Assembly: GCF_021608265.1 (NCBI RefSeq)
Contig: NZ_JAKIHP010000002.1
Location: 372,001 to 436,000 of the forward strand
Direction: 5' to 3'
Length of the DNA: 64,000 bases
DNA from: Flavobacterium wongokense
Lineage (GTDB): Bacteria > Bacteroidota > Bacteroidia > Flavobacteriales > Flavobacteriaceae
In this document: piece by piece, positions 1-64,000 of the stretch
How positions within the stretch are numbered: the first letter of the stretch is position 1
How the letters are laid out: the number at the start of each line of letters is the position of its first letter
The notes under the pieces: model-generated
Databases searched by the model: none
What the model was told of the DNA's origin: nothing
What the model saw: only the letters and a program-made list of their open reading frames with translations
Made by a program: the position numbers and the translations under genes

Positions 1-1
1 C

Positions 2-478
2 CAGAACTCGCCACTGATTGTTCCAACATTTTACAACATGGCACAGAACAGTCAGAAAACGGGAGTTAATGCGATTGTCATCGGCGAAAGCCAACCTTTT
101 ATTGTGGATGCATTATTGTCAAAAGATGAAATACTTACAGTAAAAAATACAGCCGAAAGTTTTATTCCTGTACAGCAATTGCTGAATACCAAAGTGAAAC
201 TGAGCTTTAACGATAATCCGACAGAAGCCGGAAATTTTGGTATCCTTAACGAATCAAATCTGGTGCAGAACATCAGCTTTAATTACAACAGGACTGAGAG
301 CAATTTGGCACTGGCAAATCCAGATGTAGCCAAAAACTTTAAGGAAATTGAGGACATCGAAACTGTTTTCAATGACATTCAAACCGATAGAACCGATACG
401 CAAATCTGGAAATGGTTTGTGATTTTAGCCTTACTCTTTTTAGCATTAGAACTACTCATTCAAAAATTTGTAAAATGA
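2..478 (+). CDS. BatA-like membrane protein, C-terminal part (cut by window start)
   Basis: The frame is open from the window edge and reads SPLIVPTFYNMAQ before the first ATG (38), so the gene begins upstream and 38 is not its start. The visible 158 residues end in one membrane segment (WFVILALLFLALELLI) followed by a short basic tail. The wording resembles the Bacteroidota family of large membrane proteins with a BatA N-terminal domain (aerotolerance-related label); that assignment is from memory of the family. It overlaps the next start by ATGA, so the two genes are probably co-transcribed. Confidence 0.65.
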   Translation, partial: QNSPLIVPTFYNMAQNSQKTGVNAIVIGESQPFIVDALLSKDEILTVKNTAESFIPVQQLLNTKVKLSFNDNPTEAGNFGILNESNLVQNISFNYNRTESNLALANPDVAKNFKEIEDIETVFNDIQTDRTDTQIWKWFVILALLFLALELLIQKFVK

Positions 479-1728
479 ACCTAATCATCCGAAAAGCCAA
501 AATTGTAGACCCAAAAAGTCCGTTTCATAATCAGACAGTTGATGTGAAAATTACCAAAGGCATTATCGAAGAAATTGGCGTTTCGCTTTTGAATATCGAT
601 AACCATCAGGAATTTCATCATGAAGACCTGCATCTTTCACAAGGTTGGTTTGACACCAGTGTTTCGCTTGGCGAACCAGGTTTTGAGGACAGGGAAACGA
701 TCACGAACGGATTGGATGTTGCGGCAAAAAGCGGGTTTACGGGAATTGCATTGCAGCCCAACTCCTATCCTATTATTGACAATCAGTCGCAGGTACATTT
801 TGTAAAACAAAAAGCCACTAACTCAGTTACCGAATTGTTCCCGATTGGCGCTTTAACAAAAGGAAGCGAAGGCAAAGATTTAGCCGAACTCTACGATATG
901 AAAAATGCAGGAGCTGTCGCTTTTGGGGATTATAATAAGAGCTTGTCAAATGCCAACCTGATGAAAATTGGCTTACAGTATGTCCAGGATTTTGATGGAT
1001 TGCTAATAGCATTCTGCCAGGATGAAAACATCAAAGGAAATGGGGTTGCTAATGAAGGGATTGCCTCTACCCAATTAGGATTAAAAGGAATTCCAAATCT
1101 AGCCGAAGAATTAATTGTTACCCGAAACCTCTTCTTACTGGAATATACCGGAGGTAAATTACACATCCCAACAATATCTACAGCAAAGTCTGTAGCCTTG
1201 ATAAAAGACGCCAAGAAAAAAGGGCTGAATGTGAGCTGCAGCGTTTCGGTACATCATTTGGTTTTAACCGATGAAAAACTCGAAGGCTTTGATACACGTT
1301 ATAAAGTTTCGCCGCCACTTCGCAATGAAACCGACAGGCAGGCATTAATAGCCGGGGTTTTAGACAATACCATTGACTGCATTACCAGCGATCACAATCC
1401 GATTGACATTGAAAATAAAAAGATGGAATTCGATTTGGCCAAGAACGGGACAATTGGCCTTGAAACCGCATTTGGTGCGTTGCTGACTGTTCTTCCTTTA
1501 GAAAAAATAATTGAAAAATTGACTTTCGGTAAACAGCTTTTAAACATTGAAAATCAAAAAATTAAAATAAAAAACAAAGCCTCATTTACTTTGTTTACGG
1601 TAGACAAAAAATGGACATTTGAGAAAGAGCATATTTTATCAAAATCCAAAAACTCAGCTTTCCTTGGACAGGAAATGAAAGGCAAAGCAATTGGTATTTA
1701 CAACAAAGGAAAATTAGTCTTAGCATAA
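475..1728 (+). CDS. Dihydroorotase-family protein (divergent, metal-binding motif lost)
   Basis: 417 residues of the amidohydrolase fold class I dihydroorotase family (pyrimidine synthesis, carbamoyl aspartate to dihydroorotate). The frame is open further upstream to 412, but ATG 475 is chosen because it overlaps the upstream stop (ATGA) and begins with the family's MNLIIRKAKIVDP strand. The usual N-terminal metal motif HxHxR-EPG is here FDTSVSLGEPG (residues 59-69): both His are Ser and the Arg is Gly. Later family landmarks are partly kept (HIPTISTAK, SVHHL, SDHNPID, GLETAF). It may be a catalytically weak or structural PyrC homologue, or a flavobacterial variant using other ligands. It sits between membrane-protein genes, not in a pyrimidine operon. 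Confidence 0.82.
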   Translation: MNLIIRKAKIVDPKSPFHNQTVDVKITKGIIEEIGVSLLNIDNHQEFHHEDLHLSQGWFDTSVSLGEPGFEDRETITNGLDVAAKSGFTGIALQPNSYPIIDNQSQVHFVKQKATNSVTELFPIGALTKGSEGKDLAELYDMKNAGAVAFGDYNKSLSNANLMKIGLQYVQDFDGLLIAFCQDENIKGNGVANEGIASTQLGLKGIPNLAEELIVTRNLFLLEYTGGKLHIPTISTAKSVALIKDAKKKGLNVSCSVSVHHLVLTDEKLEGFDTRYKVSPPLRNETDRQALIAGVLDNTIDCITSDHNPIDIENKKMEFDLAKNGTIGLETAFGALLTVLPLEKIIEKLTFGKQLLNIENQKIKIKNKASFTLFTVDKKWTFEKEHILSKSKNSAFLGQEMKGKAIGIYNKGKLVLA

Positions 1729-1737
1729 ATTTAACTC

Positions 1738-2061
1738 ATGGAAAATTTAGACAAATCAAACAACACAGCCATCATTGCTTACTTAACCATCATTGGAGCA
1801 GTGATTGCAATTTTTATGAACCAGGAAGAAAACAAAAGTGAGCTTGGCTCTTTTCACATCAGGCAGGCTTTAGGATTGTTTCTTTCCTTTTTCCTACTTG
1901 GATATTTTGTAGGTTACGCCAACAGCTGGACGGCAACAACGGCATTTTACCTGTTCTATTTCATACTTTGGATTTATGGCTTTGTTGGTGCATTACAAGG
2001 GCAAAAAAGATTACTGCCGTTAGTAGGCGAGTTTTTTCAATCATTATTTAAAAGCCTGTAA
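1738..2061 (+). CDS. Small integral membrane protein, DUF4870-like
   Basis: 107 residues with about three hydrophobic segments (NTAIIAYLTIIGAVIAIF, LGLFLSFFLLGYFVGY, AFYLFYFILWIYGFVGAL). The FHIRQALGL stretch between the first two is typical of the Tic20/DUF4870-like small membrane proteins. The start is 9 bp after the dihydroorotase-like gene and its stop overlaps the next ATG (TAATG), so it is translated within the same operon. Function unknown. Confidence 0.7.
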   Translation: MENLDKSNNTAIIAYLTIIGAVIAIFMNQEENKSELGSFHIRQALGLFLSFFLLGYFVGYANSWTATTAFYLFYFILWIYGFVGALQGQKRLLPLVGEFFQSLFKSL

Positions 2062-2705
2062 TGAGTTTGTCACTTCACTACTTGGTTCGGGAACCAAAAA
2101 TAAAAAAGGATCAAAACCCTTTGCTCCTATTGCTTCATGGCTATGGCAGCAATGAGGAAGACTTATTCTCTTTTGCTTCAGAGCTTCCTGAAGAATATTA
2201 TGTCGTCTCAGCCCAGGCTCCATTTGACATGATGTATGGAAGTTATGCGTGGTATGCCATCAATTTTGATGCTGATGAAAACAAATTTTCTGATATTGGA
2301 CAGGCAAGAGCTTCACGGGACATTATCGCTGGTTTTATTGATGAATTGGTTGCTTCATATCCTATCGATGCTAACAATGTTACATTGATTGGTTTCAGTC
2401 AGGGCTCTATTTTGAGTTATGCCGTTGCCTTATCCTATCCTGATAAAGTCCAGCGTGTTGTGGCAATGAGTGGTTACCTGAATACCGAAATTGCCGTGGA
2501 TGATTTTGCCAGCAATGATTTTGGTAACCTCAAAATATTTGCGTCACACGGAACCGTTGATCAGGTGATTCCTGTAGATTGGGCACGAAATTCCATTCCC
2601 GTTATTGAAAATTTGGGAATTCCGGTAGTGTATAAGGAATATCCTGTTGGGCATGGTGTGGCACCACAAAACTTCTTTGATTTTAAAAATTGGTTACAAT
2701 CATAA
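2061..2705 (+). CDS. Alpha/beta hydrolase, carboxylesterase/phospholipase type
   Basis: 214 residues, a cytosolic serine esterase of the YpfH/acyl-protein-thioesterase-like group. Visible are the oxyanion region LLHGYGSNEEDL, the nucleophile elbow GFSQGS (Ser at about 115), the acid region HGTVDQVIP (Asp) and the C-terminal His in YPVGHGV. No signal peptide. Its start overlaps the stop of the small membrane protein (TAATG), and a strong hairpin terminator follows immediately, so it is the last gene of the operon. The substrate cannot be read from the sequence. Confidence 0.85.
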   Translation: MSLSLHYLVREPKIKKDQNPLLLLLHGYGSNEEDLFSFASELPEEYYVVSAQAPFDMMYGSYAWYAINFDADENKFSDIGQARASRDIIAGFIDELVASYPIDANNVTLIGFSQGSILSYAVALSYPDKVQRVVAMSGYLNTEIAVDDFASNDFGNLKIFASHGTVDQVIPVDWARNSIPVIENLGIPVVYKEYPVGHGVAPQNFFDFKNWLQS

Positions 2706-2710
2706 AAAGA

Positions 2711-2737
2711 AAAGTCCCGAAGATTCGGGACTTTTTT
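2711..2737. terminator. Bidirectional intrinsic terminator
   Basis: A perfect 10-bp stem, AAAGTCCCGA / TCGGGACTTT with loop AGAT, is flanked by A and T runs. It lies between the convergent esterase and lipoprotein genes and can serve both strands. Confidence 0.92.
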
Positions 2738-3224
2738 ATTCTTGTTCAGTATCACTGTTTATTGATTTCTGGCCCATTTCACCATCACCGGCAAATTTGC
2801 TTTCACTGCCTTTCTTAAGCACGTAGCCTTTCCAAGGCACCAACTGCCAGTCATTTAAAATCCAAGGTTTGCCTTCGGCGCTTCTTGATAAAACTATGGA
2901 TGTCGTATCCTTTGGCAAAAATATTTCGGCCTTGCTTGCATCCTCATTGAATAAAACATAAGCACTAAGCGTTTCATCTTCATTATCAGGTTTGTCAATC
3001 GGATTCAATTGGATTCCCGAAAAACCTTTTACACATTCCTTATTCACTTTTGACCAGACATAACCCGCTGAAGCCAGGCATCCATTCTCATCCTTGTCAT
3101 TTACAACAGAGGAATCTTTTGAAGTTGTCGCATTTTGAGTTTCGTCCGTTTCTTCGGTTTGATCCATATATTTACAGGAACAGACTAAAAACAGGACAAG
3201 GATTAGGGTACTTATTTTTTTCAT
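2736..3224 (-). CDS. Lipoprotein of unknown function
   Basis: 162 residues. The N-terminus is a lipoprotein signal with lipobox VCSC (Cys at about 17), followed by an acidic, Thr/Asp-rich linker (about 20-47). The globular part includes NGCLASAGYVWSKVNKEC, whose two Cys could form a disulfide, and the segments GIQLNPID and WILNDWQLVPWKGYVLKKG. I do not recognise a domain. It follows the membrane-anchored protein at 3244-3750 with a 19-bp gap and is probably co-transcribed with it and the PhnP-like hydrolase. An outer-membrane or periplasmic location is expected. Confidence 0.75.
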   Translation of the reverse strand: MKKISTLILVLFLVCSCKYMDQTEETDETQNATTSKDSSVVNDKDENGCLASAGYVWSKVNKECVKGFSGIQLNPIDKPDNEDETLSAYVLFNEDASKAEIFLPKDTTSIVLSRSAEGKPWILNDWQLVPWKGYVLKKGSESKFAGDGEMGQKSINSDTEQE

Positions 3225-3243
3225 TTTGACAGATGTTGTTTGC

Positions 3244-3750
3244 TTAATTTAAAGATGCTGGGTACAAATAGGAATTCATGATTTCGAAGGAAATTGCACC
3301 TTTTTCATCAACAAAATACTTTAACAATACTTCGCCCCAAAGCTGGCCATTGCTATAGTTTGCAATAATCCAACGATGATTCAACAGTTTGATGCTATTG
3401 ATAATGTATTTCTGTTCTCCCATTTTAGGCTGATCAGTATATTTATTTCCTTCAGGGCTGTCGTTAAAGCTGAAAAGTGCCTGTTTCACTTTTTCGGTAA
3501 ATGCCGGAATGTCTTTTACCTGAGCGCTTTCGTATAAATAGTTTTGAGCCCTGTCATTGTTCTCTAGAGCAAAAATATCCGAGTCATATGTCATTTTACC
3601 AGTGCTGGTAGTGTCTGAAGGAGCTTTTGGCAAGCTATCACTAACAGCATCTTTTTTCTCGCTGGCTTCTTTTGATGAAAAATATTTATAGGTAAAAACA
3701 TTCATCAGCACAGCGATAATAAAGAGATATAGAAATAATGATTTCTTCAT
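3244..3750 (-). CDS. Membrane-anchored protein of unknown function
   Basis: 168 residues. One N-terminal hydrophobic segment (residues 4-23) acts as an uncleaved anchor or signal, followed by a Ser/Lys/Asp-rich linker and a globular domain (about 55-168) with KYIINSIKLLNHRWIIANYSNG and a GEVLLKYFVDEKGAI strand pair. No domain recognised. It starts 3 bp downstream of the stop of the PhnP-like gene, so it is in the same minus-strand operon. The last 100 residues are probably periplasmic. Confidence 0.72.
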   Translation of the reverse strand: MKKSLFLYLFIIAVLMNVFTYKYFSSKEASEKKDAVSDSLPKAPSDTTSTGKMTYDSDIFALENNDRAQNYLYESAQVKDIPAFTEKVKQALFSFNDSPEGNKYTDQPKMGEQKYIINSIKLLNHRWIIANYSNGQLWGEVLLKYFVDEKGAISFEIMNSYLYPASLN

Positions 3751-3753
3751 GTT

Positions 3754-4521
3754 TTAAATTGTAATTTTTAAATTGTCATAAGCCAGGAAAACATTGCCCG
3801 GCAGGCGTTTTTGTACTTCCTCATGAAAGCCAAGCAAATGGCTGATATGGGTCAGATAAGCTCTTTCGGGCTGAACCAAATGTATGAAATCTAATGCATC
3901 CTGCAAACTAAAATGTGAATGATGTGGTTCTTCACGCAATGCATTCACAACCAATACTTTTGCACCTTTCACTTTTTCAACTTCGGAATCACTGATTGTT
4001 TTTACATCGGTTAAATATACAAAATCCTGAATCCTGTATCCAAAAACCTGAAGATTTGCGTGATCAACTTCTATCGGGATTATCGCTGTACCATCTAAAG
4101 TGAAATTCTGGTTATTATTCACAACAAACGTTTGTACGCCCGGTGCTCCGGGATATTTGTTTTCGGTTTCAAAAATATATTCAAAACGCTTTTTAAGGTT
4201 ATCCAAAACCCGCTGATGCCCATAAATTGGAATGTCCTTTTTCTGCCTGAAGAAGAAAGGGCGTATATCATCCAAACCCGCAGTATGATCGGAATGCTCA
4301 TGGGTAAAAAGTATTGCATCGAGCTTTTCACAACCCGAAGTCAGCATTTGCTGCCTAAAATCGGGACCGCAATCAATTACAATTGAATGGTCATCCCAGC
4401 TTACCCAAACCGAAACACGCAACCTCTTGTCTTTTAAGTCATTGCTTTTACATACAGGATGATCACTTCCTATAACTGGAATGCCTTGAGATGTTCCGGT
4501 GCCAAGAAAATAAACTTGCAT
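3754..4521 (-). CDS. MBL-fold metallo-hydrolase, PhnP-like
   Basis: 255 residues of the metallo-beta-lactamase fold. The metal signature THEHSDH is at residues 73-79, preceded by the GTGTSQGIP loop near the N-terminus typical of PhnP and tRNase Z relatives. DCGPDFRQQ and the late HISHLLGFH supply further ligands. PhnP-type enzymes are phosphodiesterases on cyclic phosphates; no phn genes are nearby, so the substrate here is open. It is the first gene of a three-gene minus-strand operon and is divergent from the gene at 4660. Confidence 0.85.
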   Translation of the reverse strand: MQVYFLGTGTSQGIPVIGSDHPVCKSNDLKDKRLRVSVWVSWDDHSIVIDCGPDFRQQMLTSGCEKLDAILFTHEHSDHTAGLDDIRPFFFRQKKDIPIYGHQRVLDNLKKRFEYIFETENKYPGAPGVQTFVVNNNQNFTLDGTAIIPIEVDHANLQVFGYRIQDFVYLTDVKTISDSEVEKVKGAKVLVVNALREEPHHSHFSLQDALDFIHLVQPERAYLTHISHLLGFHEEVQKRLPGNVFLAYDNLKITI

Positions 4522-4632
4522 AATAGCACGGTTTTTGATGGTAATTTTTTAACTATTATAAAGATAAATTTATAAACTAATATATTTACAAAAATAGAGG
4601 TTAATTCTCTTTTATAAAAATAGGTATTTTAG

Positions 4633-4640
4633 TATTTTTG
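4633..4640 (+). promoter_or_regulatory. Bacteroidota -7 promoter element
   Basis: TATTTTTG matches TAnnTTTG and lies 20 bases before the ATG at 4660, in the AT-rich divergent intergenic region. No clear -33 TTTG is seen at the usual distance. Confidence 0.5.
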
Positions 4641-4659
4641 CAAAGTATACAATTATATT

Positions 4660-6126
4660 ATGGGAACATCTGAATCAGATATTAAATTAAAAGGTGACAA
4701 AGTCATTGAGCAAATTCCTTCTTTGAAGGATAAAGCTTTGCGGATCAACCTTAATGAAAATATCTACGGAACTTTTGCCGAAATCGGAGCTGGTCAGGAA
4801 ACGGTAAGACATTTTTTTAGATCTGGTGGTTCTTCAGGGACTATAGCTAAAGCAATGTCTGCTTATGACAAAGATTTTAGTGATGCTATTTATGGTATTG
4901 AAGATGACGGAAGATATGTGACGGAAAGCCGTTTAAAAAATATGCTTTCACATGAAGTGGAATTGATTGAAAAACGTTTAAGCAGAGACAAACATCCAAA
5001 CAAACTTTTCTTTAGTTATGCCAACACAGTTTCAACAATTGATTTTGCTAAGCAATTCAAAGGCCATGGTTGGGTTGGAATTAAATACCAGGTTGAAGCA
5101 GAAGAAGAATACAACGAAATTACATTACACATTCGTTTTAAGGAAAATGACGCCAGATTACAGCAGGAAACTTTAGGAGTTCTTGGTGTAAACTTAATTT
5201 ATGGCGCTTTTTACAAATATAATGACCCAAAAAAATTATTGCGTTATCTATACGACCATTTAGATAAAGACCAGTTGGAGATTGACACAATCAATTTTTC
5301 AGGACCACGTTTTGTAAATGTTGACAATCGTTTGATGAGTCTGCAATTGGTTAAAAACGGAATGACTGATGCCGTAATGTTTGGCCCTGACGGTCAGAAC
5401 ATCCTTCCTGCAGCCATACTTTACAAGAAAAATATATTAGCGCTTCGTGGAAGTTTCCGCCCTGTTACGCAGGTAAATATGGACATGTATGAGAAATCGC
5501 TGAAAATGTTCTTAGAGGAAAGTAAGGTTGATAAAGACAATACACTTGTTGTGTTCGAGATTACCTTATCCAATTTGCGTTCTGAAGGTGAGATTGATGA
5601 AAGGGACTTCATGGACAGGGCACAATTGCTTTGCTCACTTGGCCAAACAGTAATGATTTCAAATTTCCAGGAATATTACAAAGTAGTCGAATATTTTGCA
5701 AGTTATACCAAAGCCCGTATGGGATTAGCAATGGGAGTAAATAACCTGGTAGATATTTTTGATGAAAAATACTATCGCCATTTGAGTGGTGGGATCTTGG
5801 AAGCTTTTGGTAAATTATTCTACCGTGATTTAAAAGTATTCCTGTACCCAATGGAAGATGAAACCGGCGAAATCATAACATCCCAAAACCTGAAAGTACA
5901 TCCAAGGATGAAAGAGTTGTATAAGTTCTTCGCTTACAACGGAAAAGTAGTGGATATTACAGATTTTGATAAAGGCCATTTAAAAATCTTCTCGAGGGAA
6001 GTGTTGAAAATGATTAGCGATGCAACTCCGGGTTGGGAAAAATTGCTGCCTGAAGGAATTGCAGAGATTATAAAGAAATATGAGCTTTTTGGGTATGATC
6101 CAAAGAAAATACTACAGAAAGTATAA
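4660..6126 (+). CDS. Large conserved cytosolic protein of unknown function
   Basis: 488 residues, no signal peptide or membrane segment. Notable stretches are FAEIGAGQETVRHFFRSGGSSGT near residue 40, the YATxx-rich region SYANTVSTIDFAK, FSGPRFVNVDNRLMSLQLVKNGMTDAVMFGPDG, and the C-terminal KYELFGYDPKKIL. I recall homologues across Bacteroidota carrying a nicotinate-nucleotide adenylyltransferase label, but I see no HxGH nucleotidyltransferase motif, so I do not use it. It is monocistronic between its own promoter and a strong terminator, which suggests a housekeeping role. Confidence 0.7.
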   Translation: MGTSESDIKLKGDKVIEQIPSLKDKALRINLNENIYGTFAEIGAGQETVRHFFRSGGSSGTIAKAMSAYDKDFSDAIYGIEDDGRYVTESRLKNMLSHEVELIEKRLSRDKHPNKLFFSYANTVSTIDFAKQFKGHGWVGIKYQVEAEEEYNEITLHIRFKENDARLQQETLGVLGVNLIYGAFYKYNDPKKLLRYLYDHLDKDQLEIDTINFSGPRFVNVDNRLMSLQLVKNGMTDAVMFGPDGQNILPAAILYKKNILALRGSFRPVTQVNMDMYEKSLKMFLEESKVDKDNTLVVFEITLSNLRSEGEIDERDFMDRAQLLCSLGQTVMISNFQEYYKVVEYFASYTKARMGLAMGVNNLVDIFDEKYYRHLSGGILEAFGKLFYRDLKVFLYPMEDETGEIITSQNLKVHPRMKELYKFFAYNGKVVDITDFDKGHLKIFSREVLKMISDATPGWEKLLPEGIAEIIKKYELFGYDPKKILQKV

Positions 6127-6145
6127 TAAGAATTATGATTATGGT

Positions 6146-6185
6146 AAAAGTCCGGATTGTGAAAAACAGTCCGGACTTTTTTTAT
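6146..6185 (+). terminator. Intrinsic terminator
   Basis: Stem AAAAGTCCGGA / TCCGGACTTTT with a 13-base loop, followed by a T run, 20 bases after the 488-residue gene. Confidence 0.92.
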
Positions 6186-6212
6186 CTGTTAATTGTGTAA
6201 ACCATGCTTAAG

Positions 6213-6254
6213 ATTCTGTAACACATTCATCAGTAAAGAAGCTCAATTTTGTAA
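6213..6254 (+). promoter_or_regulatory. Candidate alternative-sigma promoter (shared bipartite motif, copy 1)
   Basis: ATTCTGTAACACATTCA starts at 6213 and CAATTTTGTAA starts at 6244. The same two blocks with the same 31-base start-to-start distance lie at 61624/61655, upstream of another stress-type gene. The layout fits a -33/-7 pair but lacks the normal TA of TAnnTTTG. It lies 55 bases before the DUF2383 start. Confidence 0.55.
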
Positions 6255-6308
6255 TGATTCCAAAATCACAAACAACACAATAAAATCTACTAATTAAATT
6301 TAAAAAAA

Positions 6309-6767
6309 ATGGAAACTGCAAACACGATTATCGTACTAAACAAACTTATCACTATTAATAATGATCGCATCGAAGGCTATCAGAAAGCTTATGATGAAAC
6401 TGATGAACAAGATTTGAAAACATTATTCTCAGGCTTTATCAGAAACAGTCAAAAATGCAAAACGGAATTGGAAGACAGCGTAAACCGATTAGGTGGTGAA
6501 GTTGCCGAAGGGACAATGACTTCCGGAAAATTTTTCCGTGTATGGATGGATGTGAAAGCCGCATTGACTGGTAAAGACCGTAAAGCTATACTGGATTCTT
6601 GTGAATTTGGTGAAGATGCTGCCAAAGGCACTTATGAAAAAGTTTTAAAAGATGATTTGTCAAACCTGAGTTCAGAACAGCAAACAATGATTAGAGCCCA
6701 GCATACACAAATAAAAGCCGACCACGACAAAGTAAAATCAATGAGAGACTCATTGGTTACTGTATAA
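6309..6767 (+). CDS. DUF2383 (PA2169-type) four-helix-bundle protein
   Basis: 152 residues, all-helical and hydrophilic. The N-terminal pattern VLNKLITINNDRIEGYQKA and the middle VWMDVKAALTGKDRKAILDSCEFGED are characteristic of the ferritin-like DUF2383/PA2169 family, which is generally associated with stress response, though the biochemical role is unknown. No signal peptide. It stands alone between two terminators. Its upstream region carries a bipartite motif also found before the disordered protein gene at 61694, which suggests shared stress regulation (inference). Confidence 0.85.
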   Translation: METANTIIVLNKLITINNDRIEGYQKAYDETDEQDLKTLFSGFIRNSQKCKTELEDSVNRLGGEVAEGTMTSGKFFRVWMDVKAALTGKDRKAILDSCEFGEDAAKGTYEKVLKDDLSNLSSEQQTMIRAQHTQIKADHDKVKSMRDSLVTV

Positions 6768-6787
6768 AGATTAATGCTATGAAAAGG

Positions 6788-6830
6788 AAAACTCCGGTAG
6801 TGTTTTGGTTTTCACTATCGGAGTTTTTAA
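6788..6830. terminator. Bidirectional intrinsic terminator
   Basis: Stem AAACTCCGGTAGTG / CACTATCGGAGTTT with one mismatch region and a loop of about 10 bases, A-rich before and T-rich after. It separates the convergent DUF2383 and bcp genes. Confidence 0.88.
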
Positions 6831-6832
6831 TA

Positions 6833-7285
6833 TTATTTCAGAATCTGGTCAGAATGTATTTTTGATTTCACATCGGATATCACTTCCTCAATGATTCCTT
6901 TTTCATCAATTACAAAAGTAGTCCTGTGGATTCCGTCAAATTCCCTTCCCATAAATTTTTTTGGTCCCCAAACTCCAAATGCTTCAATAACCGATTTATC
7001 TTCATCGGCCAATAACGGAAACGGTAAATCAAACTTTTTCTTAAAATTCGCCTGAGCTTTGGCTTTGTCGGCACTTACTCCCAACAATGCATAATTTTTG
7101 CTTTTGAATCGTTCAAAATTATCCCTCATATTGCAGGCTTCGACAGTGCAGGTCGGCGTATTTGCTTTCGGATAAAAGAAAACTACCAGTTTTTTTCCTT
7201 TATAATCTGCTAAGGAATGTGTAACTCCATCCTGGTCTTTGGCTGAAAACTGTGGAGCTTTATCTCCTTTTTGCAATGTGGTCAT
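6833..7285 (-). CDS. bcp: Thioredoxin-dependent thiol peroxidase Bcp (peroxiredoxin)
   Basis: 150 residues. The frame extends to 7321, but ATG 7285 (MTTLQKGDKAP) is the family's normal start. It is a thioredoxin-fold peroxidase that reduces hydroperoxides. The peroxidatic Cys46 and a second Cys51 sit in TPTCTVEAC, as in two-Cys Bcp enzymes, and the helix RDNFERFKSKN follows. The downstream PFPLLADE and HRTTFVIDEKGII are family-typical. Cytosolic. It is divergent from the endonuclease III gene with only 48 bases between the starts, so the two promoters must overlap. Confidence 0.93.
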   Translation of the reverse strand: MTTLQKGDKAPQFSAKDQDGVTHSLADYKGKKLVVFFYPKANTPTCTVEACNMRDNFERFKSKNYALLGVSADKAKAQANFKKKFDLPFPLLADEDKSVIEAFGVWGPKKFMGREFDGIHRTTFVIDEKGIIEEVISDVKSKIHSDQILK

Positions 7286-7333
7286 ATTTTGATGTATAAG
7301 TTTTATAAATTTACAGTTCAAATTTAGACTAAA

Positions 7334-7993
7334 ATGACCAAAAAAGAACGAGCAGCATTCGTTATAAATACGTTAAAAGAATTATATCCTCAAATCCCAG
7401 TTCCTTTAGACCATAAAGATCCTTATACCCTATTGATTGCTGTTTTGCTTTCGGCCCAATGCACTGATGTACGGGTAAATCAAATCACTCCTCTCCTATT
7501 TGCAAAAGCCGACAATCCTTATGATATGGTCAAACTCTCCATTGAGGAAATTAAGGAAATCATTAGACCTTGTGGGCTTTCGCCGATGAAATCAAAAGGC
7601 ATTCACGGATTATCCGAAATCCTGATTGCCAAACACAACGGACAGGTTCCGCAAAGTTTTGAGGAATTGGAAGCGCTTCCTGCTGTTGGGCATAAAACTG
7701 CAAGCGTAGTAATGTCTCAGGCATTTAATGTCCCGGCGTTTCCTGTTGACACACACATTCACCGATTGATGTATCGTTGGGATTTATCCAATGGAAAAAA
7801 TGTAGTGCAAACCGAAAAAGATGCCAAGGCAATTTTTCCTAAGGAATTGTGGAATGATCTGCATCTTCAGATTATTTGGTACGGAAGGGAATATTCTCCA
7901 GCCCGAGGTTGGGACTTAGAAAAAGACATCATAACCAGAGCAATTGGCAGAAAAAAGGTTTTGGATGAGTATTATAAAAAAACATCCCGATAA
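7334..7993 (+). CDS. nth: Endonuclease III-type DNA glycosylase/AP lyase without the iron-sulfur cluster
   Basis: 219 residues. Base-excision repair of oxidised pyrimidines. LLSAQCTDVRVN, the helix-hairpin-helix LPAVGHKTASVV with catalytic Lys121, and catalytic Asp139 in FPVDTHIHR are all intact. The C-terminus, where most Nth proteins bind a 4Fe-4S cluster through four Cys, reads YGREYSPARGWDLEKDIITRAIG and contains no Cys; the only Cys in the protein are 43 and 80. The terminator hairpin begins within the last codons. Confidence 0.92.
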   Translation: MTKKERAAFVINTLKELYPQIPVPLDHKDPYTLLIAVLLSAQCTDVRVNQITPLLFAKADNPYDMVKLSIEEIKEIIRPCGLSPMKSKGIHGLSEILIAKHNGQVPQSFEELEALPAVGHKTASVVMSQAFNVPAFPVDTHIHRLMYRWDLSNGKNVVQTEKDAKAIFPKELWNDLHLQIIWYGREYSPARGWDLEKDIITRAIGRKKVLDEYYKKTSR

Positions 7994-8012
7994 TTGTATC
8001 GGGATGTTTCTT
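7981..8012. terminator. Intrinsic terminator overlapping the nth stop
   Basis: Perfect 12-bp stem AACATCCCGATA / TATCGGGATGTT, loop ATTG, then T-rich. The stop TAA of nth lies at the stem-loop border. On the minus strand the same hairpin directly follows the 47-residue ORF ending at 8011, and could end the sigma-factor transcript. Confidence 0.9.
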
Positions 8013-8154
8013 AATTAGCGATGTTGTCGAAGTTCATATTACCAACTTTCACGATATTCAATGCACAAGAATATTGAAGAATTAACCGTATTGTACTTTT
8101 TTTTGGTAACATTTTTTTGGGTGCTAATTTTCTTTTAGAGTAAAGTTTTGCCAT
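8011..8154 (-). CDS. Short basic ORF (47 aa) downstream of the ECF sigma gene
   Basis: A 47-codon ORF from ATG 8154 to TAA 8011, starting MAKLYSKRKLAPKKMLPKK. The first 20 residues contain 8 Lys/Arg; the rest is mixed (IRLILQYSCALNIV). It lies 61 bases after the sigma-factor stop on the same strand and ends exactly at a strong terminator, so it would be the last cistron of the sigma transcript. I recall similar short ORFs beside this sigma factor in other flavobacteria, from memory only. The basic charge suggests nucleic-acid or ribosome binding (inference). Confidence 0.6.
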   Translation of the reverse strand: MAKLYSKRKLAPKKMLPKKSTIRLILQYSCALNIVKVGNMNFDNIAN

Positions 8155-8215
8155 ATAAAAAACGGGTTAGTTTTAAGTTGTTTTATATATAACGCAAAAA
8201 ATTACTTTTTATTGT

Positions 8216-8803
8216 CTAAGAAGGTAAATAAATTTGATTTTTTTCGATCACCTTTCTCAAATTAGTAATTGCATAACGCATTCTGCCCAAGGTTGTATTA
8301 ACACTGACACCTGTAATATCTGCTATTTCCTTAAAACTCATATCTGAATAATAGCGCATCATCAGAACTTCTTTTTGATCCTGAGGCAGCTTTTGAATGA
8401 TCTTTTTTAAGTCCATATCAACTTGGCTTTTAATTAATTCACTTTCAATATTAAGCGAATTATCAGTTATTGCAGAAAAGATAGAATACTCTTCAGTATC
8501 CCTTTTCATATACATTTTTTTGTCATTGCGGAATTTATCGACAATAAGATTGTTTGCGATACGTAATACCCAAGATAAAAACTTACCTTCTTCGTTGTAA
8601 TACTTTTTACTTTTCAAAGTATGGATTACCTTAAAAAAGGTTTCCTGAAAAATATCTTCAGTAAGGTCTCTATCAGAAACTTTCGAATAAATGTATCCGT
8701 AAATTTTTGATTGGTGTCTTTCAACAAGTATTGCAAGGGAATTCTCATCGCCAGCAATGTACTTGTTTACTAATATCGCATCAGGGAGTTGCGTCTTTGC
8801 CAT
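8216..8803 (-). CDS. ECF-type RNA polymerase sigma factor
   Basis: 195 residues. Region 2 lies at about residues 24-92 (YSKVSDRDLTEDIFQETFFKVI, FLSWVLRIANNLIVDKFR) and region 4 at about 135-185 (LPQDQKEVLMMRYYSDMSFKEIADITGVSVNTTLGRMRYA). This is the standard sigma-70 ECF architecture for directing RNA polymerase to a regulon. No anti-sigma gene is adjacent; the only same-strand neighbour is the 47-residue ORF downstream. It is divergent from uvrA across 247 bases. The target promoters cannot be told from the sequence. Confidence 0.93.
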   Translation of the reverse strand: MAKTQLPDAILVNKYIAGDENSLAILVERHQSKIYGYIYSKVSDRDLTEDIFQETFFKVIHTLKSKKYYNEEGKFLSWVLRIANNLIVDKFRNDKKMYMKRDTEEYSIFSAITDNSLNIESELIKSQVDMDLKKIIQKLPQDQKEVLMMRYYSDMSFKEIADITGVSVNTTLGRMRYAITNLRKVIEKNQIYLPS

Positions 8804-9022
8804 AATAATACCTTTTAGTAAGCGTTAAAAAAAGTGGTTTTTAATCTAAAAAGTAATTATTTTCTATAGGCAAAAGTGCTTTTGTGGGTTATTTATAAAA
8901 TCAAATTTAACACAATTTTGATACAAAACAAGTTTTAGCATAAAAAATTCGTTAAAATGCAGATTCTATCGTTATAAAAATCATTCCTTTAGGATTCGTT
9001 TTAATTGCACAAGCTAATTGAT

Positions 9023-9030
9023 TACCTTTG
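9023..9030 (+). promoter_or_regulatory. uvrA -7 promoter element
   Basis: TACCTTTG matches TAnnTTTG, 20 bases before ATG 9051. It lies inside the longer open frame that begins at 9018, which argues that translation starts at 9051. Confidence 0.6.
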
Positions 9031-9050
9031 TAATCTTGAAAAAAAAACGC

Positions 9051-11840
9051 ATGAAATCCTCAGAAATTGCCACATTAGAACCTAAAAAAAATATCCTTAT
9101 CAAAGGTGCACAAATCCATAACCTAAAGAACCTGGATGTAGTGATTCCGCGGAATGAACTCGTTGTCATTACCGGGCTTTCCGGGTCAGGAAAATCCAGT
9201 TTGGCATTCGACACACTATACGCTGAAGGACAACGCCGTTATGTTGAAAGCTTGTCTTCATATGCACGTCAATTCTTAGGAAGACTGGACAAACCAAAAG
9301 TAGAATACATCAAAGGAATTGCGCCTGCCATTGCCATTGAACAAAAAGTAAATACAACCAATGCGCGCTCCACTGTTGGTACTTCAACTGAAATTTATGA
9401 TTATTTAAAATTACTCTTTGCCCGAATTGGAAAAACTTTTTCTCCAGTTTCAGGAAATGAGGTTAAAAAAGATACCGTAACCGATGTTATTGCCCAAGTC
9501 AAAACATTTCCTTTGGAAAGCAAATGGCTGCTGCTCTCTCCTATTCATCTGGAAGAAGGCAGAGCATTGGAAGATAAGTTAAAAGTATTGCTGCAACAAG
9601 GTTTTGCACGTATTTTGGTTAACAACGAAATGATTCGCCTGGATGAAATTGAGCAACATTCCTTAGACAATAAAGACATCCTTTTAATAATTGACCGAAT
9701 TGTGGTTAAGGAAGAGGAAGAATTTTATAACCGTTTGGCTGATGCAACGCAGACTGCTTTCTTTGAAGGCAAAGGCGTTTGTTACCTTCAGGAATTGGAT
9801 ACGAATAAGCGATTGACCTTCAGTAATAATTTTGAACTCGATGGAATCACTTTTTTAGAACCCAACATTCATTTGTTCAGTTTCAATAACCCATATGGAG
9901 CCTGTCCAACCTGTGAAGGTTATGGCAATATCATTGGCATTGATGAAGAATTGGTTATACCAAATACGGCACTTTCTGTGTTTGAAAATGGTATTTTCCC
10001 TTGGCGTGGAGAAAGCATGAGCTGGTATCGCGACCAATTGGTGAATAATGCCTATAAATTTGATTTCCCAATCCACAAACCGTATTTTGAATTGTCCGAT
10101 GAACAAAAGGATTTGGTTTGGAAAGGAAACAGTTATTTTACCGGATTGGATGATTTCTTCCGTGAACTGGAAGAGAAAAACTATAAGATACAAAACCGCG
10201 TTATGTTGTCGCGTTATCGTGGTAAGACCAAATGTACAACCTGCAAAGGCAAGCGTTTGCGTAAAGAAGCCAATTATATTACCGTTGGCGGAAAAACCAT
10301 TTCGGAGCTGGTTGATATGTCCATCAAACGATTGATTCCTTTTTTTAATGAACTTACGCTTTCTGAATACGACCTAAAGGTAGCGAAACGCCTTTTGATT
10401 GAAATCAATAACCGATTGGCATTTTTGAGCGATGTTGGTTTGGATTACCTTACGTTGAACCGGAATTCTGCAACACTTTCCGGAGGTGAATCACAGCGCA
10501 TCAATTTGGCAACCTCATTGGGAAGCAGCCTGGTTGGCTCGATGTATATTTTGGACGAACCAAGCATTGGCCTGCATCCGAAAGACACTGAACGTTTGAT
10601 TAAGGTTTTGAAAAACCTCCGCGATTTAGGAAATACGGTTATTGTTGTGGAACACGATGAAGATATCATGAAAGCTGCCGACCGAATTATTGATATTGGC
10701 CCGGAAGCCGGAACTTTTGGCGGCGAATTGGTAGCAGAAGGAACCTTTGACGAGATCTTAAAATCCGATTCGTTGACGGCCAAATACCTCAATGGAAAGT
10801 TGGAAATTACTATTCCAAAAAAACGCCGGACTTCCAAAAATTTCATTGAAATAAAAGGAGCCCGTGAAAACAATCTTCAGAATGTTGATGTGGCCTTCCC
10901 ATTGGAATGTTTAACAGTGATTACAGGAGTTTCAGGAAGTGGAAAAAGTACGTTGGTAAAGAAAATCCTGTTCCCTGCAATGCAGAAGAAACTGGAAGGA
11001 ATCGGAGATAAAGCTGGTCAGTTCACTGAACTCAGTGGAAGCTTTTCGCATATTAAGCATATTGAATACGTTGATCAAAACCCTATTGGTAGGAGTTCAC
11101 GTTCCAATCCTGTGACTTATATCAAGGCTTATGATGACATTCGGGATTTGTTTGCCAAGGAAAAATTATCCAAAATCCGTGGTTATCAGGCAAAACATTT
11201 TTCATTCAATGTTGATGGCGGACGTTGCGAAACCTGCAAAGGTGAAGGTTCTATTAATGTCGAAATGGTTTTCATGGCCGATGTTTCGCTTCCCTGCGAT
11301 ACGTGCGGAGGAAAACGTTTTAAGAAAGAAGTTTTGGAAGTTACTTTTGAAGGCAAAAACATTGATGACATCTTAACTATGACTATTGATGATGCCATTG
11401 CATTTTTCATCGAACACAAACAAACAAAAATCACCCAAAAACTACAACCGCTGCAGGATGTTGGATTGGGTTATGTGCAATTAGGGCAATCCTCTTCTAC
11501 CCTTTCAGGAGGAGAAGCACAGCGCATCAAACTGGCTTCGTTTTTGGTAAAAGGTGTAACTAAGGAAAAAGCGCTGTTTGTTTTTGACGAACCCACAACG
11601 GGATTGCATTTCCACGACATTAAAAAATTATTGGCTTCCTTTGACGCGTTGATTGAAAAAGGGCATTCCATCATTGTTATTGAACACAATCTTGATCTGA
11701 TAAAATGTGCCGACTGGATTGTTGATTTAGGTCCGGAAGGTGGAGAAAACGGCGGGAAAATCCTGGCAATAGGCACTCCCGAAGAAATCATAAAAAACAA
11801 AAAATCTGTTACAGGACATTATTTGAAGGATAAATTATAA
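9051..11840 (+). CDS. uvrA: Excinuclease ABC subunit A
   Basis: 929 residues. ATP-dependent damage recognition in nucleotide excision repair, acting with UvrB. Two ABC modules are seen: Walker [10 protein letters not shown] (residues 42-50) with signature [12 protein letters not shown], and GVSGSGKST with [12 protein letters not shown]. Zinc-binding CxxC pairs are present ([36 protein letters not shown]). The ATG at 9051 is preferred over 9018 because a -7 element overlaps the latter. Bacteroidota often carry two uvrA genes; whether this is the principal or the accessory copy cannot be decided here. It is followed by a terminator and appears monocistronic. Confidence 0.96.
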
Positions 11841-11843
11841 AAC

Positions 11844-11877
11844 AAAAAAGCCTCGATTGATTCGAGGCTTTTTTTAT
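11844..11877. terminator. Bidirectional intrinsic terminator
   Basis: Stem AAAGCCTCGA / TCGAGGCTTT with a T run on each strand, between the convergent uvrA and M28 peptidase genes. Confidence 0.92.
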
Positions 11878-11887
11878 CTAAGTTAGA

Positions 11888-13081
11888 TTATTCTATAATA
11901 ATCTTTTTAGTGATTCTTTTGCCGGATGTTTGCAAAACCGCTAAGTACATTCCTTTTGATAAAGCGGGTAATGCTAAAGTTTCAATCAAACCTGCATTTT
12001 CAATCTGCTTATTCAACACTATTTTTCCCTGTAAATCAATCAATGAAAAAGTATAATTGGTTTCGTTCAATGAGCCAAGACTGATATTCAATTCGCTGCT
12101 TGCAGGGCTCGGAAAGAAATTTACCTGGTCTTCATTTTGGAATTGGTCGTTTCCCAAGGCCGACGTAGGAGCGACTGCAAAGTGCATAACTGCACCTATA
12201 GTTGCTTTTGCTACATTATAATTGTAAACAGGATCCATATAAATCAACAAATCGGTATTGGTATGTTTGTGTGTAGTTTCATTGCTTTCAAAAAGCCCGG
12301 TAATGATTTCATTATTGCTTTGAAATGACATATAATCCGATGCGTAGGCATAAGATAACTCCGCATTTAAAGGGGAATACAATCCTACACAAGTCATTAA
12401 CTGCTCTGTCATCGAAGCTGATTCCGCATTATTGGTCGAAGGATTATTATTTTGATCCCTTTCACAGGTTATCGTATCATTTGTCAAACCGGCAACTCCA
12501 CCAACTTCATCCAAATTGATAACTAAACGGATGTCCATTTTTGGAGATGTTCCATTAACCACAGCGCTAACGTAGTGCTGGCTTCCTTTCAAACCATCCT
12601 CTTCCCCACTGAAATTGATAAATTTAATCGAATATTCCGTTGGGATGGTTCTCAATAATCGGGCTGTTTCCAAAATAGAGACCAATCCACTTCCGTTATC
12701 ATTGGTTCCTGTACCACCGATCGAATCGTAATGTCCGCAAACAATAACATAAGTATTCGGATAAACTGTGCCTACTTTGGTTACAATAAGATTCTTGCAA
12801 ATGGCACTTGAGCCTGTATAGGTATATGAATCTTCCGTGATTTGGCTTGCCGTATAGCCAAAACTTTCGTATTTGGTTTTTAACCAATTAAAGGTATTCT
12901 GCAAAGAAGTTGTGCCTCTTCTCTTAAGTCCAAGGGATTCGTATGCTGTCAAATTGTTGGTAATATTCGATTGGGAGCATTGTTCAACCACAGAAGCATA
13001 ATAGGGAATGTATTCCTGGCTGTAGCCTTTTGTTACTGATAACAATAAAAGAAATGAAAACTGTAGTAGGTTTTTCTTCAT
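11888..13081 (-). CDS. Secreted M28 metallopeptidase with T9SS sorting domain
   Basis: 397 residues. A signal peptide (1-21, ending GYSQ) is followed by an M28 aminopeptidase-type domain. The zinc ligands are visible: GHYDS (His117, Asp119), NDNGSG (bridging Asp128), FSGEEDG (Glu-Glu) and NLDEVGG. The last ~75 residues form a type A T9SS C-terminal domain: NFFPSPASSELNI, the Leu-rich middle and GMYLAVLQTSGKRITKKIIIE. It is therefore predicted to be exported across the outer membrane by the type IX system, for extracellular peptide digestion. Single gene, convergent with uvrA. Confidence 0.93.
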   Translation of the reverse strand: MKKNLLQFSFLLLLSVTKGYSQEYIPYYASVVEQCSQSNITNNLTAYESLGLKRRGTTSLQNTFNWLKTKYESFGYTASQITEDSYTYTGSSAICKNLIVTKVGTVYPNTYVIVCGHYDSIGGTGTNDNGSGLVSILETARLLRTIPTEYSIKFINFSGEEDGLKGSQHYVSAVVNGTSPKMDIRLVINLDEVGGVAGLTNDTITCERDQNNNPSTNNAESASMTEQLMTCVGLYSPLNAELSYAYASDYMSFQSNNEIITGLFESNETTHKHTNTDLLIYMDPVYNYNVAKATIGAVMHFAVAPTSALGNDQFQNEDQVNFFPSPASSELNISLGSLNETNYTFSLIDLQGKIVLNKQIENAGLIETLALPALSKGMYLAVLQTSGKRITKKIIIE

Positions 13082-13341
13082 TGGGTAATATGATTTTAAA
13101 TATGAAATCGGGGCAAATGTAATAAAAAATCATTCCGGATAATCATCACTAAATTAATTTAATTATAAACAAAGGGTTTTTAATTTGTTGACAATCTAGG
13201 AGTTAATTTATATTAATCAAACCTTAAGAATTTATTTTGGCACAATGGCACAACGTTTGAAATATGCCAAACAACAAAATGAATTTGTTCGAAGAAGCTG
13301 AAAATCGAAAGAGTAAGCAAAAAACTCAAATTAGAATGATT

Positions 13342-13959
13342 ATGAAAAAAATTACACTTTTAGTAGCTAGCATCTTACTGGTTGGTAGTGCAGTGAACGC
13401 ATCAGAAATAATCAAAAATTCTGGTGAAGAAAAAAGAACGGGAATGAGCTTTGATGAGCCAATCTCATTTACTGAGCGAGGAATTGAGTTTTTCGTTTTT
13501 CCAAATGGAGAATTTGATTTCAACACTCGACCAGATGACAGCCAAGGCGATTATTATTATAAAACCGCCGGAAAAAGAGGAGCTTCAACCCAAGCCCGAA
13601 GACCACAGAATTATGGAGTTCGTATAGAACAGGATAGTTATGGTAGAGTAAGAAGAGTTGGTAACACGTTTATCAATTATGATAACAGAGATAGGGTAAG
13701 CCGAATTGGTACTGTTTATATGAAATACAACAGAACTGCACTGGCTCAAATTGGAGGAATGCGAATTGTATACAACAGAAGAGGAGAAATCGTTGATACC
13801 GTTGGACGTATCAAAGGTTACAGTAACTCTGGCTATGCTTACAACTATGACGATTATGATAACAATTATTCAGCGTCAAACTACAATGACAATGACTACT
13901 ACTATTATAAAGCTGATGGTACAAAAGCAAAAATTGAAGATGATAAAATAAAAAAATAA
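13342..13959 (+). CDS. Secreted repeat protein, Tyr/Asp/Asn-rich tail
   Basis: 205 residues from ATG 13342, chosen because the signal peptide MKKITLLVASILLVGSAVNA begins there; the frame is open back to 13264. The middle (about 85-165) holds short repeats of the form G-x-x-x-x-x-Y-(N/D)-x-R, for example RVGNTFINYDNRDR, RIGTVYMKYNR, QIGGMRIVYNRRGE and TVGRIKGY, which look like beta strands in a small repeat fold. The tail (about 165-195) is dominated by Tyr, Asp and Asn. Not a family I can name; an exported, possibly surface or periplasmic, protein. It has its own terminator. Confidence 0.72.
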   Translation: MKKITLLVASILLVGSAVNASEIIKNSGEEKRTGMSFDEPISFTERGIEFFVFPNGEFDFNTRPDDSQGDYYYKTAGKRGASTQARRPQNYGVRIEQDSYGRVRRVGNTFINYDNRDRVSRIGTVYMKYNRTALAQIGGMRIVYNRRGEIVDTVGRIKGYSNSGYAYNYDDYDNNYSASNYNDNDYYYYKADGTKAKIEDDKIKK

Positions 13960-13995
13960 GGTTAGGTTAGATTGAGATTGATGTTAGGTTTTGAT

Positions 13996-14036
13996 GAAAA
14001 AATCCCGCAAAGTTGAAGATACTGAGCGGGATTTTT
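13996..14036. terminator. Bidirectional intrinsic terminator
   Basis: Stem AAAATCCCGC / GCGGGATTTTT with a loop of about 16 bases, between convergent genes. Confidence 0.85.
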
Positions 14037-14056
14037 GTTTTTATGTTTTGAATCGA

Positions 14057-15712
14057 TTAATGTGCTGCCTCATCCATTTCTATGGCATCAACATCAATGT
14101 TTTGTTTTCTTAGAATTCCTCTTACCAAAAAGGCGAACAAAGTCAGATATGCAAAACAAACAACCGTAATGATGTAGGATTGATGAATTCCAATGATATC
14201 CGATAATTTTCCTTGTATTGGAGGAATGATTCCGCCACCTAAAATCATCATAATTAAAAATGCAGATCCTTGTGAAGTATATTTCCCTAATCCGATAATG
14301 GATAAACTGAAAATTGCCGGCCACATAATGCTGCAGGCCAAACCTCCGGCAAGGAAGGCGTAAATGGCAACCATTCCTGATGAACACAAACCGACAATCA
14401 TCGCCAACATTCCGAATATACCAAAAATAATCAATGTTCTTGCTGGCTTGTCCTTACTAAGGAAGAATGCACCAATTTGAATCAAAACACAGAATACATA
14501 ATAATACAAAGGCTTCATATCCTTACCTGAAAGTATGTTAACCCCTAAAATGATTCCGAATGCAATCAAAGGAATGATAATCAAGGCTATGGTTTTACTA
14601 CTGCCTTTTAAGTTAAAAACACTTATTGCTCCAGCCCAACGCCCAATCATCAAACTTCCCCAATACATCGAAACGTAAGGTGCAATGTCTGATGATTGCA
14701 AACTTCCAAATTCCTTGAGGTTCAACAAACTCCCCAAATTGCTTCCAATGGCTACTTCTACTCCAACGTATGTAAAAATTGCCAACATTCCCAAAACCAA
14801 CTGTGGATATTGCATTGCCCCCCAGCCTTCAGCCTTTTGCTGTGCAGAAGTATAAGAAAACAATATCCCTACGACTACAACTGCTAAAGCTCCTAAAAGC
14901 CAGTTCATCCTGTATTGCTCTAAATCAGCCATATCAGCAGGACTAAAATTCGAGGTGTCTGTTTGATATGTTTTGAAAATCGGGATAAAACAGGCAGCCA
15001 ATAAAACTGTCATGACTACAAGTATCAATAAGGCTTTATTCGCTTTTTCCATTTTTTCAACGGAAATACCATCAGGTACCTTTTTGGAAAAGAAAAATAA
15101 ACCAGCAGCAGCAATGAATAACAACCCGACACCAACATAGAGAATTACAACTTTGCTTAATTCAAGATTTTTGATTTGATCTTCAGAAACCGAAGCCGCT
15201 GTTCCAAACAAGGCTAAAGCTACTACAATAGGGCCAATTGTTGTTCCAAATGAATTGATTCCTCCGCCAAGATTTACCCTGTCGGCTCCTGTTTTTGGGT
15301 TACCCAATAAAATAGCAAAGGGATTGGCAGCAGTTTGTTGCAGCGAGAATCCAAGTGCCACAATAAACAATCCGACTAACATTCCGGTATACATATTGGA
15401 CTCTACAGCCAAAATCATAGCTCCTGCTCCTAATGCAGAAAACAACAATCCGTAAACAATACTCTTTTTATATCCCCATTTCCCAACAATGTCCCTTCCG
15501 CTAAAATTACCATATGCAAAAAGCAATAAGGCTCCTACATAATATGCTGTATAAAAAGCAAAATCAACCAACTGGGATTGAAACTGGTCTAAATGAAAAT
15601 AGCTTTTACAAAAAGGAATGAAAATACTGTTCCCTGCAGCGATGAAACCCCAAAAGAAAAAAACGGTAATCAGGGTATAAAGCGCAGGATAATTGGTTTT
15701 GGTTGTGCTCAT
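14057..15712 (-). CDS. Sugar permease, MFS FHS (fucose/glucose-galactose) family
   Basis: 551 residues with about 12 or more membrane segments. The start [21 protein letters not shown] and the segment [31 protein letters not shown] are characteristic of the FucP/GluP proton-sugar symporters of the inner membrane. The protein is longer than FucP (about 440), with an extended central loop (about 245-270). It lies 20 bases downstream of the GH97 alpha-glucosidase gene, so the pair is an operon: periplasmic release of glucose, then import. No SusC/SusD genes are in the window. Confidence 0.9.
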
Positions 15713-15732
15713 AAAATATAATTAATGGTTGG

Positions 15733-17832
15733 TTAGTTAATTGGTTGAAAAGAAATAGCAGCACCGCCGCCAGCAGCTAAATTCAATTGAACTGCATCTT
15801 TGGATGTTACTGTTTTTGTGATGATTTCGTAACTCATTGGATTATTTTTCCAATCAGCAGTTTTTCCATCCTGATAAATGATTGCTTTGTATTTTTTACC
15901 AGGTGTTAAAAACGAAAGATTGATTTTTGATTTTCTGGCATTTTCGTCAGTGATTGCGCCTACAAACCAGTTTTCCGAATGCTTATCTTTTCGGGCAACG
16001 GTCAAATAATCTCCAGGTTCGGCTTCAAGGTATTTTGAATCCTGCCAATCCACAGCAACATCTTTAATAAATTGGAATGCATCCAAGTGCTTTTCATAAT
16101 TCTCCGGCAAGTCTGCAGCCATTTGCAAAGGAGAATACATCGTTACATACAATGCCAATTGTTTCGCCAAAGTCGTGTGCACCTGTTCTGTTTTCTTAGC
16201 ATCATAAGCACTCATCTTGATTTCGAAAATTCCCGGTGTATAGTCCATTGGGCCACCAAGCAATCGGGTGAATGGTAAAATGGTTTCATGCATTGGCGGA
16301 TTTCCAACACTCCAGGCATTGAATTCGTTTCCCCTTGCTGCTTCAGCTGCTATGTAATTTGGATACGTTCTGCTGTAACCTGTAGGGCGTGAACTTTCGT
16401 GCGAATTAACCATTAACTTATTTTCAGCCATTCGCTGCGCTACATAGTTATAGTGATTGACCATAGTTTGCCCATCGTGGAATTCACCACGCGGAATAAT
16501 CCGTCCGACGTAACCCGATTTCACAGCAGGATAACCATATTTTTTCATCAAATCCATCGCTCTGTCCAAATGGCGCTCATAGTTTGCTACTGAACCCGAA
16601 GTCTCATGATGCATAATCATCTTGATTCCTTTTGATTTGGCATAATCATTTACCGCCTTCAAATCAAAGTCGGGATAAGGCGTCGTGAAATCAAAAACAT
16701 TTTCCTTCCAGTTTCCAAACCAGTCTTCCCAGCCCACATTCCAGCCTTCGACCAAAACTCCGTCAAATCCGTATTTGGCAGCAAAATCAATATATCTTTT
16801 TGTATTTTCAGTGGTTGCCCCATGTTTGCCTGTTGGCTTTAACTGACCATCAGCTGCATTTTGGGCGTTTTGTGAACCTGCATAATCCCAGGTAGATTTC
16901 CCAACATGCATTTCCCACCAAATCCCAACATATTTCATAGGTTTAATCCAGGAAGTGTCTGTTATTTTTGAGGGTTCATTTAAATTCAAAATCATTTTGG
17001 AGCCAACAATATCGCGTGCATCATCACTAATCATAACTGTTCTCCACGGTGAAACACACGGAGCCTGTAGATAGGCTTTGTCGCCAATGGCATTGGGAAC
17101 CAAATGCGATTTTAATTTGAATTCGTTTGGCACTAAATCCAAATGCATTACCGGATAATTTACTACCGCTGCTTCAAAGATATTAAGGTAAATACCATCA
17201 GCCGATTTCATCATCAATGGCGACTGAATCACATATTTCCCGGCTATGCTCTTCAAGCCAATTCCGTTATTCAAATCGATTTTATCAGTACTTATTTCGG
17301 AAAGCTTGTTTTCCATGTATGGATATTCCTGGCTGTCAAAATCTCCCGGAAGCCAGAATGTTTTGTGGTCTCCAGTCAGATTAAACTCGGAAACTTCATC
17401 TGAAATGATGAAATAATCCAGTTTAGCTTGTTTTGGAAAAGCATATCGGAAGGCTATTCCTTCGTTAAAAATACGGAAAATCACATTCAACTGCTTGCCG
17501 CTTGATTCCTGATTCATTTCAACTTCCAATTCATTGTATCGATTCCGTATGCTACTCTGTTCCCCTAATACAGGATTCCAGGTATCATCAATATTATAGA
17601 TTGTATTAGTGGTTGAACTGAATCCTGAAGTAAAATCGGTACCATCTTTTAACTTAAAGCCTAACTTACTTTTCTTTACAATTGGTTTTCCTTTATAGAA
17701 AACCTCATAAGTGGGTTCGCCCTTAGTAGAAAAAGAAAAGTTGAGTGTGATTTCTTTTGAAGGCGATTGGACACTTTGCGCAGCTAACTGCAATCCTAAA
17801 AGCAATAATCCAATTATAGTGATTCTTTTCAT
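15733..17832 (-). CDS. GH97 alpha-glucosidase, SusB type
   Basis: 699 residues. Signal peptide 1-19 (ending LAAQ), N-terminal beta-sandwich, then a TIM barrel. Known SusB residues Glu439, Glu508, Glu526 and Glu532 have exact counterparts by spacing: Glu410 in MHHET, Glu479 in NSHES, and Glu497 and Glu503 in AAEAARGNE (intervals 69, 18 and 6). This supports the inverting, calcium-dependent SusB subtype hydrolysing alpha-glucosides from starch, rather than the retaining galactosidase subtype. Periplasmic. It is the first gene of an operon with the sugar permease, and a terminator separates it from the upstream gene. Confidence 0.95.
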   Translation of the reverse strand: MKRITIIGLLLLGLQLAAQSVQSPSKEITLNFSFSTKGEPTYEVFYKGKPIVKKSKLGFKLKDGTDFTSGFSSTTNTIYNIDDTWNPVLGEQSSIRNRYNELEVEMNQESSGKQLNVIFRIFNEGIAFRYAFPKQAKLDYFIISDEVSEFNLTGDHKTFWLPGDFDSQEYPYMENKLSEISTDKIDLNNGIGLKSIAGKYVIQSPLMMKSADGIYLNIFEAAVVNYPVMHLDLVPNEFKLKSHLVPNAIGDKAYLQAPCVSPWRTVMISDDARDIVGSKMILNLNEPSKITDTSWIKPMKYVGIWWEMHVGKSTWDYAGSQNAQNAADGQLKPTGKHGATTENTKRYIDFAAKYGFDGVLVEGWNVGWEDWFGNWKENVFDFTTPYPDFDLKAVNDYAKSKGIKMIMHHETSGSVANYERHLDRAMDLMKKYGYPAVKSGYVGRIIPRGEFHDGQTMVNHYNYVAQRMAENKLMVNSHESSRPTGYSRTYPNYIAAEAARGNEFNAWSVGNPPMHETILPFTRLLGGPMDYTPGIFEIKMSAYDAKKTEQVHTTLAKQLALYVTMYSPLQMAADLPENYEKHLDAFQFIKDVAVDWQDSKYLEAEPGDYLTVARKDKHSENWFVGAITDENARKSKINLSFLTPGKKYKAIIYQDGKTADWKNNPMSYEIITKTVTSKDAVQLNLAAGGGAAISFQPIN

Positions 17833-17865
17833 TAAAAATATTTTTGCCTAATATAGCAACTTTTT

Positions 17866-17900
17866 AAAAACAAATAATCCCGAACGAATCGGGATTATTA
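17866..17900 (-). terminator. Intrinsic terminator (minus strand)
   Basis: Perfect 10-bp stem ATAATCCCGA / TCGGGATTAT with loop ACGAA. On the minus strand it is followed by TTTGTTTTT. It ends the transcript of the dehydrogenase-like gene before the GH97 operon. Confidence 0.85.
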
Positions 17901-17921
17901 GATAGTTATTAACTTAAATTG

Positions 17922-19142
17922 TTATTTGGCAGAGACTACATTTTCATCAACATAGTCCTGTAGATAGGCAAAACGAGGCGTCAATTTTCCGTTTTCAGTT
18001 ACTTTGGCTCTAGCCAGGATTCCGTCTTTGTCACCATTAAAGAAAGCCGGAATAACATGCTCCATAAACATTTCTCCAAAACCTTCGCTGGCGTCTTTTG
18101 GCAATTCACAAGGCAGATTATCCACAGACATCACCATTATGGAACCCGGATGTGAATAAGGAACTTCTTCTCCGGTACTTGGCAAATACCCAAAAAACGG
18201 ATCCGCAATCGTAGAAGCTTTTATAGTACTGGCAATCGGTCCATCAACATCACAGGAAATATCGGCAACGACTTTTATTTTATTGTCAGGAGCATTCAGC
18301 ATTTCGCGTGTTAAAATATCAGGCGAACCATTGGCATGGAAATGCCCGGCCATAAAAATATCAGATACTTTTGAAAAACGCTCAAAGTCTGAAGTATAAG
18401 CTTCAGGATGCTGATAGAAATCTTTATTGCTATCGGCTTTTGTTCCGTCGATGCGCTTGTTATAATCCAAAACATCAATTTGGGTATAAACAGGCTGTGT
18501 GTAAACCTTGTTTAGGAAATCATCAGGCGAAACCTGTTTGATTTTCATTCCGTCAAGGATTTCCTTTGCTCCCATTCCCACTTTTCCATGTCCGGTCAAA
18601 ACAATTTTAATGTTTGGCAAAATCTGCCTTTTCAAACGAACAATCAAATCCTCTTTAGTCTGTAAGGTTTCCGCTTTCGGAATGGTAAACATATCGTATT
18701 TTATTCCAAAAGCCCTAAAGCCATTGTAAGCTCCAACAATCCCTGCATAACGGCCAAAGCCTATTAATCGCTTGTTATTGGCATCAACAATCGTTTCGTG
18801 GTCATAAAGTTCAATGTTCTTTTCAAGTATGGCCTGAAGCAGTTTGCGGTTATGCACCTGCTTTTTTATCGTATGCGAAAAGAAAAAGTACTTCTTATTC
18901 GGAATCAGGTAATCAACTGGAATTTCCTTTACGCCAAAGAAAACATCACAGTCCGAAATATCGTCTGCCACTTCAATTCCCAGATTTCTGTAAGCCTCAT
19001 CATTAAAAACCCTGATATCCGAACTTTCTACTTTAATAACCGCTTCAGGATGTTCATTTTTCAAACGAACCAGTTCTTCCGGTGTAAAAACGACTCTTCT
19101 ATCTGGTGGATTTTTCCTTTCTTTTATAATTCCAAACTTCAT
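17922..19142 (-). CDS. NAD(P)-dependent dehydrogenase of the alanine/saccharopine dehydrogenase type
   Basis: 406 residues from ATG 19142 (MKFGIIKERKNPPDRRV); the open frame back to 19193 adds an atypical N-terminus. The start has the family's KERK-PxDRRVxxTP pattern of alanine dehydrogenase/PNT N-terminal domains. A nucleotide-binding segment KIVLTGHGKVGMGAKEIL lies near residue 190. VVADISCDVDGPIAST and PFFGYLPSTGEE are typical of the saccharopine-dehydrogenase-like lysine-pathway branch. Cytosolic. The exact substrate (saccharopine, alanine or other) is not settled by the sequence. Single gene. Confidence 0.82.
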   Translation of the reverse strand: MKFGIIKERKNPPDRRVVFTPEELVRLKNEHPEAVIKVESSDIRVFNDEAYRNLGIEVADDISDCDVFFGVKEIPVDYLIPNKKYFFFSHTIKKQVHNRKLLQAILEKNIELYDHETIVDANNKRLIGFGRYAGIVGAYNGFRAFGIKYDMFTIPKAETLQTKEDLIVRLKRQILPNIKIVLTGHGKVGMGAKEILDGMKIKQVSPDDFLNKVYTQPVYTQIDVLDYNKRIDGTKADSNKDFYQHPEAYTSDFERFSKVSDIFMAGHFHANGSPDILTREMLNAPDNKIKVVADISCDVDGPIASTIKASTIADPFFGYLPSTGEEVPYSHPGSIMVMSVDNLPCELPKDASEGFGEMFMEHVIPAFFNGDKDGILARAKVTENGKLTPRFAYLQDYVDENVVSAK

Positions 19143-19333
19143 TGCAATATTTTTATTTGACGCCAAAAGTAATCGGAACGAAATCGATTTCAAAGCTTTT
19201 TCATAAAAATAACATTTCTTTATTTTTTGATACGATTAGTCTGTCACGATTAATAAATGTTTGTTAAAAAACCATTGTGGAAAACCTGTTGAAAGCTTTC
19301 TTCGAAAGTAATTTTATACCTTTATTGAATACT

Positions 19334-19341
19334 TATATTTG
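19334..19341 (+). promoter_or_regulatory. -7 promoter element
   Basis: TATATTTG fits TAnnTTTG and ends 18 bases before ATG 19360. It overlaps an in-frame TTG at 19339, making that TTG an unlikely start. Confidence 0.6.
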
Positions 19342-19359
19342 TTTTTCAAGATTATTATA

Positions 19360-20562
19360 ATGACATCAAGATTTTCCCAATATACACTCCTACTATTATC
19401 AACGTTGTTCCTTAGTTTTTCATGTTCCAAACAGGAAAAAACAGAAAAGGAAATTGTAAAAGTCAACGAAAATGGCCTTCCGGTAATGACACCGATGCAT
19501 GAGGAAATGCCTAAACTTTCCAAAGCCTTTATCGATGACAAGAAATATGGCGTAAGCCGGTTTTTTGAAAAACTGTGGTCTGAGAAAAACGACAACGTAG
19601 CCTTTCTGGTAGCAAAGAACGGACAGATCATTTATGAAAACTATATGGGTTTTGCCAACAAAAGAACAGGCGAAATGATCAATAAAAATATGCCGCTGCA
19701 CATTGCATCTGTAAGTAAGGTATTGACTTCGACTGCAGTTTTAATGCTGATTGATGCCAAAAAAATCAAGCTCGACCAAAAGGTAAATACCCTTATCGAA
19801 AATTTCCCTTATCCTGATGTTACCATACAGACACTTTTGAACCACCGAAGCGGAATGAGGAATTACGCTTATTTTACTTTTGAAAACAATAACTGGGACA
19901 AACACAAAACCCTTACCAACGAAGATATCGTAAAGGTTATGGTTGATAAAAAAATCCAACAGGAAACAAAAACCGATACGCATTTCAGCTATTGCAATAC
20001 CAATTATGCGATGCTTGCGCTGATTATTGAAAAAGTTACCGGACTGAAATATCCTGAAGCAATGAAGGAAATGATTTTCCAACCACTTGGAATGACCAAT
20101 ACCTTTGTATTTGACATTAACAAAGACCGCGATATGATTGCTCCTTCTTACAAAGGAAACAACATGGAAATCGGGATTGATTACCTTGACGGGATTTATG
20201 GCGATAAGAACATTTACTCCACGCCACGTGATTTGCTTAAGTTTGACAAAGCGCGCTATGCTCCTTTTTTCCTGAACCCAGAGTTGCTCAAAAAAGTTTA
20301 CCAAGGTTACAGCTACGAAAGCAAAGGAACCCGAAACTATGGTTTAGGCGTACGTCTAATCGAATGGGACAAAGGCGAGCCTTTCTATTACCACAATGGC
20401 TGGTGGCACGGAAACACTTCCTGTTTTATCAATATGAGGAAAGAGAAAGTTACCATGATTGTATTATCAAACAAATACACACATAAAACCTATCAGACAA
20501 AACGCCTTGCCTCGTTGTTTGGCGATTATCCGTTCAAGTTGAATGATGATGGTGAGGAATAA
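19360..20562 (+). CDS. Beta-lactamase-family serine hydrolase lipoprotein
   Basis: 400 residues. A lipoprotein signal with lipobox LSFSC (Cys22) is followed by a class C beta-lactamase/DD-peptidase-like domain. The catalytic SxxK is SVSK (Ser117-Lys120), the second motif is YCN, and the third is HNGWWHG near the C-terminus. Proteins of this type are D-alanyl-D-alanine carboxypeptidases or esterases at the cell envelope; beta-lactam hydrolysis is not implied. It may be co-transcribed with the 100-residue gene 32 bases downstream. Confidence 0.9.
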   Translation: MTSRFSQYTLLLLSTLFLSFSCSKQEKTEKEIVKVNENGLPVMTPMHEEMPKLSKAFIDDKKYGVSRFFEKLWSEKNDNVAFLVAKNGQIIYENYMGFANKRTGEMINKNMPLHIASVSKVLTSTAVLMLIDAKKIKLDQKVNTLIENFPYPDVTIQTLLNHRSGMRNYAYFTFENNNWDKHKTLTNEDIVKVMVDKKIQQETKTDTHFSYCNTNYAMLALIIEKVTGLKYPEAMKEMIFQPLGMTNTFVFDINKDRDMIAPSYKGNNMEIGIDYLDGIYGDKNIYSTPRDLLKFDKARYAPFFLNPELLKKVYQGYSYESKGTRNYGLGVRLIEWDKGEPFYYHNGWWHGNTSCFINMRKEKVTMIVLSNKYTHKTYQTKRLASLFGDYPFKLNDDGEE

Positions 20563-20594
20563 TTTATTTTTATCTTAAAACAAAACCAGAATCA

Positions 20595-20897
20595 ATGCCT
20601 AAAATCATTATTAAAAGAACTTCTGAATTCGCAAATAAATTCCGCTCGATAGGACTTTATATCAACAACAAAAAAATTGGAAGCATACAAGACGGAAAGT
20701 CACTGGAATTTGACATCGAACCGGGATCACACCTGATAGAGGCTAAAATTGACTGGTGCAGCTCAAATGTAATCCACGTTGATATTAAAGATAATGAAAC
20801 CCAAAGATTTTTGTTGAGCGGAAGAAATCCTTTTACATCTCTTTACTATGTAATGGCAGATGTCAACAACTATCTTAAATTGGAATCTATTGCCTAA
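20595..20897 (+). CDS. Small beta-rich protein of unknown function
   Basis: 100 residues, no signal peptide. KIGSIQDGKSLEFDIEPGSHLIEAKIDWCSSNVIHVDI has the alternating strand pattern of PEGA-like or DUF-type small beta domains (a turn EPG before a strand ending in charged residues). RFLLSGRNPFTSLYYV near the C-terminus might be membrane-proximal. Not a family I can name. Its gene lies between the serine hydrolase lipoprotein and the DUF2520 gene, with short gaps. Confidence 0.65.
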   Translation: MPKIIIKRTSEFANKFRSIGLYINNKKIGSIQDGKSLEFDIEPGSHLIEAKIDWCSSNVIHVDIKDNETQRFLLSGRNPFTSLYYVMADVNNYLKLESIA

Positions 20898-20924
20898 TGC
20901 TAAAATTTTCGGTAATTTAGCCAC

Positions 20925-21686
20925 ATGATTCGACTCTCGATAATTGGTTCCGGAAATGTTGCCCAACATCTTATTCAGGCATTCAGTAAAAGCACTGAAA
21001 CCGAATTGGTTCAGGTATTTGCCCGAAATCCCGAATCGGTTTCGCATTTGGTTTCCCTTGACAGGATTGTTTCCGATTTGAATGAATTAAAGCCTGTTGA
21101 CATAAACATCATTGCAGTTACTGATAATGCCATTGCATCCGTTTCAGAACAAATCCCTTTTGAAAATCATTTGGTAGTCCACACTTCAGGAAGCTTGGCG
21201 ATGGAAGCTTTAGACAGCAAAAACCGAAAAGGCGTCTTTTATCCGGTGCAGACCTTTTCCAAATCAAAGGAAGTCGATTTCGAATCCATTCCGATTTGCC
21301 TTGAAGCTGCGAATGATGCCGACTTTCAGAAACTTGTAAATCTTGCGAAAGCCGTTTCCCATTCGATTAACAATGTCAGTTCAGAACAACGCAAAGCATT
21401 GCACATTGCTGCGGTATTTGTATCAAATTTTACCAATCACATGTACCAGATTGGCGACGAAATCTGTGATAAAAACGGACTTTCCTTCGATATTTTGAAA
21501 CCACTTATACAGGAAACGGCGAATAAGATTCTAACTTTGTCACCAACAGAAGCACAAACCGGTCCAGCCAAACGAAAGGACACCCAAACCATAAATGCAC
21601 ATCTGAATTTTTTAACAGATGACCATCAGAAGGAAATCTATAAAATGCTAACAAAATCTATCATCGATAATGGGAAAAAGCTATAA
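20925..21686 (+). CDS. Rossmann-fold DUF2520 protein
   Basis: 253 residues. An N-terminal NAD(P)-binding Rossmann motif SIIGSGNVAQHL (residues 4-15) is followed by a pyrroline-5-carboxylate-reductase-like domain and the helical DUF2520 C-terminal domain (about 125-253, ALHIAAVFVSNFTNHMYQIGDEIC, TGPAKRKDTQTINAHL). It is probably an oxidoreductase of unknown substrate. It starts a tight four-gene run: its end overlaps kdsC by 17 bp. Confidence 0.88.
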   Translation: MIRLSIIGSGNVAQHLIQAFSKSTETELVQVFARNPESVSHLVSLDRIVSDLNELKPVDINIIAVTDNAIASVSEQIPFENHLVVHTSGSLAMEALDSKNRKGVFYPVQTFSKSKEVDFESIPICLEAANDADFQKLVNLAKAVSHSINNVSSEQRKALHIAAVFVSNFTNHMYQIGDEICDKNGLSFDILKPLIQETANKILTLSPTEAQTGPAKRKDTQTINAHLNFLTDDHQKEIYKMLTKSIIDNGKKL

Positions 21687-22197
21687 GGAAATATTAAACA
21701 ACATCAACACCTTTATTTTTGATGTAGATGGTGTCCTGACCGACAGTTCGGTTCACGTAACACCAACAGGCGAAATGCTGCGTATCATGAATATTCGCGA
21801 TGGTTTTGCAATGAAGGCTGCCGTTGAAAGCGGCTATCATGTCTGTATCATTTCGGGTGGAAATAACGAAGGTGTACGCATTCGGTTAAAAAACCTTGGA
21901 ATTACTGATATTCATTTGGCTTCGCCAGATAAAGTAGCAACATTTAAGGAGTACGTCGATGTATACAACATTGATCCTGAAAATGTTTTGTACATGGGCG
22001 ATGACATTCCTGATTACCACGTAATGCAGTTGGTGGGTTTGCCGACTTGTCCTCAGGATGCAAGCCCGGAAATCAAGGCTATCTGCAAATACATCTCGCA
22101 TAAAAAAGGCGGCAAAGGCGCTGTTCGCGAAGTCATTGAGCAGGTGATGAAGGTTCAGGGCAAATGGCATATGTACTACAATGGCAAACACGATTAA
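21670..22197 (+). CDS. kdsC: KDO-8-phosphate phosphatase, HAD family
   Basis: 175 residues of the cap-less C0 HAD family. The nucleophile motif IFDVDGVLTDSS has Asp18 and Asp20; IISGGNN is the motif II region and YMGDDIPDYHVM is motif IV. Hydrolyses 3-deoxy-D-manno-octulosonate 8-phosphate in lipopolysaccharide inner-core synthesis. It overlaps the preceding DUF2520 gene, so translation is coupled. Other KdsC-like HADs exist, but length and motifs match KdsC. Confidence 0.88.
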   Translation: MGKSYKEILNNINTFIFDVDGVLTDSSVHVTPTGEMLRIMNIRDGFAMKAAVESGYHVCIISGGNNEGVRIRLKNLGITDIHLASPDKVATFKEYVDVYNIDPENVLYMGDDIPDYHVMQLVGLPTCPQDASPEIKAICKYISHKKGGKGAVREVIEQVMKVQGKWHMYYNGKHD

Positions 22198-22213
22198 ACA
22201 ACCCAATTAACAA

Positions 22214-23140
22214 ATGAAATACCTAAAATTAATACGCTACCAAAACCTATTGCTTCTTGCTTTCATGCAATTGATTTTCCGTTACGGATTTTTAAAACTG
22301 CAGAACATTCCGCTGGCGTTAAACCATTTCCAATACGCCTTATTAGTACTTTCAACCGTGTTGATTGCGGCTGCAGGCTATATCATCAACGATATTTTAG
22401 ACCAGGAAACAGATTATGATAATAGGCCCAATAATGTAATTGTAGGGAAAAGCATTTCCGAAAAGGCTGCCTACAATTTGTATTTTGTACTGAATGTTTT
22501 AGGCGTTGGAATCGGGTTTTATTTGTCGAATGTAATCCAGAAACCAAGCTTTACCGGAGCGTTTATCATTGTTTCGGCAACTTTGTACATGTATGCGACA
22601 AGCCTGAAGCAAATGCTTTTGGTTGGAAATATTATAGTCGCTTTGCTGCTGTCATTCAGTGTTCTTATCATTGGATTATTTGATTTACTTCCGGCAACCT
22701 ATGACGGAAACAGAGCAGAAATGGGCGTGATGTTTTCGATGCTGATTGATTATGCTGTGTTTGCATTTATCATCAATCTAATTCGTGAAATCGTTAAAGA
22801 CATGGAAGATGTAGATGGCGATTACAATCAAGGAATGAGCACGTTACCAATTGCCATTGGTGTCAGCCGGACTTCAAAAGTCATCTTTGGCCTGGGCATC
22901 ATTGCTACCTTAATTTTGCTTTGGTATGTCAATACCTATTTGATGGATTACCATCTTTATTACGCTGTGGTTTACGCGCTGATTTTTGTGGTTTCACCAA
23001 TGATTTTCTTTTTGGTTAAAATTTGGAATGCCCAATCAAAAAAGGAATTCCACCTGCTAAGTTCTGTTTTAAAATGGGTCATTTTCTTTGGTATACTTTC
23101 GGTTTTGGTAATTACACTAAACATACATCTCAATGCTTAA
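22214..23140 (+). CDS. UbiA-family prenyltransferase
   Basis: 308 residues with about eight membrane segments. The first Asp-rich motif NDILDQETDYDNRPN and the second DMEDVDGDYNQG bind the prenyl diphosphate through magnesium. Bacteroidota homologues are usually labelled geranylgeranylglycerol-phosphate geranylgeranyltransferase, but the physiological acceptor is uncertain; a quinone or lipid precursor are possibilities. It lies in the tight cluster between kdsC and maf. Confidence 0.88.
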   Translation: MKYLKLIRYQNLLLLAFMQLIFRYGFLKLQNIPLALNHFQYALLVLSTVLIAAAGYIINDILDQETDYDNRPNNVIVGKSISEKAAYNLYFVLNVLGVGIGFYLSNVIQKPSFTGAFIIVSATLYMYATSLKQMLLVGNIIVALLLSFSVLIIGLFDLLPATYDGNRAEMGVMFSMLIDYAVFAFIINLIREIVKDMEDVDGDYNQGMSTLPIAIGVSRTSKVIFGLGIIATLILLWYVNTYLMDYHLYYAVVYALIFVVSPMIFFLVKIWNAQSKKEFHLLSSVLKWVIFFGILSVLVITLNIHLNA

Positions 23141-23717
23141 GGACAAATTCAAGGACTATAAAATTATCCTGGCTTCGGGTTCGCCCAGAAGGCAGCAGTT
23201 TTTCAAGGATTTGGATTTGGATTTTGAAATACGTTTAAAAGACATCGAAGAAATTTATCCCGATAATTTACAAGGTGCTGAAATCACTAATTTTTTGGCC
23301 GAACTCAAAGCCAGCGCTTTTGAAAGCGAATTGAATCCGAACGAAATCCTGGTTACCAGCGATACCATCGTTTGGTTGCAAAACAAAGCGTTGGGCAAAC
23401 CAAAGGACTATGATGATGCGTTCAATATTTTAAGGTCTTTATCCAATCAAACGCACGAAGTGATTACCTCGGTTTGTTTTAAAACCACAGACAAAACCGA
23501 TACTATTTTTGATGTCACCAAAGTAACATTCAATCAGCTTTCAGATGAGGCAATCCGTTATTATCTGGACAATTACAAACCTTTTGATAAAGCTGGCGCT
23601 TACGGCATTCAGGAATGGATTGGTTTGGTGGGCATCACCCGGATTGATGGTTCCTATACCAATGTGGTTGGCCTTCCGACAGAAAAAGTCTATCAGTTTT
23701 TGAATAACTATATTTGA
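23133..23717 (+). CDS. maf: Maf-like nucleotide pyrophosphatase
   Basis: 194 residues. The Maf signature is at the start (ILASGSPRRQQF), with TSDTIVW (metal Asp), LGKPKDYDDAF and the KAGAYGIQEW segment. The family hydrolyses dTTP/UTP and modified nucleotides as house-cleaning enzymes. The gene overlaps the prenyltransferase by 8 bp, so translation is probably coupled. Confidence 0.92.
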   Translation: MLKDKFKDYKIILASGSPRRQQFFKDLDLDFEIRLKDIEEIYPDNLQGAEITNFLAELKASAFESELNPNEILVTSDTIVWLQNKALGKPKDYDDAFNILRSLSNQTHEVITSVCFKTTDKTDTIFDVTKVTFNQLSDEAIRYYLDNYKPFDKAGAYGIQEWIGLVGITRIDGSYTNVVGLPTEKVYQFLNNYI

Positions 23718-23747
23718 AAACAGTAACTTTACTAAAAACAAACTGCT

Positions 23748-25001
23748 ATGCCTGAAACCGCAAAATTTCCATTTTACATTAAACTCACAGTCATCTTAGT
23801 TTGTTTAATTTCCATTTTTGTTATTTTTTATTTCGGGAATGAGATTATTTCTCCGGTATTATTAGCCTTGCTTTTTGCCATAATGCTTCGTCCTGTTGTG
23901 AATTTTCTAATCAAGAAACTCCATTTTCCACACATTATTGCCGTGGTTTTTGCCATTACTTTATTTGTAACGATTTTTTTGGGACTCTTCTATTTCTTAT
24001 CCATACAGATAAGTGAGATGGCAAGCGATTGGGGAAAAATAAAAAGGAACTTTTTATTCCATATCGAGCATTTTCAGCAAATGATACGGGATAACTTCCA
24101 TCTAAGCAAAAAAGAACAAAACGAAATCATTACACAGGCTACCAGCGACAGCATAACTTCAGGAAAGGAAATCGTGGGCACAACCCTAACCTCTTTTGCT
24201 GACATATTGTTTAATGCTGTTGTGGTTCCTATTTACACCTTCCTCTTTTTATATTATCAAACCCATATTGTCACCTTTTTAACCAAAGTGGTAAAGCCGG
24301 AAAACCATAAAAAACTCCGTGAAGTTTTATACCAGATAAAGATTGCAGTGCAGAGTTATATCACAGGCCTACTGTTTGAAATGGTTGCTGTTTCGGTGCT
24401 GACTACAATCGGATTGTATTTCATAGGCGTTGAATATTTCATCTTACTCGGAATCATAACCGGAATCTTAAACCTCGTTCCTTATATCGGGATTTTGTTT
24501 GCCGGTGCGTTAAGTATAGCAGTTTCACTTTCAGGCTCAACAGATCTTTCAATTGTGGTGGGTGTGATTGTGGTGAATATCATTGTACAGTTTATTGATA
24601 ACAACATACTCGTTCCGGTATTTGTAAATTCAAAAGTCCAGATTAATGCAATTGTGTCCATTATCGGAATTATCATTGGAAACGCTTGGGGCGGAATCAC
24701 CGGAATGTTCCTTGCAATTCCTATAATTGCCATCATTAAAGTGATTTTCGACAGGATTGATACTCTGGAACCCTGGGGTTATTTATTTGGCGACGATTTA
24801 CCCAAAACCTATGAATGGCATAAAATCAGGATTCCAAGATACAGCTATCAAAGTACTACAACCGAGCTGGATGTAACCACTGATATCATAAAACCGGAAC
24901 CAATAAAGGAAACCGTGCAGACCACTGATGTCACCGCTGAAATTGTTCCGCCAATCATTTCAGACGATAACAATAACACTGAAACGCCTATTGACAAATA
25001 G
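23748..25001 (+). CDS. AI-2E family transporter (PerM-like)
   Basis: 417 residues with about eight membrane segments. The central hydrophilic region, the late GILNLVPYIGILFAG and the segment NNILVPVFVNSKVQINAIVSIIGIIIGNAWGGITGMFLAIP are typical of the AI-2E/PerM family (autoinducer-2 export or sodium/proton exchange in studied members). The last 75 residues are a hydrophilic, Thr/Glu-rich tail. It is followed after 30 bases by the MscS-like gene. Confidence 0.9.
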   Translation: MPETAKFPFYIKLTVILVCLISIFVIFYFGNEIISPVLLALLFAIMLRPVVNFLIKKLHFPHIIAVVFAITLFVTIFLGLFYFLSIQISEMASDWGKIKRNFLFHIEHFQQMIRDNFHLSKKEQNEIITQATSDSITSGKEIVGTTLTSFADILFNAVVVPIYTFLFLYYQTHIVTFLTKVVKPENHKKLREVLYQIKIAVQSYITGLLFEMVAVSVLTTIGLYFIGVEYFILLGIITGILNLVPYIGILFAGALSIAVSLSGSTDLSIVVGVIVVNIIVQFIDNNILVPVFVNSKVQINAIVSIIGIIIGNAWGGITGMFLAIPIIAIIKVIFDRIDTLEPWGYLFGDDLPKTYEWHKIRIPRYSYQSTTTELDVTTDIIKPEPIKETVQTTDVTAEIVPPIISDDNNNTETPIDK

Positions 25002-25031
25002 TTTTATTTGAGTATTTTTACATAAAAAACC

Positions 25032-25565
25032 ATGTCATTCTTTTCCAGTTTAACCAAAGAAGTTATTGCAACGGCAATTGTTTTAGCCTTTGTTATATTC
25101 CTAAGGATTATTTCAGCCAAATTAATCCGTCGTTATGCGAAACTATCTTCCATCATGGAACATAGAACCAATCTGGTTATCAAATACATCCATATACTGA
25201 TTAATATCCTTGCACTCATTTGTATTATTGTGATTTGGGGAGTTCAAAAAAAGGACATCTTCATTACCCTCTCTTCGGTTACGACAGTTGTGGGTGTTGC
25301 GATGTTTGCCCAATGGTCGATTTTAAGTAATATCACTTCGGGCATTATTCTATTCTTCTTTTTCCCGTTTCGCATTGGCGATGTCATTCTGGTTCATGAC
25401 AAGGACTTCCCTATCCAGGCTGAGATTGAAAATATCAAAGCCTTTCATATTTATCTAAAAACTTCAGAAGGAGAACGCATTACGTATCCCAACAATTTAC
25501 TGCTTCAAAAAGGCATTTCAATCATTAAACCTAAGTACGACGAGGATAAGGAATTCATGGACTAA
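25032..25565 (+). CDS. Small MscS-like mechanosensitive channel
   Basis: 177 residues: three hydrophobic helices (about 9-28, 50-70, 74-110), then the MscS beta domain (PFRIGDVILVHDKDFPIQAEIENIKAFHIYLKTSEGERITYPNNLLLQKGI). The C-terminal alpha/beta domain of E. coli MscS is absent, so this is a minimal channel, common in Bacteroidota. Inner membrane. It is probably expressed with the AI-2E transporter upstream. Confidence 0.85.
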   Translation: MSFFSSLTKEVIATAIVLAFVIFLRIISAKLIRRYAKLSSIMEHRTNLVIKYIHILINILALICIIVIWGVQKKDIFITLSSVTTVVGVAMFAQWSILSNITSGIILFFFFPFRIGDVILVHDKDFPIQAEIENIKAFHIYLKTSEGERITYPNNLLLQKGISIIKPKYDEDKEFMD

Positions 25566-25656
25566 TGTGAATTATACAACTTTTAGCATTATTCCTATAA
25601 TATTTTTCATCACAAAAGTTTTCATCTTTGTTTGACCAGTAGGAAAACAAAAAATG

Positions 25657-26490
25657 ATGAAAATAGTACCTGTCTCCAATATCAGAAGGTATGCGCACAA
25701 AAAAACAATCGATTTAAGCGATGAGACTTTGACGCATAAAAGCAAATTCACTGAATTTATAAAAAATTCCGGTGATGTTGCATTGTTCGTTGTCAATGTT
25801 TTCCGAAATACATTCTCAACTGAATTTGAATTCAAGGAATTTATCAGACAGTGCTATGCTGTTGGAAATAGGTCTTTGGGATTGATTTCGATAACTGGAA
25901 TTGTCATTGGTTTGGTATTAACGATACAATCAAGACCTGTCCTCGTAGATTTTGGCGCTGTTACCATGTTGCCCGGAATGGTTGCCATTTCGATAATCAG
26001 GGAAATGGGGCCGGTTATTACGGCATTAATCTGTGCCGGGAAAGTAGGTTCGGGAATTGGCGCCGAATTGGGTTCGATGCGTGTAACCGAACAAATTGAT
26101 GCCATGGAGGTTTCTTCTACAAATCCGGTACGTTTTTTAATTGTTCCGAGGGTTTTGGCAACCACATTGATGATTCCTTTATTAATAATGTATGCCGATA
26201 TTCTTGGCATTTTGGGAAGCTGGATCGCTTCCAACATCAAAGGTGATGTTAGTTTTGTTTTATTCATTACACAGGCTTTTGGCGATGTAGATTTTATGGA
26301 TTTCATTCCGGCTGTAATCAAATCGTTCTTTTTCGGAGCGGTGATTGGACTGGTGGGATGCTATCAAGGTTTTAATGCAGGGCGCGGAACAGAAAGTGTT
26401 GGTGTTGCAGCAAATGCAGCCGTAGTAATGGGTTCCCTGCTTGTAATATTAGTCGATTTAATTGCAGTTCAAATAACCGATTTATTATGA
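25657..26490 (+). CDS. mlaE: MlaE-family lipid ABC transporter permease
   Basis: 277 residues from ATG 25657 (ATG 25654 is immediately before it). A cytosolic N-terminal helix (about 1-60) precedes the MlaE domain with SIIREMGPVITALICAGKVGSGIGAELGSMRVTEQIDAME, the family's signature. It is the permease of the inner-membrane complex that moves phospholipids between the membranes. Its stop overlaps the MlaF start by 4 bp (ATGA). Confidence 0.93.
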   Translation: MKIVPVSNIRRYAHKKTIDLSDETLTHKSKFTEFIKNSGDVALFVVNVFRNTFSTEFEFKEFIRQCYAVGNRSLGLISITGIVIGLVLTIQSRPVLVDFGAVTMLPGMVAISIIREMGPVITALICAGKVGSGIGAELGSMRVTEQIDAMEVSSTNPVRFLIVPRVLATTLMIPLLIMYADILGILGSWIASNIKGDVSFVLFITQAFGDVDFMDFIPAVIKSFFFGAVIGLVGCYQGFNAGRGTESVGVAANAAVVMGSLLVILVDLIAVQITDLL

Positions 26491-27233
26491 AAAACGCAAT
26501 TATCAAAATAGAAAACCTGCAGAAACATTTTGGAAATCTCGAAGTCCTTAAAGATGTTTCAATAGATTTATATGAAGGGGAAAACCTTGTCGTTCTTGGA
26601 AAATCAGGAACAGGGAAATCAGTTTTGATTAAATGCATCGTGCGTTTATTAGACGCTGATGCAGGGAAAATAACTGTTACAGGGGAAGAAATCAATCATC
26701 TAAAATCTAAGGAACTCGACAATGTTCGGAGGAAAATTGGATTCCTGTTTCAAAGTGGTGCGCTATACGACTCAATGACGGTAAGGCAGAACCTTGCTTT
26801 TCCTTTAAAAAGGATAAAAAAGGATTTATCATTGGAACAGGTCAATGCCAAAATCGAGGAAGCTTTAGAAAATGTTGGACTGCCTGATGCTATCGATAAA
26901 ATGCCATCGGAACTTTCGGGCGGGATGAGAAAAAGGATAAGCCTTGCCCGAACAATAATTGTTGATCCGTTAATAATGCTTTATGATGAACCAACAACCG
27001 GTCTAGATCCGGTTACATCGGATGAAATCAGCGCACTAATTAACAAAATCAAAAAGAAGTATAAAACATCTTCAATAATCATTACCCATGATATCGAATG
27101 CGTAAGAGCTGTTGCTGATAGGATTGTAATGCTTCATGAAGGACTAGTATACAAGGAAGGTTCTTTATCTGAATTTGAAAAATCTAAAGACGAATTGATT
27201 CAGTCCTTTTTTAAAAATGAAAAACACCATTAA
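26487..27233 (+). CDS. mlaF: MlaF-family lipid ABC transporter ATPase
   Basis: 248 residues. Walker A GKSGTGKSV, Q-loop FLFQSGALYDSM, signature LSGGMRKRISLAR, Walker B MLYDEPTTGLDP and switch His in ITHD are all intact. It energises the MlaE permease. The gene overlaps mlaE and is followed after 11 bases by the MCE gene. Confidence 0.94.
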   Translation: MKNAIIKIENLQKHFGNLEVLKDVSIDLYEGENLVVLGKSGTGKSVLIKCIVRLLDADAGKITVTGEEINHLKSKELDNVRRKIGFLFQSGALYDSMTVRQNLAFPLKRIKKDLSLEQVNAKIEEALENVGLPDAIDKMPSELSGGMRKRISLARTIIVDPLIMLYDEPTTGLDPVTSDEISALINKIKKKYKTSSIIITHDIECVRAVADRIVMLHEGLVYKEGSLSEFEKSKDELIQSFFKNEKHH

Positions 27234-27244
27234 AAATATACGTT

Positions 27245-28024
27245 ATGGAAACACATACACCCGCATTTAAATTCCGCTTAGGATTGTTTGTAATCATAGG
27301 CATTGGATTGTTTGTGCTTGGCATCTTTGTCATCGGGAAGCAAAAAAACCTTTTCAACCCTGTTTTTACACTTAAAACTTACTTTCATAATGTTAGTGGA
27401 TTACAGGTAGGAAATACGGTGCGATTTTCCGGGATAAATATTGGAACTATTGATAACATCCAGATTGTAAATGATTCTACTGTAAGAGTGGAAATGTTGA
27501 TAAAAAAGGAAGTTCAAAAGTTCATAAAAGCCAACAGCATTGCCAGCATTGGATCGGAAGGAATCATTGGGGATAAGGTCATTGTTATCTCACAAGGCCA
27601 ATACGCAAATAAAATGGTAAAAGAAGGTCAAAGAATTGTATCAGTCGAACCTATTGAAACAGATGCCATTATGCGGAGCTTAAAAACAACGGCTGACAAT
27701 GCTGCTGTTGCCTCTAAGGATATGGTCGGAATTATGCACAAAATAAATAACGGGCAAGGAACAATAGGAAGGCTTCTAAAGGATGAAAAAATGGCTGACA
27801 ATCTTGATCAAACTGTCTCAAACCTAAAAACCAGCAGCAAAAAACTAGATGAAAATATGGAAGCCGCTAAACACAACTTCCTTTTAAAAGGCTATTTCAA
27901 GAAAAAAGAAAAAGCAGAAGCTAAAAAGAAAGAAGAAGCTGCAGCGAAAGCCAAAGATGCCGCTAACAAAGCTAAAAAAGAGGCTGAAGCAAAAGCCAAT
28001 CAAAAACAGGAAATCAAAAAATAA
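27245..28024 (+). CDS. mlaD: MlaD-family MCE-domain lipid-binding protein
   Basis: 259 residues. One membrane helix (about 12-31) is followed by the MCE domain (about 39-115, FHNVSGLQVGNTVRFSGINIGTIDNI, ASIGSEGIIGDKVIVIS), which forms a ring in the periplasm. A helical stretch (about 130-215) precedes a Lys/Ala/Glu-rich tail (216-259). It completes the MlaE-F-D core. No mlaC or mlaB follows, as is usual in Bacteroidota. Confidence 0.92.
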   Translation: METHTPAFKFRLGLFVIIGIGLFVLGIFVIGKQKNLFNPVFTLKTYFHNVSGLQVGNTVRFSGINIGTIDNIQIVNDSTVRVEMLIKKEVQKFIKANSIASIGSEGIIGDKVIVISQGQYANKMVKEGQRIVSVEPIETDAIMRSLKTTADNAAVASKDMVGIMHKINNGQGTIGRLLKDEKMADNLDQTVSNLKTSSKKLDENMEAAKHNFLLKGYFKKKEKAEAKKKEEAAAKAKDAANKAKKEAEAKANQKQEIKK

Positions 28025-28130
28025 TTGATATGGGAATCGCATAAAATATTCCTTTTTTCGTGTAACTCATTCGGTTTTATTATTCAGAATTTTACACTAA
28101 CTAATTTGTTTAACCAAAACGATAATAACA

Positions 28131-28448
28131 ATGAAAAAAATCACTCTTAGTTTAATGATATTCGTTTTATCATTAACAGTGTTGCCGAGCTTAGCTTCGG
28201 CAAGCACACCAGAATCATTAGCGCCAACTACAGCTACTGAAGTTCCTGCAGAAGTACAAAAAATGTACGATAGACTGGAAGAAATTAAAGCAATGGATAA
28301 ATCAGAAATGACCAGAGCCGAGAAAAAAGAACTTCGTAAAGAAGTTCGTGCCATCAAAGCCGACTTAAAAGCATCGGGAAATGGCGGTATTTATTTATCA
28401 GTAGGAGCGATTATTATCATCATCCTGCTATTAATCCTTTTATTATAA
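28131..28448 (+). CDS. Small exported protein with C-terminal hydrophobic anchor
   Basis: 105 residues: signal peptide (1-24, ending SLASA), a charged Glu/Lys/Arg-rich helix (about 43-83, MYDRLEEIKAMDKSEMTRAEKKELRKEVRAIKAD), a GNGG turn, and a C-terminal run of Ile/Leu (88-105) that would anchor it in a membrane. Function unknown. The layout (cleaved signal, helix, extreme C-terminal anchor) resembles a small membrane-associated stress or envelope protein. It lies 4 bases upstream of the next small secreted gene and is probably co-transcribed. Confidence 0.75.
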   Translation: MKKITLSLMIFVLSLTVLPSLASASTPESLAPTTATEVPAEVQKMYDRLEEIKAMDKSEMTRAEKKELRKEVRAIKADLKASGNGGIYLSVGAIIIIILLLILLL

Positions 28449-28452
28449 GATT

Positions 28453-28887
28453 ATGAGAAAGCTAACTTATTATATTATCACAGCATTGCTTTTCGCAGCA
28501 AACAGTATGAATGCTCAAGCTGAGAAAGTTAATCATACTTACGGTCCGGCACAGACTAAGCCACCTGTTTGGGCTCCAAAAGCACCAACAACAGTAAGGT
28601 ATTATTATCTTCCGGACATTCAGACCTATTATGATGCTTCGTCCCAACGTTATATTTACAATAATAACGGAACATGGACCAGAACAGCTGCCTTACCGGC
28701 ATATTACAGAGGTTATGATTTACGCAATGGTAATACAGTGTACCTGAGTGATTACAAAGGAAATACACCTTATGTTTTATTCAACGAACACAAAGTAAAA
28801 TATAAAGGGAACGGAAAATGGAAACGAAATGGCCATGACAATGGCCTACATAAAGGCCAGCACAAAGGAAAAGGCAAGAAAAAATAA
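28453..28887 (+). CDS. Secreted small protein, RYYY-family paralogue A
   Basis: 144 residues. Signal peptide 1-21 (ending MNAQA), then a domain (about 45-115) with RYYYLPDIQTYYDASSQRYIY, WTRTAALPAYYRGYDL and LSDYKGNTPYVLFNEHKVKY. The tail (118-144) is very basic (Lys, Gly, His). The domain is clearly homologous to that of the gene at 29154. Exported, unknown function; the basic tail suggests binding to an acidic surface or nucleic acid (inference). Confidence 0.75.
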   Translation: MRKLTYYIITALLFAANSMNAQAEKVNHTYGPAQTKPPVWAPKAPTTVRYYYLPDIQTYYDASSQRYIYNNNGTWTRTAALPAYYRGYDLRNGNTVYLSDYKGNTPYVLFNEHKVKYKGNGKWKRNGHDNGLHKGQHKGKGKKK

Positions 28888-28904
28888 CAACCAAACACCA
28901 CTGA

Positions 28905-28937
28905 AAAAGGCAAAGACTGATATCTTTGCCTTTTTTA
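28905..28937 (+). terminator. Intrinsic terminator
   Basis: Perfect 11-bp stem AAAGGCAAAGA / TCTTTGCCTTT, loop of 6, then a T run. Confidence 0.92.
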
Positions 28938-29066
28938 TTTTAATTTTAAAATATTAAATCTCTACAAATCAATCATTTAAGTAATATATTTCTTAGATAC
29001 ACATATAAAAAGTGCACTTTATCGATATTTTTTGCACTTAATCTATGTTTTTAAAAAATAATCATA

Positions 29067-29074
29067 TATATTTG
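29067..29074 (+). promoter_or_regulatory. -7 promoter element
   Basis: TATATTTG fits TAnnTTTG. It lies upstream of the in-frame ATG at 29103 and about 80 bases before the preferred start at 29154. No -33 element is evident at the usual distance. Confidence 0.5.
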
Positions 29075-29153
29075 TCTCATAATTTTTTACTGTTTTGTAT
29101 AAATGAATTATATCATTTTGTGCCCCAAAACTTTAAAGCAAAAAATAGAAATT

Positions 29154-29534
29154 ATGAAATCAATAGAAAAAGTATTTATGATGATGCTTCTTTTCACTTG
29201 TTTTTTTTCTAGTGCCCAAGCATCAAGCGACAGTCAAACTTCTTCTCCTGCGAAGAAAACAGAAATCAGATATTATTACTTCCCAAACCTGGAAGCTTAT
29301 TTTGACCTTCAGGAAAAAGTTTATCTCTATAAAGAAGATGGTGAATGGGTTGAAGCAGAAGAGCTTCCTAAAAATTATGGTGGCTATTCGTTATACAATA
29401 AAGTAAGAGTGTCCATTGAGGATTATGACGGAGATGAGCCTTACTTATTACTAGCAGAGCATAAAAAGAAATATCCTTACAATGCCAAAGGAAGATTTCA
29501 AAACCAAAAGGCGCAGACAGCGTCAACTGAATAA
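29154..29534 (+). CDS. Secreted small protein, RYYY-family paralogue B
   Basis: 126 residues from ATG 29154, where the signal peptide begins (MKSIEKVFMMMLLFTCFFSSAQA); the frame is open to 29103. The domain RYYYFPNLEAYFDLQEKVYLYKEDGEWVEAEELPKNYGGYSLYN, with DYDGDEPYLLLAEHKKKY, aligns with the gene at 28453 along its length. Unlike that paralogue, this copy is acidic in the middle and lacks the long basic tail. It has its own promoter and terminator, so the two copies can be regulated separately. Function unknown. Confidence 0.75.
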   Translation: MKSIEKVFMMMLLFTCFFSSAQASSDSQTSSPAKKTEIRYYYFPNLEAYFDLQEKVYLYKEDGEWVEAEELPKNYGGYSLYNKVRVSIEDYDGDEPYLLLAEHKKKYPYNAKGRFQNQKAQTASTE

Positions 29535-29561
29535 GTTCATGTTTTTCAAAGTTAATAAAAG

Positions 29562-29600
29562 TAAAAAAGCCCTTTGTCCCCCAACAAGGGGCTTTTTTTT
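29562..29600 (+). terminator. Intrinsic terminator
   Basis: A-rich lead, hairpin AAAAAGCCC..GGGCTTTTTT (one-base slip in the stem) and an eight-T run. Confidence 0.8.
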
Positions 29601-29658
29601 GCCCAAACATTATTTGTTAAAGAAATTGAAAAATCAAAAACCACAATTCAAATAATAG

Positions 29659-29666
29659 TATATTTG
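29659..29666 (+). promoter_or_regulatory. -7 promoter element
   Basis: TATATTTG fits TAnnTTTG, 21 bases before ATG 29688. It supports that start over the upstream open frame from 29574, which also runs through the terminator. Confidence 0.6.
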
Positions 29667-29687
29667 GTGAACCGCATAATCCATCCC

Positions 29688-32177
29688 ATGAAGCGACTTC
29701 TACTTATTTCACTAGTACTCCTAAGCATAAAAGGACTGGCGCAACAACCAGTCAAACCAAATGCTGTAGAGATTTACAACCAAATAAAAAAACTGAATTT
29801 CCTTGGTTCAGTGCTCTATATTGCAGCACATCCTGATGACGAAAATACACGGCTGATAGCTTATTTATCAAATGATGTCAAGGCCAGAACTGGCTATTTA
29901 TCTTTAACGCGTGGAGATGGAGGGCAAAACCTGATAGGTTCTGATTTGCGGGAATTATTAGGTGTAATCAGGACACAGGAACTTATCGAAGCCCGAAAAA
30001 TAGACGGAGGCGAACAGTTCTTTTCGCGTGCCAACGATTTTGGTTTTTCCAAAAACCCTGATGAAACGTTGCAGATTTGGGACAAAGACCAAGTTTTAAG
30101 CGATGTGGTTTGGGCAATTCGTAAATTCCGCCCTGATGTAATCATCAACCGTTTTGATCATCGCTCTCCGGGAACAACACATGGCCATCATACATCTTCA
30201 GCCATGCTGAGTGTTGAAGCATTTGACAAAGTCAACGATGAAAATGTGTTCCCGAATCAGTTGCAGTATACCACAACCTGGAAGCCAAAACGATTGTTTT
30301 TCAACACTACCTGGTGGTTTTATGGCAGCAGGGAAAAATTTGATGCCGCAGATAAAACCAATTTAAGCAAACTTCAAATTGGGACATATTACCAGTCTTT
30401 GGGCAAATCCAATCAGGAGATTGCAGCGTTAAGCCGCAGCCGTCACCAGTCACAAGGCTTTGGATCAACTGGTACCCGTGGCGAGGAAGACGAATATTTG
30501 GAATTCCTGAAAGGTGATGCGCCAAAGGACAAAAGCAATATTTTCGAAGGTATTGACACTTCCTGGAATCGCGTAAAAGGTGGAAAAGTTATTGGTGATA
30601 TCCTGGCGAACGTTGAAAAGAATTTCGACTTTAAAAATCCATCGGTTTCTATTCCTGAATTGGTAAAAGCTTATGATTTAATCCAGAAACTGGATGATGA
30701 GCATTGGAAAAACATAAAATCGGAAGAAATCAAAAAAATCATTGCAGGCTGTGCCGGATTATACCTTGAAGCTTCGGCAGATGCGCAGGAAGCAACTCCC
30801 GGAAGCATTGTAAAAGTCAAGCTTGAAGCCATCAACAGAAGCAATGCAAAGATGAATTGGAACGCAATCAATACGGTTCCAAATTCGATGAACATCCAAT
30901 CGGTAACACCATTGGAAAACAACAAACCCATTTCAAAAACAATAGATTTAGAACTTCCGGATAATGAGGAATATACCAATGCCTATTGGCTAAACCAAAA
31001 AGGAAGCGTTGGCATGTATGCGGTTAGTGACCAGCAAAATATTGGAAAACCTGACGTACAACGTCAGGTGAAAGTTACTTATATCATAGAAATAAACGGC
31101 ATCGCTATCCCATTTGAAAGAAATGTGATCTACAAATACAACGACGATGTAAAAGGCGAAGTATACCAGCCATTGGATATTGTTCCTGCTGTAACTTCAT
31201 CATTTACAGAAAAGGTCTACATCTTCAACAACGACAGGGATAAAGTAATTGCCGTAAAGGTAAAGGCCGGAAAAGACAATTGCAAAGGCAGCGTAAAATT
31301 GGATCTGCCTCAGGGCTGGGAAGTTTCACCTGCTGATATTCCGTTTACAATTGACAAAAAAGGTCAGGAAGTATTGGCTGTTTTTACCGTTTCACCATCA
31401 AAGGAAGTAAGTGAAATTGACATTAAAAGCATTGTAACCATCAATGGGAAAAACTACGACCAAAACAAAATTGACATCAATTATCCGCACATTTACAAAC
31501 AAATGGTACTAAAACCCGCCGAAGCCAAAGCCATTCGCCTCAAAATCAAAACCAAGGACGAAAAAATTGCTTACATCATGGGCGCTGGCGATGAAGTTCC
31601 GAAAAGTTTGGCCCAAATGGGATACGAAGTGGAAACCATAAAACCCGAAGAAATTTCACTTGAAAGGCTGCAAAACTTTGATGTCGTAATGACCGGGATT
31701 CGTGCCTACAATACCGTAAATACTTTGGCATTCAAACAAAGGATATTATTGGATTTTGTCAAAAATGGTAAAACTATGATTGTGCAATACAACACTACCG
31801 ACGATTTGGTTACCAAAGACATAGCGCCATTTCCGTTAAAGATATCACGCGACAGGGTTACCGAAGAAAATGCTGAAGTCCGGTTTTTAGCACCAAATCA
31901 TCCTGTTTTAAATTATCCTAATAAAATCACAACCGAAGATTTCAAAGGCTGGAAACAGGAACAGGGATTATATTATCCAAACGAATGGGATGCTGCCTTC
32001 ACTCCTATCCTTTCGGCAAATGACAAAGGGGAAACACCAAAGAATGGTGCGCTGCTCATTGCCAAATACGGTAAAGGAAATTATGTCTACACCGGTTTGA
32101 GTTTCTTTAGGGAATTACCCGAAGGTGTTTCTGGAGCTTTTAGGTTATTGGCAAACATTATAGCAATTGGAAAATAA
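29688..32177 (+). CDS. Large secreted PIG-L (LmbE-type) deacetylase
   Basis: 829 residues from ATG 29688, the start of a signal peptide ending KGLAQQ. The N-terminal domain (about 35-290) has the metal motif AAHPDDE (His48, Asp50, Asp51) and a later HRSPGTTHGHH supplying the third ligand: a zinc-dependent N-acetyl-sugar deacetylase fold. A long middle region has beta-sandwich character. The C-terminal ~190 residues (YIMGAGDEVPKSLAQMGYEVETI, GIRAYNTVNTL, GNYVYTGLSFFRELP) resemble a ThuA/glutamine-amidotransferase-like fold. Periplasmic or outer-membrane. It is in an operon with a 34-residue peptide and a sodium:solute symporter, which suggests processing then uptake of an amino-sugar conjugate (inference). 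Confidence 0.9.
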   Translation: MKRLLLISLVLLSIKGLAQQPVKPNAVEIYNQIKKLNFLGSVLYIAAHPDDENTRLIAYLSNDVKARTGYLSLTRGDGGQNLIGSDLRELLGVIRTQELIEARKIDGGEQFFSRANDFGFSKNPDETLQIWDKDQVLSDVVWAIRKFRPDVIINRFDHRSPGTTHGHHTSSAMLSVEAFDKVNDENVFPNQLQYTTTWKPKRLFFNTTWWFYGSREKFDAADKTNLSKLQIGTYYQSLGKSNQEIAALSRSRHQSQGFGSTGTRGEEDEYLEFLKGDAPKDKSNIFEGIDTSWNRVKGGKVIGDILANVEKNFDFKNPSVSIPELVKAYDLIQKLDDEHWKNIKSEEIKKIIAGCAGLYLEASADAQEATPGSIVKVKLEAINRSNAKMNWNAINTVPNSMNIQSVTPLENNKPISKTIDLELPDNEEYTNAYWLNQKGSVGMYAVSDQQNIGKPDVQRQVKVTYIIEINGIAIPFERNVIYKYNDDVKGEVYQPLDIVPAVTSSFTEKVYIFNNDRDKVIAVKVKAGKDNCKGSVKLDLPQGWEVSPADIPFTIDKKGQEVLAVFTVSPSKEVSEIDIKSIVTINGKNYDQNKIDINYPHIYKQMVLKPAEAKAIRLKIKTKDEKIAYIMGAGDEVPKSLAQMGYEVETIKPEEISLERLQNFDVVMTGIRAYNTVNTLAFKQRILLDFVKNGKTMIVQYNTTDDLVTKDIAPFPLKISRDRVTEENAEVRFLAPNHPVLNYPNKITTEDFKGWKQEQGLYYPNEWDAAFTPILSANDKGETPKNGALLIAKYGKGNYVYTGLSFFRELPEGVSGAFRLLANIIAIGK

Positions 32178-32178
32178 C

Positions 32179-32283
32179 ATGGAAAAGAAAACGAACACTT
32201 GGAAAAACAGTTATACCTGGGTTTTGGTCATCAACGCCATTTACATTATTATTTTCTTCACACTAATGCAAATATTCTTTTAA
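32179..32283 (+). CDS. 34-residue single-span membrane peptide
   Basis: A short ORF from ATG 32179 to TAA 32283: a charged N-terminus MEKKTNTWKNSYTW, then one hydrophobic helix VLVINAIYIIIFFTLMQIFF to the end. It begins 1 base after the PIG-L stop and ends 3 bases before the symporter ATG, so the operon leaves almost no unused DNA around it. That tight fit and the perfect membrane-helix composition argue that it is real. It may be a small accessory subunit of the symporter (inference). Confidence 0.72.
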   Translation: MEKKTNTWKNSYTWVLVINAIYIIIFFTLMQIFF

Positions 32284-32286
32284 GCC

Positions 32287-34014
32287 ATGCAACAACTCGA
32301 CTGGATTGTTTTATCGGTAACACTATTATTCATCGTTTTTTATGGAGTTCATAAAACGCGCGGAAGCAAGAATGTAGAAGAATACATTCTGGGCAGTAAG
32401 GAAACACCCTGGTGGACTGTCGGCCTTTCGGTGATGGCAACTCAGGCAAGCGCAATTACGTTCCTTTCCACTCCGGGACAGGCTTATCACGACGGAATGG
32501 GATTCGTGCAGTTCTATTTTGGTTTGCCTATAGCAATGGTGGTCATTTCAATGACCTTTATCCCTATCTATCATAAGTTGAAGGTTTTTACTGCCTACGA
32601 ATACCTCGAGCAGCGGTTTGATTTAAAAACGCGTTCGCTTACAGCAATCCTATTCCTCATCCAACGTGGATTGGGAACTGGATTAACCATATATGCTCCG
32701 GCTATTATCCTTTCTTCCATTTTGGGTTGGAACCTGACCATGCTGAATATCATTATTGGAATTTTGGTAATCATTTACACCTTTGCCGGTGGAACAAAAG
32801 CCGTAAATGTTACCCAAAAACAGCAGATGTTCATCATCATGCTGGGAATGGTTACGACTTTCTTTTTAATCCTTCATTTGCTGCCTAATGACATGACGTT
32901 CTCCAACGCCATGCATATTGCCGGTGCCAATGACAAAATGAATATTCTTGATTTTTCATTTGACCCTGAAAACCGATATACGTTTTGGAGTGGAATTACC
33001 GGAGGTTTCTTTTTGATGCTTTCCTATTTCGGAACCGACCAGTCCCAGGTTGGGCGATATCTATCTGGAAAATCAGACCGTGAAAGCCAAATGGGATTAA
33101 TCATGAACGGTTTCCTCAAAGTGCCAATGCAGTTCTTTATCCTGTTGACTGGTGTAATGGTTTTTGTATTTTTCCAGTTCAATCCTGTGCCGCTGCATTT
33201 CAATCCGGTGAACAAGGTTGCGATTGAAAAATCAAAATACGCCGCCGAATACCATTCGCTTGAAAAACAATTGGCGCAATTATCGGAAGAAAAGAAAGAG
33301 TTCAACCTGATCTACATCGATCACTTAAATCAGGGTTATGACAATAAGACTGTGAGGCATAAACTCATATCCCTTTCCGGAAAAGAAAGGGATTTACATG
33401 ATGAGGCAAAGGTAATCATCAGTAAAGTAGATGAGAAAGCTGAGACCAATGACAAGGATTATGTGTTTATTTATTTCATCCTTCACTATCTTCCTTCGGG
33501 ATTGATCGGGCTTTTACTGGCAGTAATCCTCTCAGCAGCTATGTCGTCTTCAGCATCGGGATTAACCGCTTTAGCATCAACCACAGCCATTGATATCTAC
33601 AAACGGAATATTAGGGGAATCAAATCGGAAAAACATTTTGTAAACGCTACCAAAGCCTTTACCTTAATTTGGGGATTGATTGCCATTGGTTTTGCCTGTG
33701 TCGGGACTTTATTTGAAAACCTGATTCAGTTGGTAAACATTGTGGGGTCTATATTTTACGGAACCGTTTTAGGGGTTTTCCTTGTTGGTTTCTATATCAA
33801 ATACGTAAAAGCCAATGCAATTTTCTACAGTGCTGTACTTAGTCAGATTACCATCTTTTTCATCTACTATTACACCATTCACATTTATCCGACCGGACAG
33901 GAAAAATTAGGCTATCTGTGGTTGAATTTCATTGGGGCTTCACTAACTGTTTTCCTGTCAATACTCTTTCAGTCCATTTTGAGGGATAAGCAACCCGATG
34001 AAATAACCGCATAA
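32287..34014 (+). CDS. Sodium:solute symporter (SSS family)
   Basis: 575 residues with 13-14 membrane segments. TPWWTVGLSVMATQASAITFLSTPGQAY near the N-terminus is the SSS family's first signature, and a long hydrophilic loop (about 315-385) separates two halves. AVILSAAMSSSASGLTALAS carries sodium-site Ser residues. Members move sugars, nucleosides, amino acids or sialic acid with sodium; the substrate here is unknown but probably related to the product of the PIG-L protein encoded upstream. Confidence 0.92.
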   Translation: MQQLDWIVLSVTLLFIVFYGVHKTRGSKNVEEYILGSKETPWWTVGLSVMATQASAITFLSTPGQAYHDGMGFVQFYFGLPIAMVVISMTFIPIYHKLKVFTAYEYLEQRFDLKTRSLTAILFLIQRGLGTGLTIYAPAIILSSILGWNLTMLNIIIGILVIIYTFAGGTKAVNVTQKQQMFIIMLGMVTTFFLILHLLPNDMTFSNAMHIAGANDKMNILDFSFDPENRYTFWSGITGGFFLMLSYFGTDQSQVGRYLSGKSDRESQMGLIMNGFLKVPMQFFILLTGVMVFVFFQFNPVPLHFNPVNKVAIEKSKYAAEYHSLEKQLAQLSEEKKEFNLIYIDHLNQGYDNKTVRHKLISLSGKERDLHDEAKVIISKVDEKAETNDKDYVFIYFILHYLPSGLIGLLLAVILSAAMSSSASGLTALASTTAIDIYKRNIRGIKSEKHFVNATKAFTLIWGLIAIGFACVGTLFENLIQLVNIVGSIFYGTVLGVFLVGFYIKYVKANAIFYSAVLSQITIFFIYYYTIHIYPTGQEKLGYLWLNFIGASLTVFLSILFQSILRDKQPDEITA

Positions 34015-34015
34015 A

Positions 34016-34048
34016 AAAACCACGAAATCTCAAGAGAAATCGTGGTTA
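34016..34048. terminator. Bidirectional hairpin terminator
   Basis: Stem AACCACGA / TCGTGGTT with a 14-base loop, poly-A before. It lies between the convergent symporter and DUF2911 genes. Confidence 0.75.
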
Positions 34049-34069
34049 ATCAATTGTGGGAAATTGAAA

Positions 34070-34921
34070 TTATTTTTTAGTCCATTCCTTGATGCTGTCG
34101 TTATTCATCTTAACATAATCAGCATTCTTTGCTTTTTCAGCTCCTTCCAAAGACAATTTAGCTGTAGCAATTGCTCCTGCCTTATCGCCTAATTTAGCCT
34201 GGATTAAAGACTTTTGACGTAAATGCCAAAATGGAACATTCTCTGGCTTATTCATCGAAACTGCTTTATTGACATACTCTAAAGCCTTGTTCATATCGCC
34301 GTTTGAATTGTAATAATATTGTGCTGCCGAAAAGTAATCGTTTGCTGTTGGCCCGGCCAAAGTCTTTTCAATGCTCGCCATTGCAGCTTTTGCTGTTGGA
34401 ACGCTGAACTTAACCGAAACCATTGTCTTTTCCCATGAAATGTCAAGCGTAGCACTGTCATTTGTAAGGTTTCCAATTCCGATAGTGAAAGTCTCAACAT
34501 TGTTATTCAAAGCAATTGGATCAACATTGGTAGAAACCACTACATTGTTTACATTCCAATTTTCAGGTGTTCCCCAGTTATCCGTTGTTGAATAGAATAT
34601 TACTTCCCACATGTCAGCCTTAGGCTCCGTGAACAAAGCATATGATCCTTTTTTAAGAGTGCTGCCATTGATTACTACATCCTCACTGAAAGTCACTGTA
34701 GTATTTGCATTGGCTCCGGTTCTCCATAGTTTTCCAAAAGGAACTAAGTCGCCAAAAATAGTTCTTCCTTTTGCACTAGGCCTTGAATAATCTACCGTTA
34801 CATCTGTCAATCCGACAACCTGGGTTAATGTTGAATGCGGACTTGGCGCTGGTGTTTTAACCTGTGCGTTAAGGACATAACTCGCAACCATAGAGGTTAA
34901 AATAAAAATAATTTTTTTCAT
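34070..34921 (-). CDS. Secreted DUF2911 protein with TPR-like C-terminus
   Basis: 283 residues. Signal peptide 1-19 (ending LNAQ), then the DUF2911 domain (about 25-165) with the recognisable VDYSRPSAKGRTIFGDLVPFGKLWRTGANANT and KKGSYALFTEP. The C-terminal ~110 residues are helical and TPR-like (ANDYFSAAQYYYNSNGDMNKALEYVNKAVSM, GDKAGAIATAKLSLEGA). Bacteroidota-typical exported protein; function unknown. Single gene with a hairpin terminator. Confidence 0.9.
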   Translation of the reverse strand: MKKIIFILTSMVASYVLNAQVKTPAPSPHSTLTQVVGLTDVTVDYSRPSAKGRTIFGDLVPFGKLWRTGANANTTVTFSEDVVINGSTLKKGSYALFTEPKADMWEVIFYSTTDNWGTPENWNVNNVVVSTNVDPIALNNNVETFTIGIGNLTNDSATLDISWEKTMVSVKFSVPTAKAAMASIEKTLAGPTANDYFSAAQYYYNSNGDMNKALEYVNKAVSMNKPENVPFWHLRQKSLIQAKLGDKAGAIATAKLSLEGAEKAKNADYVKMNNDSIKEWTKK

Positions 34922-35059
34922 AAAGAGGTTTTTTAGAAGTTGCCCAAATTTACAAATAGTAGGGTTTGGTGTATGTTAAGAATAACTTAAAGTATATTTA
35001 TGTTTAACGTTTGAATAAAATAACTAAACAAATATTGTAACTTTACGCAAACGCCATTC

Positions 35060-35527
35060 ATGAAGATTTACACCTTGCATACAATCCAAAAATTACCAAT
35101 CAGCCTTGAAGCTGCCTGGAATTTTTTCTCAAACCCAAAAAATCTCGAAATCATTACTCCCGACGACATGGCATTTAAAACCATTTCAGGTGATGACAGG
35201 GATATCTTTCCTGGGCAGATATTACAGTATACGGTAAGTCCGCTTCTTGGAATAAAAATGAAATGGGTTACCGAGATTACCCACGTTGTTGCCAAAAGTT
35301 ATTTTGTGGACGAACAGCGTTTTGGGCCTTATGCACTTTGGCACCACAAACATTTCTTTAAGGAAATTCCAGGTGGCGTTGAAATGGAAGACATTGTTGA
35401 TTATGCTTTGCCAATGGGGATTTTTGGCAGGATGGCACATCCGTTTCTGGTGAAACCAAAACTGGATGAAATATTTGAGTACCGAAGAGAAAAACTAATC
35501 GAACTTTTTGGAGAATTTAAAGGATAA
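35060..35527 (+). CDS. SRPBCC (START-like) family protein
   Basis: 155 residues. The opening HTIQKLPISLEAAWNFFSNPKNLEIITP is the first strand and helix pair of the ligand-binding START-like fold, and the end DEIFEYRREKL is the long C-terminal helix. These genes are often labelled cell-division inhibitor, a weak label. It lies 3 bases upstream of the photolyase gene and is surely co-transcribed with it, an arrangement seen in other Bacteroidota. A TAACTTTA -7-like element lies at 35038, just before the start. Confidence 0.88.
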   Translation: MKIYTLHTIQKLPISLEAAWNFFSNPKNLEIITPDDMAFKTISGDDRDIFPGQILQYTVSPLLGIKMKWVTEITHVVAKSYFVDEQRFGPYALWHHKHFFKEIPGGVEMEDIVDYALPMGIFGRMAHPFLVKPKLDEIFEYRREKLIELFGEFKG

Positions 35528-35530
35528 AAA

Positions 35531-36817
35531 ATGAATGTATTTTGGTTTCGACGCGATTTGCGCCTGGATGATAATGTTGGCTTGTTTCACGCCTTGAACA
35601 GTAGTGAAGAAGTTGTGCCGATTTTTATATTTGACGAAGCCATTCTTTCACAATTACCAGCCGACGATGCGCGTGTGACTTTTATCCAGCAACAATTGGA
35701 GCTAATACAAAACCAGCTTAAGGCAATTGGAAAATCACTGGCTGTCTTTCACGGAAAACCTTTGGAGGTATTTGCCAGATTGATAAAGGAAAACCAAATT
35801 CAAACCGTTTTTACCAATCACGATTATGAACCTTATGCACGCAAACGCGATTTGGAAATCTATCATTTGCTCAAGGAAAATAATGTCGAATTCAAGACCA
35901 GCAAAGACCAGGTTGTCTTTGAAAAAAGCGAAGTGATTAAGGACGATGGAACGCCGTATGTTGTCTTTACTCCTTATTACAATAAATGGAAAGATAACTT
36001 TAGTAAAACAGCTTTAAAATATTATAATTCAGAATATTACCTTTCCAACATAAAAAAACACAATTATCCTTTTTTAAGTTTAAAGGACATTGGTTTTAAA
36101 ACCTCGTCTATAAAGGTTCCTGCCTATGACATTTCAGATTTCTTAATTGATAATTACGAAGCAACACGCAATTTTCCTGCTTTGGATAAAACCTCGCATA
36201 TTGGAATTTACCTGCGCTTTGGAACGGTTTCGATACGAAAGGTTGTTGCCAAAGCTTTGGAAAGCAAAAACGAAACCTTCCTTAAGGAATTAATCTGGCG
36301 CGAGTTCTTTATGCAGATTCTTTGGCACTTTCCACAAACCGTTAATTCCAGTTTTCGTCCAAAATACGATAACATTGTCTGGAGCAACAACGAAGATTTA
36401 TTCCGCAAATGGTGTGAAGGCAAAACGGGTTATCCTTTTGTGGATGCCGGAATGCGCGAACTCAATGCAACCGGGCATATGCACAACCGCGTGCGGATGA
36501 TTGTGGCAAGTTTTCTCTGCAAGCATTTGTTAATCGACTGGCGCTGGGGCGAAACCTATTTTGCAACAAAGCTGTTGGATTATGAGCAATCGAGCAATGT
36601 AGGCAATTGGCAATGGGCTGCCGGAAGTGGCGTTGATGCTGCGCCTTACTTTAGGATTTTCAACCCAATGGAACAAATCAAAAAATTTGATAAAGAATTA
36701 AGCTATGTCAAAAAATGGATCCCGGAATTTGGCACACCATCCTACCCTGAACCAATTGTAGACCACAAGGAAGCACGTGAAAAATGCCTGATATCCTATA
36801 AAAAAGCCTTGGAATAA
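35531..36817 (+). CDS. phrB: Deoxyribodipyrimidine (CPD) photolyase
   Basis: 428 residues. N-terminal antenna domain WFRRDLRLDDNVGLFHAL, then the FAD domain: HIGIYLRFGTVSIR, WREFFMQILWHFP, and the diagnostic GYPFVDAGMRELNATGHMHNRVRMIVASFLCKHLLIDWRWGE and NWQWAAGSGVDAAPYFRIFNP. The Trp chain residues for flavin reduction are present. It splits cyclobutane dimers with blue light. DASH cryptochromes are longer and differ in this region. Second gene of the SRPBCC operon. Confidence 0.95.
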   Translation: MNVFWFRRDLRLDDNVGLFHALNSSEEVVPIFIFDEAILSQLPADDARVTFIQQQLELIQNQLKAIGKSLAVFHGKPLEVFARLIKENQIQTVFTNHDYEPYARKRDLEIYHLLKENNVEFKTSKDQVVFEKSEVIKDDGTPYVVFTPYYNKWKDNFSKTALKYYNSEYYLSNIKKHNYPFLSLKDIGFKTSSIKVPAYDISDFLIDNYEATRNFPALDKTSHIGIYLRFGTVSIRKVVAKALESKNETFLKELIWREFFMQILWHFPQTVNSSFRPKYDNIVWSNNEDLFRKWCEGKTGYPFVDAGMRELNATGHMHNRVRMIVASFLCKHLLIDWRWGETYFATKLLDYEQSSNVGNWQWAAGSGVDAAPYFRIFNPMEQIKKFDKELSYVKKWIPEFGTPSYPEPIVDHKEAREKCLISYKKALE

Positions 36818-36920
36818 TGTAAAATCTAAAGTGCCCTTTTCAGGTAACTTTACCTCAACTTAAAAACGATATATCATGAAATCGAAGATTCACGAATACC
36901 AAAAAAACAATTTTACAATT

Positions 36921-37157
36921 ATGAGTAAAAAAATCATTTTATGCTTTGGATTAGCTTCATTCCTAATGTTTGCATCCTGCGACAAGAAAACAGAAAAGAC
37001 GGTCGAAACCACTGAAACTACCACAGTAGTCCAAGACACTGTAGTTAAGGAAGTTCCGGCAGAAGAACCAAAAGAGGAAGATGGGACTTCGGTAAAAATA
37101 AACAACAATGGTGTTGACGTTAACAGCAAAGATGTTGATGTGGAAATCAAAAAATAA
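36921..37157 (+). CDS. Small lipoprotein, low complexity
   Basis: 78 residues from ATG 36921, where the lipoprotein signal begins (MSKKIILCFGLASFLMFASC, lipobox Cys20); the frame is open to 36876. The mature part is a Thr/Val/Glu-rich low-complexity stretch followed by a VKINNNGVDVNSKDVDVEIKK strand-like end. Typical of short flavobacterial lipoproteins of unknown role. It is followed by a strong terminator and is monocistronic. Confidence 0.72.
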   Translation: MSKKIILCFGLASFLMFASCDKKTEKTVETTETTTVVQDTVVKEVPAEEPKEEDGTSVKINNNGVDVNSKDVDVEIKK

Positions 37158-37174
37158 ACGCCGTTTCAATTGAA

Positions 37175-37208
37175 AAAGAAAGCCAGTTTTATACTGGCTT
37201 TTTTTTTA
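37175..37208. terminator. Bidirectional intrinsic terminator
   Basis: Perfect 9-bp stem AAAGCCAGT / ACTGGCTTT, A-rich before, nine or more T after, between convergent genes. Confidence 0.92.
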
Positions 37209-37862
37209 TTTAATGTTCCTGATTTTTGAATAATCCAATTCCGCAAAATTAGTAATCACCCTATCTGCAAGCGAATAATCCTGATTTTTCGAATGAAAAC
37301 TGTCATAAGCAATGCAAAAGATTCCCGCTGCATAGGCTGCTTTGACTCCGTTCGTGCTGTCTTCAATCACAACACAATTTTCAACAGGCGTATTCGATAA
37401 CATCGCTGCATGCTGAAATATTGCAGGATGTGGTTTCGATTTAGGAAAGTCTTCTCCTGAAACAATATGTGTAAAATATTGATGCAATCCAAAACGGTTG
37501 AAAATCCTGTTGATGGTGACTTTTGCCGAAGACGAAGCCAATACCAACTGCATTCCGTTGTTGTATAAATCCTTAATCAAATCCTCAACGCCTTCCAGCA
37601 AATACAAATCCTCCTTGCTGTCGAAAGCATCATTGAAAAGATTACGCTTGGTTTCCACCAAACGCTGAACCTCATCTTCAAGTTTGAACTGCTCTTTAAG
37701 GCGTTCAAAAATATTCCTGGTTGAATTGCCCGTAAAACTGCTGTACAGCTCTGGAGTCACTTCAATCCCCAACTGGTTGAAATGTTGAAAATAAGCGTAT
37801 TTGTGCACAGGTTCGGTGTCTACAATTACACCATCCATATCAAAAATTACTGTTTGTATCAT
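37206..37862 (-). CDS. HAD hydrolase, beta-phosphoglucomutase-like
   Basis: 218 residues. The nucleophile motif IFDMDGVIVDTEP (Asp8, Asp10), the C1 helical cap, LASSSAKVTI (motif II), Lys in FPKSKPHP (motif III) and VVIEDSTNGVKAA (motif IV) are all present. This subfamily includes sugar phosphatases and phosphoglucomutases; the motif set fits a phosphatase acting on sugar phosphates. It is the last of three minus-strand genes, 2 bases after the DUF1648 gene. Confidence 0.9.
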   Translation of the reverse strand: MIQTVIFDMDGVIVDTEPVHKYAYFQHFNQLGIEVTPELYSSFTGNSTRNIFERLKEQFKLEDEVQRLVETKRNLFNDAFDSKEDLYLLEGVEDLIKDLYNNGMQLVLASSSAKVTINRIFNRFGLHQYFTHIVSGEDFPKSKPHPAIFQHAAMLSNTPVENCVVIEDSTNGVKAAYAAGIFCIAYDSFHSKNQDYSLADRVITNFAELDYSKIRNIK

Positions 37863-37864
37863 TT

Positions 37865-38365
37865 TTATGCGTTTTTAGAGGGTATAATCAGGTAACAGAA
37901 AACAGGTCCCATTACCAAGGCAGTCACAAGCAATAGAAACCATTTACCCAATACATCGGGAAAGCCCATAGCTAACTGTATGGTTTCAAATGCAATTAGG
38001 AAAAACACAATCACTATCGCCATTTTCAACATGCGGAACATACTAATCACTATCAAATACTGCTTTTTTGCATTGGCTTCAGTAATTGTAACCAGGTAAT
38101 TCATTTTGTGTGGATATCTTACAACAGTTAGCCCCAAATACATGAGGGTACCAACAATCGGTAAAAAGATAATCGACCATTTACTTCCGTAACCATCAAT
38201 GTCTCCATTGGTGCGAAAGTGAGTCGGAATAATATCCGGCAATTGTTCGAAATGCGACAGCGTATACACCCAAAAAGCAATTAACAGCAACACACCTGCG
38301 AATTCCATTATTTTACCGGCAAGGGTAATTGGAGTTTCGATTATAGGATTGCTGTTTTCGGGCAT
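37865..38365 (-). CDS. DUF1648 integral membrane protein
   Basis: 166 residues with four hydrophobic segments. The loop LPDIIPTHFRTNGDIDGYGSK after the first segment is the DUF1648 signature (PxHxxxxGxxDxxxxK). Function unknown; related proteins act in antimicrobial-peptide or envelope stress responses. It starts 1 base after the TcdA stop, within the same operon. Confidence 0.88.
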   Translation of the reverse strand: MPENSNPIIETPITLAGKIMEFAGVLLLIAFWVYTLSHFEQLPDIIPTHFRTNGDIDGYGSKWSIIFLPIVGTLMYLGLTVVRYPHKMNYLVTITEANAKKQYLIVISMFRMLKMAIVIVFFLIAFETIQLAMGFPDVLGKWFLLLVTALVMGPVFCYLIIPSKNA

Positions 38366-38366
38366 T

Positions 38367-39086
38367 TTATTTTTCGTTTTTCAATAAGTGCCTGATTACG
38401 GTTTCGGCAGCATACAACCCAAAAAGACAGGGCATATAACTGTTGGTTCCATAAAAGGATCTTTTATAATTGGTGCCATCCGTCATTTTCAAACTGCAGG
38501 CATCCTGTATTTCTGAAGAGTAAACTACTTTGAGTTTATCAATCTTAACCTTTTTCAAACGTTTTCTGATGGTCTTCGCCAAATGGCAGTTCACCGTATT
38601 TTTGATATTGGCAACCTTAACCTTCGAAGCTTCCATCTTCCCTCCTGCGCCCATGCTCGAAATAACCTTTACCCGTTTTCTTTTGCAGGCAATGATTAAA
38701 TTGAGCTTTGGTGTAACGCTGTCAATGCAGTCAAGCACATAATCAAAATCGGTAGTCACAATTTCCAAAGAGCGTTCCGGTGAAAGGAATTCCTCTACCC
38801 TTGTCAGGTTCAGTTCCGGATTGATGTCCATTAAACGGTCACCCACCACATGTACCTTAGGCATCCCAACAGTTGAATGAAGCGCTGGAAGCTGCCTGTT
38901 GATATTGGTAATATCTACAACATCTCCGTCAACAATTGTCATGTTTCCCACTCCGGCACGAGCCAGGAATTCGGCTGCAAACGAACCCACACCACCAAGG
39001 CCGACAACCATTACGTTGGAGTTCCTTAAATTGTTTAATCCTTCCGTTTTAAATAAAAGCTCCGCTCTTTCCTGCCACTTTGCCAT
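38367..39086 (-). CDS. tcdA: tRNA threonylcarbamoyladenosine dehydratase
   Basis: 239 residues of the E1-like ThiF family. The nucleotide-binding GLGGVGSFAAEFLARAGVG (about 29-47), the following IVDGDVVDITNINRQ with the catalytic Arg/Asn, and the PCLFGLYAAETVI end match TcdA/CsdL. It dehydrates t6A37 of tRNA to the cyclic form. First gene of the operon with DUF1648 and the HAD phosphatase. Confidence 0.92.
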   Translation of the reverse strand: MAKWQERAELLFKTEGLNNLRNSNVMVVGLGGVGSFAAEFLARAGVGNMTIVDGDVVDITNINRQLPALHSTVGMPKVHVVGDRLMDINPELNLTRVEEFLSPERSLEIVTTDFDYVLDCIDSVTPKLNLIIACKRKRVKVISSMGAGGKMEASKVKVANIKNTVNCHLAKTIRKRLKKVKIDKLKVVYSSEIQDACSLKMTDGTNYKRSFYGTNSYMPCLFGLYAAETVIRHLLKNEK

Positions 39087-39210
39087 TTTGAAATATCATT
39101 TTAGAAGTGGCAAAAATAAGCAATTCATTGCGATGTTTTATGTTAAAAATATTTTCTATCTTTACGTGAATACCGATTTGATACACTGAATCTTAGCTTC
39201 CAAAACTACT

Positions 39211-39648
39211 ATGAAAAAAATACTGTTGCTTTTTCTTTTAGCCGCTTCAACTGCAATTGCACAAAAACTTAAAGTCACGGGCATACAACCGCTTGGCCCC
39301 TATAAATTTTCCGCCACGCTCGCCCTACAGAATGAATCCAACCAAATCATCAATTACCTCAGTACCTACTGCTCGGTAACCGGCTTTTATGTAACCGACA
39401 ATCCCAATGTAAAAGTGGTTCCAAAGCCCTGCGATAAAAACATTCCCATCACGGCAAGCCTTCCAAAACATTATACAAAAAACACCGAGCTCGAGCTGCA
39501 AACACTTAAGGACGTAAAGAAAGTCCAATTCAGGATTGGCTTTAAGTTTACCGAAATACCCAAAAACACCACGCTTTTTGAACTCGACACTACACAGGTT
39601 AAAAGCGTAATCATTTGGTCGAATACGATTGAACTGAAAAACCGCTAA
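39211..39648 (+). CDS. Secreted protein of unknown function
   Basis: 145 residues. Signal peptide 1-17 (ending TAIAQ), then an immunoglobulin-like beta domain (LKVTGIQPLGPYKFSATLALQNESNQIINYLSTYCS, VQFRIGFKFTEIPK, SVIIWSNTIEL). Two Cys (in YCS and PCDK) could form a disulfide. I do not recognise a family. Preceded by TATCTTTAC, a -7-like element. Single gene. Confidence 0.7.
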   Translation: MKKILLLFLLAASTAIAQKLKVTGIQPLGPYKFSATLALQNESNQIINYLSTYCSVTGFYVTDNPNVKVVPKPCDKNIPITASLPKHYTKNTELELQTLKDVKKVQFRIGFKFTEIPKNTTLFELDTTQVKSVIIWSNTIELKNR

Positions 39649-39673
39649 TTGCCGGATTCCCTTAAATGACGCC

Positions 39674-39711
39674 TAGGGGAAATACCCTAATGCACCTATA
39701 GAAAACCCTAA
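39674..39711 (+). promoter_or_regulatory. Candidate regulator site: inverted and direct CCCTA repeats
   Basis: TAGGG at 39674, CCCTA at 39685 (inverted repeat, 6-base gap), and CCCTAAT again at 39706, exactly 21 bases (two helical turns) after the second. It lies upstream of the 589-residue gene, which has only a degenerate -7 (CAACTTTA, 39733). That layout suits an activator-dependent promoter. Confidence 0.5.
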
Positions 39712-39769
39712 TTGATTTGAATTATTATAGTACAACTTTACACTATCAATAATTCAAAATCATCTTATC

Positions 39770-41539
39770 ATGGATAATGTTTTAGAAACCGCGCTTGAAA
39801 CCTTTATCGGTTTTATAGAAAATGGAATGTTTATAGCACCGCCAGACAACACAACGCTAAACCATTTCACCCCAAATATTGCGCAATTGCAAAACCAACG
39901 CGATCAATACGGAATTATCGAACAGGTCCAGGCGGATGGTGTTACGCTCGATGGTGGCGATTCAGCCCATAAGACCGGCGTGCTGGCATTTTGCAATAGC
40001 ATTCCCGACATTTTAGTCCTGAATAACTTTGAACAGGATGGAATCATGGTTCGCCATCCCAATTTTGTACCTGCAAATAATTGGAAAAACTGTTCAAGGG
40101 ATCAATTGATTGCCTATATAAGTGGATGTTGGAGAGCAGGGAAATTTGATATTGCCAACAGGCTTTATGAAAAACATCAGCAGCGAATACCTCCATTCAC
40201 TTGTCAGAATACTGAAAATGACCATCCCGGCACTGCAAAAAATCCGCCTATTGGAGATTTACTGATGCCGCATGATATAATGTTCTTCAAGATATGCACT
40301 GGCGATAATGATGCCTACAAGGATTTGATGGGTCAACTATCATTGCAGATTGCTATTGAGGTTACCCCTAATGACATCTCACACGAATATACCCAGCTTT
40401 TGTTGCAGGCGATTGTATGCGGAAGGCTCAATCATTTTGTTACCATCCATCCTGAATACAAAAGCAATCTTAGATATTACTGGGGTGGCTGGAGAAATCA
40501 GATTCAAATAGCTGAAGCCTTAATCGAGGTGATTGATATTGAAATGAAAAGATACGATAACTTAATCCCAATTCCTTTGCCATTTCGGTTTCCGGCTAAT
40601 CTAATCAATGAAATATTAAAATTAAAATTACCTGATGATCTAATCAATTTTGATCCAGCCAACAGGATTGAGCTTGCCCAAAGATTCATAAATGCCTTCC
40701 TGTTGGATATTCAGATTGAACTGATGAAACAGTTTGAGTTGAACAAGGCCATTGTACAATTCGCATTAAATGCTTTAAACGATGTCATGACCTGGGCACA
40801 GATAGGTTTAGGCTTAGCGGAACAGATAGTGGAACAGGGAATCGAATTTGCAGTAAATGTCCTTTTTGGCGGCCTCATCAATAAGAATCAGAACCTGGAG
40901 GAATTATATCAAAAATTCGCCGACCAGATTGTAGAAAGGCTTACCGCAAATATGAGGGATATTGTCAATAAGGCTTTTTATCAAAATAATATGACGCTGT
41001 TGGTAAACAATGCCCAGTCAATGGAAAATGAATATCGTGCCTATCAAAAAGTCAAATCCACTCATTTATTGGATGATTTGGAGGAAAAAACATTTGCCAT
41101 CATTCAATCTGCCAAATCAATGGAGATACCCGCCATTGGCATTTACTGCACACAGGTCTGTATTCAAATTGCCATCTTTAGGATTAGGGCACAAACCAAT
41201 AAAAGGTACCACGATTTAATTGCCGAAACTATGATCGTTGCCGAAAACCATATTAAAGGCTTACGCGATAAGGCTATTCAGAAAATCAATGACTCCTTTG
41301 AGTTAGAAAGCAGGACACAATACGTTAAAGGTGAAATCGATGTTTCCTGGGTTAGCATTTACTATGACAAGGTTTACGTCAATTCGGTCATCACCTATTC
41401 TGAAAGATTCCCAGATAATGAAAAAGACCTCTATGCTATCTTAAATAAATATAAAGCAGAAAAAATAGCGCAATGGGAAGCACCTATTTACACACCCGCA
41501 ATAAAAATCATTGAGAATCTAAAATTATCCCTTGCATAA
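39770..41539 (+). CDS. Unrecognised 589-residue, mostly helical protein
   Basis: No signal peptide, no clear classical membrane helices. The N-terminal half (about 1-260) has GDSAHKTG (63-70), RHPN (95-98) and SRDQ (109-112), spaced like a conserved active or binding site of an alpha/alpha-barrel-type enzyme. The C-terminal half (about 300-590) is long amphipathic helices including a hydrophobic one (PAIGIYCTQVCIQIAIFRIRA, about 454-474) followed by a helix with HIKGLRDKAI. That pattern loosely recalls domain I of three-domain Cry pore-forming toxins; this is inference only. It stands alone with a repeat-bearing upstream region and its own terminator. Confidence 0.6.
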   Translation: MDNVLETALETFIGFIENGMFIAPPDNTTLNHFTPNIAQLQNQRDQYGIIEQVQADGVTLDGGDSAHKTGVLAFCNSIPDILVLNNFEQDGIMVRHPNFVPANNWKNCSRDQLIAYISGCWRAGKFDIANRLYEKHQQRIPPFTCQNTENDHPGTAKNPPIGDLLMPHDIMFFKICTGDNDAYKDLMGQLSLQIAIEVTPNDISHEYTQLLLQAIVCGRLNHFVTIHPEYKSNLRYYWGGWRNQIQIAEALIEVIDIEMKRYDNLIPIPLPFRFPANLINEILKLKLPDDLINFDPANRIELAQRFINAFLLDIQIELMKQFELNKAIVQFALNALNDVMTWAQIGLGLAEQIVEQGIEFAVNVLFGGLINKNQNLEELYQKFADQIVERLTANMRDIVNKAFYQNNMTLLVNNAQSMENEYRAYQKVKSTHLLDDLEEKTFAIIQSAKSMEIPAIGIYCTQVCIQIAIFRIRAQTNKRYHDLIAETMIVAENHIKGLRDKAIQKINDSFELESRTQYVKGEIDVSWVSIYYDKVYVNSVITYSERFPDNEKDLYAILNKYKAEKIAQWEAPIYTPAIKIIENLKLSLA

Positions 41540-41559
41540 CAATCGTTCATACTTGATTG

Positions 41560-41594
41560 GAAAAGTGCCTTGTTTTTAACAGGGCATTTTTTTA
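41560..41594 (+). terminator. Intrinsic terminator
   Basis: Stem AAGTGCCTTGTT / AACAGGGCATTT (with G-T pairs), loop of 4, then a T run, after the 589-residue gene. Confidence 0.82.
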
Positions 41595-41642
41595 TAAAGT
41601 AATTTGCTAAATTTACATTACTAACCATCTAACAACCAAACC

Positions 41643-42524
41643 ATGAAAATCAATTTTCTTTATACTTTGACAGTAGCAATGCTTGCCGTATTAAGCACTT
41701 CGGCACAGGACCTGAAAACCATCCAGGAAGACTATTTCAACCAGATGAAAGCCACAACTTATGGCAATGACCCGAAGGTTGGGAAATATGTAGACATTCG
41801 CGGATTTAAGATGTACTATGAAACCTATGGTTCGGGTGAACCTTTGCTACTGATCCATGGTAACGGAGGCAGCATCAACAATTTTGTAAAACAGATTCCG
41901 GTCTTCGCCAAAAGCTATAAGGTTATTATTGCCGACAGTCGTGCACAGGGCAAGTCCATTGATACTAAAGATTCGCTTTCGTATGAGATGATTGCCGATG
42001 ATTATTCGGAACTATTAAACAAGATTGGCGTTCCGTCTGCCAATGTCATTGGCTGGAGCGATGGTGGCATAGAAGGCTTGCTGCTGGCAATACGCCATCC
42101 TGAAAAGGTAAAGAAACTGATGGTTACGGGTGCCAACCTCGAGCCTGATACCTCTGCAGTGGAAAACGATGTCCACGATTGGGCTGAGGGCATATTTGCA
42201 AAATTAAGGGATATCAAAGACAAGGACGCTGAACAAAAACATCAATACAAATTATTCAGCCTGTTGGTAACACAGCCCCACATCCCTATTGCCGACCTTA
42301 AAAAAATACAATGCCCGACCCTGGTGGTTGGGGGCGACCACGACATCCTTAAACCGGGTCACACGTTAACCATCTTTCAGAACATAGCCAATGCCTACCT
42401 TTGGATACTGCCCAACTCCGGCCACAGCACCTTGGTGGTATACTCCGAGGAATTCAATAAAAAAGCAGATGACTTTTTTAAGACACCTTACAGGAAGATT
42501 GCCATGGAAGGTAGGTTTTTTTGA
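41643..42524 (+). CDS. Exported alpha/beta hydrolase
   Basis: 293 residues. Signal peptide 1-21 (ending STSAQ), then an alpha/beta hydrolase domain: LLLIHGNGGSI (oxyanion), nucleophile elbow IGWSDGG (Ser), VVGGDHDIL (acid Asp) and NSGHSTL (His). A complete triad, so an active esterase, lactonase or similar hydrolase of the periplasm is expected; the substrate is unknown. Single gene in the accessory stretch. Confidence 0.88.
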   Translation: MKINFLYTLTVAMLAVLSTSAQDLKTIQEDYFNQMKATTYGNDPKVGKYVDIRGFKMYYETYGSGEPLLLIHGNGGSINNFVKQIPVFAKSYKVIIADSRAQGKSIDTKDSLSYEMIADDYSELLNKIGVPSANVIGWSDGGIEGLLLAIRHPEKVKKLMVTGANLEPDTSAVENDVHDWAEGIFAKLRDIKDKDAEQKHQYKLFSLLVTQPHIPIADLKKIQCPTLVVGGDHDILKPGHTLTIFQNIANAYLWILPNSGHSTLVVYSEEFNKKADDFFKTPYRKIAMEGRFF

Positions 42525-42622
42525 TGGGATGTTTTAGAATTAAGTAGTATATTAGACTCGTATATAGTAAGTTATCGGTAATTTAAAATACCGTTGTATA
42601 ATAACGCTAAATTAAAAACAAG

Positions 42623-43390
42623 ATGCTAGAAAAATTATCCAATCTTCCGAATCCGTTTCAAATTATCAGTGACCCGGTATCTATAATTGTTATCGCTATA
42701 TTCCTTTGCCTATTAATTGCAGAAGAAACGTTTCCTGCCCGGGTTTTACCTAAAATCCCTTATTGGAAAATTAAAGGTATTTGTGCTTTCGTTATCTATT
42801 TCTTCCTTTCATCCTATCTTCCACTGATATGGAATGATTATTTGGCAGATTATCAAATTGTCAACCTGTCCATATTAGGAGATTATTGGGGTGCTTTAGT
42901 TGCCTTATTGGTATATGAATTAGGCGTTTACGTTTGGCATCGTGCCATGCATAATAATAATCTGTTGTGGAGGGTTTTCCATCAAATGCATCACAGTGCC
43001 GAACGGGTTGATACGTATGGCACTTTCTTTTTCAGCCCAATGGATATGATAGGCTTTACTTTTCTAACAAGCCTCGCTATGGTATGGATTGGCTTTACGC
43101 CACAAGCAACTATTTATGCATTATATGGTGCCACTTTTTTAGCCGTAATCCAACATACCAATATCAAAACACCACTATGGATGGGTTATATATTCCAACG
43201 TCCTGAATCACATTCCGTACACCACGAAAAAGGGGTTCATGCGCATAATTATTCCGATCTCCCAATATTTGATATCCTATTCGGAACATTCCACAACCCT
43301 AAAGAGTTTGCCAAAGAAACTGGGTTTTACACTGGTGCGTCCTTCAAAATAGGTAAAATGATGCTGTTTAAAGATATTAATAAGGAATAA
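42623..43390 (+). CDS. Sterol-desaturase/fatty acid hydroxylase family membrane protein
   Basis: 255 residues with about five membrane segments. The di-iron His clusters are HRAMH, HQMHH and HSVHHEKGVHAHNY, arranged as in the FA-hydroxylase superfamily. Members hydroxylate or desaturate lipids, carotenoids or sterols in the membrane. The substrate here is unknown. Single gene in the accessory stretch. Confidence 0.9.
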   Translation: MLEKLSNLPNPFQIISDPVSIIVIAIFLCLLIAEETFPARVLPKIPYWKIKGICAFVIYFFLSSYLPLIWNDYLADYQIVNLSILGDYWGALVALLVYELGVYVWHRAMHNNNLLWRVFHQMHHSAERVDTYGTFFFSPMDMIGFTFLTSLAMVWIGFTPQATIYALYGATFLAVIQHTNIKTPLWMGYIFQRPESHSVHHEKGVHAHNYSDLPIFDILFGTFHNPKEFAKETGFYTGASFKIGKMMLFKDINKE

Positions 43391-43450
43391 AAACCGCTGC
43401 CACTCCGCAAAGTCTTCAGGCTTTGAGTCAACAAAGAAATAATTAAAAAA

Positions 43451-44158
43451 ATGAACAGACACCAACTCGCCTGTATTCTAGTTATCGTTTTACTGCTTTC
43501 CTGCCAGCATAAGGAATCTAGTGATTCAAATGAAGGAAAAGACAGCCTGCAGAAAGGCTTAAAAAAGGGGGAAATCACAACAGGTATTTTTGAATTTGTC
43601 GAATATGAAGATGGCGGTGATGATAACTTATTGTATGCAAAGAAAGGAAACACAGATTATGATTTCCTGGCCGGAAATGTTGATTGTGGGGATATATTAC
43701 GGGGTGATACCTGTGAAATCCAATGGAAAAGAGACACCGTTCGTTTGGCTGGAGATGATGATTATCCACAGCTCAAAAACGTGTTGGTCTCTATCAAAAA
43801 AATACAAAACGGAAATCTTTCAAAATTTATAAAAGCGTATAACAGGGATTTAAAATACCATTGGGGAGATGATCAGGACGCCTATTCTGAAGACTTCTTC
43901 AACAAACTCTATACTGTCGCGCAGTATTATATCGCAAATTCAAATAACCAATCCATTAAGGCACGTGTAAAAAACAAGGAAGAAATCGAGTATTCCATCG
44001 AAGAACAAACCAGGGATAACCGGGTTTATGAAGTTTTGGGTATTGGCTATACTTTTGAAAACCATTTTACCCTTATGCAGTGGGTTTATTTTGACGTGGA
44101 AAACCACAAAATCTACGAATACGACTTGCCTAACGACAAGCTCGTCAAATTTGACTAA
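43451..44158 (+). CDS. Lipoprotein of unknown function
   Basis: 235 residues. Lipoprotein signal with lipobox LLSC (Cys18), then a Ser/Asp/Lys-rich linker and a region GIFEFVEYEDGGDDNLLYAKKGNTDYDFLAGNVDCGDILRGD with the look of a small beta barrel. The C-terminal ~90 residues (VLGIGYTFENHFTLMQWVYFDVENHKIYEYD) resemble a second beta domain. No family recognised. Convergent with the unknown gene at 44176 across a hairpin. Confidence 0.72.
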   Translation: MNRHQLACILVIVLLLSCQHKESSDSNEGKDSLQKGLKKGEITTGIFEFVEYEDGGDDNLLYAKKGNTDYDFLAGNVDCGDILRGDTCEIQWKRDTVRLAGDDDYPQLKNVLVSIKKIQNGNLSKFIKAYNRDLKYHWGDDQDAYSEDFFNKLYTVAQYYIANSNNQSIKARVKNKEEIEYSIEEQTRDNRVYEVLGIGYTFENHFTLMQWVYFDVENHKIYEYDLPNDKLVKFD

Positions 44159-44167
44159 AAAGCGCTG

Positions 44168-44192
44168 GCGCGGATTTATAATCCGTGCTTTT
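44168..44192. terminator. Bidirectional hairpin terminator
   Basis: 9-bp stem GCGCGGATT / AATCCGTGC (one G-T), loop TAT, A run before and T run after. It overlaps the last codons of the minus-strand gene. Confidence 0.78.
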
Positions 44193-44904
44193 CCACAACC
44201 ACAACCCTCACGCTCTTACTCCCATCCTCCAGCTGTTGATACCCCGCTTTTTCATAAACATAAAACTGTGTTTCCAGCAAGGTGAATAATATTGCTGAAT
44301 TATCAGGTTGCAAAGGCAAATCAATTACAACCACATCCATCAAATCAGCTTTGTTTTTAATAATCCAGTCGGTGCTTGTCAAGGCATTAGCGTTTGCATC
44401 AAAATCAAAAGCCAGCCGGTGCAGCCTAAACCCAACAACATTGACTCCTTTGGGAAAATTGATACTCTTGGAATTTAACTGTATAGAATCCTCGTGAAGC
44501 GTATGCTCTATGAACGTTTGAACATCAGGGTTAAATTCATAACCTGTCATTTGCTTCCTGCCATCTTCGCTAGCGAGTGCCTTCTCCAATTGCCTTTCTC
44601 CCCTTTCGTTGATGGTATCACAGTTCAGGACTTCACGCATCTTTTTGGTTAGCGCATTGGCAACTGCCCAGTTATTTTCTTTTGGTAAAATGCCGGTCAA
44701 GGCTAATCGAAAGTATTTGCATTGTTTAGAAAGCCTGCCAAATTCATTGGCTGTCTGCCTACAGTTTTCATACTTTGGGGATTGCTTAAGGGTTTCGCTG
44801 GTAAAACCGCTGATGGTTCGTACAATCATCATATCATTACAAGGGTAAAAAAGTAAATCCCCTTCGCGTGCCTTAAACAATTTATCGGTAATGATCTTTC
44901 CCAT
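44176..44904 (-). CDS. Bacteroidota protein of unknown function
   Basis: 242 residues from ATG 44904 (MGKIITDKLFK); the frame runs back to 44994 through low-complexity Lys/Thr codons made by a TTGTTCGGG repeat and is unlikely to be coding there. The segment MMIVRTISGFTSETLKQSPKYENCRQTANEFGRLSKQCKYFRLAL matches my memory of a Bacteroidota family whose members share a TxxSPxFxNxRxxxxEFGRxS core; its function is not known. The C-terminal half is beta-rich. No signal peptide. Single gene. Confidence 0.68.
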   Translation of the reverse strand: MGKIITDKLFKAREGDLLFYPCNDMMIVRTISGFTSETLKQSPKYENCRQTANEFGRLSKQCKYFRLALTGILPKENNWAVANALTKKMREVLNCDTINERGERQLEKALASEDGRKQMTGYEFNPDVQTFIEHTLHEDSIQLNSKSINFPKGVNVVGFRLHRLAFDFDANANALTSTDWIIKNKADLMDVVVIDLPLQPDNSAILFTLLETQFYVYEKAGYQQLEDGSKSVRVVVVEKHGL

Positions 44905-45074
44905 AAAGTTACTCTTTTTAAAAGATTTATGTTCAGGTTTTGTTCGGGTCTTGTTCGGGGTTGTGCTACTATAAACCCGCCTTTTTCCGAACAACTATAG
45001 GGCAACGCCCAAACAAAATCCCTGCCAGTATTTTACTGCTATCGTAAACCAACCATCAAAATGCAATAATTATG

Positions 45075-45082
45075 TATCTTTG
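45075..45082 (+). promoter_or_regulatory. -7 promoter element
   Basis: TATCTTTG fits TAnnTTTG, 30 bases before ATG 45113; it overlaps the upstream in-frame start at 45080, so 45113 is preferred. Confidence 0.6.
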
Positions 45083-45112
45083 CCTGCGTTAATAAAAGGC
45101 CTTATTCTTATC

Positions 45113-45616
45113 ATGAATCACAACTTCAGAAAAGCAATTAATTCCGAAATCCCGGCCATTTGGGAAATCCTACAACAGGCTATTGAAAGAAGAAGGCAGG
45201 ATGGCAGCAACCAATGGCAGAATGGTTATCCTAATCCTGAAACGGTGCAAAACGATATCGCCAAAGGCAACGGCTTTGTGTTGACTGTTGACGGAACACT
45301 TGCCGCCTATGCTGCGGTACTCATCAATGACGAACCTGCCTATTTAGACATTAATGGAAAATGGCTTACCAACGGCGATTTTATCGTCGTACACCGTGTT
45401 GCCATACACGAAAGTTATTTAGGCCAGGGATTGGTGCAGAAAATGTTTGGCTATTTTGAGGATTATGCACTCGAAAATAACATCCACAGCGTTAAGGTAG
45501 ATACCAATTTTGACAACATCCCAATGCTTCGCATCATGGAAAAACTGGGTTACACCTATTGCGGTGAAGTCCATTTTAACGGAAGCCCGAGAAAAGCATT
45601 CGAAAAGGTTTTATAG
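45113..45616 (+). CDS. GNAT-family N-acetyltransferase
   Basis: 167 residues from ATG 45113 (MNHNFRKAINSEIPAIWEI, the usual GNAT first strand and helix). The acetyl-CoA binding segment is VHRVAIHESYLGQGLVQKMFGYFEDYA (motif A, Q/R-x-x-G-x-G/A form), and the C-terminal MLRIMEKLGYTYCGEV is typical. The acceptor substrate is unknown. A putative promoter precedes it and no operon partner is obvious. Confidence 0.9.
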   Translation: MNHNFRKAINSEIPAIWEILQQAIERRRQDGSNQWQNGYPNPETVQNDIAKGNGFVLTVDGTLAAYAAVLINDEPAYLDINGKWLTNGDFIVVHRVAIHESYLGQGLVQKMFGYFEDYALENNIHSVKVDTNFDNIPMLRIMEKLGYTYCGEVHFNGSPRKAFEKVL

Positions 45617-45696
45617 GCTGATGCATGAATTGCCGTTTACTTTTAAACCAATTTAGTATCTTAGTGGTTTAAAAAAATAAATTGCCATTTTTCATC

Positions 45697-46248
45697 ATGC
45701 CGCCAATAAAAATCCTCAAACCTGTTTTACTGCTTATCCTTTTCCTGAGTCTAGGAAATGCCTATGCCAACAAAAACCGTATTGAACGACCACAGACGTA
45801 TAAGTTCACCCTTGACAATAAGGAAGTGGTTACGTTTAAAGCTTCTGATCCTTTAATAGCTTCCTACTGCGACGAAATTGCCAGCGGACAGATTAAAATC
45901 ATTGAAGCGGAGCTGACCTACAAAACTGGTGAAATCATTACGGCACGATATAATGGGAACGATTGGCTTTCCATCAACATTGCCTATAACGGGGAATATG
46001 CAACAGTACCCAAAATGGTCCTAAAAAAAATAACCACCATACGTTTTAATACGCTCAACATTTTGTGGGGTCAGGATGATAAAAAAGCTTTTGAGGCTTC
46101 TTCGTTCTTTATTCAATTTGAAATGGGTTTTGTGCCGGTTTATCAAAAGCTTCCAAAAGTGGACATCAGTTTCAAGAAACACATCTTTTCCGAAGCCGGT
46201 GTTTGGACAGAGCAATCTAATGGCTCGATTAAATGGTCATTGCTTTGA
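45697..46248 (+). CDS. Secreted protein of unknown function
   Basis: 183 residues from ATG 45697 (MPPIKILKPVLLLILFLSLGNAYA, a signal peptide); the frame is open to 45682. The mature part is one globular beta-rich domain (YKFTLDNKEVVTFKASDPLIASYCDEI, GEIITARYNGNDWLSINIAYNGEYATVPKMVL). No family recognised. Its gap to the next gene is 71 bases and no terminator is seen, so read-through is possible. Confidence 0.68.
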   Translation: MPPIKILKPVLLLILFLSLGNAYANKNRIERPQTYKFTLDNKEVVTFKASDPLIASYCDEIASGQIKIIEAELTYKTGEIITARYNGNDWLSINIAYNGEYATVPKMVLKKITTIRFNTLNILWGQDDKKAFEASSFFIQFEMGFVPVYQKLPKVDISFKKHIFSEAGVWTEQSNGSIKWSLL

Positions 46249-46319
46249 CATTTGGAAATCGTAATAAGCTTATTAAAAGAAAACCAACCATAAACAATAC
46301 ATTACAAACTACATAAACA

Positions 46320-47057
46320 ATGGGAATATTTGACAAACTTTTTGGAAAGAAGACCGAAAACAAACCACAGGAAGAAAAGAAAGACCTCTTTATGGAAGCC
46401 TTATACCAGGAAGATGACGAAGCAACAGACGAAGTTTTTACTGTAGCTGCCGACAAGGACATTGTCATTGCGGATACTATAGGCTATGAAATCGTCCGCC
46501 CGCTAACCGATGCTCAAAGGGAAGCTGTTTATAATTCTACCATTTACATCAGCAATGGGCAGTTGTACATGCATTATTATACAGACGGATTAAAAGAAGA
46601 CCGGGACAATCCTGAGTGGCAGAATAAAGTGCTGTTCTTCTGGACTGCCGAAGAAGAGTTTCCTAAAAAATCACTTCCTGCCGCATTTGAAACCTATAAA
46701 CACAAACACTTTATCTTTAGCGGTGATACTGAGGGAATACAACTGCAGGTTGGGAAAGCCATTCCGTGGTTTGGCATGCCTGGAGAAGGCAAAAAACACG
46801 CCTGCCTGATTGATGGCAAGATGGTATCCATCCCCGAACTGAACAAAATGGGATTGGTTGATTATATAGAAATGGTGGAACTTACAGATAGCAACCTCAA
46901 CATATTGACCAATCAGGAAGAGTATTACCTGTTGGTTGACGAAAGGATTACACCTTATGAAGACGGTAATTTTTACCTAAACGGCAGATCGGTTCCAATT
47001 GATGTTGCGTACAGCGTGGGTGGAATCCATATCATCAAAATGACAACTCTGGAGTAA
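46320..47057 (+). CDS. Cytosolic protein of unknown function
   Basis: 245 residues, acidic, no signal peptide. It starts with a basic patch MGIFDKLFGKKTENK, as in proteins targeted to membranes or complexes, then an acidic stretch and a globular part with GQLYMHYYTDGLKEDRDNPEWQNKVLFFWTAEEEFP and YYLLVDERITPYEDGNFYLNGRSVPIDVAYSVGGIHIIKM. No family recognised. Its stop overlaps the start of the 53-residue ORF (TAATG), so the two are translationally coupled. Confidence 0.7.
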   Translation: MGIFDKLFGKKTENKPQEEKKDLFMEALYQEDDEATDEVFTVAADKDIVIADTIGYEIVRPLTDAQREAVYNSTIYISNGQLYMHYYTDGLKEDRDNPEWQNKVLFFWTAEEEFPKKSLPAAFETYKHKHFIFSGDTEGIQLQVGKAIPWFGMPGEGKKHACLIDGKMVSIPELNKMGLVDYIEMVELTDSNLNILTNQEEYYLLVDERITPYEDGNFYLNGRSVPIDVAYSVGGIHIIKMTTLE

Positions 47058-47218
47058 TGAAAACCAACAGGGAATGGCACGAAAAGCACCGGATGCCCAA
47101 AAATGTGACATTCGACCAAAGGGTGCAATGGCACCTCGAGCATCAGAAACACTGCCATTGCCGTCCTATTCCTAAAAAGCTTGCGGAAGAGATGACGAAG
47201 AAAGGAATTAAGTTTTAA
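47057..47218 (+). CDS. 53-residue protein with conserved WH-H-CxCR pattern
   Basis: ATG 47057 overlaps the preceding stop (TAATG); TAA ends at 47218. The peptide MKTNREWHEKHRMPKN..TFDQRVQWHLEHQKHCHCRPIPKKL matches a small protein pattern I recall from many bacteria: WHxxHxMP, then R-x-x-WHxxHxxxCxCRPxP. The His and CxC residues look like a metal site. Coupled translation with the 245-residue protein supports it as real. Function unknown. Confidence 0.75.
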   Translation: MKTNREWHEKHRMPKNVTFDQRVQWHLEHQKHCHCRPIPKKLAEEMTKKGIKF

Positions 47219-47224
47219 AGCGCT

Positions 47225-47258
47225 TTTGACATATCGAAGAATTAAAGACTTACCTTTG
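47225..47258 (+). promoter_or_regulatory. Promoter TTTG-N22-TACCTTTG
   Basis: TTTG at 47225-47228 and TACCTTTG at 47251-47258. The -7 element ends 6 bases before ATG 47265, leaving almost no room for a leader and ribosome binding site. Confidence 0.65.
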
Positions 47259-47264
47259 ATTGGA

Positions 47265-48437
47265 ATGAATCAAAAAACCCGTGTCCCCGACCCAAAGGCT
47301 ATTCAAAACGAACTTGAGAACAGCCATGCCGAATTACTTATCGCCAATAAGGAACTTGCGTTCCAGAATGAGGAAAAGGAAAAACGCGCTGCCGAATTAC
47401 TTATCGCCAATGAAGAACTTGCGTTCCAGAACCAGGAGAAGGAAAAACGTGCTGCTGAACTGGTTATTGCCAATAAGGAATTGGTTTTTCAAAATACCGA
47501 AAAGGAAAAACGCGCTGCAGAGTTAATCATAGCTAACAAGGAACTTATTTTTCAAAATGCGGAAAAGGAAAAGCGTGCTGCCGAACTGGTAATCGCCAAT
47601 AAGGAACTGGCTTTTCAGAATACAGAAAAAGAGAAACGCGCAGCCGAATTGGTCATAGCCAATATGGAACTGGCTTTTCAGAATGTAGAAAAGGAAAAGC
47701 GTGCTGCCGAGTTAATGATTGCCAACAAGGAACTGGAATCCTTTACCTTTATTTCCAGCCATGACCTGCAGGAACCCTTAAGAAAGATACAGGCATTTTC
47801 AAGTCGCATCCTTGCCGAAGAACACAGCAACCTTTCCGTAAAGGGAAAATACTATTTTGAGCGTACACAGAATTCTGCACTCCACATGCAGAACTTAATA
47901 AATGACCTGCTTGCCTATTCGCGTACCACGGTAACCGAAAGAAAATTTGAAAAATGCAGTTTGAATAAGATTATTAGGGAAGCGATGGCAGCCCTGAAGG
48001 AAGAAATGCAGCACAAAGGTGCGAACATTGAAATGGGAGAATTACACGAAGCCTGCATCATTCCGTTTCAGTTTCGACAGCTGATACAAAATCTTATTGC
48101 CAATTCCCTTAAATTCTCAAGGACTGAAGCACCGCCCCACATTACAATAAAAAGTGATTACATCAAGTATGATGCATCAAACCCAGACCGGTTTCCAATG
48201 CAGGCAGATTATTACCATATCAGCGTTGCAGACAATGGCATTGGTTTCAGTCCTGAATACAAAGACAGGATATTTGAAATCTTTCAGCGGCTACATCTTA
48301 AGGAAACTTATGATGGTACGGGAATTGGGCTAACCATTGTCAAGAAAATCGTAGAAAACCACAACGGAATCATTACTGCTACTGGTGAACCAGGCAAAGG
48401 ATGCACCTTTGACATTTACATTCCTGAGCAGCAGTAG
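47265..48437 (+). CDS. Sensor histidine kinase with tandem-repeat coiled coil
   Basis: 390 residues from ATG 47265; upstream start codons would lie inside the promoter. Residues 23-156 are six 21-residue repeats ELxIANKELxFQNxEKEKRAA plus a partial seventh: exactly three heptads each, so a long parallel coiled coil. A dimerisation domain follows with phospho-acceptor His166 (ISSHDLQEPLRK), then the ATPase domain (N box NLIANSLKFS, G1 DNGIGF, F and G2 boxes GTGIGLTIVKK). There is no membrane segment, no PAS/GAF domain and no adjacent response regulator. It probably signals to an unlinked partner from the cytosol, with the repeats acting as a rigid spacer or interaction rod. Confidence 0.92.
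   Translation: MNQKTRVPDPKAIQNELENSHAELLIANKELAFQNEEKEKRAAELLIANEELAFQNQEKEKRAAELVIANKELVFQNTEKEKRAAELIIANKELIFQNAEKEKRAAELVIANKELAFQNTEKEKRAAELVIANMELAFQNVEKEKRAAELMIANKELESFTFISSHDLQEPLRKIQAFSSRILAEEHSNLSVKGKYYFERTQNSALHMQNLINDLLAYSRTTVTERKFEKCSLNKIIREAMAALKEEMQHKGANIEMGELHEACIIPFQFRQLIQNLIANSLKFSRTEAPPHITIKSDYIKYDASNPDRFPMQADYYHISVADNGIGFSPEYKDRIFEIFQRLHLKETYDGTGIGLTIVKKIVENHNGIITATGEPGKGCTFDIYIPEQQ
47331..47735 (+). repeat. 63-bp tandem repeat, 6 full copies plus partial
   Basis: Units start at 47331, 47394, 47457, 47520, 47583 and 47646, with a partial unit at 47709. Copies differ mainly at third codon positions. Encodes the coiled-coil repeats of the histidine kinase. Confidence 0.95.
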
Positions 48438-48478
48438 CAAAACATTCAGATGATGATAATGCCACAATTAAGAGCAAC

Positions 48479-48507
48479 TTGTCAAAAGGAAATAAATTAT
48501 ACCTTTA
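48479..48507 (+). promoter_or_regulatory. Promoter TTG-N18-TACCTTTA
   Basis: TTG at 48479-48481 and TACCTTTA at 48500-48507, one base off TAnnTTTG, 21 bases before ATG 48529. Confidence 0.5.
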
Positions 48508-48528
48508 CAGCAATCAAAATCATCAATC

Positions 48529-49863
48529 ATGAAACAATCAATCTTATCTACATTGCTATTACTTGTGACAGTAGTATCATTTGGGCAAACCCAAAAAATC
48601 GAATTCGGTAAAGAATATCCTGTAAGCATTACTAAAGAATTAAATTCTGAATATAGTTTCCAACTTCAAAAAGGCGGACTCTATGCTGTTTCAGTGCTTC
48701 AGCAGGGAATCGATGTTAAGTTGGTTTTCTCTGACGGAGACAACAAACAAATCCTTGAAAAGGATTCTCCCAATGGTTCCAACGGCTATGAGCAGTTTGA
48801 GTTTACCCCAACAGCAACGAGTTTGTATCACTTGAATATCATTCGGCTTGACGAAGAAGGAAATGCTGAAAAAGGCAAGGTTACGGTTTTGATAACCAAA
48901 ATCTCAAAGGTAGAAATCCAAAGAAGGGAAAAAATCAAAAAGGAGCTCGCTCCTGAAAACGGCAAAATAGTCCAGACCTTAGACATTGATCATTTCTGGC
49001 AGGCGTTTGATAACTTAAAGCAATGCAAAACCAGGAATGACAGCATCCATAATTTCCAGACCGTATATCTGGACAGAGCCACCGATGGTTTAAAGGATTT
49101 TATTATTGCAAGGCAGTTTACCGCTGAGAAGTTTGTAGACGCCGTTGCCCATTTTCCTAAGTTTTATAAATCGGTGAGGAAAAATACTTATGAGGTTAAG
49201 AATGCTGTGCCTCTGGTAGAGGAAATTGTTTCAAAGTTCCAGCAAATCTATCCCAACTTCACACCGCATAAGGTTTGTTTCGCGATTGGAATTGTCAATA
49301 CAGGCGGAACAGTTTCCGATAAATTCCTGTTGATTGGTACAGAGGTTTCGACTTCAACAAAAAACACCGACCTATCCGAATTTAAGAATAGTGCCTTTGG
49401 CAAACAATTGGCCAGTGGCGATGACGTTATCCAGAAAATAAAGAACATTGTGGCCCACGAATATGTGCATACCCAGCAAAACACACCTTTCGACAAAAAT
49501 GCCATTAGCTGCGGATTGCTGTACAGTGCCATGCAGGAAGGTTTCTGCGATTTTATAGGCGAACTCACATCTGGCAGCCAGATTAATTTGGTTGGATTGG
49601 AATATGGTGACAAGAATGAAAAACAGGTTTGGAAAGACTTCAAGAGCGAACTTTGCAACAGCAGCAACAAAAACTGGCTGTACAATTATTCATCAGTAAA
49701 GGACAAGCCGGCTGATTTGGGTTATTATGTGGGCTATAAAATAGCGCAGGAATATTATAAAAATGCTCCGGATAAAAAACAGGCTGTTATTGATATCATT
49801 GAAATGAACGACCCAATAAAATTCCTGCAGCTTAGCAGGTACGATCAAAAACCTAAGAATTAA
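48529..49863 (+). CDS. Exported gluzincin-like metallopeptidase
   Basis: 444 residues. Signal peptide 1-19 (ending SFGQ), a beta-sandwich pre-peptidase-like N-terminal domain (about 20-130), then a helical domain with HEYVH (310-314) and a downstream Glu337 in SAMQEGFCDF: the HExxH-(22)-E spacing of gluzincins, as in DUF2268-type putative zinc proteases. The zinc ligands and catalytic Glu311 are intact. Expected in the periplasm or outside. Single gene with its own promoter. Confidence 0.85.
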   Translation: MKQSILSTLLLLVTVVSFGQTQKIEFGKEYPVSITKELNSEYSFQLQKGGLYAVSVLQQGIDVKLVFSDGDNKQILEKDSPNGSNGYEQFEFTPTATSLYHLNIIRLDEEGNAEKGKVTVLITKISKVEIQRREKIKKELAPENGKIVQTLDIDHFWQAFDNLKQCKTRNDSIHNFQTVYLDRATDGLKDFIIARQFTAEKFVDAVAHFPKFYKSVRKNTYEVKNAVPLVEEIVSKFQQIYPNFTPHKVCFAIGIVNTGGTVSDKFLLIGTEVSTSTKNTDLSEFKNSAFGKQLASGDDVIQKIKNIVAHEYVHTQQNTPFDKNAISCGLLYSAMQEGFCDFIGELTSGSQINLVGLEYGDKNEKQVWKDFKSELCNSSNKNWLYNYSSVKDKPADLGYYVGYKIAQEYYKNAPDKKQAVIDIIEMNDPIKFLQLSRYDQKPKN

Positions 49864-50009
49864 GCAATCCTGTAAAAAGCATTTATTAAAAAACTAACTG
49901 AGGTTCAGCTGTTTATTCAATAAAATATAGTATTTTTATTCTGTCAAAAATCATTTCTAACAAAACAATAACCGATAGAGCCTTGCTTTATTGGTGACAG
50001 GCTATTTTT

Positions 50010-51467
50010 ATGCGAAAAATTATTTTCCAAATCCTGATGCTCGGCTATGCTTTGAGCATCAATGCGCAACTAGCGGACGGTTCTACAGCACCCGATTTTA
50101 CAGTTACAGACCTTAACGGGAATTCCCATACGCTCTCCACCTATCTCAATGCGGGCAAAAGGGTCATTATCGATTTTTCGGATATCATGTGTGGGCCTTG
50201 TTATAAGTACAAACAAACTGAGGCAATGGCCGATTTCTACAACGCTTACGGTCCTAAAGGATCTAATGAGGTAATGGTTTTGTTTATTGAAGACGGACCT
50301 AATAATTCGTGGGTTTTGAACGGATTAAACGGCATTTACAATCCTCCGACCTTTGGCAACTGGATTGCAGGCAGTCCTTATCCTATGGCAATTTCAGAGG
50401 CTGTACCTATTGCTTTCAGCCTAAATTATTATCCCTATATCGCTTTGGTCTGTTCTAATGGCTTAACCTATAATATTGGGCAACCGTCTGCCAACAATCT
50501 AAAGTTTTGGACAGGACATCATTGTGGCGCACTTACCGGTGTTCAAAACCACGTTAAGGTTTTGGATACCGAAACCGGTTTTTGCAGCAATCCGGGAAGT
50601 TTTAAGACCAGGGTTAGAAATTATGGGACGAATCTTGTGACCAACATGGTACTCAAACTAAAGAAAAATGGAACCGTAATCAGTACAAAAACCTTTACGG
50701 GAGCTCTGGCTCAATTTGCAACCCAGGAAATATTCTTTGATCCTATAACCCTCGACCCGACTGCGCAATATACCGTCGCTGTTACCAGCGTAAATGGTGT
50801 GGCAAACAAAGAGGCAAGTTTTTCAACTGCCAATGCTACATTCCATTTGGCGCAACAAACTGGTGTTGCCATAGAAATTAAGGTTCATACTTACAGTTAT
50901 CCTGATGCGATGTCCTGGAACATAAAAAACAGTGCAGGAACAGTAGTTGCAACTGGCGGTCCTTATCCATCAGGTAGCACTTATGCAAACACGGTTTTAA
51001 CCCAAACCGCTACATTGCCCAATACTCCTGATTGTTACACTGTAGAATTATTGGCTCCAAATGGTTATGGCTGGAGGAATTTCCATGCCTATGCTGATGA
51101 TAATCCGGTAGCGGCTGGACTTGAAGTTGTATCCAACGGCACCACTGCTTTTAGTAAATTGTATGTTGGGAACTTTGGCTATTCGATAAAATATGAAAAC
51201 GTTTTTAAAGTGGGGACTTTAGGAATTGAAGAACCAATAGTGGAAACCTTTTCAATCCATCCAAATCCCACAACAGGGTTAATCCGCATTAAAACCTTAG
51301 AAAGTTTCGATTTGAGCGTTTATGACCTGACGGGCAAGTTGATTATGCATTCTGAAAACATGCCTGCTGACAGTGAGGTTAATTTGGGGACTTTACAAAA
51401 GGGAATTTATATTGCCAAAATTGTAGCAGGAGATAAATCCTATCAGAAAAAGATAGTGCTGCAATAA
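50010..51467 (+). CDS. Thioredoxin-fold T9SS cargo protein
   Basis: 485 residues. Signal peptide 1-19 (ending SINAQ); an AhpC/TlpA-type thioredoxin domain (about 20-170) with redox motif MCGPCYKYK (CxxC); a beta-sandwich middle (about 185-400); and a type A T9SS sorting domain at the end (SIHPNPTTGLIRIKTLESFDLSVYDLTGKL, KGIYIAKIVAGDKSYQKKIVLQ). A surface-exposed or secreted redox protein. Convergent with the tatD gene, with only one base between. Confidence 0.92.
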   Translation: MRKIIFQILMLGYALSINAQLADGSTAPDFTVTDLNGNSHTLSTYLNAGKRVIIDFSDIMCGPCYKYKQTEAMADFYNAYGPKGSNEVMVLFIEDGPNNSWVLNGLNGIYNPPTFGNWIAGSPYPMAISEAVPIAFSLNYYPYIALVCSNGLTYNIGQPSANNLKFWTGHHCGALTGVQNHVKVLDTETGFCSNPGSFKTRVRNYGTNLVTNMVLKLKKNGTVISTKTFTGALAQFATQEIFFDPITLDPTAQYTVAVTSVNGVANKEASFSTANATFHLAQQTGVAIEIKVHTYSYPDAMSWNIKNSAGTVVATGGPYPSGSTYANTVLTQTATLPNTPDCYTVELLAPNGYGWRNFHAYADDNPVAAGLEVVSNGTTAFSKLYVGNFGYSIKYENVFKVGTLGIEEPIVETFSIHPNPTTGLIRIKTLESFDLSVYDLTGKLIMHSENMPADSEVNLGTLQKGIYIAKIVAGDKSYQKKIVLQ

Positions 51468-51468
51468 G

Positions 51469-52116
51469 TTAGGGCCCAAAAACGGTTTTCCAATTATCGG
51501 CTACCTGCAATTTCATTTCATCCAAAGCCATCTGTTTATAATCAGAAGCTAAGGCGTATACTTGTTCCAGCGTTTCTTCTATCATGTCGGTTTCCAGGAA
51601 AAAGCGATTGTTTGGAACCATTTGAAAGACTTTTTTTAGTTCGGGATTCTGCAACAGGTATTTTCCAAAAGAGAGGTAAAAACCATTATCGAGTAATTGT
51701 TTAGCTACCTGCTCATTTTTGGAAAAGCCATGGATGATAATCGGTACCGATATTTTCAGTCGTTTTTTTATTTCAAGCAATTCATCAAAAGCTGCAACCA
51801 GATGCAATACTAAAGGTTTTCGGTATAACTCCGCTAAAGCAATCTGTTTTTCAAAAACTTCAGTTTGCAGTGCCATTGGGATTTCAATCCGCTTGTCCAG
51901 GCCACATTCGCCCAATGCAAGGCATTCCTTCAGGGATAACTTCTGTTCTATTACCTTCAAATCACTTTCCAGTCTTTCCTGATTTATATGCCATGGATGG
52001 ATTCCAACTGAATACAACGGAATGCCGGCATCAAATTCCCAAGGGTATTGATTGACCAGTTCCATAACATTGGCATCATGGGTAAACTTATGCGTATGAA
52101 GGTTATAGAATTTCAT
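51469..52116 (-). CDS. TatD-family metal-dependent hydrolase
   Basis: 215 residues, at the short end for TatD (about 250-260). Metal motifs: NLHTH (His-x-His) at residues 5-9, GIHPWH, GECGLDK, VLHLVA, IHGFS and ETDM. TatD enzymes are metal-dependent DNases or deoxyribo-hydrolases. The start overlaps the stop of the upstream DUF1684 gene by one base, so the pair forms an operon. Confidence 0.9.
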   Translation of the reverse strand: MKFYNLHTHKFTHDANVMELVNQYPWEFDAGIPLYSVGIHPWHINQERLESDLKVIEQKLSLKECLALGECGLDKRIEIPMALQTEVFEKQIALAELYRKPLVLHLVAAFDELLEIKKRLKISVPIIIHGFSKNEQVAKQLLDNGFYLSFGKYLLQNPELKKVFQMVPNNRFFLETDMIEETLEQVYALASDYKQMALDEMKLQVADNWKTVFGP

Positions 52117-52715
52117 CAGTCGTGGAATTTCTTTACGCCAGCCAGAATTTCGATGTTGAGGTTATTATCTAAAGGAACAATTGGGCAGGAATATTTGTGG
52201 TTGTAGGCACAATAGGGATTATAAGCCTTGTTAAAATCAATGGTTACCGAATTTCCTTTTGGGATTCTCATGTCAATATAACGGCCTCCAATATAGGTTT
52301 CCTTTCCACAACTCAAATCAGAAAACGGAAGGAACAGATGATCTTCAAAACCGGCTTTCTTCACCAGCTCAATGTTTTGATAGATATTGAGTGTAAAGGC
52401 CTTGCCATCGATTGTAAAAGCCAGTTCGCCATATTTTACATATTCCGGCAGACGAGTGCCTGTAGTTTTCATTTTAAACACCTTCTCGTCAGCGGTGCGT
52501 TTGAATTGGGCTTCCACAATAAATTTTTCGCTTATCGGATAAAAATCCAATCCTTTAAATACCTTAAAGTCCTCCTCAGTCAAAGGGCTTTCTTCGCGGT
52601 TGGCATATTCGGCATTGATGGTCTGCTGAAACTCTTTTGCCGTCTCAACTTTGGTTTCCTGGGCCAGAAGTGGCAATGCATTGAATAAAAATAAAAAGCA
52701 GCTTAGTTTTTTCAT
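52116..52715 (-). CDS. Exported DUF1684 protein
   Basis: 199 residues. Signal peptide 1-18 (ending LLAQ), then DUF1684: FKGLDFYPISEKFIVEAQF, GELAFTIDGKAFTLNIYQ, LFLPFSDLSCGKETYIGGRYIDMRIP and FNKAYNPYCAYNHKYSCPIVP, the family's conserved features. The fold is known as a beta-barrel of unknown activity. First gene of the operon with tatD. Confidence 0.92.
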   Translation of the reverse strand: MKKLSCFLFLFNALPLLAQETKVETAKEFQQTINAEYANREESPLTEEDFKVFKGLDFYPISEKFIVEAQFKRTADEKVFKMKTTGTRLPEYVKYGELAFTIDGKAFTLNIYQNIELVKKAGFEDHLFLPFSDLSCGKETYIGGRYIDMRIPKGNSVTIDFNKAYNPYCAYNHKYSCPIVPLDNNLNIEILAGVKKFHD

Positions 52716-52783
52716 CGGACTCTTTTCAACAAAAATACTGTAAAACTAAATACGACACTACCAATACAAGCATCAAAGTTTTT

Positions 52784-52791
52784 TACCTTTG
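52784..52791 (+). promoter_or_regulatory. -7 promoter element
   Basis: TACCTTTG fits TAnnTTTG, 19 bases before ATG 52811 of the MFS gene. Confidence 0.55.
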
Positions 52792-52810
52792 TAATATCAT
52801 TCAACAATCA

Positions 52811-54058
52811 ATGCTTACTACCGCCTTTCAACGCTACATCAACAACTTCAGGGGATTTTCAAGAGAGATTTGGATACTGACGCTTATCACATTCATCAAT
52901 CGCGCCGGCACGATGGTGCTTCCCTTTCTGTCTAAATATTTAAAGGAAGACCTGCATTTTTCATATAGCGAGGTTGGATGGATTATGGTGTGCTTTGGTA
53001 CAGGTTCCATCATTGGTTCCTGGCTTGGCGGAAAGCTTTCGGATAAGATTGGCTTTTACAAAATTATGATTTTCAGCCTGCTTACCACAGGTATACTCCT
53101 TTTCTTTGTGCAATTCATCCACACCTTTGTTGGATTGTGCATCGGAATGTTTGTATTGATGATTATTGCTGATATGTTCCGTCCTGCGATGTTTGTTTCA
53201 CTGGGAGCCTATGCCAAACCTGAAAACAGGACCCGTGCGTTGACTTTGGTTCGTTTAGCCATTAATCTTGGATTTGCAGCCGGACCGGCTTTGGGTGGAA
53301 TTATTATCATGACTATTGGCTATGCTGGTTTGTTTTGGGTTGATGGTGCAACCTGCATTATTGCGATACTTATCTTTTGGTTAAAAGTAAAGGAAAAGAA
53401 AAAGTCGCCTTTCATAGATAAGAAACATCCTGATGATGTGCTGACCCATTCCGTGTTTAAGGACAAACCGTTCTGGATATTCCTTTTTGCCTGTTTGGTT
53501 TCGGGAGTTTTATTTTTCCAGTGCTTTACCACTATTCCACTTTACCATAAAGAACAATTCAACCTGACGGAGTTACAGACCGGATTATTACTGACGATGA
53601 ACGGCCTGATGATTTTCTTTATGGAAATGCCAATTGTCAGTTATGTTGAACGCAATAAGATCAGTAAGGTAAAGGTTGTTGCATTTGGCTGCCTGCTGAT
53701 GGCAATCAGCCTGTTCCTGATGTTGGTGGATAGTTGGGCAGGAATACTGGTTATTATGATGCTGTTTATGACCTTTGGAGAAATGTTTGCTTTCCCGTTT
53801 TCCAATTCGGTTGCGTTAAGCCGTGCGCCAAAAGGCCATGAAGGACGCTATATGGCAATTTACACCATGAGTTATAGTTTGGCGCACATCTTTAGTGCCA
53901 AAGCCGGTATGGGAATCATAGATTACTACAGCCATAAATATGGGCATTTATACGGCTACCAGATGAACTGGCTCTTTATGGGAATCCTAGGACTTTTAGG
54001 AATGTTTTCTGGATTTTGGGTATATCGCCTAATACAAAAAGAGTCTAAAGATTTATAA
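52811..54058 (+). CDS. MFS transporter, drug-exporter type
   Basis: 415 residues with 12 membrane segments. The A motif GSWLGGKLSDKIGFYK between helices 2 and 3 and the conserved NxxxAxGPALGG in helix 5 (NLGFAAGPALGGI) mark an MFS drug:proton antiporter (MdtH/YfcJ-like group). Inner membrane. It is upstream of the BlaI region but separated by 116 bases and on its own promoter. Confidence 0.9.
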   Translation: MLTTAFQRYINNFRGFSREIWILTLITFINRAGTMVLPFLSKYLKEDLHFSYSEVGWIMVCFGTGSIIGSWLGGKLSDKIGFYKIMIFSLLTTGILLFFVQFIHTFVGLCIGMFVLMIIADMFRPAMFVSLGAYAKPENRTRALTLVRLAINLGFAAGPALGGIIIMTIGYAGLFWVDGATCIIAILIFWLKVKEKKKSPFIDKKHPDDVLTHSVFKDKPFWIFLFACLVSGVLFFQCFTTIPLYHKEQFNLTELQTGLLLTMNGLMIFFMEMPIVSYVERNKISKVKVVAFGCLLMAISLFLMLVDSWAGILVIMMLFMTFGEMFAFPFSNSVALSRAPKGHEGRYMAIYTMSYSLAHIFSAKAGMGIIDYYSHKYGHLYGYQMNWLFMGILGLLGMFSGFWVYRLIQKESKDL

Positions 54059-54100
54059 ATCAATATTTTAGCATTCAAATATTTTTTCAATCCTTAAAAA

Positions 54101-54155
54101 ATAGTTAAATAACTATAAAAATAGTTGTGTAACTAAAAATATAGTTGTACTTTCG
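54101..54155 (+). promoter_or_regulatory. BlaI-type operator array overlapping the blaI promoter
   Basis: Three ATAGTT units start at 54101, 54121 and 54141, exactly 20 bases apart. The first is a full inverted repeat ATAGTTA-AA-TAACTAT, the second is nearly so (ATAGTTGTGTAACTAA), the third is a half site. The -33 TTG (54125) and the -7 TACTTTCG (54148) lie within the array, so a bound repressor would block the promoter. Confidence 0.75.
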
Positions 54156-54174
54156 ATTCAAAATAAAAAGAATC

Positions 54175-54534
54175 ATGCAAAAGTTAACAAACAAGGAAGA
54201 GGAAATCATGCAGATTTTATGGAAGCTTAAAAAAGCTTTTGTAAAAGAAGTCATGGCAGAAATCACAGACGAGCAACCCCATTACAATACGCTTTCTACC
54301 ATCATCAGGAACCTGGAAGAAAAAGGATTTGTGTCGCACAATGCTTTTGGGAACACCCACCAGTACTTTCCTATCATAAAAATGGAAGACTACAGAAAGA
54401 AGTTTATGAAAACAGCTATCGACACCTATTTTAATAGTTCCTATAAAAATATGGTTTCATTCTTTGCTGAAGAGGAAAAGATTTCGGCAGACGAATTGAG
54501 GGAGATTTTGGCAATCATCGAAAACAAAAAATAG
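54175..54534 (+). CDS. BlaI/MecI/CopY-type transcriptional repressor
   Basis: 119 residues from ATG 54175 (MQKLTNKEEEIMQILW, the usual family start); the frame is open to 54145, inside the promoter. Winged helix about 1-75, with ITDEQPHYNTLSTIIRNLEEKGFV as recognition helix and wing, and a C-terminal dimerisation domain. BlaI homologues are cleaved by their partner M56 protease near an Asn-Phe bond; the corresponding stretch here is KNMVSFFAEEEK. The operator array lies directly upstream, so it is likely autoregulated. The two M56 genes follow at 7 bases. Confidence 0.92.
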   Translation: MQKLTNKEEEIMQILWKLKKAFVKEVMAEITDEQPHYNTLSTIIRNLEEKGFVSHNAFGNTHQYFPIIKMEDYRKKFMKTAIDTYFNSSYKNMVSFFAEEEKISADELREILAIIENKK

Positions 54535-54541
54535 TAGAACG

Positions 54542-56332
54542 ATGGACCAGCTATTCCTATATCTTTTAAAATCAGGTGGATTGATTGCGGTGTTTTACCT
54601 TGCCTATCATTTTTTAGTACGCAAAGAAACATTCTTTAACAGCAACCGATGGTTTTTACTAAGTGGTTTAGCGACTTCGCTCCTATTGCCTTTATTTTTC
54701 ATTAGTAAAATTGTAATAGTTGAAAGACCTGTAATTCAGGTTCAGGATTATGCAGTTGTACCACAACAGCCAGCTCCAATAATCCATAATATTCCAGTTG
54801 CTGAACCCTTTGACTGGACGCAGTTACTATGGACCGTTTATTTCATTATTGCGGCTGTTTTAGTGATTAAGATTGTGATTAACCTAGCATCACTTTATCG
54901 AATGCTAACAAAACAGCAATCTATTAAAAAAGAGCAGTTTAAATTAATCAATCTAAATGATAACATCGCTCCATTTTCGTTCTTTAATTATATTGTATAC
55001 AACCCAAATTTGTATTCAGAAAAAGAGCTCGAGAATATTTTACTCCATGAAAAAATCCACAGTAAAGGAAAGCACTCCATTGATGTTTTGACAGCTGAAA
55101 CAATGTGTGCACTATTTTGGTTCAATCCGTTCATGTGGCTGTATAAAAAAGCCATTACCCAAAACCTGGAATACATCGCCGATCAGCGAGCTATCGAACA
55201 GACTGACGATAGAAAATCCTATCAACACGCTTTGCTAAAAGTAGTTTCTAATCAAAACTGCCTGCCTATAACCAATAATTTTTATCAATCATTAATCAAA
55301 AAACGAATCGTTATGTTAAACAAAAATCAATCACACAGAAGAAGTTACTTAAAGTATGCCATGATCCTTCCGGCGCTAGTTGGCTTTGTACTTTTATTCC
55401 AGGTAAAGGTAATCGCACAGGACAAATTTATTGCGCTAACCAACGATGTAGCTTTGGCCAGCAGCAACACTGTAACTAATCAAGACAGTGTAACAGAAGA
55501 AGCATTAGCCATACCTATTCCAACAGAAGGCGAAGGCAATTATGTTTTTGACAAAACCGAAACCGATGAAAACCTAAAGGACGATGCAGCAGATATTGAA
55601 CAGGTACATAAAATCAGTTTTACCATTTCTAATGTAAAAAGAAACAGCAACGGGGAAATCATCTCCATTAAAATGGCTTTTGATGATAAAAAAGGAAACA
55701 AAGGTAAAGTCGAACAAGACCGAACCATTCCAATCCGTCCAATATTCTTTCAGGTAAAACAAAAAGACGGCAAAAGCATCATCGGTTTTTATGACAATCC
55801 GGATATGGTCGTAAAACCTGTAGATCCGGTAAATGAGAACAAAATTGTAACCATTGAATCCATTAAGGACAATGCATTGATATATGTAGACGGAGAAAGA
55901 TATACCAAAGAAAGCCTGAGTGAACTTGATCCAAAAGGATTGGAGAAAATTGAGCTTTTGAAAGACGCGGCATCCTTGGCACAATATGGCGCCAAAGACA
56001 GATCGGAAGTGGTGGTGATTACAACCAACTGGCCATCGCGAGAGCAGAACATTGCAATGAGACAGCAACAGTCTCCCAACATCATCACCCTGCAAAATGG
56101 CGATGAAGTGGTAATATTTGACAAATGCAATATGAAAATTCCGGGCTATCCTTCGGTTCAATTCACTGATAGCTCACCGGTTATGATACTAAATGGCGTG
56201 CAGCAGAAAAATCCAAGGCTTATTTTGGAAAGCATGCCTCTTTCAAAGATTAAGACAATAAAAGTGCTTGATGCCAACGACAAGGAAACAAAGGGCACTC
56301 CAATTTATAAACTGATTTTAACAACAAAGTAA
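54542..56332 (+). CDS. M56 (BlaR1-like) membrane metallopeptidase 1 with sensor and plug-like domains
   Basis: 596 residues. Four membrane segments (about 5-25, 38-58, 96-115, 271-291); the zinc site HEKIH (169-173) and third ligand Glu210 in LEYIAD form an active cytosol-facing peptidase between segments 3 and 4. After segment 4 the periplasmic part has a module about 340-416 (ISNVKRNSNGEIISIKMAFDDKKGNKG) shared with the two downstream proteins, and two TonB-plug-like units (about 445-496, DNALIYVDGERYTKESLSELDPKGLEKIELLKDAASLAQYG; about 546-596, SSPVMILNGVQQKNPRLILESMPLSKIKTIKVL). Expected to sense an envelope signal and cleave the BlaI-type repressor. Confidence 0.9.
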   Translation: MDQLFLYLLKSGGLIAVFYLAYHFLVRKETFFNSNRWFLLSGLATSLLLPLFFISKIVIVERPVIQVQDYAVVPQQPAPIIHNIPVAEPFDWTQLLWTVYFIIAAVLVIKIVINLASLYRMLTKQQSIKKEQFKLINLNDNIAPFSFFNYIVYNPNLYSEKELENILLHEKIHSKGKHSIDVLTAETMCALFWFNPFMWLYKKAITQNLEYIADQRAIEQTDDRKSYQHALLKVVSNQNCLPITNNFYQSLIKKRIVMLNKNQSHRRSYLKYAMILPALVGFVLLFQVKVIAQDKFIALTNDVALASSNTVTNQDSVTEEALAIPIPTEGEGNYVFDKTETDENLKDDAADIEQVHKISFTISNVKRNSNGEIISIKMAFDDKKGNKGKVEQDRTIPIRPIFFQVKQKDGKSIIGFYDNPDMVVKPVDPVNENKIVTIESIKDNALIYVDGERYTKESLSELDPKGLEKIELLKDAASLAQYGAKDRSEVVVITTNWPSREQNIAMRQQQSPNIITLQNGDEVVIFDKCNMKIPGYPSVQFTDSSPVMILNGVQQKNPRLILESMPLSKIKTIKVLDANDKETKGTPIYKLILTTK

Positions 56333-56344
56333 AAATAAACCAAC

Positions 56345-58210
56345 ATGGAAGCGATATTTATATACTTACTTAAATCGAGCGGATTGATTACTGTTTTTTA
56401 TTTAGCGTATCATTTTTTGGTTCGAAAAGAGACGTTTTTCAACAGTAATCGTTGGTTTCTCTTGAGTGGATTATTTACATCGCTTCTATTACCATTGTTT
56501 ATCATTAAGAAAATCATATTGGTGGAACGCCCAAAAATAGCAGCCGAAGATCTGGTTGCCTATTCCCAGATTTCTGCCCAAAGAATACAAGATGTTCCTG
56601 CTGTTGAAGCATTTGATTGGATGCAATTTATTTGGATTAGTTATATCATCATTGCCTGCGTACTCGTGATTAGAATAGTATTTAATTTCACTTCGCTCTA
56701 TCGAATGCTTTATCAACAGCAAGTTATTAAAAGAGAACAATTTAAATTAGTCAACCTAAATGAGAATATAGCTCCGTTTTCGTTCTTCAACTACATTGTT
56801 TACAACTCCGATTTGTATTCAACCGAAGAACTGCAAAGTATCTTATTACACGAAAAAATCCACAGCCAGGAGAAACATTCCCTTGATGTGCTTATTGCCA
56901 AATTGTTCTGCATCGTATTTTGGTTTAATCCGTTTATGTGGCTTTACAAAAAGGCAATTACACAAAACCTTGAATACATCGCCGACCAGAAAGCCATCGA
57001 ACAACTAGAGGACAAAAAGTCTTATCAAAGAGCTTTATTAAAAGTAGTTTCTCATCAAAGCTGCCTATCAATCACCAACAATTTTTATCAATCATTAATC
57101 AAAAAAAGAATCGTTATGTTAAACAAGAACCAATCACACAAAAGAAATTCGTGGAAGTATGCCATGATCATCCCGGCCCTCATTGGCTTTGTATTTTTAT
57201 TCCAGATAAAAACCATAGCACAGGAAAAGGAAGAAAATGTAATCTTCACCAAAGCCATTCACAAAGGCAATGAAGTACGCGTTACCGTAAATAAAAATTC
57301 CACCGATGCCGAGATGAAAAAAGACGCATCCGAACTTAAGAAAACTCACGGAATCACCTTGAAATACTCTAAGGTAAAAAGAAACAGCGATGGAGAAATC
57401 ACAGGAATCAAGGTAGAATTCAAGGATAAGGATGGTAACAAAGGCGTTTCTCAGGTAGACGGAAAAGAACCTATCAAACCTATCCATTTCTACAAAAACG
57501 ATTCAGGTGTAGGTTTCGGAAGACCAAAGGAACTGAGAATGTACACCAACTATTCAACTGGTGGAAATGACAATGCCCCAATGGCAATTGCAATTGGCGA
57601 CAGCGTGAATGTTGTTGGGAATTTTGATTTCGACTTTGATTTGGATTTACCGGAACCACCGGAAGCTCCTGAGTCACCGGAAGCAGTAGAATTACCTGAA
57701 GCTCCTGAAGCATTTGCATGGGGCGACAACCAAAAAATAATCATCAAGACCGATGGCGATAAAAAACCTATGGTAATCATCAATGGAAAAGTGCTTTCAG
57801 ATGAAAAAGAAATCGAGGAAGCTTTGCAAAAATATGGTGCCAAAGGAAAAGGGAAAGGAAAAGCCTATTGCTACAGCTACTCCTCATCCTCTGATGGCGA
57901 TAGTCAGCAAATCATCATCAATGGCAAGGATGTAATGAAGATCAAATCTGATGCTATGGCTAATGCCAACATCCAAATGAAAAAATTACGCCCAATGATG
58001 GCGAAACAAATGGAATTGGCTAAACTAAGTAAAAGCAAAGCCAGAGCTGAAATGGATGCGGCAAGAGCGCAACTGAATGCATCCAAACCGGAAATGGAAG
58101 CAGCAAAAGCTGAAATGAACAGAGCTAAGGAAGAAATGCTGAAAGCAAAAGCCGAAATGGAAGCAGCCAAAGCCGAGTATGAAAAAGCCAAAGCTGAACT
58201 AAAAAAATAA
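56345..58210 (+). CDS. M56 (BlaR1-like) membrane metallopeptidase 2, Ala/Glu/Lys-rich tail
   Basis: 621 residues, about 70% identical by eye to peptidase 1 over residues 1-295, with the same four membrane segments, HEKIH (169-173) and LEYIAD. The ectodomain differs: module about 309-392 (VKRNSDGEITGIKVEFKDKDGNKG), a Pro/Glu-rich hinge (435-456), a plug-like unit (KPMVIINGKVLSDEKEIEEALQKYG), and a long coiled coil 545-621 of Lys/Ala/Glu. The gene begins 12 bases after peptidase 1: a recent tandem duplication with a diverged sensor. Two sensors for one repressor would let different signals act on the same regulon (inference). Confidence 0.9.
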   Translation: MEAIFIYLLKSSGLITVFYLAYHFLVRKETFFNSNRWFLLSGLFTSLLLPLFIIKKIILVERPKIAAEDLVAYSQISAQRIQDVPAVEAFDWMQFIWISYIIIACVLVIRIVFNFTSLYRMLYQQQVIKREQFKLVNLNENIAPFSFFNYIVYNSDLYSTEELQSILLHEKIHSQEKHSLDVLIAKLFCIVFWFNPFMWLYKKAITQNLEYIADQKAIEQLEDKKSYQRALLKVVSHQSCLSITNNFYQSLIKKRIVMLNKNQSHKRNSWKYAMIIPALIGFVFLFQIKTIAQEKEENVIFTKAIHKGNEVRVTVNKNSTDAEMKKDASELKKTHGITLKYSKVKRNSDGEITGIKVEFKDKDGNKGVSQVDGKEPIKPIHFYKNDSGVGFGRPKELRMYTNYSTGGNDNAPMAIAIGDSVNVVGNFDFDFDLDLPEPPEAPESPEAVELPEAPEAFAWGDNQKIIIKTDGDKKPMVIINGKVLSDEKEIEEALQKYGAKGKGKGKAYCYSYSSSSDGDSQQIIINGKDVMKIKSDAMANANIQMKKLRPMMAKQMELAKLSKSKARAEMDAARAQLNASKPEMEAAKAEMNRAKEEMLKAKAEMEAAKAEYEKAKAELKK

Positions 58211-58311
58211 TAGTTAAAAAATTGCAAAACCCTTTTTACGAAAAAGTGATTCGTTTTAAGTTTGCTACAAATTAATCAATTACAATTATCAACCACTTTA
58301 ATATTATTGTT

Positions 58312-59190
58312 ATGAAAAACAACTTGTTTTATTCGCTGGTATGCATTGCGTTGTTTCAATCATCAATCTTTGCACAGGATAAAAAATCATCTGAGTCTTC
58401 AGATAAAACGTTTGACAATATTGTCATGACTTGGAACAAGGATACGCCCGAAAGCGAAATGAAGGACGATATCAAGGCTTTAAAAGAGCATGGCGTTACG
58501 ATTACCTATTCCGATGTAAAACGAAACAGCAAAGGGGAAATTACAGCTATCAAGGTTGACTTCGCTGATAAAGACGGAAGCAAAGGCAGTATGTCGGTAG
58601 ACACTCAAAAACCAATCAACACCATTAAAATTTACAAGCAAAATGATGAAGTGGGATTCGGAGATCCCGCTGGTTCAGGTTTCATGAATGGAAATAATTT
58701 TGCGTATGGCTTTAATGGCAATGATATGATGAAAGGTTTCCCGTTTAACGAAGATGGATTGCCTGGACAACAGTTTCATTATAGTTTCCCAAATGGTAAT
58801 TTATTTGGAGATTCGGATTCCAAAATCATTATAAAGCAGGATGGTAAAAAACCATTGGTAATCCAGGATGGGAATATTGTTGAAGGCGGTGATGATTATA
58901 CCAAAGAAGAATTGGAAGACATCAAAAAGAATAACAAAACAGAATCTTTTGGAAGTTTCAACGGACAGGGAATGGAAAACCTGGATGAGCAAATGGAACA
59001 ATTACAGCAACAGATGGACGAAATGTCGAAATCATTTGGTAAGTCAGGCAAACCAAAGTCTGAATCTGAAAGCACCAAGGAAGAAATGAAAAAAGCCACC
59101 GAAGAAATGAAAAAGGCAAAAGAGGAATTGGAAAATGCCACGAAGGAACTCAAAAAAGCCAAATCGAGCTTAAAGACACAAAAAGCATAA
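58312..59190 (+). CDS. Secreted paralogue of the M56 ectodomain
   Basis: 292 residues. Signal peptide 1-21 (ending SSIFAQ), no membrane or peptidase domain. Residues 36-118 (WNKDTPESEMKDDIKALKEHGVTITYSDVKRNSKGEITAIKVDFADKDGSKG, then KIYKQNDEVGFG) align with the module at 309-392 of peptidase 2. KIIIKQDGKKPLVIQDGNIV (about 171-190) matches its KIIIKTDGDKKPMVIINGKVL, and a Lys/Glu/Ala coiled coil (about 223-292) matches its tail. So it is a free, soluble copy of the sensor ectodomain. It could bind the same signal, or the peptidases themselves, and tune induction (inference). Gap of 101 bases from peptidase 2, terminator after it. Confidence 0.88.
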   Translation: MKNNLFYSLVCIALFQSSIFAQDKKSSESSDKTFDNIVMTWNKDTPESEMKDDIKALKEHGVTITYSDVKRNSKGEITAIKVDFADKDGSKGSMSVDTQKPINTIKIYKQNDEVGFGDPAGSGFMNGNNFAYGFNGNDMMKGFPFNEDGLPGQQFHYSFPNGNLFGDSDSKIIIKQDGKKPLVIQDGNIVEGGDDYTKEELEDIKKNNKTESFGSFNGQGMENLDEQMEQLQQQMDEMSKSFGKSGKPKSESESTKEEMKKATEEMKKAKEELENATKELKKAKSSLKTQKA

Positions 59191-59194
59191 TTTC

Positions 59195-59227
59195 AAAAAA
59201 AGCAAGTCAGTTACGGCTTGCTTTTTT
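59195..59227 (+). terminator. Intrinsic terminator
   Basis: Stem AAAAAGCAAG / CTTGCTTTTT with a 10-base loop, ends the BlaI-M56 region. Confidence 0.88.
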
Positions 59228-59234
59228 ACTTTTG
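59227..59234 (+). promoter_or_regulatory. -7 promoter element
   Basis: TACTTTTG fits TAnnTTTG, 14 bases before the ATG of the 49-residue ORF at 59249. Confidence 0.55.
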
Positions 59235-59248
59235 TAAAAACTTCAACA

Positions 59249-59398
59249 ATGTTTAAGCTACTTGCCAAACTCAATAAAATACTCCTACCCAGCTTTACCA
59301 AGCAGCAACTCGATTTGGCTAAAGCCAAAAAATGGCAGATGGCAATCATTGGCTGGAGGTATTATGTTACAACAAGGGCATTGGATTTTAAAAAATAA
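59249..59398 (+). CDS. 49-residue basic/amphipathic protein
   Basis: ATG 59249 to TAA 59398: starts MFKLLAKLNKILLPSFTKQQ, then QLDLAKAKKWQMAIIGWRYYV and a short polar end. It has its own -7 element 14 bases upstream, and the tRNA-Arg promoter begins just after it. Similar short ORFs before a tRNA-Arg gene occur in other flavobacteria to my memory. It looks like a small membrane-surface peptide. Function unknown. Confidence 0.68.
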   Translation: MFKLLAKLNKILLPSFTKQQLDLAKAKKWQMAIIGWRYYVTTRALDFKK

Positions 59399-59411
59399 TT
59401 TTACTTATTCA

Positions 59412-59442
59412 TTTGCGGATTTAATAGTATTAGCTATATTTG
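59412..59442 (+). promoter_or_regulatory. tRNA promoter TTTG-N19-TATATTTG
   Basis: Full Bacteroidota consensus: TTTG at 59412-59415 and TATATTTG at 59435-59442, 13 bases before the tRNA 5' end. Confidence 0.8.
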
Positions 59443-59455
59443 CACCCACAAAAAA

Positions 59456-59529
59456 GGCCTCGTGGCGCAACTGAATAGCGCATCTGATTACGGCTCAGAA
59501 GGTTACTGGTTTGAATCCAGTCGAGGTCA
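59456..59529 (+). tRNA. tRNA-Arg(ACG)
   Basis: 74 nt cloverleaf: acceptor GGCCTCG pairs with CGAGGTC (one G-U), D stem GCGC/GCGC, anticodon stem TCTGA/TCAGA with loop TTACGGC (anticodon ACG), T stem ACTGG/CCAGT with TTTGAAT in the loop, discriminator A. The 3' CCA is not encoded. ACG is expected to be edited to ICG by TadA, reading CGU, CGC and CGA. Confidence 0.96.
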
Positions 59530-59533
59530 CAAA

Positions 59534-59573
59534 ATAAAAAAGCTTCCACAACATGGGAGCTTTTTTATTTTTA
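59534..59573. terminator. Bidirectional terminator after the tRNA
   Basis: Stem AAAAAGCTTCC / GGGAGCTTTTT (one G-T), loop of about 7, T run. Also serves the convergent MATE gene. Confidence 0.87.
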
Positions 59574-59577
59574 ATAT

Positions 59578-60993
59578 TTAAACCTGCACCGTCTTCCATT
59601 TTCCTTTTTTAAAGAAATAAAACGCCAATATTGCCAATACGGTTTCAGCCGATGGAATCGCGATAAACGAACCAAGAGGCCCAAAACCTAAATGAACCGC
59701 CAGAAACCACGCCAACGGAACCTGTACCATCCAAAAACAGAAGATGTTAATCCATGTCGGTGTTTTGGTATCCCCGGCACCATTCAGCGATTGAATCATC
59801 ACCATTCCAATTCCGTAAAAAATATAACCAAAGCCAATGATACGCAAAGCCTGGCTGCCGTAAGCCAAAATCACTTTGTCCGAAGTATAGAAACTTATTA
59901 TTATTTCTGAAAAGCAGACAAACAACAGCGTTACAAGGCTCATAAAAATAACATTGTACTTGGTGGTCAGCAAAACACTTTGCTCTGCTCTTTCGGGCTG
60001 TTTTGCACCAAGGTTCTGTCCGACCAAAGTAGCTGCAGCATTACTCAATCCCCATGCCGGCAATATAAAAAAGACCACATTTCGTATCGCAATCTGATAT
60101 CCTGCGCTGGCATCGGTACTTCCGGTAATGGAAACAATGTATGTCAGCGCAATCCAGCTGCCACTTTGAATAAAAAACTGGAACATGGCCGGAGTTGAAA
60201 TCGCCAATAACGATTTGATGATTTCAAAATTGGGTTTGAAATAAGAACTGTAGATTTTGATAATCCTGTTTTTGGCAAACAGATGATAACATTGATAAAG
60301 CACACCTGTGGTTCTTCCGATAGCCGTTGCAATAGCAGCACCAATCAGCCCAAGTTCGGGAAATGGCCCTACGCCATAAATCAGGATTGGACACAGGATA
60401 ATATTGATAAGGCTTGCCAGCCAAAGGCTTCGCATCGCCATTGCCGCATCACCGGCACCACGGAAAATCCCGTTGATCAAAAACAGTAAAATAATCGACG
60501 GGCTACTGGCAAAAATGATTTGGGCAAACGAAGTTCCTTCCTTGATCACTTCCGGCCTTGCTCCCATTAAAGCCAAAATATCCGAAGCAAAATAAACGCC
60601 AAGAACAGCTACCAAAACCGCCACAATCAGTGATACTCCTATAGCCTGCATTCCCGATTTGGACGCTTCCTCATAATTCTTTTCGCCTACGCGCCGCGCT
60701 ACAATTGCTGTTGCACCTGTACTCAAGCCAATTCCAAGTGTGTATACCAAAGAAATTACCGCCTCTGTAAGACCTACAGTTGCAACCGCCACATCTGCAT
60801 TGGGCAAATGACCCACAAAATAAATATCTACAACAGCAAATACCGATTCGAGGCTCAACTCCAGTATCATTGGAATCGAAAGTAAAAGGATGGCAACCTT
60901 AATGTTTCCCTGAGTGTAATCATATTCCTTGCCTCGGAGTGATTGCCTGATTAGTTTGAATATCGTCTTGATTTTATTGATGCTAAAAGCCAT
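59578..60993 (-). CDS. MATE-family efflux transporter
   Basis: 471 residues from ATG 60993 (MAFSINKIKTIFKLI); the frame is open to 61038 but the earlier codons look non-coding. Twelve membrane segments, with IPMILELSLESVFAVVDIYFVGHL (helix 1-2) and ALGIGLSTGATAIVARRVGEKNYEEA-like family segments, and the second-half repeat ISTPAMFQFFIQSGSWIALTYIVS. A sodium- or proton-driven multidrug exporter of the inner membrane. Single gene, convergent with the tRNA. Confidence 0.93.
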   Translation of the reverse strand: MAFSINKIKTIFKLIRQSLRGKEYDYTQGNIKVAILLLSIPMILELSLESVFAVVDIYFVGHLPNADVAVATVGLTEAVISLVYTLGIGLSTGATAIVARRVGEKNYEEASKSGMQAIGVSLIVAVLVAVLGVYFASDILALMGARPEVIKEGTSFAQIIFASSPSIILLFLINGIFRGAGDAAMAMRSLWLASLINIILCPILIYGVGPFPELGLIGAAIATAIGRTTGVLYQCYHLFAKNRIIKIYSSYFKPNFEIIKSLLAISTPAMFQFFIQSGSWIALTYIVSITGSTDASAGYQIAIRNVVFFILPAWGLSNAAATLVGQNLGAKQPERAEQSVLLTTKYNVIFMSLVTLLFVCFSEIIISFYTSDKVILAYGSQALRIIGFGYIFYGIGMVMIQSLNGAGDTKTPTWINIFCFWMVQVPLAWFLAVHLGFGPLGSFIAIPSAETVLAILAFYFFKKGKWKTVQV

Positions 60994-61073
60994 TTGTAGA
61001 AATTTTACTAAATCAAAAATACAAAAAAAGGGACTCATTCCTGAATCCCTAAATTATACTTGTCAAATGACCG

Positions 61074-61484
61074 TTATTTATTGGTTTTGTATCCCCAAAG
61101 TTCAACATGTGCCTTATCATCTCCGGCGACAGTCTTATATTTGAAATCTACACGTTTGACATTTTTTTCACCGCCAAACTCAACCACTTTGGTTTCTCCG
61201 GGAACTTTAAACTCGGTGCCAACAGGGAAGTTTTTTTTGGTGTCGTCATCAAAAACAACATCAAAGGACTCCAGATTAATTGGAGCATCAGTTACCTTAA
61301 TTTTAAGCGCTGCAAAACGCCTTGCCCCAACGATTGGGATTTTGTCAATTTCCCTTTTAAAATCAACTCTGGTTTCCCCTATTTTGTGCCAGCCGTCTTT
61401 ATCACTAATGACAACTTTTGGGCTCTGTGCCAATAACGTGGCGTGGCTTGCTATAAACAGCAGTGCCAATACAATTTTTCTCAT
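61074..61484 (-). CDS. Small secreted beta-sandwich protein, possibly DUF2541-like
   Basis: 136 residues from ATG 61484 (MRKIVLALLFIASHATLLAQ, signal peptide); the frame is open to 61544. The mature domain is one beta-sandwich: RFAALKIKVTDAPINLESFDVVFDDDTKKNFPVGTEFKVPGETKVVEFGGEKNVKRVDFKYK. This resembles DUF2541 (YaaI-type) by strand pattern and the ALKIxVT/xxDVxFxDG style, but I am not certain. Periplasmic. Confidence 0.65.
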   Translation of the reverse strand: MRKIVLALLFIASHATLLAQSPKVVISDKDGWHKIGETRVDFKREIDKIPIVGARRFAALKIKVTDAPINLESFDVVFDDDTKKNFPVGTEFKVPGETKVVEFGGEKNVKRVDFKYKTVAGDDKAHVELWGYKTNK

Positions 61485-61623
61485 TTTTTCAATTTTTAAA
61501 TTAGTTATGTTGATGATGGTAAAATTACAAGTCATCCGTTCCAAAAGGATTATACAACTGCTTCATTCTTTTATAGAATTCTCATTTTAACATTTGGCTT
61601 CAATGATATAAAATTGACCCAAA

Positions 61624-61665
61624 ATTCTATAACACATTTACCCTGATTGTATTGCAATTTTGTAA
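61624..61665 (+). promoter_or_regulatory. Candidate alternative-sigma promoter (shared bipartite motif, copy 2)
   Basis: ATTCTATAACACATTTA starts at 61624 and CAATTTTGTAA at 61655, 31 bases apart, as in copy 1 at 6213/6244. Ends 28 bases before ATG 61694. Confidence 0.55.
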
Positions 61666-61693
61666 AAGACATTAACAACTAAATTATAATACC

Positions 61694-62029
61694 ATGGACT
61701 CAAATCAGAAAAAAAGTCAATCCGTACAAGGTTCTCGGATTGATGATAGCAAGAATGAAGCAAAGAAAGCTGTTGCCAATGCTGAAAGAGAAGATGACTT
61801 CTTAAGTGGTGACAATGCAAAGAAAACGGCTCCAAAGAACCCAAACATCGGAGGTAATGAAAGCGAATATGAAAATTCAACTTCTGATGCCGATCAATAT
61901 GCAGAAGATTCAATAGCAGACAACACCGAAGGTTTCGCAAACCGAAGGGACAATGAAGAAGTTGAACGTCATTTGGATGAAGACCGATACAGCAGCCCTA
62001 CTACACGAAACCGAGCGGAAGAATGGTAA
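61694..62029 (+). CDS. Acidic, intrinsically disordered protein
   Basis: 111 residues, almost no hydrophobic core: rich in Asp, Glu, Asn, Ser, Lys, Arg. No signal peptide, no repeats strong enough to name. The composition fits hydrophilin or general-stress disordered proteins of Bacteroidota. Its upstream region carries the bipartite motif also found before the DUF2383 gene, which suggests shared stress control (inference). Function unknown. Confidence 0.72.
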   Translation: MDSNQKKSQSVQGSRIDDSKNEAKKAVANAEREDDFLSGDNAKKTAPKNPNIGGNESEYENSTSDADQYAEDSIADNTEGFANRRDNEEVERHLDEDRYSSPTTRNRAEEW

Positions 62030-62198
62030 GACATTAGGATTGATGATAAAGGTTTCAGTTGGTGCAACCCTAGTTTTTGGATAGTATTAAAAATGAAAAT
62101 GCATCAATAAAAGAACAACTACAGATGATACTCTTCCAAGGGAGATTCAGAAGGTTTTCCGAAACAATTAAAAATAATCCTATTGGGCGTCAGCCCTG
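62030..62198 (+). other. Intergenic region without recognisable gene
   Basis: Contains a 13-codon ATG frame at 62041 (ending TAG) that I do not trust, and a small GGGC-GTCA-GCCC hairpin at 62185-62196. No tRNA or conserved RNA structure seen. Confidence 0.4.
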
Positions 62199-62233
62199 AA
62201 AACAGTGTAATGAAAGTTACACTGTTTTTTTTC
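62199..62233 (+). terminator. Intrinsic terminator
   Basis: Perfect 12-bp stem AAAACAGTGTAA / TTACACTGTTTT, loop TGAAAG, T run. It lies just before the Nei-type gene, so it may end transcripts of the disordered protein gene. Confidence 0.85.
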
Positions 62234-62253
62234 CAAAATCAAACCCTACAAAA

Positions 62254-62985
62254 ATGCCCGAAGGTCCATCCATAATAATCCTAAGAGAAGAAGTCATGCA
62301 GTTTGAAGGGCATAAAATCTTTTCGGCTTCAGGCAGTGCCAAGATTGACATGGACAGGATTGCAGGTAAAAAATTACTTTCCTTTAAAACCTGGGGCAAA
62401 AATTTCCTGATTTGTTTCAGTGGTTTTACCATTAAGATCCATCTGCTGATGTTTGGAGTTTACCTGATAAACAAAAGGAAAAAATTGGAACCGAAATTAA
62501 GCCTGGTATTTGATAACGGCGAACTCAACTTTTATACGTGTTCTGTAAAGCTTTTGGAAGGCGACCTCAATCAATATTATGATTGGACAGCTGACATAAT
62601 GAATGAAAACTGGGATTCTAAAGCAGCCAAAAAGAAACTTGAGGAGATTCCCCAAAAAATGATTTGTGATGCATTACTCGAACAGGACATTTTCTCTGGT
62701 GTTGGGAATATTATTAAGAATGAAGTTTTGTACCGGGTAAAAGTCCATCCGGAATCATTGATTGGCAAAATTCCGAAACCCAAAATAACGGAGATTATTA
62801 AGGAAAATATAATCTACAGTTTTCAATTCCTTGATTGGAAAAGGAAAAATGAACTTGCCAAACACTGGCTCGCTTATAGTCAAAAAACATGTGTGAGATG
62901 CAATTTGCCTTTTGTAAAAAAAGATACAGGATTAAAAAAACGGGCTAGCTTTTTTTGCAACCATTGCCAAAAACTATACGAATGA
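62254..62985 (+). CDS. Fpg/Nei-family DNA glycosylase
   Basis: 243 residues. Begins MPEGPSI, so after Met removal Pro is the Schiff-base residue and Glu the next catalytic residue, as in Fpg/Nei. The H2TH-like helix (LLEQDIFSGVGNIIKNEVLYR) and the C-terminal zinc finger CxRC...CNHC (CVRCNLPF...FCNHCQK) are intact. Base excision of oxidised bases. The PEGPS start is nearer Nei than Fpg. Its stop overlaps the DUF72 start (ATGA). Confidence 0.9.
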   Translation: MPEGPSIIILREEVMQFEGHKIFSASGSAKIDMDRIAGKKLLSFKTWGKNFLICFSGFTIKIHLLMFGVYLINKRKKLEPKLSLVFDNGELNFYTCSVKLLEGDLNQYYDWTADIMNENWDSKAAKKKLEEIPQKMICDALLEQDIFSGVGNIIKNEVLYRVKVHPESLIGKIPKPKITEIIKENIIYSFQFLDWKRKNELAKHWLAYSQKTCVRCNLPFVKKDTGLKKRASFFCNHCQKLYE

Positions 62986-63701
62986 AAAAAGAACTACATA
63001 TTGGCTGTTCCAGTTTTAACAGCTCCTATTGGAAAGAAGTATTTTATCCAAAAGATTTGCCAAGGAATAAATGGTTTGAATTCTATTGCCAGCATTTTGA
63101 CACTTATGAAATGAATGGCACTTTCTACAGATTTCCAAGATTGAAAACATTTCAGGATATGTTTGACAAATCTCCAGAACATTTTCTCATTTCCGTAAAA
63201 GCACCAAAAGAAATAACGCACATCAGGCTGTTTGTTGATTGTGGGGAATTATTAAAGGATTTTTACAGTCGGTGTGCTGAAGGTTTACAGCATAAACTCG
63301 GCTGCATTTTATTTCAATTTCCGCCAAGTTATGATTACACTCCCGAAAGACTGGACTCCATAATCCGCAAACTCGATACTGGTTTTAGGAATGTTCTTGA
63401 ATTCCGTCATAGAAGCTGGTGGATTCCTGAAGTCTGGAACCAATTGGTAAAAAACAGCATTACACTTTGCAGTGTAAGCCATCCCCAATTGCCTGAAACC
63501 ATTTTTACTGTTTCACCTCTAATTTATGTAAGGCTTCATGGAAAACCAAAAATGTTTTACTCGAGCTATAGCACAGAAGAATTGGCAAAACTGAAAGATT
63601 TGATCCTAACCAGTAATGCCGATAAGGCTTTTGTTTACTTCAATAATACCGCCAGCACAGCAGGAATCATGAATGCACTTGAGATGGAAGAAATAAAATA
63701 A
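62982..63701 (+). CDS. DUF72 protein
   Basis: 239 residues from ATG 62982, overlapping the upstream stop (ATGA); the longer frame from 62955 runs inside the glycosylase. DUF72 features: HIGCSSFNSSYWKEVFYPKDLPRNKWFEFYCQHFDTYEMNGTFYRFP at the start (the usual GTSxxxxxxW...YxxxFxTVExNxTFY), VKAPKEITH, and VYFNNT near the end. TIM-barrel fold; activity unknown. Translationally coupled with the Nei-type glycosylase. Confidence 0.93.
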   Translation: MKKELHIGCSSFNSSYWKEVFYPKDLPRNKWFEFYCQHFDTYEMNGTFYRFPRLKTFQDMFDKSPEHFLISVKAPKEITHIRLFVDCGELLKDFYSRCAEGLQHKLGCILFQFPPSYDYTPERLDSIIRKLDTGFRNVLEFRHRSWWIPEVWNQLVKNSITLCSVSHPQLPETIFTVSPLIYVRLHGKPKMFYSSYSTEELAKLKDLILTSNADKAFVYFNNTASTAGIMNALEMEEIK

Positions 63702-63705
63702 ATAA

Positions 63706-64000
63706 TTATTCCTCTTCGTTCTTTTTCTTATCCTCAAAGCTAAAATCACGGAGTTGTGGTGCCTTAAAGAATGTAAACACAACGACTCCTAAAGTCAGGC
63801 AGCCACCTACAACTACGGCACGAACCGTTCCAAGCCAATTGGCCATGACTCCGCTCTCAAAATCACCAAGCTCATTGGACGAACTCACAAACATGGTATT
63901 TACGGCAGAAACCCTTCCACGCATTGCGTCGGGAGTTACCAACTGCAGGATGGTGCTTCGGATGACTACGCTCACCGCATCAAACATTCCTGAAAGCAAC
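63706..64000 (-). CDS. MFS transporter, C-terminal part (cut by window end)
   Basis: The frame remains open through the last base. The visible 97-98 residues end an MFS protein: [53 protein letters not shown], a family segment of the EntS-like group between late helices, then a helix and a charged tail. Convergent with the DUF72 gene. Confidence 0.85.

What the first reader, a model, noticed from the sequence alone, without database searches (positions are those of the whole stretch)
54101..59190. BlaI repressor with two tandem M56 peptidases and a free secreted ectodomain paralogue
Directly seen: a BlaI-type gene, two duplicated M56 peptidases (identical HEKIH and LEYIAD zinc sites, same membrane layout), and a soluble exported protein whose whole mature part aligns with the ectodomain of peptidase 2, including the KRNS-GEI--IK---DK-G-KG module, the KIIIK-DGKKP--I-G unit and the coiled-coil tail. 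Classic BlaR1 sensors carry one penicillin-binding domain; here it is replaced by this module, and no beta-lactamase gene is present. The free copy could be a co-sensor, competitor or adaptor. I know of no description of such a secreted decoy in BlaI/BlaR systems.
Basis: partly seen in the sequence, partly recalled or inferred. Interest (0 to 1): 0.78.

Follow-up and report, generated by a model that had tools for sequence, protein, structure and literature searches.

The report
Secreted sensor that outlives its receptor
Beside a BlaI repressor and two BlaR1-like membrane peptidases, this Flavobacterium encodes a predicted secreted copy of one peptidase's outer sensing part, and some related bacteria that lack the repressor and the peptidases still keep this gene under purifying selection, so it likely does a job of its own and is not only a decoy.

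Summary
In detail: BlaI, two tandem M56 peptidases and a signal-peptide protein (FREE, 58312-59190) share an ~80-residue module, and FREE aligns along most of its mature length with ectodomain 2 (E 4e-28). FREE is an old, conserved, mainly Flavobacterium gene (53 loci). Among 121 Flavobacterium genomes, 13 of 16 FREE-type genes lie beside an M56 gene, so the link is real. It is not obligatory: the other 3 genomes have no M56 anywhere, nor have 13 of 17 genomes behind unlinked FREE loci (one genome is in both sets), while FREE keeps dN/dS near 0.1-0.2. Some FREE signal peptides resemble the last M56 membrane helix, so FREE is likely an M56 gene reduced to its ectodomain. BlaI's promoter has two dyads 20 bp apart in 31 of 32 loci; FREE has none of that strength but its own box in 50 of 52. 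Best reading: a detached receptor ectodomain, likely a free periplasmic binding protein; tuning the receptor is possible but cannot be its only role. Ligand and activity are unknown.

The parts
54102..54146 (+). BlaI operator array: dyads 54102-54115 and 54122-54135 (TAGTTnnnnAACTA) and a third half-site AGTT at 54143-54146, 20 bp apart, just before the -7-like TACTTTCG at 54148-54155
   Evidence: in 31 of 32 BlaI promoters two dyads exactly 20 bp apart, AGTT 20 bp after the last perfect dyad in 32 of 32 (in L024 that is the second, imperfect site); only perfect tandem pair in the genome
54175..54534 (+). BlaI/MecI-type repressor, 119 aa; Phe97 invariant in 34 of 34 and aligned to the MecI Phe just after the cleaved bond (place of the cleavage recalled)
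   Evidence: PF03965, 5.6e-32; MecI 6.8e-12
54542..56332 (+). M56 peptidase 1 (BlaR1-like), 596 aa, HEKIH and LEYIAD
55532..55750 (+). module in peptidase 1 (about residues 331-403)
55868..55993 (+). TonB-plug-like segment of peptidase 1 (residues 443-484)
   Evidence: PF07715 above cut-off
56345..58210 (+). M56 peptidase 2 (BlaR1-like), 621 aa
   Evidence: family profile aligns to BlaR1 cryo-EM chains over profile positions 1-285
57149..57205 (+). predicted last transmembrane helix of peptidase 2 (residues 269-287), proposed source of the FREE signal peptide
   Evidence: model; profile test
57275..57517 (+). module in peptidase 2 (residues 311-391)
57728..57841 (+). KIIIK unit of peptidase 2 (about residues 462-499)
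57923..58204 (+). predicted long helix (coiled-coil-like tail) of peptidase 2 (residues 527-620)
58213..58264 (+). FREE promoter elements: box GTTAAAAAATTGCAAA (58213-58228), 44 nt from its start to the -7-like TAAGTTTG (58257-58264)
   Evidence: box plus -7 element in 50 of 52 upstream regions, strict form 46 of 52; unique in the genome
58312..59190 (+). FREE: predicted exported ectodomain-only paralogue, 292 aa
58312..58377 (+). signal peptide of FREE, judged by eye (residues 1-22, ends FAQ)
   Evidence: sequence; (helix 2-22)
58420..58659 (+). module in FREE (residues 37-116), strand, helix, then four to five strands, pLDDT mostly over 90
58813..58932 (+). KIIIK unit of FREE (about residues 168-207)
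58981..59184 (+). predicted helical tail of FREE (residues 224-291, with a break at 241-252)
59196..59227 (+). intrinsic-terminator-like hairpin after FREE; the scan found none between peptidase 2 and FREE
   Evidence: -15.7 kcal/mol, z -4.65

Best explanation
FREE (58312-59190) is a predicted periplasmic protein, homologous along most of its mature length to the ectodomain of the neighbouring M56 peptidase 2, likely made when a tandem M56 copy lost its peptidase part and its last membrane helix became a signal peptide, and it likely works as a soluble binding protein for the same, still unknown, envelope ligand or partner as the receptor's sensor. The BlaI-M56 pair would work like BlaI-BlaR1: BlaI would sit on its operator array; a signal at the module-bearing ectodomain would activate the peptidase, which would cut BlaI near Phe97 and induce the operon (inferred from the family). 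FREE has its own promoter elements without BlaI operators, kept also in genomes that lack BlaI, so another regulator, perhaps a response regulator reading the 11-bp direct repeat, likely controls it. Where the receptor is present, FREE would buffer or present the shared ligand; where it is absent, FREE goes on alone. Shown by sequence: homology, linkage, persistence without M56 and BlaI, purifying selection, separate promoter elements. Inferred: export, origin by truncation. Untested: ligand, binding, effect on M56.
For: Homology (ecto2-FREE E 4e-28; KIIIK units match each other at hhalign 97.8%). Same predicted order of elements in the module of both models. Signal peptide: 26 of 83 FREE N-termini score above the 95th percentile of 93 control exported proteins against a profile of M56 helix 4, and 19 of 83 above the best control. 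FREE is one clade among the module sequences (98/89). Linkage in 34 of 53 loci and 13 of 16 in an even sample. No M56 in 13 of 17 genomes of unlinked FREE loci and in 3 of 16 of the even sample, one genome being in both sets. In 11 of 18 unlinked loci FREE stands 87-793 bp after a close relative of the MFS gene that precedes BlaI in the window. The linked/unlinked state changes at least 10 times on the FREE tree, 6 forced by starred branches. dN/dS 0.16-0.21 for close pairs whose genomes both lack M56 (L046/L050, L013/L039, L026/L039). 0 of 52 FREE upstream regions reach the weakest BlaI operator score; own box in 50 of 52.
Against: Sharing of a ligand is inference; none is known and no fold match was found. 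57 of 83 signal peptides do not pass the control 95th percentile, the medians are close (0.8 and 0.1 bits), the window's own (8.1 bits) is below the best control (9.1), 8 of the 93 controls had no score and were set low, and the 83 are related. The module tree rests on 85 columns and the nesting in M56 is weakly supported. Most unlinked genomes are MAGs of untold completeness; only G048 and G080 (99%) and G088 (95%) carry a figure. No terminator was found between peptidase 2 and FREE, so BlaI could still act on FREE by read-through. 17 of 28 FREE upstream regions hold a one-mismatch AGTTnnnnAACT against 4.2 expected, so a weak BlaI site is not fully excluded. The response-regulator reading rests on spacing alone, and no such regulator was identified.
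Confidence: 0.55

Rival explanations
1. FREE is a dedicated partner of the BlaI-M56 receptor: a secreted decoy or co-sensor that binds the ligand or the ectodomain of peptidase 2 and sets the threshold of BlaI induction.
For: Adjacency in 34 of 53 loci and 13 of 16 of the even sample; homology to ectodomain 2 over most of its length; no terminator found between the genes.
Against: FREE persists under purifying selection in genomes without any M56 found, after repeated change of the linked state, with its own promoter elements; pN/pS is alike in unlinked and linked pairs (medians 0.42 and 0.44).
Confidence: 0.25
2. FREE is the older periplasmic protein and an M56 peptidase captured it as a sensor (a rival on origin only).
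For: FREE stands alone in several genomes; the root of the module tree is not fixed.
Against: The module sits in M56-sized frames in about 89 of 121 Flavobacterium genomes and in M56 proteins of two other genera, against FREE-type genes in 16 of 121 (my count from the rows); some signal peptides resemble M56 helix 4 beyond controls; in L081 an ectodomain fragment is sister to its neighbouring M56 (99/94), a clear case of M56 to fragment.
Confidence: 0.1
3. FREE is a structural or chaperone-like envelope protein that reuses the ectodomain scaffold and shares no ligand with the receptor.
For: Conserved helical tail, also in unlinked copies; persistence without receptor; separate promoter elements.
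Against: The module core is the part best conserved between FREE and the M56 sensors.
Confidence: 0.3
4. The free copy is a degenerate by-product (pseudogene or truncated M56) without function.
For: Truncation does occur: L081 fragment and a 136-aa FREE-like remnant in L015.
Against: Relatives in 53 loci, dN/dS 0.05-0.21 in the 44 of 45 printed pairs that have a value, conserved promoter elements.
Confidence: 0.02

Closest known systems
BlaI-BlaR1 / MecI-MecR1 of Staphylococcus aureus
   Same: Repressor family, four predicted helices and HEXXH...E in the peptidase, Arg in an SLxKxR stretch that aligns with BlaR1, Phe at the repressor position aligned to MecI (PMC9834060 and PMC7593790, passages)
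   Different: No penicillin-binding sensor: replaced by the module and, in peptidase 1, a plug-like segment; two tandem peptidases; no beta-lactamase among the neighbours scanned; an ectodomain-only predicted secreted paralogue
Flavobacterial M56 peptidases with other ectodomains (Amidase_3 in L091/L093, TonB_C in L092, Plug in P0235)
   Same: M56 core with a swapped sensor domain, BlaI neighbour in L091-L093
   Different: L091-L093 show no match to this module; P0235 has both module and Plug, like peptidase 1
Periplasmic feedback or auxiliary partners of envelope sensors (CpxP, RseB; recalled, no call)
   Same: Soluble periplasmic protein beside a membrane sensor system
   Different: Those are not recalled as ectodomain paralogues of their sensor; FREE is, and it persists without the sensor

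Membership tests
BlaI/MecI repressors (PF03965) | Penicillinase_R domain over the whole protein | tested here: met
   110.9 bits against cut-off 22.6, residues 4-116
BlaI/MecI repressors (PF03965) | Phe after the scissile bond | tested here: met
   Phe97 aligned to the MecI Phe, invariant in 34 of 34; place of the cleavage recalled; cleavage itself not testable
BlaI/MecI repressors (PF03965) | Dyad operators over its own promoter | tested here: met
   31 of 32 promoters with two dyads 20 bp apart; binding not testable
M56 peptidases (PF05569) | HEXXH and distal Glu zinc ligands | tested here: met
   H169, E170, H173, E210 in 68 of 68 aligned rows
M56 peptidases (PF05569) | Four transmembrane helices with a C-terminal ectodomain | tested here: met
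   model helices 2-26, 32-51, 92-123, 269-287 (mean pLDDT 66.8, so a prediction)
BlaR1 beta-lactam sensors | C-terminal penicillin-binding sensor domain | tested here: not met
   no such Pfam match; BlaR1 chains align only to profile positions 1-285; NCBIfam blaR1_generic 36.5 and 37.5 bits against cut-off 400
BlaR1 beta-lactam sensors | Control of a beta-lactamase or PBP gene | tested here: inconclusive
   only perfect tandem operator pair is blaI's own; no beta-lactamase among 15 further window genes scanned; whole genome not searched for one
M56 peptidases (PF05569), FREE as member | Peptidase domain | tested here: not met
   FREE has no M56 match
TonB-plug-containing proteins (PF07715) | Plug domain above cut-off | tested here: inconclusive
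   met in peptidase 1 and L081 fragment; FREE KIIIK unit against four plug-like units only 29.5%
OmpR/PhoB-type regulator target (FREE promoter) | Direct repeat with about 11-bp period upstream of the promoter (recalled feature) | tested here: inconclusive
   GTTAAA-N5-G[TC][AC]AA in 50 of 52; no regulator identified

The most novel reading that the evidence does not exclude
Receptor ectodomains of BlaR1-like M56 systems have been cut loose from the peptidase at least twice independently in Flavobacterium; in the FREE lineage the last transmembrane helix became a signal peptide, the freed sensor acquired its own regulator, and it has outlived its receptor many times, forming a new family of autonomous periplasmic stress-binding proteins.
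Probability: 0.5. Interest if true: 0.72.

Novelty: new variant of a known kind. Interest (0 to 1): 0.56.

Why it matters
It would show a simple route by which a membrane receptor becomes a secreted protein, and that freed sensors can outlast their receptors. It also gives natural strains with and without the receptor in which the role of a detached ectodomain can be tested, and a handle on what non-beta-lactam BlaI/M56 systems of Bacteroidota sense.
Full report
What is there. The window lies in a genome of 3.3 Mb whose near relatives are Flavobacterium. The locus runs MFS transporter (52811-54058), BlaI (54175-54534), M56 peptidase 1 (54542-56332), M56 peptidase 2 (56345-58210), FREE (58312-59190), terminator-like hairpin, tRNA-Arg. 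In the genome one BlaI, two M56 genes and three copies of the module were found, all here.

The peptidases. Both match PF05569 and have HEKIH and LEYIAD; H169, E170, H173 and E210 are invariant in 68 of 68 rows. A profile of them aligns to the BlaR1 cryo-EM chains over positions 1-285 only, that is, membrane and protease part, not the sensor. PMC9834060 (passages read) gives His201, His205 and Glu242 as zinc ligands in BlaR1 and Phe as the nearly invariant residue after the cleaved bond in BlaI; Phe97 of the window's BlaI aligns to the MecI Phe (that this Phe follows the cleaved bond is recalled) and is invariant in 34 of 34. So the core looks able to work as BlaI-BlaR1. The sensor differs: a module of about 80 residues, plus a plug-like segment in peptidase 1, or a Pro/Glu-rich linker, the KIIIK unit and a predicted long helix in peptidase 2.

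FREE. It has an N-terminal stretch that looks like a signal peptide ending FAQ (judged by eye; a Cys at residue 11 is not in a lipobox), then module, Phe/Asn/Gly-rich linker, KIIIK unit and helical tail. It matches ectodomain 2 at E 4e-28. The module is predicted with confidence mostly over 90 as strand, helix, then four to five strands; much of the rest is low-confidence (mean pLDDT 68.6). The same order is predicted in peptidase 2. No solved fold matched.

How widespread. A protein search gave 350 relatives of FREE with E of 0.001 or better, 120 listed. A scan of genome contigs gave 53 loci; all but one carry Flavobacterium, Flavobacteriaceae, Flavobacteriia/-iales, Flavobacteria or Bacteroidetes titles, and L008, titled a Bifidobacterium breve MAG, has the same gene order. 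Sorting of the 53: 34 have BlaI and/or M56 on the same contig (33 plus L005, whose upstream frame matches the end of peptidase 2); L035 is unresolved at a contig edge; 18 have none nearby (one of them, L006, is cut at its 5' edge). Of those 18, 17 genomes could be searched: 13 have no M56 match, three have only a divergent M56 with another ectodomain (Amidase_3 or TonB_C), and one (L034) has a module-bearing M56 on another contig. Of the 13, 12 also lack BlaI and one has a marginal match.

Even sample. Of 121 Flavobacterium genomes at least 95% complete, 101 match the FREE profile. By my count of the rows, about 89 of these have the module in an M56-sized (or interrupted) frame, 13 have FREE and three (G048, G080, G086) a diverged form, FREE2, at the same place; 5 have only FREE3 (below) and 4 only a match to the helical tail. 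Of the 16 with FREE or FREE2, 13 lie beside a module-bearing M56 frame, judged by coordinates and gene by gene only in the window, L084 and L087; three (G048, G080, G088) have no M56 and no BlaI match in the genome. G088 is the same genome as G012 in the previous paragraph, so the two counts overlap by one. Linkage is strong but not obligatory. The five FREE3 genomes carry a 193-212-residue exported-looking module protein at another locus without BlaI or M56 nearby, and one genome has an ectodomain fragment between two BlaI-M56 pairs (L081). In a draw of 118 genomes from the order, 17 matched: 13 Flavobacterium, three other genera of the family, and one match to the helical tail only. In one of these genera L088 has a module protein just upstream of BlaI-M56; a 99% identical protein is named as Aegicerativicinus sediminis.

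Receptor absent, FREE kept. In 11 of 18 unlinked loci a close relative of the MFS gene that precedes BlaI in the window lies 87-793 bp before FREE. On a tree of 51 FREE proteins the linked/unlinked state changes at least 10 times, six forced by starred branches. L022, unlinked and without M56, is a near relative of the linked L024 and L025. In L011, L029 and L033 the M56 frame is short or interrupted beside an intact FREE; assembly error is possible there. dN/dS between close pairs whose genomes both lack M56 is 0.16 (L046/L050), 0.17 (L013/L039) and 0.21 (L026/L039); median pN/pS is 0.42 among 39 unsaturated unlinked pairs and 0.44 among 33 linked ones. FREE is therefore under purifying selection without the receptor.

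Origin. FREE forms one clade (98/89) among module sequences, FREE2 and FREE3 form others, and the L081 fragment is sister to its neighbouring M56 (85 columns). FREE and the L081 fragment as one clade are rejected (p 1e-42); for FREE with FREE2, or with FREE2 and FREE3, one origin is not rejected. A profile of M56 helix 4 scores 26 of 83 FREE N-termini above the 95th percentile of 93 control exported proteins, and 19 above the best control; the medians are close (0.8 and 0.1 bits) and the window's own (8.1 bits) lies between percentile and maximum. An M56 copy whose last helix became the signal peptide is the simplest account, not a proof.

Regulation. Two TAGTTnnnnAACTA-type dyads exactly 20 bp apart precede BlaI in 31 of 32 promoters (the window and 31 loci; L024 has one perfect dyad), with AGTT 20 bp after the last perfect dyad in all 32. 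In the window the array reaches the promoter (the -7 TAnnTTTG and -33 TTG elements of Bacteroidota promoters are recalled). The tandem pair occurs perfectly once in the genome, so by this test BlaI regulates its own operon. None of 52 FREE upstream regions reaches the weakest BlaI operator score. Instead 50 of 52 have GTTAAA-N5-G[TC][AC]AA before a TAnnTTTG, 43-45 nt apart in all 46 strict matches; the strict box plus -7 element was found nowhere else in 669 kb of the loci and once in the genome. It is kept in genomes without BlaI. A TTG at the -33 distance was counted in 12 of the regions, which would fit a promoter that needs an activator. FREE2 and FREE3 genes do not show this box.

How it likely works. 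Shown: homology, linkage, persistence, selection, separate promoter elements. Inferred: export, truncation origin, working BlaI-M56 switch. Untested: ligand. I favour a soluble periplasmic binding protein that shares the sensor's ligand, because the module is the part that both keep; it may tune the receptor where present but cannot depend on it. The odds given for this reading and its rivals overlap, since tuning and an own role do not exclude each other and one rival concerns origin only.

Known and new. The BlaI-M56 pair is a member of a known kind with a replaced sensor; BlaR1 membership fails on the penicillin-binding domain. The predicted secreted, receptor-independent ectodomain paralogue was not seen in the paper listings searched, nor in the passages seen of PMC9834060, PMC7593790, PMC12578637 and PMC9723704.

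Noticed in passing
L091:2986-5010 and L093:2989-4995: M56 peptidases next to BlaI whose C-terminal part is an N-acetylmuramoyl-L-alanine amidase (Amidase_3, 4.8e-47 and 7.2e-48): a receptor-like protease fused to a cell-wall enzyme.
   Followed up: partly
L076-L080 (193-212 aa genes): A second family of exported-looking module proteins (FREE3) with no BlaI or M56 nearby.
   Followed up: partly
L081:4519-5178: A 219-aa fragment of an M56 with helix 4, module and plug, lying between two BlaI-M56 pairs; sister to its neighbour's module.
   Followed up: partly
L088:4170-6092: An M56 whose ectodomain carries the module twice, at both ends.
   Followed up: no
window 47226-48437: Histidine kinase with an N-terminal run of about 22-residue repeats (ELIIANKELAFQN-EKEKRAA); no partner looked for.
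   Followed up: no
L015:4284-4694: A 136-aa FREE-like remnant upstream of BlaI in Flavobacterium aquatile.
   Followed up: no
L008: Contig titled Bifidobacterium breve MAG that has the Flavobacterium gene order, probably a mis-binned or mislabelled record.
   Followed up: no
window 46320-47057: Unnamed 245-aa protein with a sub-threshold match to PF14021 (20 bits, cut-off 27).
   Followed up: no
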